64,000 bases of DNA, taken from the NCBI RefSeq assembly GCF_949628265.1, contig NC_088789.1, positions 11,772,886 through 11,836,885 of the forward strand, in the 5' to 3' direction. The notes below the pieces were generated by a model. The model was not told the origin of the DNA, searched no databases, and worked only from the letters and a program-made list of their open reading frames with translations. The stretch is from Cloeon dipterum. Lineage: Eukaryota > Arthropoda > Insecta > Ephemeroptera > Baetidae. The position numbers and the translations under genes are program-made. Positions 1 through 64,000 of this stretch are shown piece after piece; position 1 is the first letter of the stretch, and the number at the start of each line of letters is the position of its first letter.

Positions 1-529
1 TAATTCGCTTTTAATTTTTTGTTTCTTTTAACTTATCTCACGAAATGCAAGCATCAAAAGCAAGAAGGTGCTTCGAAGAAAATCTCTGCGGCAGGAAAAC
101 TGAGAGGCAAAAACATAAGTAGCATCAATACGCGACAGTGATCAGCGCAAAAAGCGTTATTTAGCGTGTTGACGCTCGGTCTTTTTATCCTTTTTGGCTC
201 GCAGACTACATCAAAAACTCAAGGCCGCTGTCACAAAATTTCAAGAAGTGTTCTTGTGGCTTTTGTAGTAAAAAAAATACGGCAATGCGTACGAAACGAA
301 CGGAAGGGCGGTAGGATGGACGGGGTGAAGAGGGTGGGCCACAAGGGGAGGCGCGGAGGGGAGCAGCTTTTTCGTTCTCATTACGCTCTCTTTGCTTTGG
401 TTACGTCACGACGAGCACTCGAGAAGGCACCGTGCACGCCGCCGCGGATTAAATTCTGGAGCCTGGGGATTTTTCACTTTATTCCCGGCCGCCTCTCGAA
501 ACAATGTTGAAAAGTGAATCCATATTTCG

Positions 530-533
<4 letters not shown>

Positions 534-618
<85 letters not shown>
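534..618. repeat. compound (CT)n-(AC)n microsatellite
   Basis: About 47 bases of alternating C and T run straight into 19 copies of AC. ORFs across it encode only serine-leucine or threonine-histidine runs and are artefacts of the repeat. It is likely polymorphic in length and prone to assembly error. Confidence 0.97.
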
Positions 619-620
<2 letters not shown>

Positions 621-1224
621 ACTCAGCTCCAGATTACTTTCTGTAAGAGCGGCTGATACACCGCGGGGCGGAATTTCGAGATGTATGGGTATGCGTGTGA
701 CAATTGAAATTCGCGAACAATCGCGAATTCAAATGGGAAAAGTAAAAAAGTGACCCAGTTGCTGCGGAAGCGAGGTGAAATAACGTACGGTAAATTCAAT
801 GAAAGAAAGAATTTTCAATAACTAAGGTTTTTGAGTTTGATACACTCTCATTCAGTACAGAGAAATCTGAACAAAATATCCTGATCCGAGTTCAAAGTCT
901 TAATTTGGCTCCAATTTCACTCTCGCCCTGAGTCCCGACAAACTTTGGCTGCGTAAGCAAATTTGGCAAAAATTCGATCAAAACTCCTTTAGCAGAGCGG
1001 CGCTTGGATTTAATCTGAGATTTGCTCCACAAGTGGCGTCGTCGGCAGGACGAACTGTCAACAGCCGTGTAGAGTACTGTAATGATCAAACTTTGATGCA
1101 CTGGTTTGTGTGAGCATGATTTTTTTTGCCGAAAATAGTAATAGTAGTCAAGTCTGCTCGGGGAGGATAATAATGCTCGGATGGCGCAGGCAGCCAGGTC
1201 TTTCTTCTGCTCCTTATTATTGCC

Positions 1225-1255
1225 GGCGTCGTCGTCGTCGCCGCCGTCGCCGCTG
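1225..1255. repeat. (GTC)n/(GCC)n trinucleotide tract
   Basis: An imperfect GTC run is followed by GCC-type repeats. It produces spurious arginine-rich and serine/proline-rich ORFs in several frames. Confidence 0.85.
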
Positions 1256-1394
1256 CAGGGATGTGTGCTATTACTTACTCTCCTGGTGTACGTAAACACA
1301 GCGCTGCGCCGTAATAAAGGAAATCGGCGACGTCAGAGAGGAGAAGAACGGGTTCGCGTGCATGTTATTATTATCAGCGGCAATCTTTCGCGAG

Positions 1395-1402
1395 TGACGT
1401 CA
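1395..1402. promoter_or_regulatory. CRE-type palindrome TGACGTCA
   Basis: A full CREB/ATF consensus palindrome in a GC-rich island. It is one of four in the non-coding left half of the window. Function is inferred from the motif only. Confidence 0.3.
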
Positions 1403-4400
1403 CCCGGCGCGCTCATTTCGTCGTGCACACATAAAGAAACCAATAATTTATGGCTGGCGGCAATGATACGCGGGAGAAAATGCGCCTGCTTCGCTCATCC
1501 GCACGTCGGCAACGGTGCAAAGTGTTCGCAGCAGCTGCAAATCGCAACGATTTCGGATCACGAAGTGGTTGCCTGCCTGCCTGCTTTCCACCACTTACTG
1601 CCGGTGATCCGTAAAGCGCCGAATTTGGACAGGTCAGAGGAAGCACCGCTTCTGCCCTCGAAAACGGCCACACTGACTGCGAGAGTTACTACACACATAA
1701 TCTGACTCGATTTATATCGTCTTTGCTTCATCGAATGTTTCGTCGACTTTATGATCGCAGCAATGCTTCCAATTTGTACCAATTTTATCTCGGCTATTGG
1801 AACTCGCTCGAACCGAATAAAAGGGATACTTTTTCCGGTTTTTCCTTTGCGTTCTCCCCCTCACTTCTCATTGGGCGTTAAATCAAGCGAGCTCCAGTAT
1901 AATAAAAAACCAGAGCAACGCTTCTTGAGTTACAATTCTATGTAATTTTCCTGACTATTTTGCTGTAGTTTTGAGCTGATCTCATAATCGATCTGTTTCA
2001 CAACGCTCTAATAGAAGTTAAAAAGGGGAAATCAGGTCTGACAAATCTTTAAGTAGTAAAATGCTGTCCAGTTAACTAAGAATTCTACTTTCATCATCAT
2101 TAACGAACTTTTTGCATACTATCATTAAAATCAAATCAATTATTTAATCAAGCATTAAATCAAAAACTGCATGGAGCTGCTTATTGCAGAGTAACGAAAA
2201 CAGCGATAGCACTGCTCAAAGTTGGCGGCTGCGGAGTGGGTCCGACCAGTTTTCCGGGTATTTTTGCGCGATTTCGCGGCCTCCGCGTTGGTGGAGAATT
2301 CGACCGTGAGTCTATGTCTATGTTTGTGTGCGTGCGGTGGTGGCCGGCGAACACGGACGCGAGCGAGCTGGCAAGCAAACTCGGCAGTTGTGCGTGCGAC
2401 CGCACTTTGCACACACGCAGCTGCGCCTTTTCGGTTCAAAGTCTGCAACCCGCTCGACGGCCCTCTCGCTCTCGTTCTGCGGTCAGGCCCAAGTGCGTCT
2501 CCGCAACAAACGCGCGCCGACAACAGTCCGACATCAAAAATTATTGCCACCGCCCTCTCTGTTTGCGAGCTTGTTTGCGTGCGTCTGTCCGTCTGTTTGT
2601 TTGCCTAAATTATCGGCGGCCGCCGGCTGAGGGAGCCGATTACACGCGCCCAACCAACGAAATAACAATACTTGCAAAATGGGGAAACGGGGTTTGTTTC
2701 TGTGGCTTTTTAAGCTTTTCTGTCCTGAATTTATTATATTATACGTGGCTGCTGCCAAATATCTGGGTGGCGATTTTTTACCATCAGGTTACTTGATTGG
2801 AACCAATAGGAGTAATTTTAATCAACTTGATGTTTGTGCTGTTATATAGCCATAAAGCATTACGAGTTATTGTACTACAATTTCAGACGACGAGTACCCT
2901 AAGAGAGGTATAAATAATGAAATTGACCTTCATTCTCGTGTTTTGCCATAGCCGCTTTTTGGCTCCAGCACACTCGCCTTTTTTAATATTTTTCATACTT
3001 TTCCTTTTTCATTTTGGCCAGTTTGGTCAATAATGAAATTATTATTATAAGACGAGGCGGCTATGGGATTTCTTCATTTTTATGGCCCTCATCACGAACT
3101 CTTTCGCCGCCGCATTTAGTACAGAGTAATATGTGATATATGAACAACCCAGTGAGGTGAGTGTGTGTTTTGTAGTACGACGCCGCAATAAACTGCGCCG
3201 CCGCCGCACTGCTTATTATGCCCTGGCATTTTTCGTCAAACTTGGCAGCCGGGCCCGCTCTTTTCTTTTTTCGTTTTATGGTCGCCGCACGGCCCCAAGG
3301 TTGGAAAATTAATTGGACTGCCGTATTTTTTTAATTAAAACAACCTCCTACGCTGTACTCAACTTCAAACTGAGAACGAGCGGATTTTGGTTAATTAGCA
3401 GACTTTCAGGCAAATTTTCATAAAGAAACAAAAACAATAAGCCAATTCAGCTTATACTTAAATGGAAAAGCAAATTACGCAATTTGTTAGACACAAATCT
3501 CTTGAACACATGAGGGAGGAAGTTATTTATTGAAAACAAGAAATCATCTGAAAATTTCAAAGTAATCAGGCAGCATCTTTATTGTTTGTCCAATCTCGTT
3601 GACGTTTCCCCCAGATGGATATCATCAGAACGATTCTGCGTGCGCTCAACGCAGGCATGATGAACCCGCACAAAAAACCTGTCAGCATCGGTAAATTGGT
3701 GAGTCGCTCGCGGAAAGTGCGAGCCAAGTTGTTGCAAGACGCAATGCCTGCGCGCAAAAAGTTTGATACTTTTCAGTTCATATAAAAGTCGATAAAAGCA
3801 TGCGATCTTTATTTTGACTAGCTTCTGATTACGCGTCATGAAAAGGAATCACTCGATTTCCAACAGCTGGTTTTAAGAGGTCAATGTATCATTTAAGGGA
3901 TGCAGCCAATTCGAATTCATCGAGATGCTAATTATTATTGATATGCATCTGCGTTGGGGGATTGAAACAGCTATTCATTAATGCCAATGCACTCGGAATT
4001 TAGCTGCAGGCAGCTGAGCTATAATTGAGTTTTTGAACAGGCATAATTATATCAGAGCGTTTTTCGGTAAAATATTTTTTTTAATTATTCATGCTAATAA
4101 TTCTGTTTCAGGAGCGTCTAGAGACACTTAAGGATAATTGATTCTACGAAAAAGCATGGAAGTTAAGCAAATTCAGTTCTAGATGCAGTGTAATACCCTC
4201 AAAAAATTTTAATCAGCACCCAGCTGGGGTTAGCAGGAGCAGATGTTTTATTTTTCTACACTTTGCTCTCCTTTTTATCTGTGGCACGGCCCGAAGCACA
4301 GGTGTTCCTGGCCGCGGCGTGTCGTCAGTAAGTATACAACCAGTCTGCCCATGCGAAGGCAAAAATTGGAAGCGGCAGCAGTGGATGGATGGATGCTGTC

Positions 4401-7091
4401 TGCCTGTCGGTCTGACTCGCCCGCTCTCGCTAAAAGGCCTCTTTGCTTATGTGCGGCGGGGTCAGGGGTGCAGCCCGCTAATCAATACACACGGCCGTCC
4501 CGCGGTGAGAACCATCCGACAGTTTGCACTCACGTCGTTATTATTATTATTTCCAGCAGCATATAGGCCGCAGGGCCGGTCGGCATACATCGCTTTTGAT
4601 CCAGCGCGCAAGATTGCACACTGCAAATTCAATTTCAGGCCCTTTTGCATGACAATAATACGACGAGCGAGCGGCCGAGACCGTCTCAAAGGTGTTTTGC
4701 ATTTGAAATTGGGGCACAAAATTGAATTTGCGAGAGCTGATGTGACCGGGGTTTACGCCCGTTTAAACGTTTTCCCTGCGATTTGGGATTAGACAAGCGG
4801 GACGTTTATTTCTGTTAGATCTGCTCAGACCTCACAATTGCCATGGTTTTATGTAGAAATTTTAGTGGTCAAACTTCTGGTAGCACTCGCAACGCTGGTT
4901 AGAATAATTAGAGATAGACGTGTTTAATGATGTTGGATGAAACATGACATACATGAATAATTAGCGCACGCAAGGCAATAACTATTTTCCCATTATTTAC
5001 CTCGAATGCAAGATAAGTATTTTTTAATAACAGAAAACCTCATTTTAATACAGGCATTGTATTGAATATGAGTGAGCAGTTTTGTAAAATTGGCCATGAA
5101 CTTTCTTACAGTGCAAGTCCCCAAATAGTCAATTGCCTCGGCAGAAGTAGCCATGGTACAGGAAATTTGCTTCATGCGTGGAAACAACAAGGCAATCCAC
5201 CTAACAAGAAAAAGAAAAAGCCAGACGTGACCTTTTCGTCCGCTTGAACTCTCGCAATTTGGTGCCTGCGAGAGCGTTCACGGATCGACAAGTGCTCAAT
5301 GTACTCGCACACACTCCACCTTAATTAAAACAGATAAAATCAGACAACTGCACTGCTCATCCAGACTGAAATTGTCGAATTCGCTTGAATCTCGGCGGCT
5401 GGGTCTGCCGACGCCGACCGAGGTGGATTAGGTGCATAATTAGATGTACGAAAAAGGCTTCGCGTGCAGTGTCGTTTTTTTTGCAGCGCACCGGGCATTT
5501 GCAAGTAAAACACGCACTCAGACGGTGAAAATGCGCTGCTTACAAATTAATCGGGTGCCCTGATAACGTCCAGCGCGCTTGTTGTCATCATTATTTAATC
5601 CGGCAAAAATCCAATTAGCAAGCGAGCAGAACTACATCGTCGACTCTTGCAGGCCAGATTTGCGTCGGTGGGTGGGTGTGGCGGAAAATGGTATCGGAGT
5701 TGGGGGAGGTCAAGAGTCAGTCGCATGGGACACGCGTAATTTGAGCCCGCCGACAGACTACTTGCTCTCAGCCGGGCAGGTACAACAAAAACTAAGGGCT
5801 TCTGATTCTATTAGGCCAAGCTGATGCGCGCGTGCACTGCCATCACCGGTCACTTTGTGTATGTACTTACGAATGAACGCAAAAGGCCCACCGGCCGGTC
5901 AACTTAAGCCAGGTAAATAGCTTTTGACAACCGTTTAACAGCACCGCCGGGGTGAAAGTTCGCGTTGCCCGATTGGTCTTGTGCGTGCGGATCAAAATTC
6001 TAAGGCAAACAAACAAGACTGCAGGTCACCAGAGATCTACTCTAGTTTCTGCGTAAATGCCTTTCCCGCTGTTTCAACCATAGTCAAGTTAGTTTTATTT
6101 TCGGCCTTTTTTTAGTACCAAAAATAAAATTTTTGAAATCCAATAGAGAAAGAGCTTCTTGCCAACTCAGTTTTTCATTTTATTTTTTGCGACTAACACG
6201 AGTCTAGACGTTATTATCGAGCAAAGGTGCGTCAAAAGTGCGTATCAAAGTTTGGAAAACAGTCTACGCACTCCATCAGTGGTTTGTTTTGCAAACGAAA
6301 TTCGTCTGCCGCCCTTTTCTACTCACCCAGCATTTTTTCGCCACTAAGTTGAGTTCCCCGCCCCTTTTTAATTAAGTCCGTCTGACAGACGATTAATTTT
6401 TAGGTGCGCATGCAAACCAGCAGAGGCGAGAGGAAGAGAGCACGTGCGTCACTTGTTAATTTTTTCTCCTTCCACTCTGCGGAGCAAGCGATACAAATCA
6501 TCACCTCCTCTTGTTCAAAAAGAAAAAAAGCGAGAAAGGCAAAAAATACAACAAGATAGCTGAATGCTGAGTGAGGGTTTTTTCCGCGTGCGTGTCACAA
6601 TAAACAGTTTAGAGTAACTTTCGTTCTTTCTCTCTGGCAGTATTTATTTGCGTCGCTGGCGTGGACCTTTCAAAAAGAGAAGAGAGTGATCCCATGAAAT
6701 ATGAAAAGGATCAAATTATGAATTGCTGTGACTAGTAGCCGAACATAAGCACTCTCCTGACCATTCAAAAATCTAGCGTAGTTGAACAATGTAGGCGACT
6801 TAAATTTCAATGGCAGTAGTGTTAATGTCTCCAAGAAATATTCAACTCTGTCAGCATGTTTTTAACTCTAGCTCCCTGACTATTTTTAATCAAATTTATC
6901 TTGCATTATTGAATTAAATTCTTTTATTCCAAGCTAACAATATGACCCGGAGTAATATTGCACTAGCAAAAACTGCTCATTAGCTGTTTCACGGAGATAA
7001 GGACTGTATATGACACCAGTCTACTTGGTGGGTCTACCGCCATAATCGAGACGAAATTTTCCCGTTGAGGCCGTTGACGACGGTCGAGGAG

Positions 7092-7129
7092 CACGATCAG
7101 TGAGTGGCATCGTCATCTCACCGATCGTG
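7092..7129. repeat. 13-bp imperfect inverted repeat (hairpin)
   Basis: The left arm CACGATCAGTGAG (7092-7104) pairs with CTCACCGATCGTG (7117-7129), with one mismatch and a 12-base loop. It is too short for a typical microRNA precursor. It could be a dimeric protein-binding site or chance. Confidence 0.5.
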
Positions 7130-8018
7130 ACTCGCGAAAACTATGCGAAAAATGCGCGTGGAGAAAAAAGCGGCGCGCGATTGGGTTGCTGAGGCCGCCA
7201 GCACGGAATCAGAGAAATCGCCGTGTGGATCTAGTTGCTAGCTTCATTTTTTTTTTCACAGTTGCGGTCTCCAGTTTCAACCACCGGAATTCACACCTTC
7301 TTTAGTGAGCAACAGCAAAAATAAACAAAGTTTTAGACTGTGTGATATTTTCCATTAGGTCGCAGACTAGGTGAGAAATTTTTTAAATCTTATAGGTAAA
7401 ACCAGCTATTTTGAGCTTACACCTCACAAGCAGTGCAACATACATCCAATAAATAACTGTCGACAACTACTCTACTTTATTGACAAGACACCAGATCCAG
7501 TTTTTGGTGAATCTTTGTAGTTTTAACTTCGTGTCTCGAATATCTAGTAATTTGTAGTCAAGTTAAGCATTACATATTATACTCATCTCCAACAATTTAT
7601 CAATGTTTTGACTGTAAAAAATTAAACTATCAGCAACTTAAATTTAACTGATTAGTGAAATCGTAGTGAATCCACTAAAGCACGTGGTGATTGGTTTCCA
7701 TTACATAACAATTCACTTGGCTACGATTGCCGGCTCGGTTGGTCGGCGACCGGCTCCACACCCCTTTTCGCTATGACTCACTCGGAGCCCCTAGCAACAA
7801 AGTGGCGGCGCGCCCCGGCGCCCTCGCCGTCAGCGCATCGGCCCCTGCGCCCGGCAACAGGCACACGCGGCCTCCAAGGCCTTCGGGTCACACCGTGCGG
7901 GGGCTCACAGGTCACAGGGTCGGACACCCTGGGCGTCAGGTCTGCAACCCTGCACCTCCTGCGTGTGCCACGTGCCGTGTATCCTCCACTGCTGATGCTG
8001 GTGTAACCATAGAAACGA

Positions 8019-8026
8019 TGACGTCA
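8019..8026. promoter_or_regulatory. CRE-type palindrome TGACGTCA
   Basis: A full CREB/ATF consensus at the edge of a GC-rich island (7.73-8.03 kb). Only the motif is visible. Confidence 0.3.
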
Positions 8027-9491
8027 CTATCATAGCGAGCGGCGCAGCTTTTCTCTCGCAGCTACTGCATTCCTCCTGCCGCACCCCTAAACAGACACAC
8101 ACTCGCTCGCATCCCTCTGTCGCAGTGGCCCCTTGTTTAACCCCTGACCTTTCCACCCCCGCACATTTGCCCAGAGTGCGCCCAACTCTTCATCAGACAC
8201 ATGCGAGTCTTTCTTTGGAGGCTCAAAAATCTTGTTAGCACCAAACACCAGATTTGACCGAGATTTGTGTTTTGGCCGTGCCCGTCACATGCTATGATGT
8301 GCATGGAGTGGAATTTTGTGAGAAATAAATTTCCATTCCTCAAAATTGCAATTTCACAGCCATGCTGCATCCAGACTATTACTTCGCAATAAAATAACTT
8401 TGCACTCAACCGCCAGGAATTCGGGATACGTGTTAATGTCCAAGCTATGTCAAGGGGCAAACGATGCTCTCATACGGGTTCACTTGGCCGGTCCCCTATT
8501 CGAGGCAGGTTTTCAAATTTATAGACTCGACCTCTGACACGAGCAGCGTTTTCCAACCAAAAGTAAGTAAGAGTCCATTAAAGCTAACGCTGCAACTCTG
8601 AAGTGCTCTCCAACATGAATCCGTAGGCCGTTCGGGTTTCGCAAACTGGACCGCCATAAAGAGAAAAATTCAGTCGAAATAAAATTGAACTGATGAAAAG
8701 CCTTGAAAACCTCGAATTCGTCGAACAGGAATTAAAATAGCGCAATGGATTAAAGTCAAGTTTGCATTAAATCAAATTTTGTTTCAAAAAAGGAGACGAG
8801 ATTAAAAAAATAAAATAATGTACTAGGCGTACAACAATAAAATTATTACATTTTAAAGTTTTGCACAGTTTTAGAGTCGTGTTTTTTGCACGACACTTTT
8901 GGATGTGATATTTTCAGCAATCGCTGGAAAATTTACATTTTTTACAATCATCGTGTGATTCAAGATGGAAAATGTTATTTAAACAAAAAATAAAGCGATA
9001 GCAATGACAAGCATAATATTGATCTTGAATATGAGGTTCGCCAATTCACATTTGAAAATTTTTTAGTCTGAAAAATTATTCTGTACAAAAATGATGTTTG
9101 TTAAAATTATTTGTCTATTCAATATCTTTGAGTTTCAATTTTTTATAAGTATCAGTATCAGGGAGGTTAAAAACATATGACAAGATGTAGTGCCACTGCG
9201 CAACAAGCCGGTGACCATCAACTTTCCAGATTTGGCGAAATACGCAGCGACGTCGTTGGTTCGCAGTTCGCAGCGGGTCGAACGCACTCGCTCAGCAACA
9301 GCCGTCTCGAAGAAAAACAAACGGTGCGGTGCACGAGAGAGCGGACAGAGGCGGAAGCCAATCGGTCTGACAAACGAGAGCTTGGCACTCTTAATTACAC
9401 GCGATGCGACCAGCCGGCTTGCGGCGGGCGATAAAAAGCGAGCGGCAGAAGAATTAGCGGAAAGAGAGTTATGACGATGACCTTGGTCATG

Positions 9492-9499
9492 TGACGTCA
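9492..9499. promoter_or_regulatory. CRE palindrome abutting an E-box
   Basis: TGACGTCA runs into CACGTG (9498-9503, sharing CA), so a CREB/ATF consensus and a canonical E-box overlap within 12 bases in a GC-rich island. A possible proximal promoter or enhancer; no transcript is visible next to it. Confidence 0.35.
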
Positions 9500-11018
9500 C
9501 GTGGAGCGCACATTGTATGTTTATAGAGCGACGGCGGCGGCGGTCGGGGCTCTACGACGCACACAACGTCACTCGCGCAAGCAGCAAGCCGGCCCAGCAA
9601 CAACCACGTGAGAAGAGATAATCACTGCACCGCTTGTTCGAAGGCTGCTCCGTCGTTCGCCAGCTTCAAAAGCACCCGGCCGGCAATCGGACCAACTGCG
9701 CCGCCGATTTAAACGCCTGAGTGGCCGGCCGAACGGCCAGTCCGCCTCCGCCAGAACAGATTTGCTAGAAATCGAGTGAGAGAAAGAGCATCAGGTGCAC
9801 AACGCAAAACGGCATCACTAGCAACCCACTGAAAATATTGTTTTCCTCCCACTCTTCCAGCATGGTCCAAATGAATGGTTATTGTTTGTAGTTGGTTGCT
9901 GTTTTCTCGCAATTAGTTTTCAGTGACACACTTTTGCCAAAGCGAGATTTCGCAAAAATTTGTAGCAAGCTCAATAAACTAGAATTTTTTATAAACAGAT
10001 TTAGCAACTCGTAAATTGTTTCCATCCATCTTACATTTATGAGGCAAAATCACTTCCGGGAAAATAATCTTCATAGCTCACGATTTGCTTCTTGCTTCAT
10101 TCACAACTGAAGAAATATTTAATATATTAAAAAAGGGAAAATGTTGCATTGCTTGCATTAGAGAAATTCCCAGTTTCTAATCTAATTTCCCACGAGCCGA
10201 TTTAGAGTTTTGCTCGTCGGAGCAGAGGCGCCGCACGGCACAAAGCCTCGTGGATAAATCATGTGACTTGCTGGCAGTTGCAATTGAGCCCAAATCGAGC
10301 GCAACGCCGGCGATAAATAATATAAACAAACAAGGTCGCTGAACTAGCGGGCGAGTGCGCGAATGTGCGTCCGCTTTCCGAGAGTGCACCGCGCGCGGCT
10401 TGTGTGCATGTGTACGAGCTAGCAGGCTGAGCTGTACAATAGCGCTGGGTGCGATGTTCGCTGCAGAAATGTGCGCAAGGACGAATAAGTGCGTTGCATT
10501 CGCAGCACAGCCGCCCGACGACAACCCATGCGACCTATTTCCCTGCGTACGCCACGATTTCAGCTGCTTTTTGCAGAAAAAGAAGGCGGATCCCGGACTT
10601 TGTATTTAGAACTGCCGCTATCACTCCTTCTCTTATCGCGAATTATGTTATCAAAGTTTGCTCGCTTGTCTCGCACATTTTTTCGACTGATACCGCAAAG
10701 CAAATCCGCCACTGCGGTTGTTGTTTTTCGGTTAATACTTTTCAAAGATAAAAATATGTAGCTTACAAATCACGCCTGTGTCCATTTTTCAACCTGTCAA
10801 GAATGTATAAGCCTTTAATCCCGTGTTTACATTTCCTTTAAATGTAACCAGATACGCTGCTACCAGGCATAAGTAATCCCCATAAATACGAGACACGGAT
10901 GTTGTTGCGCTGGGATGAAAAGTGCAACGACAAATTCCTGCTGCGAGACATAAAAACCCGTAAAGCTGCGTTTACGGCCGCGTGTTATATGATTATCGCG
11001 ATAATCGTCATAAAAATA

Positions 11019-11048
11019 GCTCTCTCTCTCTCTCTCTCTCGCTCTCTC
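11019..11048. repeat. (CT)n microsatellite
   Basis: About 30 bases of CT/TC with one GC interruption. It lies between unremarkable non-coding flanks. Confidence 0.95.
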
Positions 11049-14000
11049 GTGTGTTTCCCGTCCATCCATCTTTTTATCATCAATTTTTTCGCCGCCGTTG
11101 CCGCTGCTACTGCTGCCGCCGCCGTCTTATCAAGTAGGTCAAACTTAGGAAATGAAGCGCAATATAATAAAGTGCCGAGCGTTTTATGAATGAATGAAAT
11201 CCGAGATTACTGCCGGCCGTCTGGTGGGCGGAGCGGCCGAGGCCAGACCATTGGACGCAGCCGGCAGGCCATGGACGGATAATGCACCGCAGATTATCGC
11301 GCCGTTTATGCTGCTCTTCGGCCCCTTTGTGTCGCCTTGCCTGACCCCAGCGGCAGCGACCTGCCAGCGCAATATTTATGTGCCGGCCGACTCCCGCCAA
11401 ATAATAAAATCCCGGCTGGCACCCTCTTGTATCTAGTATTGCACGCTTTTATCTCGTTTTCAGATCGCTCCCCCTCTGAAACTCGCTTTTAACATCCAAT
11501 TTCCGCGAGAACGAGCAAACTTTTTGATGTTTCCTCTACTGGAGAGCTGAAATGCGCGGGAAAAATAACATCATCCGTTGCTACTGCAGAAACGTATGGA
11601 GAGAAGTTAAGCGGTATTTTCCCCGATGTGCCCAATGATTATGTTAGTTGCTTTCAATCTTTAAAATAATTATGACAAGATTTTATTTTCCAAATTTGAT
11701 CACCTTTACTGTTGAACAAGGCTTATATGAAATTAAATAAAAGATTGAAAATTTTAGCCAACGCTTTGCTGTTTTTTTTTCCACTCGATTTTTCCTCCCC
11801 TTTGGCGTCACGACGACCTCTTCTTTTTGGCTGATGGCGCTATCAACCAGCCCATTTTATGGCTCCTCTACATGTATTAGGAGGTGCTGGTAATGGAAAG
11901 AAAGGAAGGAAAGAGGCCCCGCTATAGAACACACACATACATATACTCACTTGGCGACAGACAACCCTTTGCTCCCAAGTGCTCGCTCACTGGCTTGCAA
12001 GCGAGCGGGCGCGCGCGCGTGTGTGTGAGCGGACAGGTGGTCTCGATGCCGCCGCTTTAAGTTTCGTGCATCCACCTTTTCACCCCCCATAGACCGTTTC
12101 TTTTGTTACCAGAAAATAGTCCATCATCATGTCTTTTTATTTTTACAAGAAGCCCGTTTCTTTGCTGAAAAAAAATGTGTCAATTTTATCTCAGATTAAT
12201 GGCGTTGAATGCAATGTTATCGTCATCTGTGGACTTCAATTTTAAACGATATTGAACTCTATTTAATATAAATAAAAAAGTTAGTAAGTATATTATGAGA
12301 AGCGGAAGCAAAATGCATCTATGAAATTTAACTGAAAACAATATCAAATTGATATTGAATTGACCGTAGGGCGAAAACTTAATATACATTTTTAGTTTGG
12401 TAACAATTCAACAAATATTCCATGTTGGTGCTTCGGTCGTTGAGTAAAGTAGTATGTAGACTGGTCGTTTGTTCATTATATTCGAGCGATTAGGCCAATT
12501 TGCCTGATGCAGCGGGCGCTTAATTAACTGGGCTGCGTCGTTGTCGCACATGACGAAAGCATACCGTGCGTGGCGACAAACGACGGGAATATTTCCTTTC
12601 AGTGCCGTGCAAGCATGATGCTAAAAGCTGGACCACAATGGTCGGCGCGCGCATTATTGCGTTTCGCTCGAGCACCGTCGCCGGAATTGAATTTCTTCTG
12701 CCGCTGCGCGGTATAACGAAGTCGGCGTGTCTCCGCTGCTGAAAAGTAACGAAATTTTCCGTCGTCGCTGACCAATCTTGTTAGCCGGCAGACCAAGCAA
12801 AAATTGGATCTGGCGATTTGACCAATGGCAAGGAATTTGTCCTATGCGCCTTGCCAGATATGGAATTTCCATGGCAGAAAGCTACCTGTTTCAAATTGGA
12901 GATTTCTGGCGAAATTGAACGTGGCACCGTTGCATACCAAACTCAACAACCAGTTGATAAGCTCTAAGCGGGGCGGAAATGCGAAGCGCTAGTTCAAACA
13001 TCGAGTTGTTCACAACATGGACTGACTTTCCACCTCACCACGGAGTTTGTTTGCTTTTGCTTTGTGACGAACCAATGCAAACAACTTGGCGAGTGATTTT
13101 CGGACCAAGTACCGCGTGATTGATTAAGTGCCAAGTTAGTTAGCTGCACCGAATAATCAAGCGCAAAAGCTCCTCGTGACATTTGGTGTTCCGACGGCCG
13201 GACTACCCCAGTTGACGTGACCGCAGATATAAATTCGGCTAGCTTTCGATTGTAATTACGCAGGGCGGACAAGGAAAATTAGCGGCCGGCACAACGATGA
13301 TGAACAGCGCTGAGGGGTCAGAGTGCGTGGATGTGAGGGCTGAATGTTATCTTTGTACGTTCTTGCAACAACGTGCGCGATTGGTGCGGTGTTATTATTA
13401 TTATTATTTGGGATGAGAAATAGACCTCATAAAACACCAGAGGCAGCCAAGTTTGTTTATCTTGTGGCGACTTTGATGAATCGGTTTAATTGCTGTTCCG
13501 TTTGATTATATTTCTTCAGCGAGTCATTTTCCTTGACCTCCCGGCAGGAAGGAGCTGTCAAAAGTCCTTTTGCAGGCGCTGTTCTGTTTCGTGTTTTGTA
13601 AAAAAAAAATTGCAATATATCGGCTAACAACTCTCTCCCCTTGCTGATGTTGCGTGTGTTCAAAACTGAATATTAAAAAGGCTTGTCTCTGAAGGGCAAT
13701 TTAATTTGACAATCCGTACATCCCTTACTTTAACGACCGCGCTCGCTCCCCCTGCTGGCTGGAAATTATTTCGCACGCACAGATTACCCTGCTTTTCACG
13801 CGGGAACAAAGGGATGTATGAGGCTAGCCGGTCGCCATAAATACGAGCGGGCACGTATTAATAAACAAATATGCCGGGGCCGGCCGCAAAAACAGCAGCA
13901 GTCTGCTGCTGGAATCGGTTAATTTGCCAGATAGAGGAATGTCTAATAGTGGCTGCGGCAATAAAGGGTCTGCAAAACAGCATTATTACGGCGGGCGAGC

Positions 14001-16168
14001 AGGCGGCGAAAATAAAGCAACGGCGGCGAGAGAAAAGCGGCAGACGCAACGAACGAGTAGGAGAGTTCAAATTGCAATGGGAAAAGAGAGCTCGTGAGTT
14101 GTGAGCTACGCCGTACATACACATGAGAAAATGCACCAGCCTTTTTTATTTTGGCGTATGTATATGTTCAAATGCGTATATATGTGCTAGAATTGACGTG
14201 ATTCGCATAGTTTCACCACTGCGAGGAACAAATTAGTGCTCCTAACCCTAACCAATGATGGATGAGACCCAAGCTGAGAGAACCTTTGAGCAGAAAATTT
14301 AGGTTTTTTGGAACCAAATTTTTAATACAGTTTAAAACTTGATAACCTTACGTCTGAATAATATCACGACACCAAAAACAAAGAAATTTGATTCTGAAAT
14401 AAAGTGCAGATAACTGGTTTTCAACATATTTTTCTTTGATCAGATTGATTCGTTGATGTCTTCTTTTGATTGTAACATTTTACCGATCAGATTCCATCGC
14501 AGTTGGAAGAGTCAAGTTCATTTTTTCAGCACCGACAAGAATTGTTTTACTCTTTTCCGAGCTAACGCCAGAAGGGTCCACGTCATATGATTCTCACCAC
14601 TTTTGTTCCTTTCCAGCATCTACAGTTCTACACATGTGTGTCGCACCACTCACTTTTCTCCCATCTAGAAATTCCGCATAGCAACCCCTGACTATTGGGT
14701 AGAACTCTCGCCACGTGCGCCAAATTAACAAGGCGGATCCACCCAAGCAGCAGCAAATACATAATATCTACAGATACAAGTTTGTTTTGTTTCTCGAGGC
14801 CGACGACGATCGGATCGATTTGTGCCCGCTGAGCCGCGGGGGTTCGATTTGTCCGCTCGCGCATCTTGCCTTAGGAATTGCCAATTCCGCGAGACGCTGG
14901 CTGCCGCCGGCCACGTGACTGCCACATTAGGGCTGATGGAGTGGGCGGCAGACGCGTGCACCAGCCGCTGCTCCTATTTACACCTACAGCGTGTGTGCAT
15001 TATGCAAAATAAAAGCTTACGTCCTCCAGCACAAATCAGTCCATTCTATTGCTGCGCGCATCGAGCTATTTACTGAGGGAGGAGAAATTTGCGCTCGTCG
15101 CACTCTCGGGATGTGTGTTATTTTATATTTATTTTTGACGCAGGATGTCCTTCCGCGCCATGCATACGTCGCTTTTTTTATTTTTGGGTCGGCCGGCAGT
15201 TGAGTTGTGTCGTCGCACCATGGCAGATGGCCTTTTACGAACGAATTTAATGCGAACCACTTTCGTGCGGCAAAATTGATACCAAAAGTGGCTTCATTCA
15301 TACGAGATCAATAACTTTGTTGTTATTTTTTTAACTTAGGTTATGTAGAAATCAACTAAATATAATACGCATTAAAAAAATGATATTTAATATTTCAAAA
15401 CTTTTATGAACTTTTCAGCCAGATGAAGTTATTACACCCCTTGTGTCATCAAGCGTCAGCTATTCAACCCACGTTTAGGGACCGAAACTCGGTGTCTAAT
15501 TGCTATTCAGACGCCAGTCTAGACACGGATTTCTGCATCGCACCGATCGATCTGCAACATACTCTTGCTGGTCCGTGTGTTCGCTTGCTCGCTCGTCGGC
15601 CAGAGATACAAGATGACAAAATTACGTCGACGTGCACGAGACGCGCCGATCAAATCGGCGGCCAGGCGGGGCACGCAAACAATCGTAAATAATAACAACA
15701 ATCGAGGCAGCTTGCAATGCTGACGCGGCGGCGCCTGAGAATCTAATTAAGCCGGATTTCATTACGGTATTAAAAGTGGTGTCCCGGGGAGGAATGCTAC
15801 AATGCTAGGGTGCAAACTTCACGGGTGGGGACGTGAAAAATCGAATTTCAAAGCTTTTCTGGATAAAGTGACAAATCAATGTTATCGGTTTGAGAACTGA
15901 TAGACATCGCATTGCGAGGAAGGAGTATTTGCAGTAAAATTTTTTCATCTTTTACCTCTATTGCACACGGGAAAAACTAATGACTTAACAGAACTCCATT
16001 AGTAACACTGTCCACAGGAAAGATTTAGCTATTTAATTTAATTATGAAATAGCAGCTGCCCAGGCTGATATAAGATGTGATCTGAACAAAAGCAGAAAAG
16101 CAATTTTCGAAATTACGGCTACGGATAACAAAAAATTGCGCTGTTTTTCACGCCCCTGGGTCGGCGCG

Positions 16169-16825
16169 TACGCACCGTCAGGCGAAGGAGGCGGTGGTTT
16201 ACTGCCTCCGCCGCCCCCCGCGGATGGCGAATTAGTCGGGCGCCTCGTCAGCAGCAAGCAGGCTGCAGTTCGGCGTGTGCACCATAATGTAATGAGCTGC
16301 CGGTGCTGGTGGAAAATCTGGTGCGCGCGTATGAGCACGCATAATCAATACGCGCGCTACAGAACAATCTTGCGTCCTGTGTGCCATGCCATACATACGC
16401 ACGCAGCAGTAATGGCATCAGCAGTTTTAATTACTGCTGCAGCCTGCTCTCGAGCTCCGGACCCAACCTGCATACGGTGCAGCACTCGATGCGTGCGTGC
16501 ACTTGGCTGTTTGCACTGCGAGTGCCCATTCTACGCACCGAGAGAGCTCTTTCACTCTACCTACGCACTTGCTACGCATTGTTCGCAATATTGGCTGCTC
16601 TTTGCAGCCTCTCCGCATCTAGGCTGCATTGTTTACGCACTCGGCAAGGACGCACTGAACTGAACTGCAGTCTTCTACGCAACAGTTTTGTTTGGTGCTC
16701 GTCACTATAATTGCATTTCCTTTTCCTCGTGCGGCCTATTTTCTGCCCCGGGAGCAGCAGCTCGCAGCTGCGGATCCGATTGCTCTGGGAAATGAGGCCA
16801 AGTGCTGCGTTACGCATTGTGCGTA
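16169..16825. promoter_or_regulatory. homotypic cluster of TACGCA hexamers
   Basis: TACGCA occurs at 16169, 16396, 16532, 16562, 16573, 16634, 16676 and 16811, and its reverse complement TGCGTA at 16820. That is nine sites in 657 bases, against about 0.3 expected on both strands for random sequence. Two sites are nearly contiguous (16562 and 16573), and the last pair forms an inverted arrangement. Clusters of one motif are typical of cis-regulatory modules. The cognate factor is unknown to me. Confidence 0.45.
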
Positions 16826-19800
16826 GTAGCTGCGTGCACTTTTGTACCGATAAGAACTTTCAATGTTAAACGCACAATAGTAAAATGCTGTACTGACGCA
16901 ATTGCAGTGGCTTTCCACAGATGCACTCAGCAATCAAATCAACTGCTGTTCAAAATTAAAAAAAAATGATCTCGGCTTGCATAAAATTATCTTGAGGTTT
17001 GAAATATTAAGCCTCTGACCAACCACATAAATTGAGACGAGTACTACAGCCTGATGACCAAGAACAATCAGACGAAGAAACAATTATTTAACCCAATTTG
17101 AATGGTCGCAAAACATTTTGCGTTGTCGTTGCATGAGAACGCACGGGTCGGAAAGCAGATTTCCGTATTCAGTCAACACATAAGCATACCCGGCTCTTCA
17201 TAAACCCCCCGTATTATGTGCGAGGGTAAAAACGCGCAATTTGGCCGCGGTGTGAATATAAACAGCGACCATTAGGCGAAAAGCGCTCCATAAACAACAG
17301 CACGCCAGAGATTTCATCACGAGCGAGCACTCACAATCGGATCATAAAGAGTGCTTGTCGGTGTCGCACAAGAATCGGCCGCCACCCGGGCCCATTAAGT
17401 CATAAACCAACCCCTTTTGCTTGGCCATTTTTGCCCCGTCTGTTGCATCAGCTGACGACCCACAGGACTCTTCTCACCCGACTCGGATCGCAGGCCTATT
17501 AGCCAATTAGCGATCCGTTCCCAGCCCCGTCGATTTCGATTACCCCACCAAGCGAGAAGACGCCGCGAGGTCCTCGTAGTGCATTGCTGTGTCTTTCTCC
17601 GAGCAACATCAGTCTAAGTGCTTCTTCTTTCTCCGACGGGCAGGACCCCTTTTGAATCGTTCGCCCTTTCGCACCTATCGCCTGCGGAAAGCAGACTGCA
17701 CGATAGCGCCCCACATTCCCTCCAAATATCAACCGTCTGGACGGCCCAGCGAGCAAGCGAGCGAGCGACACGAGGCTCTGGCTGAGGATGTATTCGTTTA
17801 TATCTAACTCTTTATGCTTCGTGTGCTAATGCATCCAACGAAACGGGCCAGGAATATTATTACGGCGTGTCAAGAGCTCTTTTTGTGCCGAGATTGCAGC
17901 TGAGATTTTGTCTTTCTCCGGCCGCGCCAGACACCGCCGTCGCGCAGATATTAATCAGAATGTATATATGTGTATGTAAAGAACTGATAAAAACAATTAT
18001 CATCTGTAAGAAAACGCTAGACGCCATTTTTTTTGTTAGAAGAAGCAACAATGAGGAAAAACTCTAGAAAAGGCGGAAAAACTCAAATTGAACTAAGTCA
18101 TTTTAAAAATTTAATTTTTAGGCTGTGGTCCTGCATGACTTCGTGTCGAACTAATATGATTACCGCTACATACAAGATATTGAAGTCGCAATTAATTGCG
18201 ATGCATCTGATTTTTTAATTTACAATCAACACCTTCCCGTATTGTACTACTTCATTTTTCTTTGCTACAAAATGTCTAATGGTAAATTAAACTCAGTTAA
18301 AGCATACAATTGATCTTATTAAATTGCAAAACACTGCCGCGAAACACCACGTGTTTTGCGTCAAACTTCGGCTTGTTTCCCCGATAAAAAGCTGCCAATT
18401 AAGATGGACTGCTCGGCCATTTTCCGACGTCTCAATTAATCAAGTGGTCTTACTCGAGGGCCGACGTGCTAATTTGGGCTGGCGGGCGCATCTGGAAGTG
18501 ATTTTCGAGCGGAAGCAGCGTCTGGCCGGCAAAGCACAATGAGCAGCCAAGGTGCATCCAGTGAGCGGCGCGAGTTGGAGTGTGAGATAATAACACAGCG
18601 CCAGCCGCCGCCTCATATATGTGTGCTGTAATCTGTAATAGCAGCAGCATCGCGGCCGCGAGCGGACAAGGTGAACGAACTGAGCGCGCGGGAGAGTAGG
18701 ACTCGCTTCTTCGGAACATGTGCACGGATTTAAAGGCAAAAAAAATTTATCAGTTCACAAGCACTTGAACCAGACTGAAGATTTACCTGGGGAAACTTAT
18801 TTGTATTTTATTTAAGATTTCCAATTCTTTCTAAGATCGCTAAGATCAAGAAGTGCTGATAAATTTGTCTTCAGTCATTAAGTTTACAATTTCTCGACAC
18901 GAGTTTCATTTTCCACCAAAATAAAGCAACTTGTCTTATCGCAGCGGCCCATCTAAGTAAGCATTTTGCTCGTCTAGGGCCGTTGACTAGACGCGAGAAA
19001 TCACGAGATGCACAAACGCATCACGATCCGGGCGTTGACTGGCGAACCGGGCGGCCGGCAATAAAAATAATTCAATTGGTGCTGCCGTCGTCGCTGCCGC
19101 AGCGAAGAAATTTTCACCCTGGCTTGTGCGAATCGACTGTCGCTAGGCACTCTGGCCGGCCAGCAGCGAGCCAGAGCGCAAAATAGCAGAGCGGTGGACC
19201 TACCCCCGTCGCCCTGTCGCCGCCGCATCAAAATAATAGGCCCTAGGGATCGCGGCCGTCTCTCAGATGGGCTCGCCACTCTAGGGATTTCATTTGAATC
19301 ATTAAAACCAAATTTTCCTAGCAAACCAGCATCCCAACGAGAGGTAGATTCAAGTTTGAGAACACATTTTAGTCAAAGACTTAACCATCACTTAAAGTAC
19401 ATCGATCAATCACTATTTTACCTAAAACATGGAAATTATGTGACGAAAAGTACATTCCAATGGATTTAAGTGACATTCCACGAGTTCCTCTTCAATTTTC
19501 CAGTCAATCACTGTCACGGCGCTAACAATAGACGACGTTCAAGGCCGACAAACGAAAGAAAGACAGTGTGCCTCTGAAGAAGCCCTCAAAGGCAGCGACT
19601 CTCTTAAACGGCAGCGAGGACTTTGAGCGCGTGTGAGCAAGTTGCTCTCGGACGACCTCAGTGGCTCTTATATAATTGGCGGCTAATTATTTAATCACAT
19701 TACAAAAGGATCAGTGCCTGCCTCCGTCGCGCTGCCACGTCCGTCGTCGTAAAGAAGGCTTTTTCGTCGCGCCACCACGCTGCGGCAGTTTTATTATATT

Positions 19801-19856
19801 CGAACGGCGAGTGCGTGTGCCAAACGCGCGCGAATAAAAAATAAAACAGCAGCAGT

Positions 19857-19885
19857 GGACGGACGGACGGACGGCGGCGGCGGCG
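19857..19885. repeat. (GGAC)n-(GGC)n tract
   Basis: Four GGAC units are followed directly by a GGC run. It generates proline/serine-rich false ORFs on the minus strand. Confidence 0.9.
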
Positions 19886-20811
19886 ACTGGGGGTGAAAAA
19901 CAAAATGCGGAAAGAGAGCCGGCGTTTCAATAAAAATATCACGGATGCCGCTTTTTTGGTCCAGCCAGCAACACGCACTGGGTGGAAAATCGGCCCACGC
20001 ATCCCCTCTATTAAGCGGCTTCCACGTTATACACAAAAAGCATCTCGGCCCACGACAAGTCGAGTTGCTTCGACGACTGGCTAGTGCGTGCTGACGACGC
20101 CGTTTTGTCCAAGCGGGCCAATTTTGGTCGCACCGGCGTTGCAAAGAACAAAACACACACACTCGACGCACGACAAGATGATACATCAGACGCCCTTTTT
20201 GTCTCCCTTAGAATGCGCGTCGCTGCTCGTCACGCCGAGCATTGTGTAGAATCTCAAACTCGTGCCACCGTCTAAATTTAGACCAAACGACAGCTCAATT
20301 TTGATGGATGGAGAATGCATCGGAGTAAGTTAGGGTCCACAGTCCACATACGATCTTTATTTTACTTTTAAAATGAGGTTCTTTTAAATTCAGATCTCTT
20401 ACAGCGATTATAATAATTATTGTTTGTTCTATAGAATTATTTAAGCTGAAAACAAATTATGCATTCAGCTATTCAAATCCATCAAATTTAATTAAATTTA
20501 ATTGCAAAATGTTATTTTATAATATTAATAAAGAAATGCCAATCAAAAAATGATTTGTGAATGCTAGAGGTAGAAAGTCATGAGTAAACGAATTATGATA
20601 ACAGGGAGGCCAATTGAAAACGTTCTGTCCATTGGCTCGCATTATTAAGGCATTCAGGAGTGTCAAAGCAATGGGAGGTATTTGAGCAGTTTCGAGATCT
20701 AATACTTGCTACCGAATGTCAGAGATGGCAAAAAGTGGTTAGTTTAGTGACTCGAAATTCTCAAATTGCTCAACGAGCTAGGCGCACCGGCGCCGACCCG
20801 CTACTTGCTGG

Positions 20812-20960
20812 TTTGCACCTTTCCAGCATGCGTGATTTGGCTTCACGGGACGAATGTCTAGCGTTTCAATGCAGTCCTCGGTGCGGAGGCAAGTGACCCT
20901 TCAGTGGGCTGGGTCCCTGCGCGGCCTGGTGCATGTTATCCGTTCGCGGTGTTATTGGGA
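20812..20960 (+). repeat. dispersed repeat, copy A
   Basis: This segment shares an ordered series of identical blocks with 41578-41697. The blocks are a 22-base run around TTGCACCTTTCCAGCATGCG, then TTTGG.TTCA, CAGTCCTCG.TGCGGA.GCAA, CTTCAGTGG and GCGGCCTG, ending near GTTCGC. Small indels separate the blocks. Neither copy keeps an open frame through the similarity, so it looks like a non-coding repeat (old SINE or MITE) rather than a duplicated exon. Terminal repeats and target duplications were not found. Confidence 0.6.
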
Positions 20961-23900
20961 CCCGGGTTTCAGCATTCGTGCCAGTGCAGTGCGCGCCCTT
21001 CCCGGTCCTCAGACAGGGATAAAAAAATTAAAAAGAGCAAAAAAATTTAATAAATTAACTTCGAAGCAGTATGACTGCAGAAATCAAAATTCACGCCTCG
21101 ATTCAAAGCACAGTTGAGCCGAGTTCAGCATACATTTATAGACTCAATTTGCACTTCAAAGCTGCCGACCGTTGCGAAACCCCACTCAAATCACGCGCAA
21201 ATCGCAAATAATTAGTCGCGATCCGCCACCGCTTTTGGCCAATTTCGCAGTAGCAACGCCAACGTGGCTTCTCTTGGTTAATTTCCTCATGTCTCGTTCT
21301 TATGTCGCCTCAAATTTGCGCAACAAGTCAAGGTCAAGCGCGAAACCTGCTTCCTGTTCGCTTCTCTATAGTCCAACGGCCAGCCGTTGGTCCATTCATG
21401 CACGCAGCGCCGGTGGAATTCCTCGAAAATTAAGTGGGTCATCCATCCAGCTAACCATTCGCGCGCGGCATTCTTCCTTATCATACAGCGGCATCTGCAT
21501 ACCTTGCCGCAGGGCCTGGATTGCTAGCTCGTTCGTTCGCTCTCTACCTGCCTTGTTGAGAGTTGCACACATTATGAAAATAAATCATAACAAATAATAG
21601 CTGCTTGAAAAATCCGTTTTTTTATTGGCGGGCAGAAGCCGTCGAAATGCATTTGAGGAATTTCAACTACCCTCCCTGCATGCTTGCGAACACACTAAGT
21701 AAGTCGCCTTCCAGACGTTACTTTGCTACTGTTATTTGTTTTTGCAGGGACGCCAACTATTGCGATCAGCGAGGTATTTGATGTTAACAACTTTTTCATT
21801 TTTAGAGTTTGTAGTTTGTTAAATAAGATGCCGTTCAAAAACCACTATATTCTCAACAAACATTAAAATCATTACTCTTTTTTTTCGTTGTTACCACAGG
21901 TGTTCTTACAAAATGACTGTAGGCAGAACCGACGGTAGGATTATGAAGGGTTTTCATTATTCAACAAAATGTAAACATAACATTCAAGGTTTATTGATTA
22001 AGAGTTTGCTACATTTTTATTATAACTCTTAAAATAGACTGACGCAAGAGATGTTATAAGAACTGTGTTATTTGGGAAGGTATGTGCTTGAACCTTAAAA
22101 CTTACTTGCTTCTTTATACCTGTTCAGCAGGCGTGATTTAGCTTTTAGGAAAGAAAATTGAGTGGTTCTTATCGCTCAACCAAGTAGATCCATTATTCCT
22201 CTTTGATAGGCGATAGCTAATTTTACTCAACTTAATCCATGTGCCAAGTTTATAATTTTAGGGTTCAAGGAGGTTTCCCATCAGGAGGGGATTGAACTTG
22301 AAAACAGTCAATTTTGTCTACTTGTGTTGATAAATCAAAAAGACGGCGCCAGTCTGCCGACCGACGTGTGCAAAACAACAACAGCTGATGCAGATCACCT
22401 GCTTTGGCGAGCGTTAAAAAAATACGGCAGCCACCCTCGATTTGCGTTTGCACTTGGCACTTCTGTCCGCTGCTCGCTCGGTCAGACAAAAGCAGACGGA
22501 CCTTGAGTTCTGCTCTCGCGTCTCGTCGCGGGAAATTTTTAGACAGTAAATAGCACACTGTTCACGTAGTAACGATCGTCTGCTCTCTGGTATTTTTACA
22601 CAAGTGTGAGTCTTGCACTTTTCAGCAGACTTATAGAAAGGACTGGTTGAAATTCGATTCTTAATTAAAAGAAGTTTGTCGCACGGTCCTTTGACAGCTT
22701 CCCTCAAGGTAAAGCCAAACTTGTGCGAATATATCTTTTCGCGGAAATTTGAGCCAATCACCTTCCAAGTAATCACATTTTCCTCTTTACCGCCCACAAG
22801 CTCCTTGCTGGAAGTAAGTAGCTCCTCATTAGCTGCTACTAGATGGAAAATTCGCAAGCGAGCCACCAGAGCAGAAACCACAATTTTTCGCCACCTCATC
22901 GGCTGTGCAATTAATTAGGTTCACGGGTCACTTGCTGACCAGCCGGCGGGCGCACAGCTACCAATACCGCCAGCTATCGTCTAACAGGTGCCGATTCGTT
23001 TGGTACACAGTTCCAGGAATAATTGTATTTATTAGTCGGCATGAGGAAACGGCAGTCGTAAACTGATGTGTGGTATAAAATGAACCGGCTGGTTGGACTC
23101 GGCAAGACCCAAGATTGAAAGCGGGTGGGCGACCTGGAATACGCCGAGAAAACGCTCTTCACACTTAATCGGTACTCACAGTCAGCTTTTTAAACCTTTT
23201 TATAAGAGATTCGCGTCTAAAGAAATCGAGAAAAAGTGGTAAATATAAGAATATTTAAACATTGATACATAAGAGGCTATTAGCTACATAGGAACTTGTT
23301 TATTTCAATTTTTCAACTATTCTGTCATATTACGGATTAAATTCGTTATAATAAAGGCACATATTAAGAAGAAAATCAATCTTACGTGTCATCTTAGATT
23401 CGTTTCCTTAGCATGGGCGACAAATTTTATATGGCACACTCCCCTGTTTTAATTATCACTAATGCATTTGGTCACTTCCCTGGAACTCTGTGATTACTCT
23501 GACTTGCTGCTGCGGTTTGTAACTAAGCGAAAACATGATACTCGGCCATGAATGGAATTATGCTCGCCCCCCATTCGACCACTTTTCTTGAGAAATTAAT
23601 ACCCTTCAACATTGTTTCCTCGTGCGTGCCGTGCATCTTTTTTTCTCTTTCTCATTTTTTCACTTGTATAGAGGAAGGATCTCCAGCTCGGCGTCGGCGC
23701 GGCACCTTTTCCGTGAGGGGGACTTTTCAAGTGGCTCCCGACTGAAATCGAAACGAAACCCGGGCCCGGCACAAACATACACGACGTGTTGCGAAACTGG
23801 AATCCACTAGTCTGCAAAGCAGCATGTCTTATGTTCGCACAGCTTCTCACCTTTTCAATGGGGTGCCAAGAAATGCGTAAGTTCATCACCATTTTAGGCG

Positions 23901-26900
23901 GCAGGGGAGCGATGTTTTTCGCTTTACAGCTCGTTGAGATATCACAGTTTTCAAACAAATGATTTCAAAGAAGTTGGATTGTTAGAAGAGGAATCTTAGG
24001 ATTGCAAACTAAAATTTCCAAATTCTACAAGTTTATGTGTAAATAATTTTCAACCATTCTTGAAACGCAGAAAATACTCAAATGTCGTAGTGAGCATACC
24101 TGCGTCGCAATAAGGTACTTATGATTTGAAAAGGAAGATTATCTCTTGTGCTGCTTTGCGATGCATCTCGGCGGCGCCATTTCGAAATAGAAGAACAATC
24201 AACACGAGAGCTGAGCACACTCGGCTTACGCGAAACATAAAACTGGCGGCGCGGATTTCTTTTCTCGGCGAGCGCAAAGCCTAGAAAAAAGGCAGTCGAG
24301 TGCATAAAGTGGCAGGCAGGCGAATGCACAATGTGTGTGTTGTAGCAGCGCCGCCGCACGCGCGGGGAAGGGGGTGCAAAGTGGATTATCTGGCAGACGG
24401 TAAATCAAGGTGATTATCGTCGCAGCAACGAGGCGCGGACCAAACGAGGGACGCTCGGCGGCGGCTCCTCGTCGGCGAGCAAGGTTTTGCCAGCTCGAGT
24501 GTGACGGACGGGCCTTGAGTTCGTTACCCGGCTACAACACTCGCGTACATGCATGCACTGGCTGCCTCAGTTAGAGAGAGCAGATCAAGAAGAAGGCACG
24601 AGGTCACGCTTCACGGAAGATCCACCCGCCAGCTCACCTGACAGCCTACTGGCTGGCGATTCTCGCAAGGTTTCTGGACCAGTCGCAAATACACACATCG
24701 TCTGGAATTAAATTCATTCCTCTAGCTATTGCATAATGAATGGCTTCACAAATTATTGCTATCAGTAGAGGAAATATTTAAAATTCGAAATAAAAAATAC
24801 AAAAAAAACAATAAACAGACAACAGAGAGTTGAACTATTTAAAAATATAACTCAATTCTTTCAAAATAATTCGTAAATATGAGTCGGTTTTAAATTTTCT
24901 ATCCTCACTCGCTTCAAAGCCATTCTACAAAGATTAGGCTTTGCATAGGCAAGAGCACTCAAGTAGGCCCGACGCGGGCGAGCGATTCGCCGGGCCAGTC
25001 GGAGAAAGTTGGCAGGCGGGCGAGGCTGGCGTTGGGTGCAGGCGGCGGCACACAACTGCACCGGCGGGCTGCAATTTTGTGCAAGCAGGGTGGGTGGATG
25101 GGTGGGTGGTCGACGGCCTCACAATATTGAACGCCTACCGAGGCGAGTGACTGAGCGCGAGGAGTGTGTGACCCAGCAAGGAGCGCGGGCGGGCGGGCGC
25201 CAGCAGCAGGTGGCTTCCTACTCATATTTATAAGCCCACTTCATCTCTTTGGGCTCTCTCTATCTCTCTTCTCTCTCGCAGCACCGACAGCAACAACAAC
25301 AGCAGCTAGGCCGTCTTCTCGTCTAAGACACAAAGCTGCTCCCTTGTGCGTCAGCGGTGCGTCCGAAGGCGGGATTATTTGCGGATTTATCAAGGCCGGC
25401 TACGATTCCGCCCCTAATTGCGACATTTGCATAATTTGAAGAGTTTCGCCCGCACCCCGGGGAAGACCAATTGTGCTTCTCCGATCGGGAAAATTCGAGC
25501 ATGGGTTTTCTCTGCTTGAAGAAAGAGTGAGCCTCGTGATTACCAATGAAAAGGAAAAGGAGGGTTTGCTCTGGCGAAGAATTTTTTAGTTAGTATTCCC
25601 ATGGTATTAGAAGTGGCCTTTGCTCTTGGGAGAAATTAGCAGCAAATTGAGTATGCTTTGCTTCTGAGTAAGTTTAATTAATGAATCTCCATTTTCTTAA
25701 TTTGAGATACCAATGAGTCCATAATTGATTGATTATTGACTCATAATATTGTTTTATTTTAATATGTACATACTTTCACTTTGCATTATTTGTATTCGTT
25801 CTTGATTTGATATATTTGTAATATTTGGTTTTTGTTAACATAATTTGTGTCTTGAATGATAAACACATAAATAAATAAATATAAGATTATTAAGTGCATA
25901 GAGCGTTAGAGCGATGTAAATGCATTACATTATGCAAGTAAAACGTTCAAAAATACAAAAATAAAGTATAATTACGTGTGAATAATTTACGTGTCAGCCC
26001 AGTATTATGTAAAATCAACCAATACAACGTTGTTAGAGTAAAAAATGTTAATATTAGTTTGGTCACCAACAAGTTTGAGTATATTCGAGGCTAGTTTTGG
26101 TTTCGTTCTTGCTTTTTTAATTAGAAGTACTTTAAGGAATGTTAGTTTTCTAAGCGGCATTTCTTGCTATCTGCCTCTGGCGCCTGGAATGATATGCCCG
26201 AGTCAACTGCTGAGAAAATAGGTCACACGTTCCTACCTTCAATAAAAAGACGGAGCAATCTATGAAATCAACTGCACTCGAATTTCATCTTTCCATCACA
26301 CATAATATTTGATCATAAGAATGGAGATTGTTATCATACTGCTCCTGTTGTTCCGATTACTTGCGCTTAAAACTACAACTGCGACTGGGGGAAAATTGTT
26401 TCCGTTTTTATGGACCGCTGCTGCTGCTGCACCAGTCAAGCCTGCTTAATTGAACACGAGGGAAATCGAGGTAAATCGTCGGCTTCAGAGCAAATTGAAA
26501 CGCGCGATAAGCAAAAATGCGGCGTATTTTCTTCTTTATTCGGGGTGCGCTTGGCCGACGGGGAATCCCTGGACGCAAAAGGACTACTTTCTTGGGGAAA
26601 CACGCTCTGTGGCTGTATTCCGGCCAATTACCGCGATGAGAATGAACTTCTGCTGTGTTAATTAGCTTCCGATATTTTGCCCTCGGTAGGTAAAAGTGGA
26701 CGAGAAATTCACGACTACGGGCTTGGAGACAGTTGTTTACGAATCGCGCACTACATTGCGGAGAGGAAAAGTTTGAAATATTGGTAATTGACACTGCTTT
26801 ATGACGGATAATAGATTTCGTGGCTTGGAAATCCAACCAGTGAAGCAATATGTGCCAAGAGCATAACATTTTCGGCGCCGTCTGCATTTCTGGCACATTG

Positions 26901-27925
26901 CGTCAGGCGTAATGTGGTTATTGAGCTGAACAAACAAACTTTAGAAATCTCAAAAGCAAGATATTATTTTAAAAACACATTCCACCACGAGCAACATATT
27001 TTTCCAGGTATTCATTTACATTAGAATTAGGATGCAAATAATGAATCCTTTAAAGCAGGAAAGAAAGCAAATGAAAATTTAAATGATAAATGCTGACTAC
27101 TTCTTCAATTTATGCGTGCTCCCGCTTTTAAACAAACGCATTCCAACGAAAATCAGATTGTTTATCTTAATCCAGTTTTGGTGTTTCCCGCGAAGAGAGG
27201 TGGGTGGAAGGAAAAGCTGCGAACGGTGCTGAGAGGGCGGCGATCGCGATAAGCCGGCCGCACTTTTCAATTACATCGGGGGAGATTAAGTAGGCCGTTT
27301 TATTTACTCCTTCCTGAGCTGATTAGTGCGAGGAAAAGGGGGTTAACGCACACACACACACATCGCGCGCAGCTCGTTGGTTGCCTCTTCCACCCCCGTT
27401 GGCATATTCTGGGGGAGAGTACCGATCAAAAACAAAATTGTTGCTAGGCGAGGAAAATGTGACGAGCAGGACGAAACGCTTTACTAATTAGTCTCGAGCC
27501 GAACGCAAATTGGGTCAGATGCACCTTGATTGTGTTTACAATCTGTAGATTGTGATTAAAAGATCCGGAATCGGTCCGGTTTGTCGATTTTACCTGCACT
27601 CATGAAGGCTGATTGCGGACAAAATCAGCTGTGATGCTGGTGTAATATAAACAAAATTGATCAGGATATCGTTTTTCATTCCTTAATTCCCTGCCGGAAG
27701 TTTTACTTTTTCGGAATTTCTTGTAAATAGGTTAAATCAATAATATATTCAAGAAAAATCGTAACGCATTTAATAAAAATGATCGACCTGCACAACTAAA
27801 ATTTCATGGTATAACACAGAAGTGGGACTAAAAATCCCTTCAGGAAGTGTGTAAACTGGTGTACGGGACACGGGACGAAAAGGGGGTGTGAGAGATGTTG
27901 AATGTTTTGATTTGGATGTACTCAC

Positions 27926-28145
27926 GTTTTTCCTTCTGCTTGTCGATGCCGATAAGGCGCTTGCTAAAGTCGGCTTGATGCTTTCTCAACTGCATGGCGA
28001 TCATGTTGGCCTCGGCCGTGGCACCGTCCACAGACGCCTCCATGGTGGTGCGGTAGAGGAGCACTACGACTACCACCACGACACTAGTCGGCACCTCGCG
28101 GGGTGGCAGCGTCACGGGCACGGCGATCAGCAAGCACACCACCAT
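27926..28145 (-). CDS. putative first coding exon of a membrane protein (partial)
   Basis: This minus-strand exon begins at the first ATG after an in-frame stop near 28222. It encodes 73 residues, then ends in phase 1 at the donor C|GTGAGT. The protein starts with hydrophobic MVVCLLIAV, has a second hydrophobic run SVVVVVVVLLY at about residues 21-31, and continues with a charged helix-like segment ending IDKQKEK. That pattern fits a type II membrane protein or signal anchor followed by a short coiled coil. An out-of-frame ATG lies 8 bases upstream and opens a 22-codon ORF. The other two minus frames are closed by stops. The GC-rich, CpG-rich DNA upstream looks like a promoter. No family was recognised and no downstream exon was found, so the gene may extend past the left edge. 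A chance ORF in GC-rich DNA is the main alternative. Confidence 0.4.
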
Positions 28146-29111
28146 TGGACATGGCCCATGCTCTAGCCGCAGGCCTGTCCGGACAGCCCGATGGAGAAAT
28201 CCTCTTGTTCAGCAGCAGCAGTAGCAACCACCTGGGCGGACCGGTTTGTTTGTTTATGTGTTCGAATTGGCCGTGCGACGACGACGACGACGACAACAAC
28301 AATAACAATTTGAGAGCCTACGAATTCAAAGTGTACGTGGATTCGGCCGTAATATCACAAGCAGGTCGGTCGAGCTGTCCGACACGGTGTCCGCCCTGCG
28401 TCCCGGCGGCGTGTTTTGGTCGCGGGTCGGTCGGGCGGGCTGCGGCTCGACGGCGGACGCACCCCCTGGCTCGGCGCGACAATGGACTCGCCCACTCGGT
28501 CGGTCGGGTCAAAAGCACGGGGACAAAATAAAGCGGGCGACCTGCGATCGGAGACGCGTCCCGCTGAACGTGCGGACGCGGCGTCAGCGACCAATTGTGC
28601 GGCTAATTGCGAATCCTACGTATATGCATCGCCTAAGACAGTATCATCACCATACACACGGTCGTAAACACAAATCGGGGCGCATTCTTCGTGTTGCTGG
28701 GCAGATGTGGGATGCAGCGGCGGCGGCACCGAGCAGGAGGTGGAGCACTGGCTTTTGCGCTGCCGAACCGCCGAATCCGCACTTGTCGGCCGGCTGCGCG
28801 CTCACCATCGTGTGCTGCGCTCGTCGAGTCGCGCTAGAACGGCACAATCACGCGGCACATCATTCACTGATCGCCGATTCGCAGCCAAATACAGCCGATG
28901 CACGCCCCAAACACACGACGACTTCACTTCTCAACATGGCAGACGGACACACCAGTCGCGCACAACTGGCGTGCGCCGTGCGGTCCGTTGCCAGCGCCAC
29001 TCGTCGGCGCAGTGCTGCAACTCCGCCCCATGGCGGCAAACGCACCTTTCGGCTCGGCACAAGCACACGGCGTATAATGTTACACGTACGACCGAACCAG
29101 AGTCACGCGAT
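28146..29111. promoter_or_regulatory. GC-rich, CpG-rich island, candidate promoter
   Basis: A roughly 1-kb GC-rich segment directly upstream of the putative minus-strand exon. Long ORFs run in almost every frame (for example 28387-29127 plus), which is expected for GC-rich DNA and not evidence of coding. It includes a GAC/AAC run near 28276-28308. The best reading is the 5' UTR and promoter of the minus-strand gene. Confidence 0.35.
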
Positions 29112-29299
29112 TAGGGCTGCCAGATAGCCCAAGAAAAACCCGAAGATTTCCCCCACCACTTCAATAAGCCCAGGTTAAATTATGGGACCGAAAACCTGGA
29201 GATCCTCATACCTTCAGCGTTAAATTTTCAAAAACAAACCCGCAGAAAATCTTGAAACTCCGGGTATATCTGGGTAAAACCCAGAGTCTGGCAGTCCTA
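29112..29299. mobile_element. hAT-type MITE with intact 8-bp target duplication
   Basis: The element begins TAGGGCTGCCAGAT and ends CTGGCAGTCCTA, so the ends form terminal inverted repeats (TAGGGCTGCCAGA against TAGGACTGCCAGA). It is flanked on both sides by the identical octamer CACGCGAT (29104-29111 and 29300-29307). An 8-bp duplication and a TAGGG-type terminus are hallmarks of the hAT superfamily. At 188 bp and without an ORF it is a non-autonomous miniature element. The perfect duplication suggests a fairly recent insertion into the GC-rich promoter-like region. Confidence 0.85.
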
Positions 29300-29307
29300 C
29301 ACGCGAT

Positions 29308-30559
29308 CATTCCTCCCCGTTCGCGTTTTTGCGGCTTCTCCGGCCGTTGCGGCCCCGCGGGGTCCGGTCGGTTCCTGGCGGGGCGCGTCCGGTCGTATAC
29401 AAAAATAGATCAGGGCCCTTGGAGACAGCGCGCGCCACGGGTCACTCGAAAAGGAGACTCGTGCACCCAGCAGCCTATATCAGCGGCGCGGAATGTGTGC
29501 ACAGGTGCACCGCGCGCGCGGCTGGTCGCCCGATTTATTTCCCTCTGGTGCATAATACGTGTATGCATGCAGTCGATTGACAGACAAATTATTCCCATTT
29601 ATATTTAGAGCCAACTCTCATTATAACCAAAATAGTCTAACGAACGAATCTCCTGTGGGAGAGCGAACGAAATTCCACCGGCGATGCAGGCAAAACGGAG
29701 TAACGGTGCGATTAATTAACCGTTCGAATATTATTCCATTCGTTTTAAATTTTCATGTTGATCGCGCGGTCAGTGCACAAGTGAAGCGGCCGGTCGCTCG
29801 TTTTGCGTTTGAAAAGTGCAAAGACACATACGCGGCGGCCGCTTTTGTGCCTTTATCAGCTGCAGCCGTGTGCAGTGCAGGAAAAAGATTGGAGCAGACA
29901 GTTGCTATGCAAGAATTCCCCTCCACTCTCTGGCCGGCGAGCGAGCAAGCGGTTCCCCTTTGCTGCTCTCGCCGGCGAACGCCAAGCCGCGGCGGCCGCG
30001 ACTTACAGCGACCGACCGGCGAGCTACGCTCAAATCGCTTCGATTCTCGACGCGGCACACTCTTTGAAATATTCAAAAGTTTTAGCCCAGACAGAGGCAC
30101 CATTTTTTTCTACATAACTTTTTTTTGCAACTTTAGCCGTCTGCCAGACCAACTGGTGGAATATATTTCATTATACGTGTTTGAGGATTTTTTTCGAGAG
30201 CGAAAAATTCAAATTTCCATCCTACCTGGGAGGTAGGTCTCAGAAAATTCTGATTACTTTTTCTAGTCCGAAGACGTAAGCCTGTTTAGGCTGGATTGTG
30301 AATAAGAAATAAATGGGAAACGGTAATTTTAAATGAGAAGAATAATATTTTTTGCGTTTTCCTGGTATACTAACAAAATACTTTGAATACAGGAAAATTC
30401 AAAGAATGTGGCAAATAGCGAGAAATTTCTGCCGTTGCCTCAATTATTAAAAATCTGAGAAAAGCAGCATACCTGGCGAAAAAAACTTGTTCAAACTTTA
30501 CCCAGGAGAGACAAAGCCGAAATGGGCCTAGGCTAGGAAGAGTGCATCACATTTACAAA
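29308..30559. other. GC-rich non-coding DNA right of the MITE
   Basis: Continuation of the GC-rich island to about 30.05 kb, then AT-rich. The ORF at 29559-30236 plus (225 codons) overlaps long ORFs in two other plus frames and one minus frame, and has no recognisable domain. I do not support a gene here. Confidence 0.4.
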
Positions 30560-30853
30560 TTAAAAAATCGCACTCGCGTACGCCTTGCACTCTGAAGGAA
30601 ACTGTGCCGCCGAACAGTCCTTCTTTGAGGTGGGTGCAGAATTCCACTCCGCCATGACTCGATAGTCGAACGCTCTTTGGCCGAGCTTGGTGCGCGCCGG
30701 AGGCTGCTGTAGACGCGGATGCAGAGGATCATCGCCGCGGTGCACGCGGCCCTCGGTGAGACGCGCCATCGCGTCGGAGACAGTAAGGCCGCACAGACAT
30801 TTCTTAAAAAGAAGCAGGTTGTTGTAAACGATCTGGGCCGGCACGGACAGCAT
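30560..30853 (-). pseudogene. non-LTR retrotransposon ORF2 C-terminal remnant
   Basis: A 97-residue minus-strand ORF ends in the pattern seen at the C-terminus of many LINE reverse-transcriptase polyproteins: an arginine-threonine-K-x-G start, then RAFDYR, EWNSAP and a final serine-x-x-F-x-x-x-x-K-x-Y block. The canonical form is roughly 'G-x-R-S-F-x-Y-R-x-x-x-x-W-N-x-L-P ... S-x-x-x-F-K'. The ATG lies five codons after an in-frame stop. Upstream sequence in another frame (to about 30986) carries a basic segment that may be a frameshifted continuation. No RT catalytic motif or endonuclease is present, so this is a 5'-truncated, dead copy. The clade cannot be fixed. Confidence 0.5.
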
Positions 30854-31844
30854 GTTTTGCTTTCCTTAGGCGGGACGCAACGCCCATAGATGAAGTAGTG
30901 GAGGGCTTTTTTCTACGAGTTTTTGCCATCTTCTCAATGTTTGTTAAGTTTGTTTTATAGCCCTGGGGTGCCACGCCGGAGTCCAAATTTTCGGTATATT
31001 GTGGACCCCCTTGGTCTAATGAATTTCTGAAAATGGTCAGTTTTCGAGAGCATATCTTAACAACGTAACCGCTGTTTACCTGCCGCTCTGCCCCACTCTA
31101 ATTATTTTCAAAAAGATTGTATTTTCTACACATATAATTAAGATCATGAACTGAGAACGAGGAAATATCTGATAGTATATGACAACATAAAATCAAAGTG
31201 TTAGGAAAGGTATTCAACTATTTTTATTTGACCTACCAACAATAAGCTCTTTGAAGCTCTTAATTTTTTCGGCTAAAGAGTTTGAGTCAATTTTGACTTT
31301 GCCCTTCTTAGTCTTAACACGTTGTCTATGCCAGAATTGGTGCCCTTCCTCATAGTTTCCGTCATCGGCATGTATATCTAAATGTATTGAAACTTTAAGT
31401 GAGAGTTAATTTTTTATAATAACTTACTGCAATTCTAGAAAAAAAAATCTTGGGTTCGATTCAACATATTAAACAAACATGCTTTTACTCAATATATGTT
31501 TAAAATAGATTATTTCAGAATGGACAAAGTTTTGCTGCGTTAAAATGCTTCAGGAGTTTAATCATTTGATGAATCATGAGAGCAAACAAGTTTCAACAGT
31601 GCTGGTGAAATTCATTTTTAACTCAAACACATCAGAAAACAAATAGTAAAATCAAAGGAGGGAAGAAAAGAATTCAAATAAAAATTAATTATAGGCTTCA
31701 ATGAGAGCCCTGAAAAGCAAACATCAATTTAAGGCATTTTTTCATGGCTGAAAGTGAACAGCGGAAATATTTAAACCCTCTTTCACTGTCGTTCGCCTCT
31801 CTTTTTCTCTCCTGTTATGATTATTGCTGCGAGGGTTGTAAGCG

Positions 31845-31852
31845 TGACGTCA
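31845..31852. promoter_or_regulatory. CRE-type palindrome TGACGTCA
   Basis: Fourth full CREB/ATF consensus of the left half. No adjacent transcript is visible. Confidence 0.3.
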
Positions 31853-33099
31853 CTTTTAGGGCGGTTCGACCTCAGGGGATGAAACGGGATTCTTTTGAAA
31901 GGAAAAGTGCGACTTGGGAATTTCTTTTCGTTGTGTGCCAGAGAGTTCTTTCATGAAGATTTGAAAGTGCTTGCCAAAGGGTAGCGTACACACGCTGAAA
32001 CAAGAAAAATCCTCTTCAAATCGAGCATCAGCAGTGTGCGAGGGAGTAGAAACGAGGAAAGAGAAAAGGAGAGAACGAGGTTCTGAATTTTCAAATCGTC
32101 GCGTTTATGGCAACAAGCGTCCCACTCCGTTGGCAAAAGGGAAATCGACTTTGTGCAAAATGCTAAAAGCAAATAAAGGAATTACCACGTGAGCATTACG
32201 CTGTTGAAGGAACTTTTTATGAGCTCAAGCGGTCCAAAACTCAACCAAAAATTTCAACCAAGTTCTGACGTAAATGAAATGAATTCACTTATTAGTTGGC
32301 ATTCAGCTGGGAAAAGACTCCTCAAATAATGTGAGTGAGTTTTGTTCAAATTCAGAGAAAAAATAATTGTATTTTTTCTCATTTTGGTCTGGCCTGACAC
32401 AAGATTTTGTATGGTTACTCATAATAAATAATAGATTTTTTGGTGTTAAGGATAAATAGATACGAATAAAAAGATCAAGATATTTATATTTAAATAAAAA
32501 CTAAGAACAACTGGTTTTTTTATTAATTTTATTGTGCTCAGCAATAAGTAAAGTCTATCGTTTTCATAGAAACGCATTTTTTAAAATTGTTGTGTCATAT
32601 GCCTATAATATGGTTATATTTCTGCAAAAGATTATATTTTTTAACAAAAATATTTTGATTGGTTCGCTCAAGTACACATTTCAGCGTTTCCAGCTGCATG
32701 AAATTTGGAGCTGTTTAAAGAAGGAACAAACCGCAGAAAATTGCAGGATTCCCCGGAGCTGCTTGAAATGCAAAGCAAATGTTTGGGTTGAATTTAGTGG
32801 AAAGTAAGTAAAGGGCAAATATTTATAACGCTTACGCGCAGCGGCCGGCGGCAAGAGTGAAAGACATGGGGAGCTACTTGAGCCATCAATATGCTAAAAA
32901 CGTCGCCAGCGAGATTAAAAGGCGATAAATTATTTGCCAAGGATCAGCATCCTTCGCAGGCTGTCGGTTATTGAGATAGTGCGTGACTCGCAACTCGTGG
33001 CGAGTTCCGCCCCATTGGCAGCACACACACGACCCTCGTTCGCTGCTGCTGGGATCACCCCTTGCGGAGCGCACGCAATAATATTTCACCCTGGCCTGC

Positions 33100-33119
33100 A
33101 CGACGACGACGACGACGAC
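33100..33119. repeat. (GAC)n trinucleotide run
   Basis: Six to seven GAC units, giving aspartate or valine/arginine runs in false ORFs. No coding support. Confidence 0.9.
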
Positions 33120-35061
33120 CAACCTCGCACACGAGGCCCAAAAATGTGCTGCGGAGAACAAAAAGCGGCGGCAGCAGGCACCCCCGCGTGCGGCGAAAAT
33201 ATGCGCAGCGTTTTCCGCCTCTTCCTTTTCTCACTTTTCTCCTGCGAACGCCGGCACGGCAGTTTACAAATTGCTTTTTTACTAGATCGTCAATATTTGA
33301 TATTGTGCTCTGCCGCCTATACACACTCGGAAAATTTTCACCTTTCAAATTTATTACGGCCAAACAACTCATTTTTTACCTGTAACCACAAAAAGAGAGC
33401 CCGCCTTCGCCCCCTTTGTTGACAAAAATCCCTCACTCGACTTTCGCTAAGGTGTTTTTATTTACCCTCAGCCTGCGCTCGAGCAAAAGCACAGCTAGTC
33501 CCCAATTTGGAGCTCGATAGGTTCCCCCGGCGACTATCCATTTCTGAAAACCACTCTTGCCTGCGTGAACCTCCCTCGGGATCGGTGGCAACCCCCACGC
33601 GCGCGTTTCGGTTCCTCGCACGGAAAGGCTCACTTAAAATCGGCCCGCACGCGCCTTCCTTAATACGAGCTGGCGTTAAATTTTGAATTAACTGCCCGGT
33701 CGACGCGTTTCACAGTCACTTAACCCTTTCGAGCGACTAAATTTTGGGGTTTGCTGCAGCACCGGCAATAACAATTACGAGCAGCAAGTGCTCGCTCGCC
33801 CGCCCGCCCGCCGCCGGAATCGCAGCAGCAGCAGCCTAATGATTATTATCAGCGAGAGAGACAGAGAGTCTGTGTGGAGCATTGCCGCCCCCTTTATCGT
33901 CAAAATCAAAAGCAGATTCATGCCACTTTTAATTGCAATTAAAACTTGTATGTGTCACGTTAGAGCAGGGCGAGAAGGGCGCTCAAAAACACACAAATGA
34001 CACGGTGGGTGGGCGAACGGGCGCACTCGTCGGCAAGATTTAATTGCGAAAAGTAATTCCAGCCAGACGAGCAAGCAGATATGAAGTTGGGCGAATAGTT
34101 TGTCGCTCGATTCGTGACAGGAGTGGGAGTCGAAATTAAATCGCACGCACCGGGTGAAGTTTCCTCTCGCTGTATTATAATATTACCGCGGCGAGTTAAC
34201 TTTTTAAATTAATTCCGTCCCATTTTAATTGAATTTAAAAAGGGGGGACGACAGGTTGAAATTAAGAGACCAGAGAACGCCTGGACGCGTAGGCTTTCAA
34301 TTTCTTGCAGGCGTCGGGCGGGCCGGCATAACCGCCAGGCAGCCGACTGCACTGCTGTTAATGCACTTTTCCCGCCTCGCACTATGCTGGCGAAAGGGGG
34401 TGCGAATAATTTGGACAAACTGAGGCAATTTTCTCGAGAATTAAGTAAAGGACCCTTTCTGCGCGCTGCCGTCGCAAGCGGCTGCACACACTTGCACGGC
34501 CCGCTTAATAAATCTGTCGACTTTTCGTTTTCATTTTCTCTCTTCCCCCGACGCCACTTTTCGCCGTGCGGGGACAGCGCAGTTTTAATCAATTCGTTAG
34601 CACCAAATAGTTTTCTTTCTTGTCGTTACGTATCAGGGGTAGCTCTTTTAATTAAATTCCACACACGCAGCCGGTTAAAATTAAAAGCGTAATTTATTGT
34701 TATGAAAATAATTGATCATTACACGATAAAATCTCTTACTCTCAAACAGGACCTGAATTTATTTTACGTATCATCCATCTCTCCACCTGATGTTGAGATT
34801 AAAATGCAACTCAATACACACATCTCAATCGCGAAAACTCGTAAAACGATATAATAATAATAATAAAGAACACATATTACGGATTTTAATTTCCTACTAC
34901 AAATTTTTTGCTTGTTACGTAGTAACTATGATAACATGTGCATGTGGAAACGGCAAAGATTTGCCAGATCCCTTAGGGATAGCACGACTTAAAACTAGAA
35001 AAGCATTGCTGTGTTAAAATTGGGCTTTCTGCTCGCTAGGTAACTCTATCCACCGTCTGCT

Positions 35062-35067
35062 TTTAAT
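35062..35067 (-). terminator. poly(A) signal ATTAAA of the carbonic anhydrase gene
   Basis: The common variant hexamer ATTAAA reads on the minus strand 43 bases beyond the stop codon at 35110-35112. Confidence 0.5.
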
Positions 35068-35109
35068 TGTGATGCATTGCTCTCTTTAACGAGCGTGCTG
35101 AGGGCGACT

Positions 35110-38100
35110 TCAGGCCACTTTATTGGCCAACAGCAAACAAGATGCCAGGCTGGCCGCAATGAGTGACAGTGATGAAGTGGTCGAAGAAGGTGCCCCATTG
35201 TGGTGGGTCGAGCGTCGGTACAGATTGCGACCATTTAGAGGCTCCACCGGACGGTAGTTTTCCTCTATCTTGCCACTCCTCGATTCCAGACTTTTGAATT
35301 TTTCCACCTGTAGGCGAATCATCAAATGAATAATTTTGTTGTGTCGTTTGACGGAGACATTTAAACATGGGAAATAATCAAAGTTTTAATCAATTATCCC
35401 CCATGCTGATAAAACTCTTATTATACTTAGAAGAGAAAATTGATTAAAACTTGTGTATTTTTCCACATAAATCTCTATTATGGTTTTCCATAACATGAAC
35501 TTCTCACAAAATGAAAAAGATGCATCTCTTTTTATTGCCACAAGTAAACTTCAAACCCGGATAAAGACGTTGCATTGCTTCTTTTACATGCAAAAATCTG
35601 ACGCGGAAAACTTTTTATCATATACCTGCGCAGTAGAAATTGGAACCGTTTTCTCCAAAACGGTCCAGAGAACGCCCTCGTTGCACTCTGGAGTGGTGAG
35701 CGAGCCCCTATACCTGAAAAACTTGTCAATGTCCTCCGGGAAGAGTTCTTCTGCTCTCATCTTGCTGGTCATCTTAAACTCGGCGCCCTCGTCGCTCACC
35801 CTCGCTAAGTGCTCGAGCAGTTTGTCCACGATGCCGTTATCCGCTTCCTCGTTTGACTCCTGCAAGACGTTTGATTTGAATTTATTAGAACGGCCGTTTT
35901 GTTTTTCTGCGGCTATAGTGGCTCACTTCGTAAAACACTCCGAGAACAGCGAGACCGTCTTCCTTGCCAACCGCTGCGCCGAGGCTATCGTATCTTTTAT
36001 GGTTGTAGTGCACAAAGTGCGCTTCCAGCGGGTACCTAAAACATTTTCGTAAATCACAATCAGTGCGGTGTGCCAAAAAACATTTGAAACTCCGTCGTGC
36101 GTGCAACAAGTTTTTTTTTCTTTTTGTTACGGCGAATTGTAAAATGAAAACAACTGGAAAATAAGCCCGCGTGGAGATTGGTGACAGCAGCAGTGCAAAG
36201 CAGCCGGCTGTGGCAATATTTACATTTGCGCACTATGGGTGCTCGCACACACGATTCTTTTGAAGGCGCGAGCCGCTTTTTCAACAGCACGCGTACCGTG
36301 AATTTGTACGGCGGGCACAATAATTCATGTTGTTTGACCTTTTGAACCCTTTTAACGACGTGGTCCATGTGCCACTTAGTGCCGCAGCGCCGAGTGTAAC
36401 AGGTCCGATATTATTTGCAACCAATTTGGGCAATTGCACGCGACTATGAAACGTCATCACTCATGAATTGGACCGTTTAAAATACACAGCTGCCTTGGAG
36501 CAGAGTGCACGAAAATATTGTTTAAACGTAATCCTGGACGATCGCGTCTCTGGCGGGAGTCAAGTGCGCCTTATTAAACCATCATTATACATGGCGCCAC
36601 AAAATTGTCTCTCAAAGGACGCGCTCGGTTGAAATGTATTTTTTAAGTCACAGAAGTATATAAATAATTACTTTAAAATTAAAAATTAACAAATATGGCT
36701 CTACTTCTGCTCTAAAAGCGAAATAATTGAAGAGAAAAAATGATTTAATAATCTATCTACCCATTTTTATGATGAATTGCTGATTTTAATTACAAAATGA
36801 CTTAGCCAGTGAAGGGAAATCCAACAAACAAATAGGGTAACAGTTAACGTATTCGAAATCTCCAATACTCTGTGATGACGTTACAATGACTTTTGGACGC
36901 TTGCTTTGTACAGTACCTGTTTTGAGGCGCACCTGATTTCTTTCGTTCTTAATTTAAATTTTTCACAAGTCTAGAGATGATAGCCAGCAACACATATTTT
37001 AATAACGAAATGCATAATATTTTATGGTTCTTAAAAATATAAAATGGTATGCTCGCAGTCAATACATAATAACGTGAGCGTTTAATTTATTAACTAACGG
37101 CACGTGACAACGACGAATCAATTTTTTGTTTCGGGCGTTCATGCAGACTGCTTGTCATTTTTTCCCATTGTTCACGATTCTCAATAATTTATGCATGGAA
37201 ATATTTAACGTGAGCAGCAAACAGTAACATAACCGACTTTAACTAGCCAAAATTGACTACTCTGAAAAATCCTGTTCTAAACAACAAAAAATCTACAAAA
37301 CTCTGGTTTTTGCACGAAGCTCCCAATAATTTTACTGGAACAATACTTTTACATTAAAATATTATTCCAGCTCTTTAATTTTATGTTCAATGTTATTCTA
37401 TTATTGGATAATATTTGAGATGGAAGATGATGGAATCTATTATAATGTAAAGTCCTAACGTTTTATCATCTGTAGCCCTTCTGGAGTTCTGGAGGACTTA
37501 ATTTGTCTTTGGTGTTGTGGCCAGTATTCCAGTACCCGCCGCTTCAGAGAAACTTAAAAGCTTTTAAGCTAAGCAACGCTGAATTTCTCAGCCACCGCCT
37601 GCGTTAAGTTAGGCTCGCATTTTAATTTGCAAGCACCGCCTCCTTCATTGGCCCTAATTTTAAGCGCACGCGGCAACTTCTGCGGTGTATCCCTAAACGA
37701 GGAGGGCGCTGCGAGTTTTGGGGCCGCGGAAACGAGTAGCTAATTACGCGGTGTGTTTCGTAAGCGGCGTTAAATTTTACACCACGCGCACAAGGGCACG
37801 CAGTAGCTAGCTAGCTAGCTTATACATTCCCTGAGTTGCGCTTTTAATTAAGAAATTAGAGTGCAAATTACGTACCTCCTTCCGTTGAGGGTGTGTTCAG
37901 AACCCCAGTGGAAATGGATTTGCGCCAGGGAGAAGGCGGCTGGCAACCCTCCACCTGCCATTTGCGCCACACACGACTGCTCGAACGTCAGCTTCACTGC
38001 AAAAAAGTTTCGTTCAGCTAACTATACGCGTTATGCGGCCGGCGAAGTGAAATAGTGTTATGCTGCTGTGGCCGCGTTTTGCTCCACGCAGCAGCGAGTA

Positions 38101-41100
38101 GAATTCGAATTAGACTCGTCGTGTTTTCCGATGCAAATTACTTCCATCCCCCAGCGCGTGTGCGCTAAGTATGTTTCTCGCAGGCAACTTGGTGGCAAAT
38201 TTCATCCTCTTCAACGAGCTTGAATTTCTTTATTTTTAGCTCGGCAAGTCAAATGAAATGTAAACTGCGAGGGAGAGTGCCAGACGAGCAGCAGAAGCAG
38301 TGGAAACTACTGCCTCAAGTGAATGTATATTCGCTTTGTGTTTCGTAACGTGAACCAATTCAGTCTCATACTATATTGTTCCCGCACCTGCACGAGATTT
38401 TAAGCGAAAATTTTGTTTGGCTTGATTGTGATCGTGCCAAAGTATTTTATGACTCTCGTCTTAAAAGTTTTACAGCATCAGTTTAGTTAAAGAATGAATA
38501 CATTTGGCATTCAGGAGGGTTTTATTGTTGATTTTGTCTTTCGTATCGACATGCCACTTATTTAAAGAATTAATAAAATACACGATTTTCCTGGTCTCAC
38601 TCTAGATAAATTTCTCTGGTCCTCGAAAAAGAATTCCACCATTGTGCATTTTCCAAAATGGCAAACATGGAGACGCAAAAAAAAATTTCTGGTTCCCACT
38701 GAATGAGCACGCACTCACTCCCAAATTTCTTGAAAATATTTACCCGCCCTGCACTGCATGGTGGTCAACCACAGCTTCACCCTTTAAATTCAAACCGTGG
38801 AAGGCTCCAGTTTCTACGCTTGATGGTTGAAAGTTTAAATTATTCTTATTACGTGTGTGTCCATTGTTCTTCATGGTGACGTTAGCAGGCTTGTCGTACA
38901 AAAAGAAAACCAAAGGCTCAAAGTTCCTTGGGTGAGAGATGCTCTCCTTGAGGTCAATTGGCGACTGGAAGAGACCGCTTTTGCACGTGCCAGCCCACTT
39001 TTTCGGTCCTGAAAAAGATTAAAAATATGAAACAAGATTAATTCTGTGAATAAAAATCGGCGCTTTTACGACGTGGCCTTTTCAATTATTCACGAATTGT
39101 AATGAATTTATTTACTCTCGCATTCATTGGAATTTACGACCGCTGACCTGGGATATTTTGATATCGACCCTGAACGCAGTAAATCTTTATTTACACATGC
39201 ATTTTACGCCGAGCTTTTTTATTCGCCAGCCAGATATTATATCCATTTTATTGTGCTGACGCTCTTGTTGGCTCAGCACAGTTGCAAGATCAGAGAGCTT
39301 CAATTTCCTCAATCACAGCGCCCGGCGCGATTCTCTTCTCTGCTGGTTGACGACAATATTATGTACATATATATCAGTGCGCAGAGAGCGAGCATACTGT
39401 AGCGGCTTGTTGATGCACAATACGAACACACACATATATCGTGCGTCCTCTCCATCTCGCAACCGCGAAGTCAGCCCCCTCATCGAACAAAATTGCCTCG
39501 GCTAATAGTTGATGCGTAATCACTGCGAGCAACGCAGAGGGTCTTTTGCATTATGCTCGTACAGGCCGCGATTGTTAATATGTAAGATGCGTCTCTGCGC
39601 TTCCCAATCGAAGAAAAACTCACCATTGTGGTCATCGTAGCCCCACTCGTGGCCGCCACCGCCGCCTACTACGCTGTCCAACACTAAAAACAAACATATG
39701 AAAATAATGAAATATTGTTCATGCATTTTGATAAGGAAATATTTATATTTTATTTTAAAAACATAATCGTCGCACAGCCGCAGTATAGCAAAAATGAAAA
39801 AGCCTCTACTGCACTTATAATATTTATTCATTCATTGTTTGAACAAATTTGTTAAAACTAACAAAGCATATGATTTGTTTGCCTTATAATGAAAACAGCC
39901 AGGGAAAATTGTTTGATATTTCAAATTGAGAGTTAAAAACACAATCTGAGTCTACCATGTGATAAATTTAACAAATCAGAAGGGTAAACAGAATCTCTAT
40001 AGCACATGCTTTTGGCTTGCATGAAAATAACCTGAAATCTGTCGTATTTTTCTTCATTTGTTTTCATTGCAACATCCAAAGAATAAACATTTGAAAGACG
40101 AAATGCAAATTAATTTGTTCTTTAATGCTGTTGACTTTAAAATCAGAAGAGACGATGGCTGTGGACATGTGGAGTCGTGCTGAAGTCCTATAATAATTGT
40201 TTACACCGATATGTCAAATGAAACAGATGCTGGTAACAAGAATTTATGATCGTGTTAGAATCCCAGAAATAACAAACAAATCTCTCATCCCCAAGGTAAT
40301 GAAAGTACACACTCAAAAGAAGGTTAATATTTACAACCCATTAGTAAAGATAACAACCAAAACGCTGGATTTACACACTGCTGCAGACTTCCAATTTAAT
40401 GGAGACGAGTCGTGTTCGCGGAATGCACTTTTAATGGCTCAAATTGCTAGCAGATTGCGCAGAAGTTCACCCCTTCCACGAACGCGCAATCAAAAGTTCA
40501 AAGACGCACTCTAATACCGCACGTTTAGCTTAAGACTCGCGTGTAAGTACAGTGTACGTGCGAATCCCCCTTCGCTGCGGTGGTTAATTTTAAGTGATTG
40601 CGATCGTACAGTTTAAAGCCGCGACGAGCGCGCAATATTACCAAACATAAGCAGCAGCAGTGTGTAATGTGAATTATGTGTTTGCTCTCTTCTCCCAAGT
40701 TGTGTTCGCAACACAAATTTTCCACAGCGCGCGGCGTCCCCATTGACACTCGCATACCTGCCGCATATTTCACTGTTTTGTGCTCTTGAAAAGCATCTTC
40801 CTCTCTTCATCTTGCAAATGACGATGCTGGAGCTGCTACTGGGGAGATGTAAATCCTCTGGTAATTAATTGCACCTCTCTTTTCATATGCATATATGCTG
40901 TTGCTCGCCTCGCGGTTGTACGTATGTATGTGCTCGAGAGAGATAATTTTATGTGCGTGCTCGGCGACAATGCCGCGCGTTTTGCATTCACTTTCACTCA
41001 TGCTGCTGCGCTCGCGCATCATGCATATTTGCATTAATTAATTACTTTAACTCGAGGGGACGTCAGATATAATTATGTAGATGTGCTCGCGTCCTGCAAC

Positions 41101-44100
41101 TGACTGCACAAAGTGGAATTTATTGTTTTTGACGTTTCAGCGCTGTGCTTGAGTTCTAACTTAAAGGCAGCTAAACCTCTTACGAAAGAGGCTATCTGAG
41201 AGTTTGCAATTCAACGTTTGCTCGCTTGAGGGGCTTAGATTTATAATTGACTGACCTCTCAGTGCTGATGTTTATGGAAAGAGCTTTTTTATTGATAAGC
41301 AGCTTTATATTGGAAGATAATCAACTCCTTATATATTCATTCACAACTTATTTGAAACATTGCGTTATTACGCTCCACTGATTACCGCAACCAACACTAA
41401 GAGCTAAATTGATTCAGTATTCACGAAGACTTAAGTCCATTAATCACATTTTGCTTTGTTTGTTGATCAAATCGCTTGCTCTACTTGGCAATGAAGATTA
41501 ATTTGATTTGCACAGAAGTAAATCAACCCGTTCGTAACGTGGGAGGTTTTCAAGAGCTTACACACGGATTCTCTTGCTATGTGTTGCACCTTTCCAGCAT
41601 GCGTGGGTTTTGGTTTCAATAGAATTCAGACTCAGTCCTCGTTGCGGAAGCAAAGAAGCTCTTCAGTGGCTTTTGCGGCCTGATCGTTCGCATAATTGTT
41701 TGCTTTTAGATATTAATTGCGGTAGCAAAATTCAATTATTTCCGAATAAAGATATAATAGTTACAAATTAATTGTTGAACCAAAGTTTGAGAAATGGTTG
41801 ATTTTTTATAGTTTAAAAAATGTCTTCGGGGAAACACAGATATGGCCAAAAATGTATGTATACTGCATGAAACTTAAAATTCATATATGTATTAAAAAAC
41901 ATTTTAGAAAAATTTCAACTAAGATTGCAAAACAGACAATATTGTTCTCAGGTAAGACCAGAAACAATAAAATATACCAAAACAATTAATTCCAAAAATA
42001 CCTTACCATACCCATATTAGGTAAGGAAAGAAACTCTAAATTTCATCCTTGATACAAATAATGCTGACTGAATTGCATACTTTTCGCATCATCCCAAAAT
42101 TTGCCTAAAATGGCTTGAGCTGATTGTAAGCTTATAAATTACGTATTTAAATTTTGAATTATATTTTAAAAACTGACCAATGTGCAATGAAATCACTCTT
42201 CGTGATTTTTGGCAACCATTGCTGTGACACGATGAAAATATGCATTTAAAAATATTAAAGAGGGAAAAATTACAATTATATTTACAATAAAGAGCTATAC
42301 GTATTTTCTGGTGCCATATATAAATGCTAGAAGTTCAACCTCATTTCATTAAAAAACTTAAAGAGTAATTTATTGAATAAGTGTCAGACCCAATGCCTTG
42401 GAATATATTTCGAGATTCAAGAACGTGGATTACACTCTGTACTCTAGGCACATTTTAAATCTATCGCCGCTCACAAACCAGCTTGCGGCGAGATGAAAAA
42501 ATAATCAGTGAGAAATTCGTTTCGGCTGCTCCATCAAAGGTTTGGCTTGCCTCCACGAACAGCAAACTCAAAATGGACCAAATCAACTTTGAAAGCACCT
42601 TGACGCACTCCCAAGGTTATGAACACCATCTCCTCGTTCATTTGCGCTTATTTTTACAAAGCCAAATTTTGGCCGGGTCTTTGTTGACAGGCACGTGCGT
42701 GTTTGCGGCGTCAAAAATTGCACTTCTGACAGACCGCAGCACCCGGCACGAGGTGTACATCGTTTGGCCCGCGTTCAAAAGTCGCTTCTTGCGGCCGATC
42801 TTACGAAAATATTTTTGTGACATCGCACCATATGCTAAATTACCAGCTTGTTGCTTGGCACCAGCGGAGGTAACCTGTTTTTAAATAACAACATATTCAA
42901 GTTGAAGTGTCCTACTGCGTGTAGTTACATGCAGTTTCACAAGAAAGAATTTATCAACAACACGCAGGTGATGATGCGTTGCAGCAGAATTAGCAGCTCA
43001 TCTCCCATTTACAAACGCTTCATTAGGTTTTTGAGGCTAGGGCTGCGCTCCCCTTTGTTGCCTTTACCTTATATCCGTCACTTCGTCAGAGTAAATATTT
43101 AAATAGGACGGCTGATTGGAATCAACGTGCCATCAACCCCCTCAATCAATCTTCACCGATGTGTTTCCACTCCGAAAACGCAGCAGCCCAGCAGCGAACC
43201 TAAATCCCTCTTCGACAGCGAATCCAGCCAATAAAATTCCCTGCCGACGGCGTGCAGCAAAAAAGCCGTAAAATCGGCAGGCAGCTCTTTGATTTGGTGC
43301 CCCTTTTTATTTGCGTGGAAAGCCTTAATGAGAACGAATTTACCCGCGGCCTGGATTACGACGAGTTCAAAGGGGGAGTAAAATCGCAGGACCAGAAGTC
43401 CTTTTTCTAAAACTTTATGTGAGGCAAGCTGAAGTGCAGTCGTAAATGTTGGCGGAAATTTTCGCCGCGTCCTCAAAAATAGCGGCCGATGAAAAGCATC
43501 AGCGTAAATTACACGAGCCTGAGTGATGGACAAAAAAGAAATGACTAACACGAGGCACACTTGAAAAGTGACTACACGTCTAATTGGAAACTTCTTTGCC
43601 GGCGTTAATGCGTGAGTGTATACAATCACAGTGGTCGCCTTTGTAGTCTCTGCGATAATTTACCACCGATTATAATTTGGCATTCGCTGCTTGAGGAGTC
43701 AAAACTTTGGACCCGTCAGATAGCAATAAGCGTCAGCGCATTGCTCAAAACACAAGTGACGCTATATATCGCAGTAATTTATCTTCAGTGCAGCAGCAGT
43801 GTATCTGAATTGTGACACAAACATCACGGCAGCAGTTGAACCGAAAGATACTCGATAAACTTTAAACTGCTTCTGATAATTATTTAGTCAATTTTTACCA
43901 TTGAATCTGATACTAATCTTAGCGGTGGACCATTACACTAACTTATTTTCTCTTCATTGAATCTCGTGTTATCAAAATTCTCCGAAACCAGATGCAACTT
44001 TTTAATAGCCTATGGAAATCTTTTATAACTGTAATAAAATTGTTATGCACTTGAACTTTGCTGGTTCATTAAAAGTATTCAATGGAAAATACTTTTATAG

Positions 44101-46572
44101 TAATCGAAATTGAATCGTGTAATTATCTATGCAGTTGCCCTGCTGATCCATAATAAAAGTCTTGAAATTAAGCATTTAACACAGATTACGATTGATTTTT
44201 TTTCTGTTCACATCCCTTTAACATAAGTTGCTCATTGTTCGTTTAACTAGGGGCAAATGTCTTAAAATCACGGTCAGCTATTATCTACTTTAACTGAAAT
44301 GACCTGCTGCTTTATTGATCACCAGGAAAAGCAGCTATAATTTCATAATCGGCTGGAATCATTCCAGTTCGTTTATTAAAACAAATTGCTTTTGTTCTGC
44401 CATGCATTTCATCCAATGCAGTGATTTAAAACATGCGCACACTACAATACAAAGCAGAGGCTGCGATGGATGGGGACTTGTGTTTCAAATCGAATTATTC
44501 GACGAATGAAATCCCGAGCAGGCTCGCGGGGTCAATTAGTGACCACGTGGTGTAAGTCATGGCATATCATCTGGCGCTCTCGTGAACGCTGCTGAAAAGT
44601 AACGCCGAGGCTGCTATTGTGCTATGTAGTTTTGCATCGAGTGACGGATCCCCCTCGCTATATGCACACCAGTGAATTATTGTGCTTGCAGTAGTGAAGT
44701 GGTAAAATCCGCCTTGCGTTGATACGCTGGACCCCAACGAAATATATTTTATTGAAATGCACACAAACACAACCTCTCTTTCTTGCTAGTGCCTTGATCT
44801 ACTTAAAATATCGTATCTCCAAATTTCAACTTGAATTCAAATGTCCTCAGATCAAATTGGTGAACTCATACATCTAACGCGAGCCAGTCGGAATATGAAA
44901 ACAAAATAATAATCGGTATAATAGAATTTTTACACTGAAAATAAAATCGCTCAATTGCAAGCTCAATCGACAATTTGATAGCAAATCCACACTTTTTTAA
45001 TTTCTTTATTTAAACGATCGATATTTTAATATTTTTATTTATTTATTTTTTATGTTTTACATTATCATGTCTATTATAATGATGGGTATTTTAAAAGGAG
45101 TGGTGTAATTCATAAAATTGAACAAACTTTATTGCTTGGTGTGGTCAACTACAAAACAACATTGCTCCATAATTTTCCTTTTAATTTTTATCAAATATTT
45201 TACACGAGCTATGAATGTCTCAACAACATGTTAAGAGCATTATAAAAGATATACAAACAAAGATTAATTTTGTTGCAGTCTTGTAGGGATAGTTGAAATC
45301 TCATGCTGCTCGAACTGATTTTAAGGTTAAAAATAGAAACATGATCTTGCGGCATCAAAAATTTCATGTATCGTAGAACAAAGTGGTTCTATGTGCGCAG
45401 AGTAATAATTATATGTATAATGCACTCATTTCTTTCGCTAAAAATCATTGCTGTTTATTGCAGTTCAAATGGGAGAAATATTAATTTTTAGTGTGCTAAT
45501 TTTTTTGGCTCATGAGTTTATGAAACAAACTCACAATGAAAATTCCCAATGAGTATTTTTATTCGCGTTTTCGTGTCAAAGATTGTTTTATTAATTTAAC
45601 AATCAGATTTGATACAATTAATCTCTTTTACGAATAATATAGAGTATACGACGAGCAATTAGAGGCTTCAAGAGCGCAAATAATTGCTTTAGTTGTTCTC
45701 CTAAACACTGTGGTATTACGAAAAAGATCTACACCTGCACTCTTTTCACTTTAATGGTTTCTTCATTGCAGATGCGCCTAATAAGATATGATTCTCTGTG
45801 TGTTTCGCTTGAGTGCGTGCAGTATGGATTTAGTAAAATCAGATTAGTTTATTAGGAATGGACGTTTGACGAGGACGCGCGAAGTCCAGTTCGTCAGTAG
45901 AGTAGGAGTTTGATGCTAAAATTTGCGGGTGTGGGAGATAAAGATCAAAGGCGATTCTCGACGTGAAATACGTGTATTAACATTGTGTCTTTAAAAATGT
46001 AAGAATTTTTACTAAGTATAATATCTGAATTTTTTAAAAATGCAACTACTGATTTCAATGTGGTTTTATTAAATTTGAAGTGCAATATTTATTTTTGAAT
46101 TTTGTCTCGTGATACAGATGTAAATAAAACTACAGGAAAGAGAGTGCAAAGATCGTTTAAATTACCCCAAATGGTGTATCTCGAGGCCGATGGACTCGAC
46201 CGGCTTTTCAAACCAATAGCAGTTCAACCTTAACACGAGCGAATTCACGATCAAGGCGACAGTAGCGCGTGGCACCGATTGTGCCGTGCATCTGTGCACC
46301 GCCGTCCGTTTCACAACACGCGACGTACACACCTAGTTGCGCCAAATCGTCTCGAAATAAATCAATTAGGTGGCGGGCGAGCCGCGAACGAATAATTGGC
46401 AATTTGAATCGTGCGGATTGGCCGCCGGCCACGCAGATCCGTTCTGCGGCGAGTGCAAAAGCAAACAAGGAAGGGTTCGAGCCGAGGCACCGGGGCCGGG
46501 GGACTCACCTGCAATGAACAGCGTGACAAGTGCGAGCAGAGTGGTTTTGCCTGCACTTGACGGGGTGATCAT
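35110..46572 (-). CDS. secreted, GPI-anchored alpha-carbonic anhydrase (seven exons)
   Basis: It catalyses reversible CO2 hydration at the outer cell surface. Exons, minus strand: 46572-46509, 39683-39624, 39008-38853, 37996-37876, 36035-35927, 35859-35626 and 35307-35110. The phases join into 313 residues. Residues 1-22 form a signal peptide. The carbonic anhydrase domain starts with HEWGYDD (33-39). The proton-shuttle His92 lies in NNGHT. The zinc ligands are His121 and His123 (IHFHWG) and His140 (LEAHFVH), with Glu138 behind it. The LTTP loop is at 224-227. Cys50 and Cys229 match the disulfide of extracellular isoforms (CA IV type). The C-terminus (about 292-313) is a short hydrophobic tail after a small-residue segment, fitting a GPI signal. 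All key residues are present, so the enzyme should be active. The ATG chosen gives the signal peptide; an upstream in-frame ATG at 46770 would add a low-complexity leader. Confidence 0.92.
37804..37820. repeat. (TAGC)4 self-complementary run
   Basis: Four tandem TAGC units in an intron of the carbonic anhydrase gene, just beyond the HFHWG exon. The run is its own reverse complement. Confidence 0.9.
41578..41697 (+). repeat. dispersed repeat, copy B
   Basis: Same ordered blocks as copy A at 20812-20960, including the shared run around TTGCACCTTTCCAGCATGCG. Spacing is slightly shorter and several substitutions are present. It lies in the large carbonic anhydrase intron, about 20.8 kb from copy A and in the same orientation. 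Confidence 0.6.
43153..43629 (-). CDS. possible nested ORF with signal-peptide-like start
   Basis: A single-exon 158-codon minus-strand ORF inside the large carbonic anhydrase intron. It starts with basic residues followed by a hydrophobic stretch (VVTFQVCLVLVISFLSI, about residues 19-35), like a signal peptide or anchor, then a basic, hydrophobic-rich remainder. I recognise no domain. Chance ORFs of 150-250 codons do occur elsewhere in this window, so length alone is weak evidence. The plus strand here carries only short ORFs. Listed because a nested intronic gene is possible. Confidence 0.2.
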   Translation of the reverse strand: MIVYTHALTPAKKFPIRRVVTFQVCLVLVISFLSITQARVIYADAFHRPLFLRTRRKFPPTFTTALQLASHKVLEKGLLVLRFYSPFELVVIQAAGKFVLIKAFHANKKGHQIKELPADFTAFLLHAVGREFYWLDSLSKRDLGSLLGCCVFGVETHR

Positions 46573-46697
46573 GGTGACAAGGCAGCGGCAACAGACGAAC
46601 ACAAAGCACGGCCACGATCCCGCTTTTCGGTCCTCGCGGCCTGCGCCTCCTCCGAGCCTCCTCCCTCTTGGTGGGTGCTGCACTCGCGGTTCTCGGC

Positions 46698-46736
46698 CGC
46701 CGCTGCTGCTGCTGCTGCCGCCGCCGCTGCTCCGCC
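46698..46736. repeat. (GCT)n/(GCC)n trinucleotide tract
   Basis: About 39 bases of GCT and GCC units upstream of the carbonic anhydrase start. On the minus strand the in-frame upstream extension reads as a low-complexity serine/glycine run, which argues for the downstream ATG as the true start. Confidence 0.88.
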
Positions 46737-49650
46737 GATGCTGAATCGCCGCAAATCTCGCTCTAATCACTTTTCACCACTTCGCCCTCCCTCCGCCCGC
46801 CCACTCTATGTGCTGACAAAGATGCTCGCTTTTTGCTGATTATCTTGTCGCGCCGGACTGAGAGCTCACCGCCGGCGAATGCTCCACAAACCCACTGACG
46901 CTCTTTTGAAAATAAAGTTTGACACCCTGTAATGAAGATTAATTTCTGTGCCGAGCAATGAGTCGGCGATGAGCGTCTAAATACGATAAATAATATAAAA
47001 TTAAACACACATGCGGGCTTCTTTTCACGGCTGAACTACACGACTGACGAACTGACTGAGCCGTTAGGTTTTTTGTTAATAAATGGTGTACTTTGGAAAC
47101 CAAAGCATTTTTTTCAAAGCGGTTCTTCTGTGAAACGCTGGACGTGACTTACGATGCACTATTTGGGATGCTGTCAACTATCGAGTCTTTCAAACGGCAA
47201 GGGAGCGTGAGTAATCGAGAGAGGATTTATAGCAAATAGTTATTGTTCAGGAAGCGCATCCACTTTTTCAGGTCGTGGAGCGTGCTTTTTCAAATATTAT
47301 GTTGCTCTTCACTGTCTCCCTCCAGAGCTTACTCAAAATGATAGATTTATTAAAAAATACTTCACATTTAATGCTACAAGCACACAAGAAAAACAATCGA
47401 TTTTGAAGACCCAGTTATTATATGTAATGGAACCGAACTTCAAATTTCAAGCGACAAAAGCAATCCAGAAAAATCGATTCCATAAAATAGAAATATATCT
47501 GCTCCTATAAATACTGCAAAATATATTGCCTTCCACCCTATGACATTGAAGCGATTCAATAAAATACCGTTATTTGAGCTGACAAGATTACTAAAAAAAC
47601 ACTAATTATTGCAATACTTAATTGAACGGCGTACGACCATTTACATTTTTCTAAGTAAGAGGCAGCTTTGGTAGAAGGCATATTCGAAAAAAAATAACTT
47701 ACTTAAAGTATGAGTTTTGAGAAAAAAAATTACCCCCAATTAATAAGTTTGCAGATAAAAATATCACAATATAGCATATTAAAAGACTATATACACTGAC
47801 CAATATCAGACCTTACTTTTTACTTGAATTTTATTGAAGACTAGTCGTTTTTTAAAAATTTCTGGGTAAACTTCTCCAAATTTATAAGTCTTTTTGGAGT
47901 ACCGCCTGCCTCATTAATATGTTATTTGCACTTTTGCTTTTTAATTTATTTGTTTGCAAGACAAACACATATCGCGAGGGAGCAATAAGTGGCATGCAGT
48001 ATGAATGCCAATTAAAGCAAAATAATACCATCAATAACGTCCTTTATGAAATTTCTATTAGTTTATGGCTCATAAAATTCAAATTAATAAAATGTTTATA
48101 TGTTTGAGGCTTTTCACAGACTATCATGTAGTTCCAAGTTGATGTGTGCAGTTTTTTAAATTAGGCTTTGAATTAACCCGATCTTGGATTTTGTTCGCAA
48201 TGCACTAAAACAAAAAAACTTATTATCATTTTGAACTGTCATTTATCCTAATTAATTTAATTTGCACGACTCCAAACATTCAAATATCTACGCAATTATC
48301 ACGACTTCCGCGTCCAGCAGGTTGCCTAACTTTTCTGTTTTTTAATGTAAATACTCGTTGACTGGTTTCAATACATTGACATCTGTGAAGAAATAATAAA
48401 TTAACAATGAATTTAATTAGAACTGTCGGCAGATGCATGTCAAAGATTGTCCGTTTCATATCTTCAGGGATTGTTCAAAAGTGGGCCAGCTTAAGCACTC
48501 TCAAAGATGATAACAAGAGATAAAATATATGTTAAATTTGCACAATCTGAATTAATGCAGTCTGGGAACTGTCTCTTTATCTCTCGCTGCACATAATGCC
48601 ACTAAAACCCACTTGTGGGCAATGTTTTGGCTAATAAAGTGGGAAATTTTATGCATACTTCAAAGTGGAAACGGAAAAAGACTAATTTATGTTCAAATAT
48701 AGTAATAAAATTGTAATCAACTTTGATATTCTTTAATCTAGCTCTGTAGGTGCTTCAGGCTTATCTGCATTCAATCAAGTCACGTTTGTTTGGTACATGA
48801 CTCAAAAAAGAGGAGCATCAAAATCTGACAATAGTGAAAGAAATAAAAGTAGCATCCTACGAAAATATTCTGCAAAAATGATATCAAAATTTAACGCAAA
48901 GCAAAGTATCGTCGAGCATAATTCCAACAAAATATAGTAATCGCATGATTTTTGCAAGCACAATAATTATATAATATAATAAGACCAACACAGCTTCTTG
49001 GCTTGCATGAGTCCGCGGTTTCGCGCAAACAACAAACAATCGACGGTTCGCGTTTTAGCATCAGAGTTGGCCGTCGTGGCGCATGGATATGTGCTACCAT
49101 TCGAGATCCGTAGTGATGTTGAAGGGAGAACACAGATGTCCTCAATGGAGAACAGCATAACAACGGGGCGTGCGTCAGCCACCGCAAAATCGGCAAAATC
49201 TAAGACTGTCAACGCCGAACGCTGTGAACAAGGTGAAGGATGAGTTGAGGTCAGAGCAGGTGCAACGTATCCAGAAGCTTTAAACCAAAAATCTGGAGAA
49301 GGTATTAATAGACGTGTCATTTTTACACACAAATTTAGTTTTATAATTAAACAATAAAGCAATGGCTTGTGCAGGTGTTTCTGTAATTCTTTTTTAATAA
49401 GATATTCGTCTCTGTGTTGTGTACAAGGGGTGCGCATTGCGCAATTAATATAAAACAAGCACTGCTCAAAGACACCCTAAGGCGTGTTTTTACGTGCGCG
49501 TATAAGCGCGTTTGCGAGGTTTCCGGGAAGAAACGTTTTTTTATTGGAAAATTAAAAAGAAAACCTTCGCTGGTGCAAATTTTTGCAACATAAAATTGTA
49601 TCCTCAGTTAAATTAGTTTATGTTTTTAATTCGCGGACCTTTCCATTCAT

Positions 49651-49698
49651 TTTCCGTTTTATACGAATTTTATTTATAAAATTCGTATAAAACGGAAA
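49651..49698. repeat. 48-bp palindrome, 23-bp perfect arms, 2-bp loop
   Basis: The left arm 49651-49673 is the exact reverse complement of 49676-49698, separated by TT. The arms are AT-rich with the core TTATACGAATT. Perfect pairing over 23 bp is very unlikely by chance. It could be a fold-back element remnant, a cruciform-forming site or a hairpin RNA. There is no ORF over it. Confidence 0.9.
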
Positions 49699-50572
49699 TT
49701 TATAAATTGAATCACAGACAGATGATTTGACTAATAGTAAAGCTTTTTAACGTAAGCAACATTTTGCAACAATTAATTATATAGAAAATTTTGCGATAGA
49801 GGACTTCATATTTTTCATACATTCTTATATTAAATATACATGGTGAAATTAGGTAAGGTGATGTAAGAAAGTAAAAGATTTTTGGTCTAGTTGGTTGTGA
49901 AATTTGCCCCATATGTGCATAAGCACTTGGGAGTTTGGAATAAAATAGTAGAACTAAAAATGTTATCAAAATTGCATGTTATATTTCTCTTTTTCTTAAT
50001 ACACCTTCAATATATATATAGTAGGATTGAGTCCTAAAATCCTCACATTTGACAACTCAGTTGGATCTGCACTTAAAATTAAATTTTATAATTATTTATC
50101 ACGTCTATATAATTATATGCTTAAGACTGGACAATTTATTAATTTTTATAAAATTTGAATGAAAATAGAGAGCAATTTTCACACCTTGATATATTTTTAA
50201 CCTGGTCCTAATAGCCAATACAGTAAAAATAACTTGGTTTGTATGAAAAAGATCAAGTACAAAAGACTCATAATAATGTTTATATGTATATATTAATAGA
50301 CAAATAAGTTAACTAATTAATTTGCTAAGCTTTTCATTGCTAAAGCTTCGCTAGTTTTGATTTGTTTTCCAGATAACGCATTCCTTATCTTCCTTATCAT
50401 GATCTGAGTATAAAAATATTCCATTTGAAGAGTGCACCCTGTAGAATACACACTATATGCACAAGATTGTTTCACCAGGTCAATGTGTTTTGATCACATA
50501 GGTCAATTAGTTGCTGTCCACTTGTGATCAGTTTTAATATTCGTTCCAGCTGACGCATTTTACTTTACCAAC

Positions 50573-52528
50573 ATGGAGACTACTGCTACCGCTCCTGAAA
50601 AAACTGTCGAAGGCGTGGATATTCAAACTGATGATGGGGGTGAAGAGGCCGATAAAACAAAAGGGTATATTTCAAATCTATGGAGCACCATCCGACCAGA
50701 AGTCCTGTGCCCCCAGTATTCCCATCTGATGAGCTTGTGCTTGGCGATCGCGGGCACCCTTTTGACTTTCGGAGCGTTAATTTCGCTACTTGGAAATGCT
50801 GCAATGCCTCCTGACGGAGGAATTTTCCAGTTGGTCATGCTTACATTAGTAGCCCTCGCACTTGGATTTTTGGTACGATTTTAAATTATTTGTTCCTGCC
50901 CCAATTCTCAACGATAATTTTAATTTAGGCGAGCCTTTGCAAGCTCCCACCATTGTTGGGCATGCTTATTGCAGGAATCATGCTTAAAAACGTTGGAGCA
51001 TTTAACCTTGAAGGTACTTACTTGGATGCTGTGTCCACTCTCAGGTAAAAATAAATGCGCATTTTGAATGCCGTTCTCAATTTAGTAATGGTGCAATTAT
51101 TTAACTTTTTCAGGAAACTTGCCATGGTTGTTATTTTAATTAAAGCGGGATTGGGTCTTGATCCCATGGCTCTTAAGCGACTTAGCTGCACTGTACTTCG
51201 TCTTGCCTTTTGTCCTTGCCTCTTAGAGGCTGCCACTGTGATGTTTGCTGCAAACATATTGCTGAGAATGCCGTGGCTCTGGGGAATACTCCTAGGGTAT
51301 TGTAGCAATATTAAATCAAATTATTAAAAAAAAATAATTTTGTCATCTTGAAGGTGCGTTCTTGGTGCGGTATCGCCGGCAGTCGTAGTTCCGTCCCTTC
51401 TTGGTCTAAAGGAGCAAGGCTATGGTGAAGATAAAGGGATTGCGACGTTGGTAATTGCTGCTTCCAGTTTGGATGACATTGCAGCCATTTCTCTCTTTGG
51501 AATTTTCTTAGGTCTTATTTTCACTGATCAAGGTATTTTTAAATTGTAATGAGCCAAAGATGATTTTCATAGTTGTTATGTCCTTTTAGGTGGAAATCTT
51601 ACAATGCTGATTTTGCAGGGGCCTATTGAAATATTAATAGGAATTGCTTTTGGATTATGCTATGGACTCTTGATTGTTTATGTTCCCCACCGAGAAGAAG
51701 TTGGAATCTATCTAGAAATGTAACAAAAAATAAAACACGAACTGATTTCAGAGCAACATAAAAATCTGGAGAATATTGCTCCTGCTTGGTGGAGGTATTT
51801 TGTCCGTGTTGGGAAGTGAACGAATTGGATTTGGCGGTGCTGGTCCCCTTGGTTTGATTGTCGCAGCATTTGTGGCATCCAGTGGATGGCTTTCAAATCC
51901 TAACAACGCAAATGTATCCGTTTCTGACAAGCAAAACAGACTTGTAATAGTAACATTAACTGTATTTTTAGATCACCAAAACGGTTGAAGGATTTTTCTC
52001 TACGGCTTGGGTTATTTTTCAGCCAATTTTATTTGGGCTGATCGGAACTGAAATAAAATTTTCAGAATTGGAAACTTCAACCCTGCTCTTTGGATTAGCA
52101 GTCTTATTTTTTGGCTTATGTGTAAGTAATCTCCAACTAACAATTTTCACATTTGTATTTCTTGTTACTGGTACCCGACAGATTCGAGTTACAACCGTAT
52201 GGCTTATCACAGTAAATGGAATACTCAGCTTGAAAGAGAGACTATTTATCGCCATCGCATGGTTTCCCAAAGCGACTGTTCAAGTAAGAAGTGCATTTTT
52301 GATAAATTGAAATCAATGAAATGATATTTATTAAAATAGGCTCTACTCGCGCCGATTGCCCTGGATCTTGCTAGAGAAACAAATGCACCTGAAGAAATAA
52401 TTCATTTAGGCGAACAGGTTTTAACTATCGCTGTGCTCTCCATCCTAGTCACCGCTCCTATTGGAGCCGTAGCCATTAAATTTTCAGGTCCGCACCTTCT
52501 TAATCAAGAGAAAAAAGAGCAATCTTGA
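50573..52528 (+). CDS. SLC9B/NHA-family sodium/hydrogen antiporter (nine exons)
   Basis: A CPA2-type cation/proton antiporter that exchanges Na+ or Li+ for H+ across a membrane (plasma membrane, organelle or mitochondrion depending on the member). Exons: 50573-50872, 50929-51044, 51114-51296, 51354-51532, 51590-51699, 51752-51943, 51972-52121, 52182-52283 and 52340-52528. The phases join into 506 residues. An acidic N-terminal tail (about 1-45) precedes many hydrophobic helices. The signature pair Asp240-Asp241 sits in SSLDDIAAISLF, the ion-binding DD motif of electrogenic antiporters. Later marks are FQPILFGLIGTE and WFPKATVQA with LLAPIALD, which are typical of NHA1/NHA2. The fifth intron needs an unusual GTTGGA donor; the nearby GTAACA donor would give a stop. 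An AATAAA follows at 52756. Expression level and cell location cannot be read from sequence. Confidence 0.93.
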
Positions 52529-53579
52529 CAAGAAATAACGCCCAAGTGCAGATTGGGTAAATTGTTTTTAGCAAATGATGATTAATGGTCACGTTCACAT
52601 AATTGTTTTTTTAATTTGTTTGTTCCTGATTTTCTTAACTTTCCCCCAACGTACCTTTTCAATTTATCTGTTAAAAATGAGATTACACAGGTAACATTAT
52701 TTATTGTTTTATGTAAGTTTAGATATTAATATTATGCAATTTGCTTACTTACACAAATAAAGCTCAAAATCACCAACCGTGTGGAAATAATTGTAAAGTA
52801 TTTCACTTAAAAATGCCTTTTGCTTGGTTATTGAATGAATAGTTTATTAAAATATATACTTTTGATTACAATGAAATTGGAATTCAAATTACAGGCAAGA
52901 AAAAATGCGGATCAAATTTATATTGTGATTTAATAAAAGCTATAATAAAATATATTTCTTGTCTTGTGTTATTTTTTGTGAAACCTGGATGCCGCGTATA
53001 CAAGAGCCTTTGGTGTCAAGTTTTAATGCTATTTTTGCCATTATCCTTTCATCACGATTAGTTTTTTTTTAGCTAATAGGTAAATGTAGCAAATTTATGA
53101 GCTCATTGAAAAAAGGAAAAGCGAAGTTTTCCCCTAGACCAACTGTTATCTTGACTTGTCCGGTCTCGCGGCTGAAGAGATTCCATACATTTTTAAATTA
53201 TATTGATGGTGGTGCCACCTAGCTACCACCAATGGTACACGTGACACAATATTATACTAAACACATGCACTGATCACTGATCAGGTGGCAAAGCGACGGC
53301 GAAATTTAACAATTTCTCTGAAGGTAAAATTATTATATGGGTATATATTTTATGTTCATTTATAAATTTAGAGTTTTTTATTTATTTATTATTATTATGA
53401 TGATCCTGGAGGATTCAATAAATTAGAGCGTGAAATAAAATGTGTTAAGTTGATGAAGTTATTATGTAACAGAAATTTATATTCATACAGTAACAGTACA
53501 TTTTTGTTTTACTGTGGCCCTAGCAGCAATCTGGTCGGCCAGAAAAAAGGCTATTTGGATAAGGAAGAATCGAACCAGA
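52529..53579. other. 3' UTR of the antiporter and promoter of CMC2
   Basis: AT-rich. It includes the AATAAA at 52756-52761 and, nearer CMC2, the 15-base near-palindrome CTGATCACTGATCAG at 53270-53284, which may be part of the CMC2/Abitram promoter. No coding exon was seen. Confidence 0.5.
52756..52761 (+). terminator. poly(A) signal AATAAA of the antiporter gene
   Basis: Canonical hexamer 228 bases after the antiporter stop, with no better candidate before it. Confidence 0.5.
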
Positions 53580-53970
53580 ATGCATCCTGACCTTTCGCCT
53601 CACCTTCATACGGATGAGTGCAACAAAGTAATCACAGAACTCCATAACTGTTACGAAGAGGCAAGAATAAAAGCAATTCAATTCAATTTTGTCTCGCATG
53701 TTTTGCAAGGAAATTTCAAAAAATTATTTATCATTTTCAGCATAAAGTTGGAAAGTTCTTCGGCCAGTGCAGCTCGTTATATAAGCAGATGACCGTTTGT
53801 TTAAAGAACGAAGTGAGCTGAAATAATGTGCCCTGTTTAGTTTATATTACTTTTGATTTTTTTTCCAGAGAGAAATCTACAGAAAGAGGAACCAGGTTAA
53901 GGCGCAGGAACGGCAAGAGAGGGTGCTTAAAAACTTGGAAGAGTTAAAAAAGCAGTCAAATTCGACTTAG
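53580..53970 (+). CDS. CMC2: COX assembly mitochondrial protein 2 homolog (three exons)
   Basis: A small twin-CX9C protein of the mitochondrial intermembrane space needed for cytochrome c oxidase biogenesis and imported by the MIA40 relay. Exons: 53580-53660, 53741-53812 and 53869-53970, giving 84 residues. The N-terminus MHPDLSPHLHTDEC is the family hallmark and fixes the start, although the frame stays open upstream. The two CX9C motifs are C14-C24 and, in exon 2, C37-C47. The tail is basic, coiled-coil-like and rich in Arg, Glu and Lys. The first intron must begin with GC: GAAGAG|GCAAGA paired with TTTTCAG, since a phase-0 join there restores the conserved E-E-H-K-V-G-K-F-F-G sequence. The stop is only 12 bases before the Abitram ATG and in the same frame. 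Confidence 0.95.
53661..53740 (+). other. GC-AG intron of CMC2
   Basis: The intron starts GCAAGA after GAAGAG and ends TTTTCAG. No GT donor nearby restores the conserved protein. GC-AG introns are a known minor class spliced by the major spliceosome, usually with a strong AG|GC exon edge as here. Confidence 0.85.
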
Positions 53971-53982
53971 TCTATTTTAAAA

Positions 53983-54540
53983 ATGAGCACCACAGAAGTT
54001 TACATTGCTCCGCCAATTGAGCGCAGTTTTGAGATGGTGGAAAAAATTTTGACAGTGTCAGAACGCTACTACACACCGCGTTATGTCCTCAATGCGAGTG
54101 GAATCGAGGGAGAAGACCTTTGCATCCTCTTTCACTCGAATAAAATCTGCCTGGTGACACTGGCCCCGACACATCCCATAATTACCGAGAAGAAGGAAGT
54201 GGTCAAGTTTAATTTTGAGATTTCCAAGAATGTTGATCGCAGGCAAAACAAGGTTTCAGGCAAAGGCAAAAATGGAGCACAGGTCCTGCAACCAAGCTCT
54301 CCTCTTTGTTTTGTAGAATGTAGTGACGGAAGTAGCTACAGTATTTGCAGTTGCCTCAATGGAAAGCTAATAGAGTTCAACGAGAAAATGATTTCAGACC
54401 CTAACCTCATTGCTCAACGTCCTCAGGCGGAGGGTTACATAGCTATTGTGTTGCCAAACATTGTGAACAGCTGCAAGGCAAAGGAGCAACTCATGACTAA
54501 AGAAGACTATGAGATTGCTCGAAGCATTAAAGTTGATTAG
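53983..54540 (+). CDS. ABITRAM: Abitram (FAM206A/Simiate) homolog, single exon
   Basis: In vertebrates Abitram is a small nuclear and cytoplasmic protein reported to bind actin and to influence transcription and neuronal branching; its insect role is not established. The ORF is intronless and has 185 residues, the usual family length. The family pattern is clear: an N-terminal segment before RYYTPRYV (about 28-35), then LFHSNKICLVTLAPTHP (about 49-65), the central NKVSGKGKNGAQ (about 89-100), PLCFVECSDG (about 107-116), C-x-NGKLIEFNE (about 123-134) and near the end EGYIAIVLP. It follows CMC2 by 12 bases, so it has almost no room for its own promoter and is probably translated from a shared mRNA. 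ATTAAA at 54565 lies 25 bases past the stop. It converges with COQ2, whose stop is 60 bases away. Confidence 0.95.
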   Translation: MSTTEVYIAPPIERSFEMVEKILTVSERYYTPRYVLNASGIEGEDLCILFHSNKICLVTLAPTHPIITEKKEVVKFNFEISKNVDRRQNKVSGKGKNGAQVLQPSSPLCFVECSDGSSYSICSCLNGKLIEFNEKMISDPNLIAQRPQAEGYIAIVLPNIVNSCKAKEQLMTKEDYEIARSIKVD

Positions 54541-54564
54541 TTAAAAATCTAGAAATGCAGTTTG

Positions 54565-54579
54565 ATTAAATCTTTTATT
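54565..54579. terminator. interleaved poly(A) signals of Abitram and COQ2
   Basis: ATTAAA (54565-54570) reads on the plus strand 25 bases after the Abitram stop. AATAAA (reverse complement of 54574-54579) reads on the minus strand about 22 bases after the COQ2 stop. The two 3' ends must therefore overlap. Confidence 0.6.
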
Positions 54580-54600
54580 ATCGTTTCACACCTGGTAATT

Positions 54601-56092
54601 TTACTGGAATAACGCGACTTTCTCTTTGGTATCAACTTCCACTGTTACCTTGGGCGTAGTTCTGTTCTTTAAATAATTCCCAAACACGATCCCCAGGAAG
54701 AGCAGCAGACCGACGTAATGGTTAGACACAAATTTTCTGGCGCAGTCGTTTGCCTGGGAAATATCCAAAGTGTAGAGCTGCAAAAAGATCAGAAATGTTA
54801 CCATCAATGTAATTTAATTTGGTTTACCTGGTGCGAGATGTGAGCTGATATGACACCAACCGACAGGAAATATGGCCAAGTTTGATCACAGTTCAGTCCA
54901 GAAAGGATAAGGCTTGAGGACATGGCCAGTGCAAAGCCTGATAGCCACAATTTTGTATTCTCCCCAAACCTTATTGCAGTTGACTTTATGCCCATCAATA
55001 GGTCCTCAGCTTTATCCTAAGTAGAAAAAAACACTGAACATACTAATAGGGCTAAAAATTCAAGACGTACCTGATGGGCATAAATTGTGTCATAAATAAT
55101 TGTCCAGCAGACGCCAGCTGCGTAGAGAGGTAGACAAGCTGACCAGTCACAAGAACCCTGAACTGCAGACCAACCGAGGAGCGCACCCCAGTTGAAGGTC
55201 ATGCCAAGAACCAGCTGTGGCCAGTGAGTAATTCTCTTCATCAAGGGATACACAATGACCAGACCTGAAAGAAAAATTAGAGAAAGTTTTGAGGCTAGGG
55301 CTTTGTTTCTACCTAATGAACTGGCTCCGAGGACAATGCTGTACCAATTAAGTTGCAGCAAGATCGCCAATCCAAGGCCTAACTGCCCAGCCAGAAAGAC
55401 TAGAGCATCCCCTCGAGTCAACTGTCCACTGACGAGCGGTCGATCCTTCGTCCTACTAACCTGGAACATTGTTATGAAGACACATATTACGGAAAATGAT
55501 TTAAATTTTAGCGCAGTATTTACTTTTCCATCTATGTCTTTGTCCCACATGTCATTGATAGTACAGCCTGCGCCTCTCATTATCACAGCTCCAGCACCAA
55601 AGAGGGACAGCAAGGCTATGTCTGGCAAGCAACCTGGGGCTGCACTGCCTGCTATCGCCCAGCCGCATGGCCAAAACAGAAGCCAAGAACCTGAATAAAA
55701 GCATTCTTAAAAATGTTATTTTCATCATCTTAACAATGCATACCAATTGGTCTGTCCAATCGCATGAGCCTCAAGTACGGTTGTATACTCTTAGGGGTGC
55801 TATCGACAAGTTGAGCCGAGCTGATGTATCTCATTTGAATAAATTGCAAGCTGCTAGCTTCTTCTTTCTTCTCATATTTTTGGCAAGACTTGGTATAGGG
55901 GGTAAAGCTTGTTACTTCCAGTGGTCTTCGACGGCACATGCCGCATCTTAACTGGCTGAAAGTCCTGCTGCCAGCCGCAAGGTGAGGAAAATGTAAGAGG
56001 CCCTTTCTAGGACCGAGACTAGGGATAACAAGATTTGATAACAAAGAGTTCTGGTGAGGAACAAAACATCGACGAACGAGGTTGACCAGCAT
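54601..56092 (-). CDS. COQ2: 4-hydroxybenzoate polyprenyltransferase, mitochondrial (six exons)
   Basis: A UbiA-family membrane enzyme that attaches the polyprenyl tail to 4-hydroxybenzoate, an early committed step of ubiquinone synthesis in the mitochondrial inner membrane. Exons, minus strand: 56092-55744, 55690-55524, 55460-55313, 55264-55071, 55016-54828 and 54777-54601. The phases join into 407 residues. A basic, Ser/Arg-rich N-terminus (about 1-90) fits a mitochondrial presequence. The catalytic core begins [15 protein letters not shown] (about 111-125). The first Mg-diphosphate motif is NDMWDKDID (162-170), followed by [10 protein letters not shown]. The second is [13 protein letters not shown] (279-291), split by an intron between Gln and Asp. 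Several hydrophobic helices follow. All catalytic aspartates are present. It diverges from PSMA1 and converges with Abitram. Confidence 0.96.
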
Positions 56093-56661
56093 TTTTAGTT
56101 GAATCAGTTTCTTGAGGCAAAAAACAAAATTGATTCACAACATGTTATCTTGGGACACTGGGGTGTCTTAGCTAAGTTTGGTGTTTCACGGCACGCGGCG
56201 TTAAAATTTTAAAGCTGATATTCAAATTTTTAAAAATCCTATCTCGAAAGAGGTAGGTAGAGATCGTGTATACACCGGGAAGTGCATGGGCTTTGGATAA
56301 TGAAGTACGGCGAACGACTAAACATGTGAAACAACATTACTGTTAGAGCCATCTTGCGGGACAACGCCAAAATAGCAACGAAGAATAGCGCGTAGGGTAG
56401 TAATAAAAAGAGCTAAAATGTGATAATAAAAAACCTAACTGTTCCCTTAAATTACCGTGAAACCTTAACTTTTCAAACAAAAGTAAATTTAAATTTTCAT
56501 TTATTTAAATAGAGCACCAAGTCAATATTGCATCGCAATCAATCAAATTAAATAAAATGGCCTCTCGCTCTTCTCTACTCCTTAGTTCTTTACCAACTCT
56601 ATCTAAAAAGCTGTGTCGTGTGTTGTGAATCGGCAAGTTTTGAGTTTGTTGTCAGTCAATC
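56093..56661. promoter_or_regulatory. probable bidirectional promoter of COQ2 and PSMA1
   Basis: Only 569 bases separate the start codons of the divergent genes COQ2 (minus) and PSMA1 (plus), and both 5' UTRs must lie here. No TATA box stands out. Sharing is inferred from geometry alone. Confidence 0.55.
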
Positions 56662-58347
56662 ATGGTAAGTTTCCTATTTCTAACCAACGAAAAACATTGA
56701 CTAGAAGTTTCCGAGGAGCCAAAACGTGCATTAATTACGTTTCAAACAATATTAAATAAAATATTCAGTTATTTTTTGGCTTGTGTACTCTTTTTTCTGA
56801 TCTTGTTTTACAAAATTTGCTCATACATATTGAGCACTCACAATGACATCCCCAAACCGGCAAAAGCGATTTTAGCTTCTACAGTAAGATTAAATTTTAT
56901 GCTCAATGCTCAACCACTATTACTTGATTTAAGTTAACGAGCTAAATTAATGTTGTGTGTTACATTATGTATGCTTTAATTTCATTTTTTACTTTCAGTT
57001 TCGCAACCAGTACGACAGCGATGTCACTGTTTGGAGCCCACAGGGCAGACTCCACCAGGTGAGAGTAGCCTCTTGCGTGCATATTTTTTGAACTCACAGC
57101 TTTGATCATATAAGGTGGAGTATGCCATGGAGGCAGTCAAGCTAGGTTCAGCAACCGTCGGCTTGAAAAGCAAGACACATGCTGTGATTTTGGCTCTGAA
57201 GAGGGCCTCTTCTGAACTGTCAGCTCATCAGAAGAAATTAATTCCCATTGATAATCACATTGGAATTTCTATTGCTGGACTCACTGCGGATGCTAGAGTC
57301 CTCAGGTGAATAGTTATATAAAAAAATAAGAAAGATAAAGTAATATTATTGCCTATTTTCACTTTTAGCCGATACATGCGCACTGAGTGTCTCAACTACC
57401 GCTATTCTCATGATGACGCTCTGCCAGTGTCAAGACTTATCACTGATGTTGGCAACAAGATGCAAGTCTGCACACAAAGATATGATCGCAGACCGTATGG
57501 TGTGGGACTCCTGGTAGCTGGATATGATGTAAGGAAATTTTCCCAAAAAATATGTGCCAATAGTTAACTGCTAAAAATTTAAAATATATGCTAAACTAAC
57601 CCAATTTCAGGACAATGGCCCTCATATCTACCAGACTTGTCCGTCGGCAAACTTCTATGACTGCAAAGCAATGGCGATTGGAGCCAGGTCTCAGAGCGCT
57701 CGTACATATTTGGAGAAGAATCTGGACAAGTTTGCTGATTGTGACGTTGAGGAGCTGGTAAAGCACGGCCTAAGGGCTCTGAGAGACACTTTGCCCAACG
57801 AAGTTGAGCTTAGTACCAAGGCAAGTAGACTTTATAATTATTTCCGAGATTGCATTTTTTATGTACTGCTAGCTTCTTGAACTAAAAATCTCATTTAACA
57901 ACTATTTTTTATATTAGAATATATTTGTCTTATGCAGGAGAATTAAGCAAAGAAATGGAATTAAATAATTCAAATGTGCATTGTGCAATGTTAATTTAAG
58001 AGCACTGGTAGTATTGTTTTTTGCATCAATGTTGCTACTGTCATAATTTAACTCTTCTTAGATTCATTAAATCATATCTAACATTTAAATAATATCATCA
58101 GCCGCGTTTGCTATAATGACTTTGGTTCACTTAGAATGTTTCAATTGGTGTGGTTGGTGCTGGCTTGGATTTCACCATCTATGGTGAGGAAGAAATGTCC
58201 CGGCTTTTGACTGCCATTGAGGGAGAAGAGCGTCGCGGAGGTGCACAAGCTGCAGCGGCTGCCGCAGCTGCTGAGCCTGCCCAACCACCTGCAGCAGATC
58301 CTGCTGCTCCTCAGGAAGAGGCCATGGACACAGATTTCGGAAATTAA
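56662..58347 (+). CDS. PSMA1: proteasome subunit alpha type-1 (six exons)
   Basis: The alpha-6 ring subunit of the 20S proteasome core, structural and non-catalytic. Exons: 56662-56664 (the ATG alone), 56999-57058, 57115-57305, 57369-57528, 57611-57820 and 58135-58347, giving 278 residues. The N-terminal gate signature [20 protein letters not shown] is followed by [17 protein letters not shown], the proteasome A-type signature. [14 protein letters not shown] and [20 protein letters not shown] are typical mid-domain marks. The C-terminal tail has a polyalanine/proline stretch (about residues 244-268) before the acidic end [10 protein letters not shown], somewhat expanded relative to common homologs. 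The fifth intron starts with GC: ACCAAG|GCAAGT, ending TTCACTTAG; the phase-0 join gives STKNVSIG as in homologs. AATAAA at 58427-58432 follows 80 bases past the stop. Confidence 0.97.
57821..58134 (+). other. GC-AG intron of PSMA1
   Basis: The donor CAAG|GCAAGT matches the strong GC-donor consensus, and the acceptor is TTCACTTAG. Reading on past the donor gives a non-homologous tail and a stop at about 57878-57880, so splicing at GC is required for a normal subunit. Retention would give a truncated protein, so regulation by retention is conceivable but unproven. Confidence 0.88.
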
Positions 58348-59569
58348 ATTTAAATCATTAAATTTACAATTAATTAAGTTTCAAGTTTTCTACTTTTGAG
58401 CATTATATGTATTTGGCCTTTAAGTTAATAAAATTGGAATGCTAACTTAACTATTTCAACTGTTTTCAATTTGTGGAGGAAAATTCAAATCCCTGGAAGC
58501 AAGAGCGAATATAACACAGTAATATTTTACAGTTTCAGAAGCATTTAATCTGAACTACAGAACAACACCTGATATACAAACTTTCAAGTTGAATGGTATA
58601 CCCCTGCCGCATTTTTACATGTAAATTATTATGGGTTTTCTGCCTCTAAAGTTCTGCAAATAACTTAGCAACCAAAGCTCTTTATGTATTGATAGTCCAA
58701 AGTAACGAAGTTACATTACATTATACAATTGTCTATTTAAACTAGAAAATTGTTTCTATTTTTAATCGCATTATTTATTGTGCCCATATTTATGTACTTC
58801 AGTTTCACACGATAAACATTTAAAGAGGAGCATAATTATGTATCATAATTATTTCTCACTTCAAATTAAATGCATAGCTTCCTCGGTGTATTGTTTATCA
58901 AACAACAAAACTTAATTTTTCTGTAGCTAGAAAGGATTCTATTTTTTGATTAGATGAGGTAACAACCCCACAATAAAGAAAATTATCAAACAAATTAACA
59001 ATTTAATTAATAATATTATTTAAAATATTTACTACACACGTGAAAACTAGTAAAGTAAAATATGAATGAGTTTATTCAGCCATCGGTACATACAGAAGGA
59101 CCTGCTAACAATAAGCAGTTTTTAGCATTGGCAAGGTTCGCGCCATTATTTTAAAACAAACATCACCAAAATTCAAGGTCAGTGCTTCGCCCCTTTTTGG
59201 CAGTTAACCATAACCAATCAGTGCAGTTTCGTTTAAACCATAGATGTTTAGTTTCAGCTTTCCCGCGTTCAACTTTGTAAACAGCGGTAAAATACTAACG
59301 TCACAAACAGACAAGTCGGAAAATTCCTCTTGACTTAACGCCTTACAACTCGTCTAACTTTAATACCTGCGGAATCGAAACGGATGCAGATTGCTGACAG
59401 GCATCCACACTACTCTGACCACAGCCTTGTTGATGTTTTAAAATTCAGCTCATTGCGTGGGTAATTGATTGCACCCATGAGAAAACTGATGAAAACAGAA
59501 CGCTATTCAATGGTTTACATGGACATTTAATTTTATCCTGCTGCTGCTTGTCTCACGTTTTTATAGACA
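58348..59569. promoter_or_regulatory. 3' UTR of PSMA1 and CENP-I promoter
   Basis: The left part is the PSMA1 3' UTR with AATAAA at 58427-58432, followed by AT-rich spacer. Near 59.2 kb there is a promoter-like patch: a CCAAT box in ACCAATCAG just before 59221, and TTTCCCGCG at 59259-59267, an E2F-type site. This fits S/G2-phase control of a kinetochore gene. A TTTTTATAG acceptor-like sequence ends at 59566, so a spliced 5' UTR exon may exist upstream. Confidence 0.5.
59259..59267 (+). promoter_or_regulatory. E2F-type site upstream of CENP-I
   Basis: TTTCCCGCG matches the E2F consensus TTTSSCGC and lies about 300 bases upstream of the CENP-I ATG in otherwise AT-rich DNA. Confidence 0.5.
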
Positions 59570-62500
59570 ATGGACACTCATGTCAAAAACCTATACTCGC
59601 TTCTTAAGAGCATAGCTGGTGAGTATAAACAACGAATCGTGATTAAATTTTATGCATTATGATACTAAATGTTAATTATTATGTATGTATGTACATTCAT
59701 CATATTATATCGAGAGTATCTACATACTTACCTTTATGTTAAACCTATCATGATGATATTTTATTTCAGTGTGATTTATTATTTTTTGTTTTCAGACGGA
59801 CGGGCTAGGTACAATTCAGACGCGTTCTCAGTTGCTATGGAACATGTGGAAAGACATGCTATACTCATTGGGCTGAATCAAGAAGAATTTCATGCCTTAG
59901 TATTAGCCTTGTCAAAAATTGATATGAAGAGATCTAATTTTCGTAAGATTGAACGATAATTTGTGTCATATTTTAAAAAATTTCCAATGTTTAAAGCCTC
60001 TACCGCATTGCAAAAGATGATACGAGGACTCATCCCAAAGACCAGACTAAAAAAAGAATCTTTAGAAATTTTGGTTGTTTGGTTCATGACTCATTGGCTT
60101 CATATGCCCAAAAATGCTTCAAAAACTACTTTCATGTGGTTCATAGGTGTGTAACTTGAAAGTTATATTAAATCTAGAGGTCTCGGCTGCGAAATTAGCA
60201 GGGCGTAGCAGAATTTTTTGCCTGACAGCTGGCGCTGGTGACAATATTTCAAACGTGAAGTTTTATAGTGCTTAAAAGGCCCAAAGAGCCTGAAAACATT
60301 TTTCTCTTGCACCTTTCAATTTTTGATTCTTTTTAATGGCGGCTGACGGTTGCCCACATGACCCAAAAATTGCCGGCTGATGTGGCGTAGCGTGGCTGGC
60401 TGAGACCTCTAATACAATCATAACTGAGCGCACAGTTCTTATTTGCTGAAATTAATACTATTTCAGGTGCCCTCAAGTTTGAATTAATTCAAGCTGACGA
60501 TATCAATTGGTGTTATGATTCATTCTGCCGCGGATTTGATATCCATTCCTTTGTGAGTACTGACGATTAGTTTTGTTCCCTTTTTCAATGAGGATCATAA
60601 AAAATAATGATAATCATTTTTTATCCTTAGAAAATGCCACACGCCAAATTCTTGGAGTTGATCACCACCCCTGATTTAGTCACGCGATCCAGGACTCAAT
60701 ACTTGTTGAATGAATTTAACAAGTTGAAACAGCAAAGTCAACCACTTCTACACATTCTAAGGTTCAATTTTATCTAATTGCTATTTAATATCTTATCGCG
60801 AAAGCAAATTTCATTTCTACTGCAGCTTGTTCAAAGCACTTCGGCCAGACATGATGCCCATGCAGATTCCAGTCATCACTTCTGATTTCAATTCAAGTGC
60901 TGAGAAGCGACTGCTAGATGACCTGGAAGTTGCCTCTGTGAGAGCAGAAAATGCAGCACACAATGATGACAGCTACAATTTTGCTAGGATTCGCTGGGCT
61001 ATGCAGAAGAAGGTTAAAGATATATTCACCATTTAAAGCAACCCAACTTATAACATATTTTTCCAGAAGAAAACCAAAAAACATGATGAGGTGTTGCCTG
61101 CAGTTAGTTACAATATAGATGCTGCCCAGCACACCAAGGGGAAGGAGCTGCTTCAGTGTGAAACGTATTAAAGTGGCTTTAGGTTCAGAATTTTGTAATT
61201 AAATCGGAATTGTTTAACAGAATGAAAGACGTAGCAGCCAATATCCTTTCAGCAAGGACGCCTGCTCAAATTTTGTCGCTGATCACTAACCCTGAGGCAG
61301 TGTTTTATTTGAAATATCAGAATGATGACGTCAAATCTCGGTTCAATTACTGCCTTCGAATGATGTTTTCTACGTGTATGATTTTCTGTTCTCTTATAAT
61401 TATTTAAACTCATTTTTGTTTTTAGTGGAAATATTCTACTGTGTAAATAACTTAGAGGAAGACATTGCATCTTTGTTGACATGTGTGATCACCAAGCAAG
61501 AAATTGATCAGAAGGGATCGAGCGTCATCACCAGCTACTACAGAGACTTCCTGATGTATAACCAGAACACAAAGTATTTGCCTTTGGTCTTAAAACTCAC
61601 TACTTGGCCTCAATTTAGTGGCCCAGAAGGTAAATCCAATTAAGCTGCAGAAATTGTTAAAAAAACTAATATATGTCTTCTGCAGATCTCAAGAGCAACA
61701 CCCTTATTCCATTGGAGCAGGCATTTAGCACGAGCAAATTCCAGCACAAATGTTTAGTCATTGAAGCCCTCTGGAGTATGGCTTTCAATATGGTATTTGA
61801 TTTTGCATTCAATTAAAATGAATCATGCCCTAACTTATAATTTATCGCGCTTCATGCTTGTTATTAAATTTTTTTATTTTTAGCTAGTCAAAATTGTTTG
61901 CTTGATCAATTAACTTTGCTCTTTAGCTGATGGAATTTGCTGACAAGCAAGCGGATGATTTTGAATGGAACCCTTCCAAGTCACTTGAGATGGTAACTAA
62001 GTCCATTGAGAAAATGTACAACCACTGTATTGCAGCTAAGGGCATTTTGAGTCTAGAAGAGTTGAAAATAAGTGGTATCAATCACTATTTGAAGGTGATT
62101 TATACAGTACTGTTTTTGATAACAAATATTAAATATTATGATTCCAGCTCTCAAATATTGAACGCACTCTTCATCGAAGCTTTCAATTCTACACTGTTGC
62201 ACCAAGCAGTTTGATAATTGGCTGCTTTATCAGTGGTTCTCCTCACCTTCTTGAGCTTTCTGCAAATCTTGTTCTTGGGTAAGCTTATTCACCAACAATA
62301 TGGAAGATGATCTTTTATACATATGATTTTAACTGCAGGTACAGAGAAAGGTCCAAAACTCTAACAAGTGCAGTGAAGAGAAGCAAAACCGCAGAGCTGG
62401 CCAGTTTGGAAAGCATTTATCACACTTTGTTAGACTTGTTTGTTGATGATGTTGGTTTAATTTTAGCTAAACATTTTCCACTAATGACCAAACTTTTCCT

Positions 62501-62812
62501 AGGCCGAGTCCCAGACTCTCTCTTTGATCAAGGCGTCCTCTAGAGAAAGGCAGATCCCAGTGATCAGTAGGCGATTCATGAGCAAGCACAAACTTCTCAG
62601 GCATGTTGGGTTTCTGATCACAAGGCTGAATTTGGAACTAAATGACATGAATGAGTGGAATTTACAGGTATGTATTAGTCTGTTCACAATTATTTATTTG
62701 AGTTAATCTAATACTATTTTAGGATGCCCTCGAATTCTGCAGCAACAACTTGCCCAATTTCACGCATCTTCTAGCAATCCTTCACAACGAAAAATCCCAG
62801 AAATCTTCATAG
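59570..62812 (+). CDS. CENPI: centromere protein I (Mis6 family) homolog, 15 exons
   Basis: A component of the constitutive centromere-associated network (CENP-H/I/K/M group) that links centromeric chromatin to the outer kinetochore. Exons: 59570-59618, 59796-59942, 59997-60146, 60467-60552, 60631-60761, 60826-61012, 61067-61164, 61221-61375, 61426-61629, 61686-61792, 61927-62094, 62148-62278, 62339-62450, 62503-62667 and 62723-62812. The phases join into 659 residues. Family-like segments are GLNQEEFHALVLAL, FMWFIGALKFELI, FLELITTPDLVTRSRTQYLL with LLHILSLFKALRP (the Mis6 N-terminal repeat region), and late APSSLIIGCFISGS followed by YRERSKTLTSAVKR. The last two match the 'FPPGIFYS...HRYRKNLTAAKK' region of vertebrate CENP-I. 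It has no catalytic site. A 52-bp intron with a GTTGGT donor (62451-62502) is needed to avoid a stop. The third intron carries a MITE. Confidence 0.82.
60175..60411. mobile_element. hAT-like MITE in a CENP-I intron
   Basis: The ends are inverted: TAGAGGTCTCGGCTGCG at the left, and at the right GGCTGAGACCTCTA, whose reverse complement is TAGAGGTCTCAGCC. The flanks ATTAAATC (60167-60174) and ATACAATC (60412-60419) agree at 6 of 8 positions, as expected for a decayed 8-bp hAT duplication. A TA duplication (mariner-type, element 60177-60409) is the alternative reading. It is 237 bp with no ORF. The exons on either side join in phase, so the insertion is tolerated within the intron. Confidence 0.75.
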
Positions 62813-63423
62813 GAAATAGAACAAACAGTTATTAAGTTTTTAAAAATTTTACATTCTGATTGTTTATGACGGTTTATGAACTGAGAAACAAGATCTCTTT
62901 AAAAATGTGCCTTAACCATCTGATTAATTTTGTAAATAATAAGCGCAAGCGCATCAGCTAAAATATAACTGCGTATTGCTTATTTTCAGCATGAAATCTA
63001 GTAATCATTAAATTTTATCATTTTTATGGTGGAAAAATTTGCTTTCACAGTTAAGGAGGACGATAGGCTCAAGTTGCTCCCGCGTTTCCTTTCAATTTCA
63101 AAGCCTCGCCCCCCTCAACCTCTGATGGCTGTGCTTAGATTGGAAGTAAGTGTTGAATGGAGTAAAGATACCACAAACGGAGTTTTGTGGTTAGGACTTT
63201 GTACTGTTATAATAAACGAAAGTAAAATATTTAGCAACAAGATTAAAGTCAAGTTTACTTGTTTAATGATGTGAAGGGGCATTAAAACTAATTATTCAAG
63301 GTTTCAGAAATCAAGACAACATCAAAACACTTTCTACTCACCATTCGCATCTAACCAACTGTTTTGTGGGCGTGCCTCCTAAACATTTAAAATCGCGATG
63401 AGCTGCGTCGATCAGTGCTAAAA
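62813..63423. other. CENP-I 3' UTR and ZAD gene 5' flank, with a short ORF
   Basis: AT-rich. A short plus-strand ORF at 63026-63274 starts MVEKFAFTVKEDDRLKLLPR and reaches a GTAAGT donor at 63148; joining to TTTCAG near 63307 would give a protein of about 65 residues ending before the ZAD gene. I recognise no family. It may be a small gene, an alternative 5' exon or chance. Confidence 0.25.
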
Positions 63424-64000
63424 ATGAGTTCTGATTTTATTTTCTCGGACAATCTTCTATACAATTCTGATATTTGCCGTTTGTGCGGTGAAAAAAATTC
63501 CAACGGAGAGCTACTGTTCAACGAGGAAGACGAGAATGCTTTAGGTTTTCTTGTAAATAAATATTTGCCCGTGAAGGTAAGACCAGATCCTGATGTAAAA
63601 AATGAAAATTACAATTTAGGATGAATTTATTGCTCTACAACAAGTAAACACACTAATTAAATTGTTTTTATATGGTGTGTATTTTTATTTAAAAATTCCA
63701 TCAATTGCGCAGTGAAGCTTTCTTAAAATCCTATTTTAAATATCATTTAATAAAAATATGTACATACGTTAATATTATGATACATTTGATGTAATTCCAG
63801 TCCTGGTTAAAATTTAAAATAAATAAATTGTGTTTTTCCAATTCAAAATATTTATCTTTTGAACGGACATTAAACCTTCAATTTTAAGGTCAAAGATGAC
63901 GGCAAGCTACCTAGAACAATTTGCCCTGGATGCAACATCCAGGTACAAGCTACCATACAGTTCTTTGAACTCCTCGTGGCCGGCCAACAGAAAATCAGGT
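63424..64000 (+). CDS. ZAD-domain zinc-finger transcription factor, 5' part
   Basis: The window ends inside this gene. Exon 1 is 63424-63576 and exon 2 runs from 63889 past the right edge, joined in phase 0. The 88 residues visible form a zinc-finger-associated domain (ZAD, C4DM). The first cysteine pair is CRLCGEKN (about residues 17-24), the middle has LVNKYLPVKVKDDGKLPRT, and the second pair is CPGCNIQV, followed by a helix with FFELLVAGQQKIR. ZAD proteins are mostly arthropod DNA-binding factors whose ZAD dimerises and whose C-terminal part carries C2H2 fingers; those would lie beyond the window. The ATG at 63424 is chosen because the ORF opens there close to the domain. Confidence 0.93.

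Follow-up and report, generated by a model that had tools for sequence, protein, structure and literature searches.

In the genome of the mayfly Cloeon dipterum, the open reading frame (ORF) of a mitochondrial assembly factor, CMC2, is followed on the same strand, 12 nucleotides further on, by that of an Abitram-like protein. This raises the question of whether the two proteins are made from a single messenger and, if so, of how ribosomes reach the second start codon. The window in which the pair lies is the whole stretch of 64,000 nucleotides that was analysed (contig NC_088789.1, positions 11,772,886 to 11,836,885 of the forward strand); unless a strand or a locus is given, the coordinates below are positions in this window, on its + strand.

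The sequence and the alignment with Pfam divide CMC2 into three coding exons. Exon 1 (53580–53660) opens with the start codon (53580–53582) and is followed by a GC donor, intron 1 (53661–53740, 80 nt) being of the GC–AG type. Exon 2 (53741–53812) is separated by a GT–AG intron of 56 nt (53813–53868) from the coding part of exon 3 (53869–53970), which terminates in TAG (53968–53970). Once joined, the exons amount to 255 nt, that is, 84 codons and the stop. We also observe that if intron 1 is retained, the CMC2 frame reaches a stop at 53790–53792. The intercistronic gap (TCTATTTTAAAA, 53971–53982) is stop-free and in frame, and leads to the ATG (53983–53985) of an intronless ORF of 185 amino acids (53983–54540), in which a further in-frame ATG is present at 54034. 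When re-derived from the sequence, the 12-nt spacing, the matching frames and the single TAG between the two ORFs came out as an earlier note on this DNA had described them. The same note had stated that there is no room for a promoter or a poly(A) signal between the ORFs, and this is borne out by the length of the gap and by the + strand, where neither AATAAA nor ATTAAA occurs between the AATAAA that starts at the sixth base of intron 1 (53666) and the one at 54139, inside Abitram. The likely poly(A) signal of Abitram would be the ATTAAA located downstream of it (54565–54570).

The product of the joined exons matches the Pfam family Cmc1 (4.1e-13, 49.6 bits for a cut-off of 22) in an almost collinear manner, its residues 1–69 being aligned with positions 1–68 of the profile, and two CX9C motifs can be read from the translation. 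This protein is presumably CMC2, as opposed to CMC1, judging from its length and from its MHPDLSPHLH start; another Cmc1-family exon lies on contig C1. The latter is the one exon that was picked up when the genome was searched with the Pfam Cmc1 profile, which missed the split exons of CMC2, while the search with the protein as a query gave CMC2 as the sole copy in the genome. In the PDB search, no match to CMC2 was found below an E-value of 0.27.

The second ORF is presumably Abitram (Simiate/FAM206A), a name that comes from the earlier note. Its product matches Pfam GCV_H weakly (5.6e-7, 29.9 bits for a cut-off of 22.2) and scores 27.7 bits against NCBIfam gcvH, far below the cut-off of 115.85; a separate and better GCV_H match is found on contig C3. 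Because of the low gcvH score and of the better match elsewhere, and judging from these profiles, the Abitram-like protein is not GcvH, the lipoyl carrier of glycine cleavage, but a protein with a GCV_H-related domain. The PDB search returned GcvH, as a weak match (best E-value 0.0047). According to an excerpt of PMC3859600, Simiate (Abitram) is related to the glycine-cleavage carrier protein and is present in insects, among many groups. Two fly genes were considered as possible counterparts of the pair and rejected: CG11699 is not the fly Abitram, it is TMEM242-like (PMC10312989, excerpt), and the excerpt of PMC4133159 contains no link from CG11699 to Abitram; CG42308 is not the fly CMC2, it is sloth2 (PMC9681215, excerpt). 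Abitram is also the sole copy in its genome, as found by the protein-query search, and no relative was confirmed in the viral and prokaryote contig collections (7 and 44 pattern matches, respectively, and 0 by tblastn), which is expected since it is an animal gene.

Two ORFs thus lie on one strand with no room between them for both a poly(A) signal and a promoter, which is one mark of a dicistronic pair in animals. In the fruit fly, a few percent of the genes are known to be arranged in this way, and CMC2–Abitram is most likely a further example. We consider it probable, from the sequence, that CMC2 and Abitram are carried by one mRNA with two ORFs. That their closeness exceeds what chance would give is suggested by a gap too short to house separate signals and by the control loci described below. 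None of the matches listed in our literature search names the CMC2–Abitram pair; FlyBase, subscription papers and supplements were outside the scope of that search.

As controls, we looked in this genome at five loci taken from the list of conserved fly uORFs and dicistronic genes of Hayden and Bosco 2008 (PMC2276209, excerpt); the choice was not random, each locus having at least one ORF with a searchable Pfam family. The tight spacing is kept in three of the five, namely MOCS2A/MOCS2B, the series from CMC4 to PIG-M, and Pcc1/PIG-P; the statement that these loci give single mRNAs is based on fly records, and here they are known from their ORF geometry alone.

At the MOCS2 locus (L008, 1121–2054, + strand), the gap would be of 1 nt if a predicted intron of 76 nt is spliced: the small-subunit ORF then ends with Gly-Gly-TAA and the ATG of the large subunit comes one base later. 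If this intron is not spliced, the first ORF stops at 1424–1426, some 56 nt before the large-subunit ATG. The first product matches ThiS (3.1e-13) and the second MoaE (1.4e-39). This dicistronic geometry is like that of CMC2–Abitram, but the MOCS2 products are the subunits of one enzyme.

The PIG-M locus (L009, − strand, 490–2298 along that strand; the PIG-M match is at 18788137–18788862 of contig C4) contains, in this order, CMC4, an ORF of 70 amino acids, an ORF of 64 amino acids with two CX9C motifs, and PIG-M, the junctions being a 4-nt ATGA overlap (−4), +1 nt and +3 nt. The PIG-M ORF matches PF05007 (2.2e-62), and CMC4, whose exons were joined by eye, gives 7.7e-13. The 70-residue ORF has no Pfam match; the 64-residue ORF, which we take to be NDUFAF8-like, scores below threshold against both CHCH (24.9 bits for a cut-off of 27.2) and CX9C (23.3 for 26.4). 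From its ORFs, this is likely a tetracistronic gene resembling CG9865 of Drosophila, in which three uORFs, two of them CX9C, precede a mannosyltransferase. CG9865 has a CX9C upstream cistron in common with CMC2–Abitram; its apparent counterpart here is unlike the pair in that it has four ORFs, the last of which is PIG-M.

In the case of Pcc1/PIG-P (fly CG14550; L012, 1441–2205, + strand), identified by matches of 5.6e-16 for Pcc1 (exons joined by eye) and 4.2e-23 for PIG-P, the two ORFs share 14 nt, read in different frames. A ribosome that terminates at the Pcc1 stop is already past the PIG-P ATG and cannot reinitiate there by moving forward; the geometry speaks rather for leaky scanning, for a backward step or for a transcript of its own as the way in which PIG-P would be produced. 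Regarding the other two loci, a shallow pattern search detected no fitting CX9C ORF upstream of PPCDC (CG30290), and no kinase was seen by eye, in a shallow look at the ORFs of at least 35 amino acids, in the 3.1-kb locus chosen for BolA/mevalonate kinase.

Given the control loci with tight spacing, a shared CMC2–Abitram mRNA is the expected reading, not an oddity. The dicistronic unit put forward in the earlier note is therefore retained as the best reading, with three tightly spaced loci beside it and the shared mRNA as its putative part. The view, expressed in the same note, that it is functionally unexpected to join these two proteins is weakened by the CX9C upstream ORFs of the fly, in CG9865 (two), CG30290 and CG9288 (Hayden and Bosco 2008, PMC2276209, excerpt), and by the two CX9C ORFs upstream of PIG-M in the mayfly genome. 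If the shared mRNA is real, the poorly understood Abitram would be expressed together with a mitochondrial assembly factor, which gives a clue to its role that can be tested, and the pattern in which CX9C proteins are upstream cistrons would be strengthened. Gene predictors may merge the pair, or drop either CMC2 or Abitram.

Provided that the mRNA is shared, leaky scanning is somewhat favoured as the main route to Abitram; as for the joint reading, that of a shared mRNA from which Abitram is made mainly by leaky scanning, we would give it an even chance. A single mature mRNA would start upstream of 53580, undergo two splices in CMC2 and be cleaved after the ATTAAA at 54565. CMC2 would be made from the first AUG, while ribosomes scanning past this AUG and past two others in a weak context would initiate at AAAAAUG (53983) and produce Abitram, each protein retaining its own function and destination. 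There are only two AUGs between the CMC2 start and Abitram: the first is out of frame and opens an ORF of 5 codons (ACGGAUGA), the other is in frame (GCAGAUGA), and exon 3 of CMC2 and the gap contain no ATG in any frame of the + strand up to 53983. By the usual rules, the contexts of both inner AUGs are weak; the context of the Abitram start is A-rich (UUUUAAAAAUGA). The CMC2 start has a context (CCAGAAUGC) that departs only a little from the fly consensus, so that leakage may be low. CMC2 shows no significant depletion of AUGs (P = 0.29): it has 3, the start codon among them, where 4.18 would be expected from the codon usage of CMC2 and Abitram alone.

The Drosophila pair sloth1/sloth2 is like CMC2–Abitram in that the first ORF is short (79 amino acids) and mitochondrial, the gap is of 5 nt and the second ORF has an A-rich start (CAAAATG); in this pair, leaky scanning is backed by a reporter test (PMC9681215, excerpt). 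The same excerpt presents sloth1 and sloth2 as proposed paralogues which act together, whereas CMC2 and Abitram are members of separate families.

A second, more doubtful mechanism is that Abitram is produced from the dicistronic mRNA mainly by reinitiation after the termination of CMC2, with a restart at 53983 or, 63 nt past the CMC2 stop, at the in-frame ATG that comes second (54034). The stop and the start are indeed very close, CMC2 is fairly short with its 84 codons, and the geometry of the PIG-M locus, with its ATGA overlap and its gap of 1 nt, would suit a coupled termination and restart. However, a ribosome takes time to regain initiator tRNA, and 12 nt leave little of it. Reinitiation is also better after shorter uORFs, with a sharp drop above 34 codons in plant protoplasts; this limit may not hold for native mRNAs, and insects perhaps reinitiate more efficiently (PMC2276209, excerpt).

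We regard it as rather improbable that two kinds of transcripts account for the two proteins. Abitram mRNAs would then begin inside CMC2, in intron 1, exon 2 or exon 3, or would skip exons 1 and 2 by splicing of a 5′ UTR donor to the acceptor of exon 3, so that the Abitram AUG is the first, while CMC2 mRNAs would end inside or after Abitram. Such Abitram mRNAs would have a clean leader, since exon 3 and the gap are devoid of ATG before 53983, and in fly dicistronic loci (n = 159) monocistronic forms of both genes are reported for 45 and of one gene for 69 (PMC4528330, excerpt). Within CMC2 there are one TATA-like (53778) and one Inr-like match (53731), which together with the AATAAA at 54139 inside Abitram would leave room for separate, overlapping transcripts; Abitram also contains one CCAAT (54013). 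However, the TATA-like, Inr-like and CCAAT matches at this locus are few and count as candidate motifs; besides, a transcript starting from 53778 would be expected to fall near the donor of intron 2 (53812).

Readthrough of the TAG, which would give a CMC2–SILK–Abitram fusion, is very improbable: nothing speaks for it but the open, in-frame gap, two frames coincide by chance with a probability of 1/3, UAG-U is not known to be a strong readthrough context, and the control junctions are mostly out of frame (−4, +1, +1 and the 14-nt overlap), only that of +3 being in frame. Spliced-leader trans-splicing, with the TAG used as acceptor AG, is judged unlikely in view of the weak pyrimidine tract. 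Among the three mechanisms offered in the earlier note, reinitiation is kept as possible and the internal promoter as less probable, while readthrough has nothing beyond the shared frame; the GC–AG intron 1, leaky scanning (which we rank first) and exon skipping are additions to that note.

It may be that CG9288 is the fly version of the CMC2–Abitram pair, and we mention it as a lead. This gene has a CX9C uORF of 80 amino acids, a length like that of CMC2, which has been traced to Aedes, and it is listed among the uORFs with conserved peptides, with the unlabelled values 0.16 and 0.17; its main ORF is labelled 'Pyruvate kinase' (InterPro), at odds with Abitram (PMC2276209, excerpt). CG42375 and CG9288 are named in one 37-kb candidate region (PMC4751556, excerpt). 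A tentative proposal is that the pair corresponds to CG9288 and is a dicistron of ancient arthropod origin, in which leaky scanning would set the ratio of a COX assembly factor to a nuclear/actin protein, and that Abitram would have an unrecognised mitochondrial link.

Upstream of the pair, a CCAAT (53229) and a CACGTG (53238) point to a plausible promoter region, and the candidate promoter and leader of CMC2 would extend over 53229–53324, with a predicted start site and intron. The TATA-like matches at 53342 and 53361 and the Inr-like match at 53356 are nearer to CMC2 and would suit another start site. The sequence would allow a 5′ UTR intron, from roughly 53325 to 53525, with a donor after 53324 and an acceptor at about 53525; any transcript begun at the TATA-like sites 53342/53361 would carry several upstream ATGs, from 53397 to 53464. 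The fragment of an upstream gene on the + strand has no Pfam match. Over the whole window, no Rfam match at the gathering score and no tRNA were found, and a scan for bacterial-type promoters and terminators was set aside as meaningless for animal DNA. An exact 30-base run of TTAGG is absent from the 190 Mb of this genome, in a search which may skip simple repeats; the lineage may lack this telomere repeat, the chromosome ends may be missing, or the result may stem from the way in which the search handles simple repeats. Downstream, the convergent neighbour (54601–56092, − strand, extent taken from its ORFs) belongs to the UbiA family (6.1e-36 for one exon, Pfam) and is presumably COQ2-like; an AATAAA is present on the − strand at 54579, in addition to the + strand ATTAAA at 54565. 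Last, an ORF at 35584–35922 on the − strand resembles what we take to be part of an alpha carbonic anhydrase.
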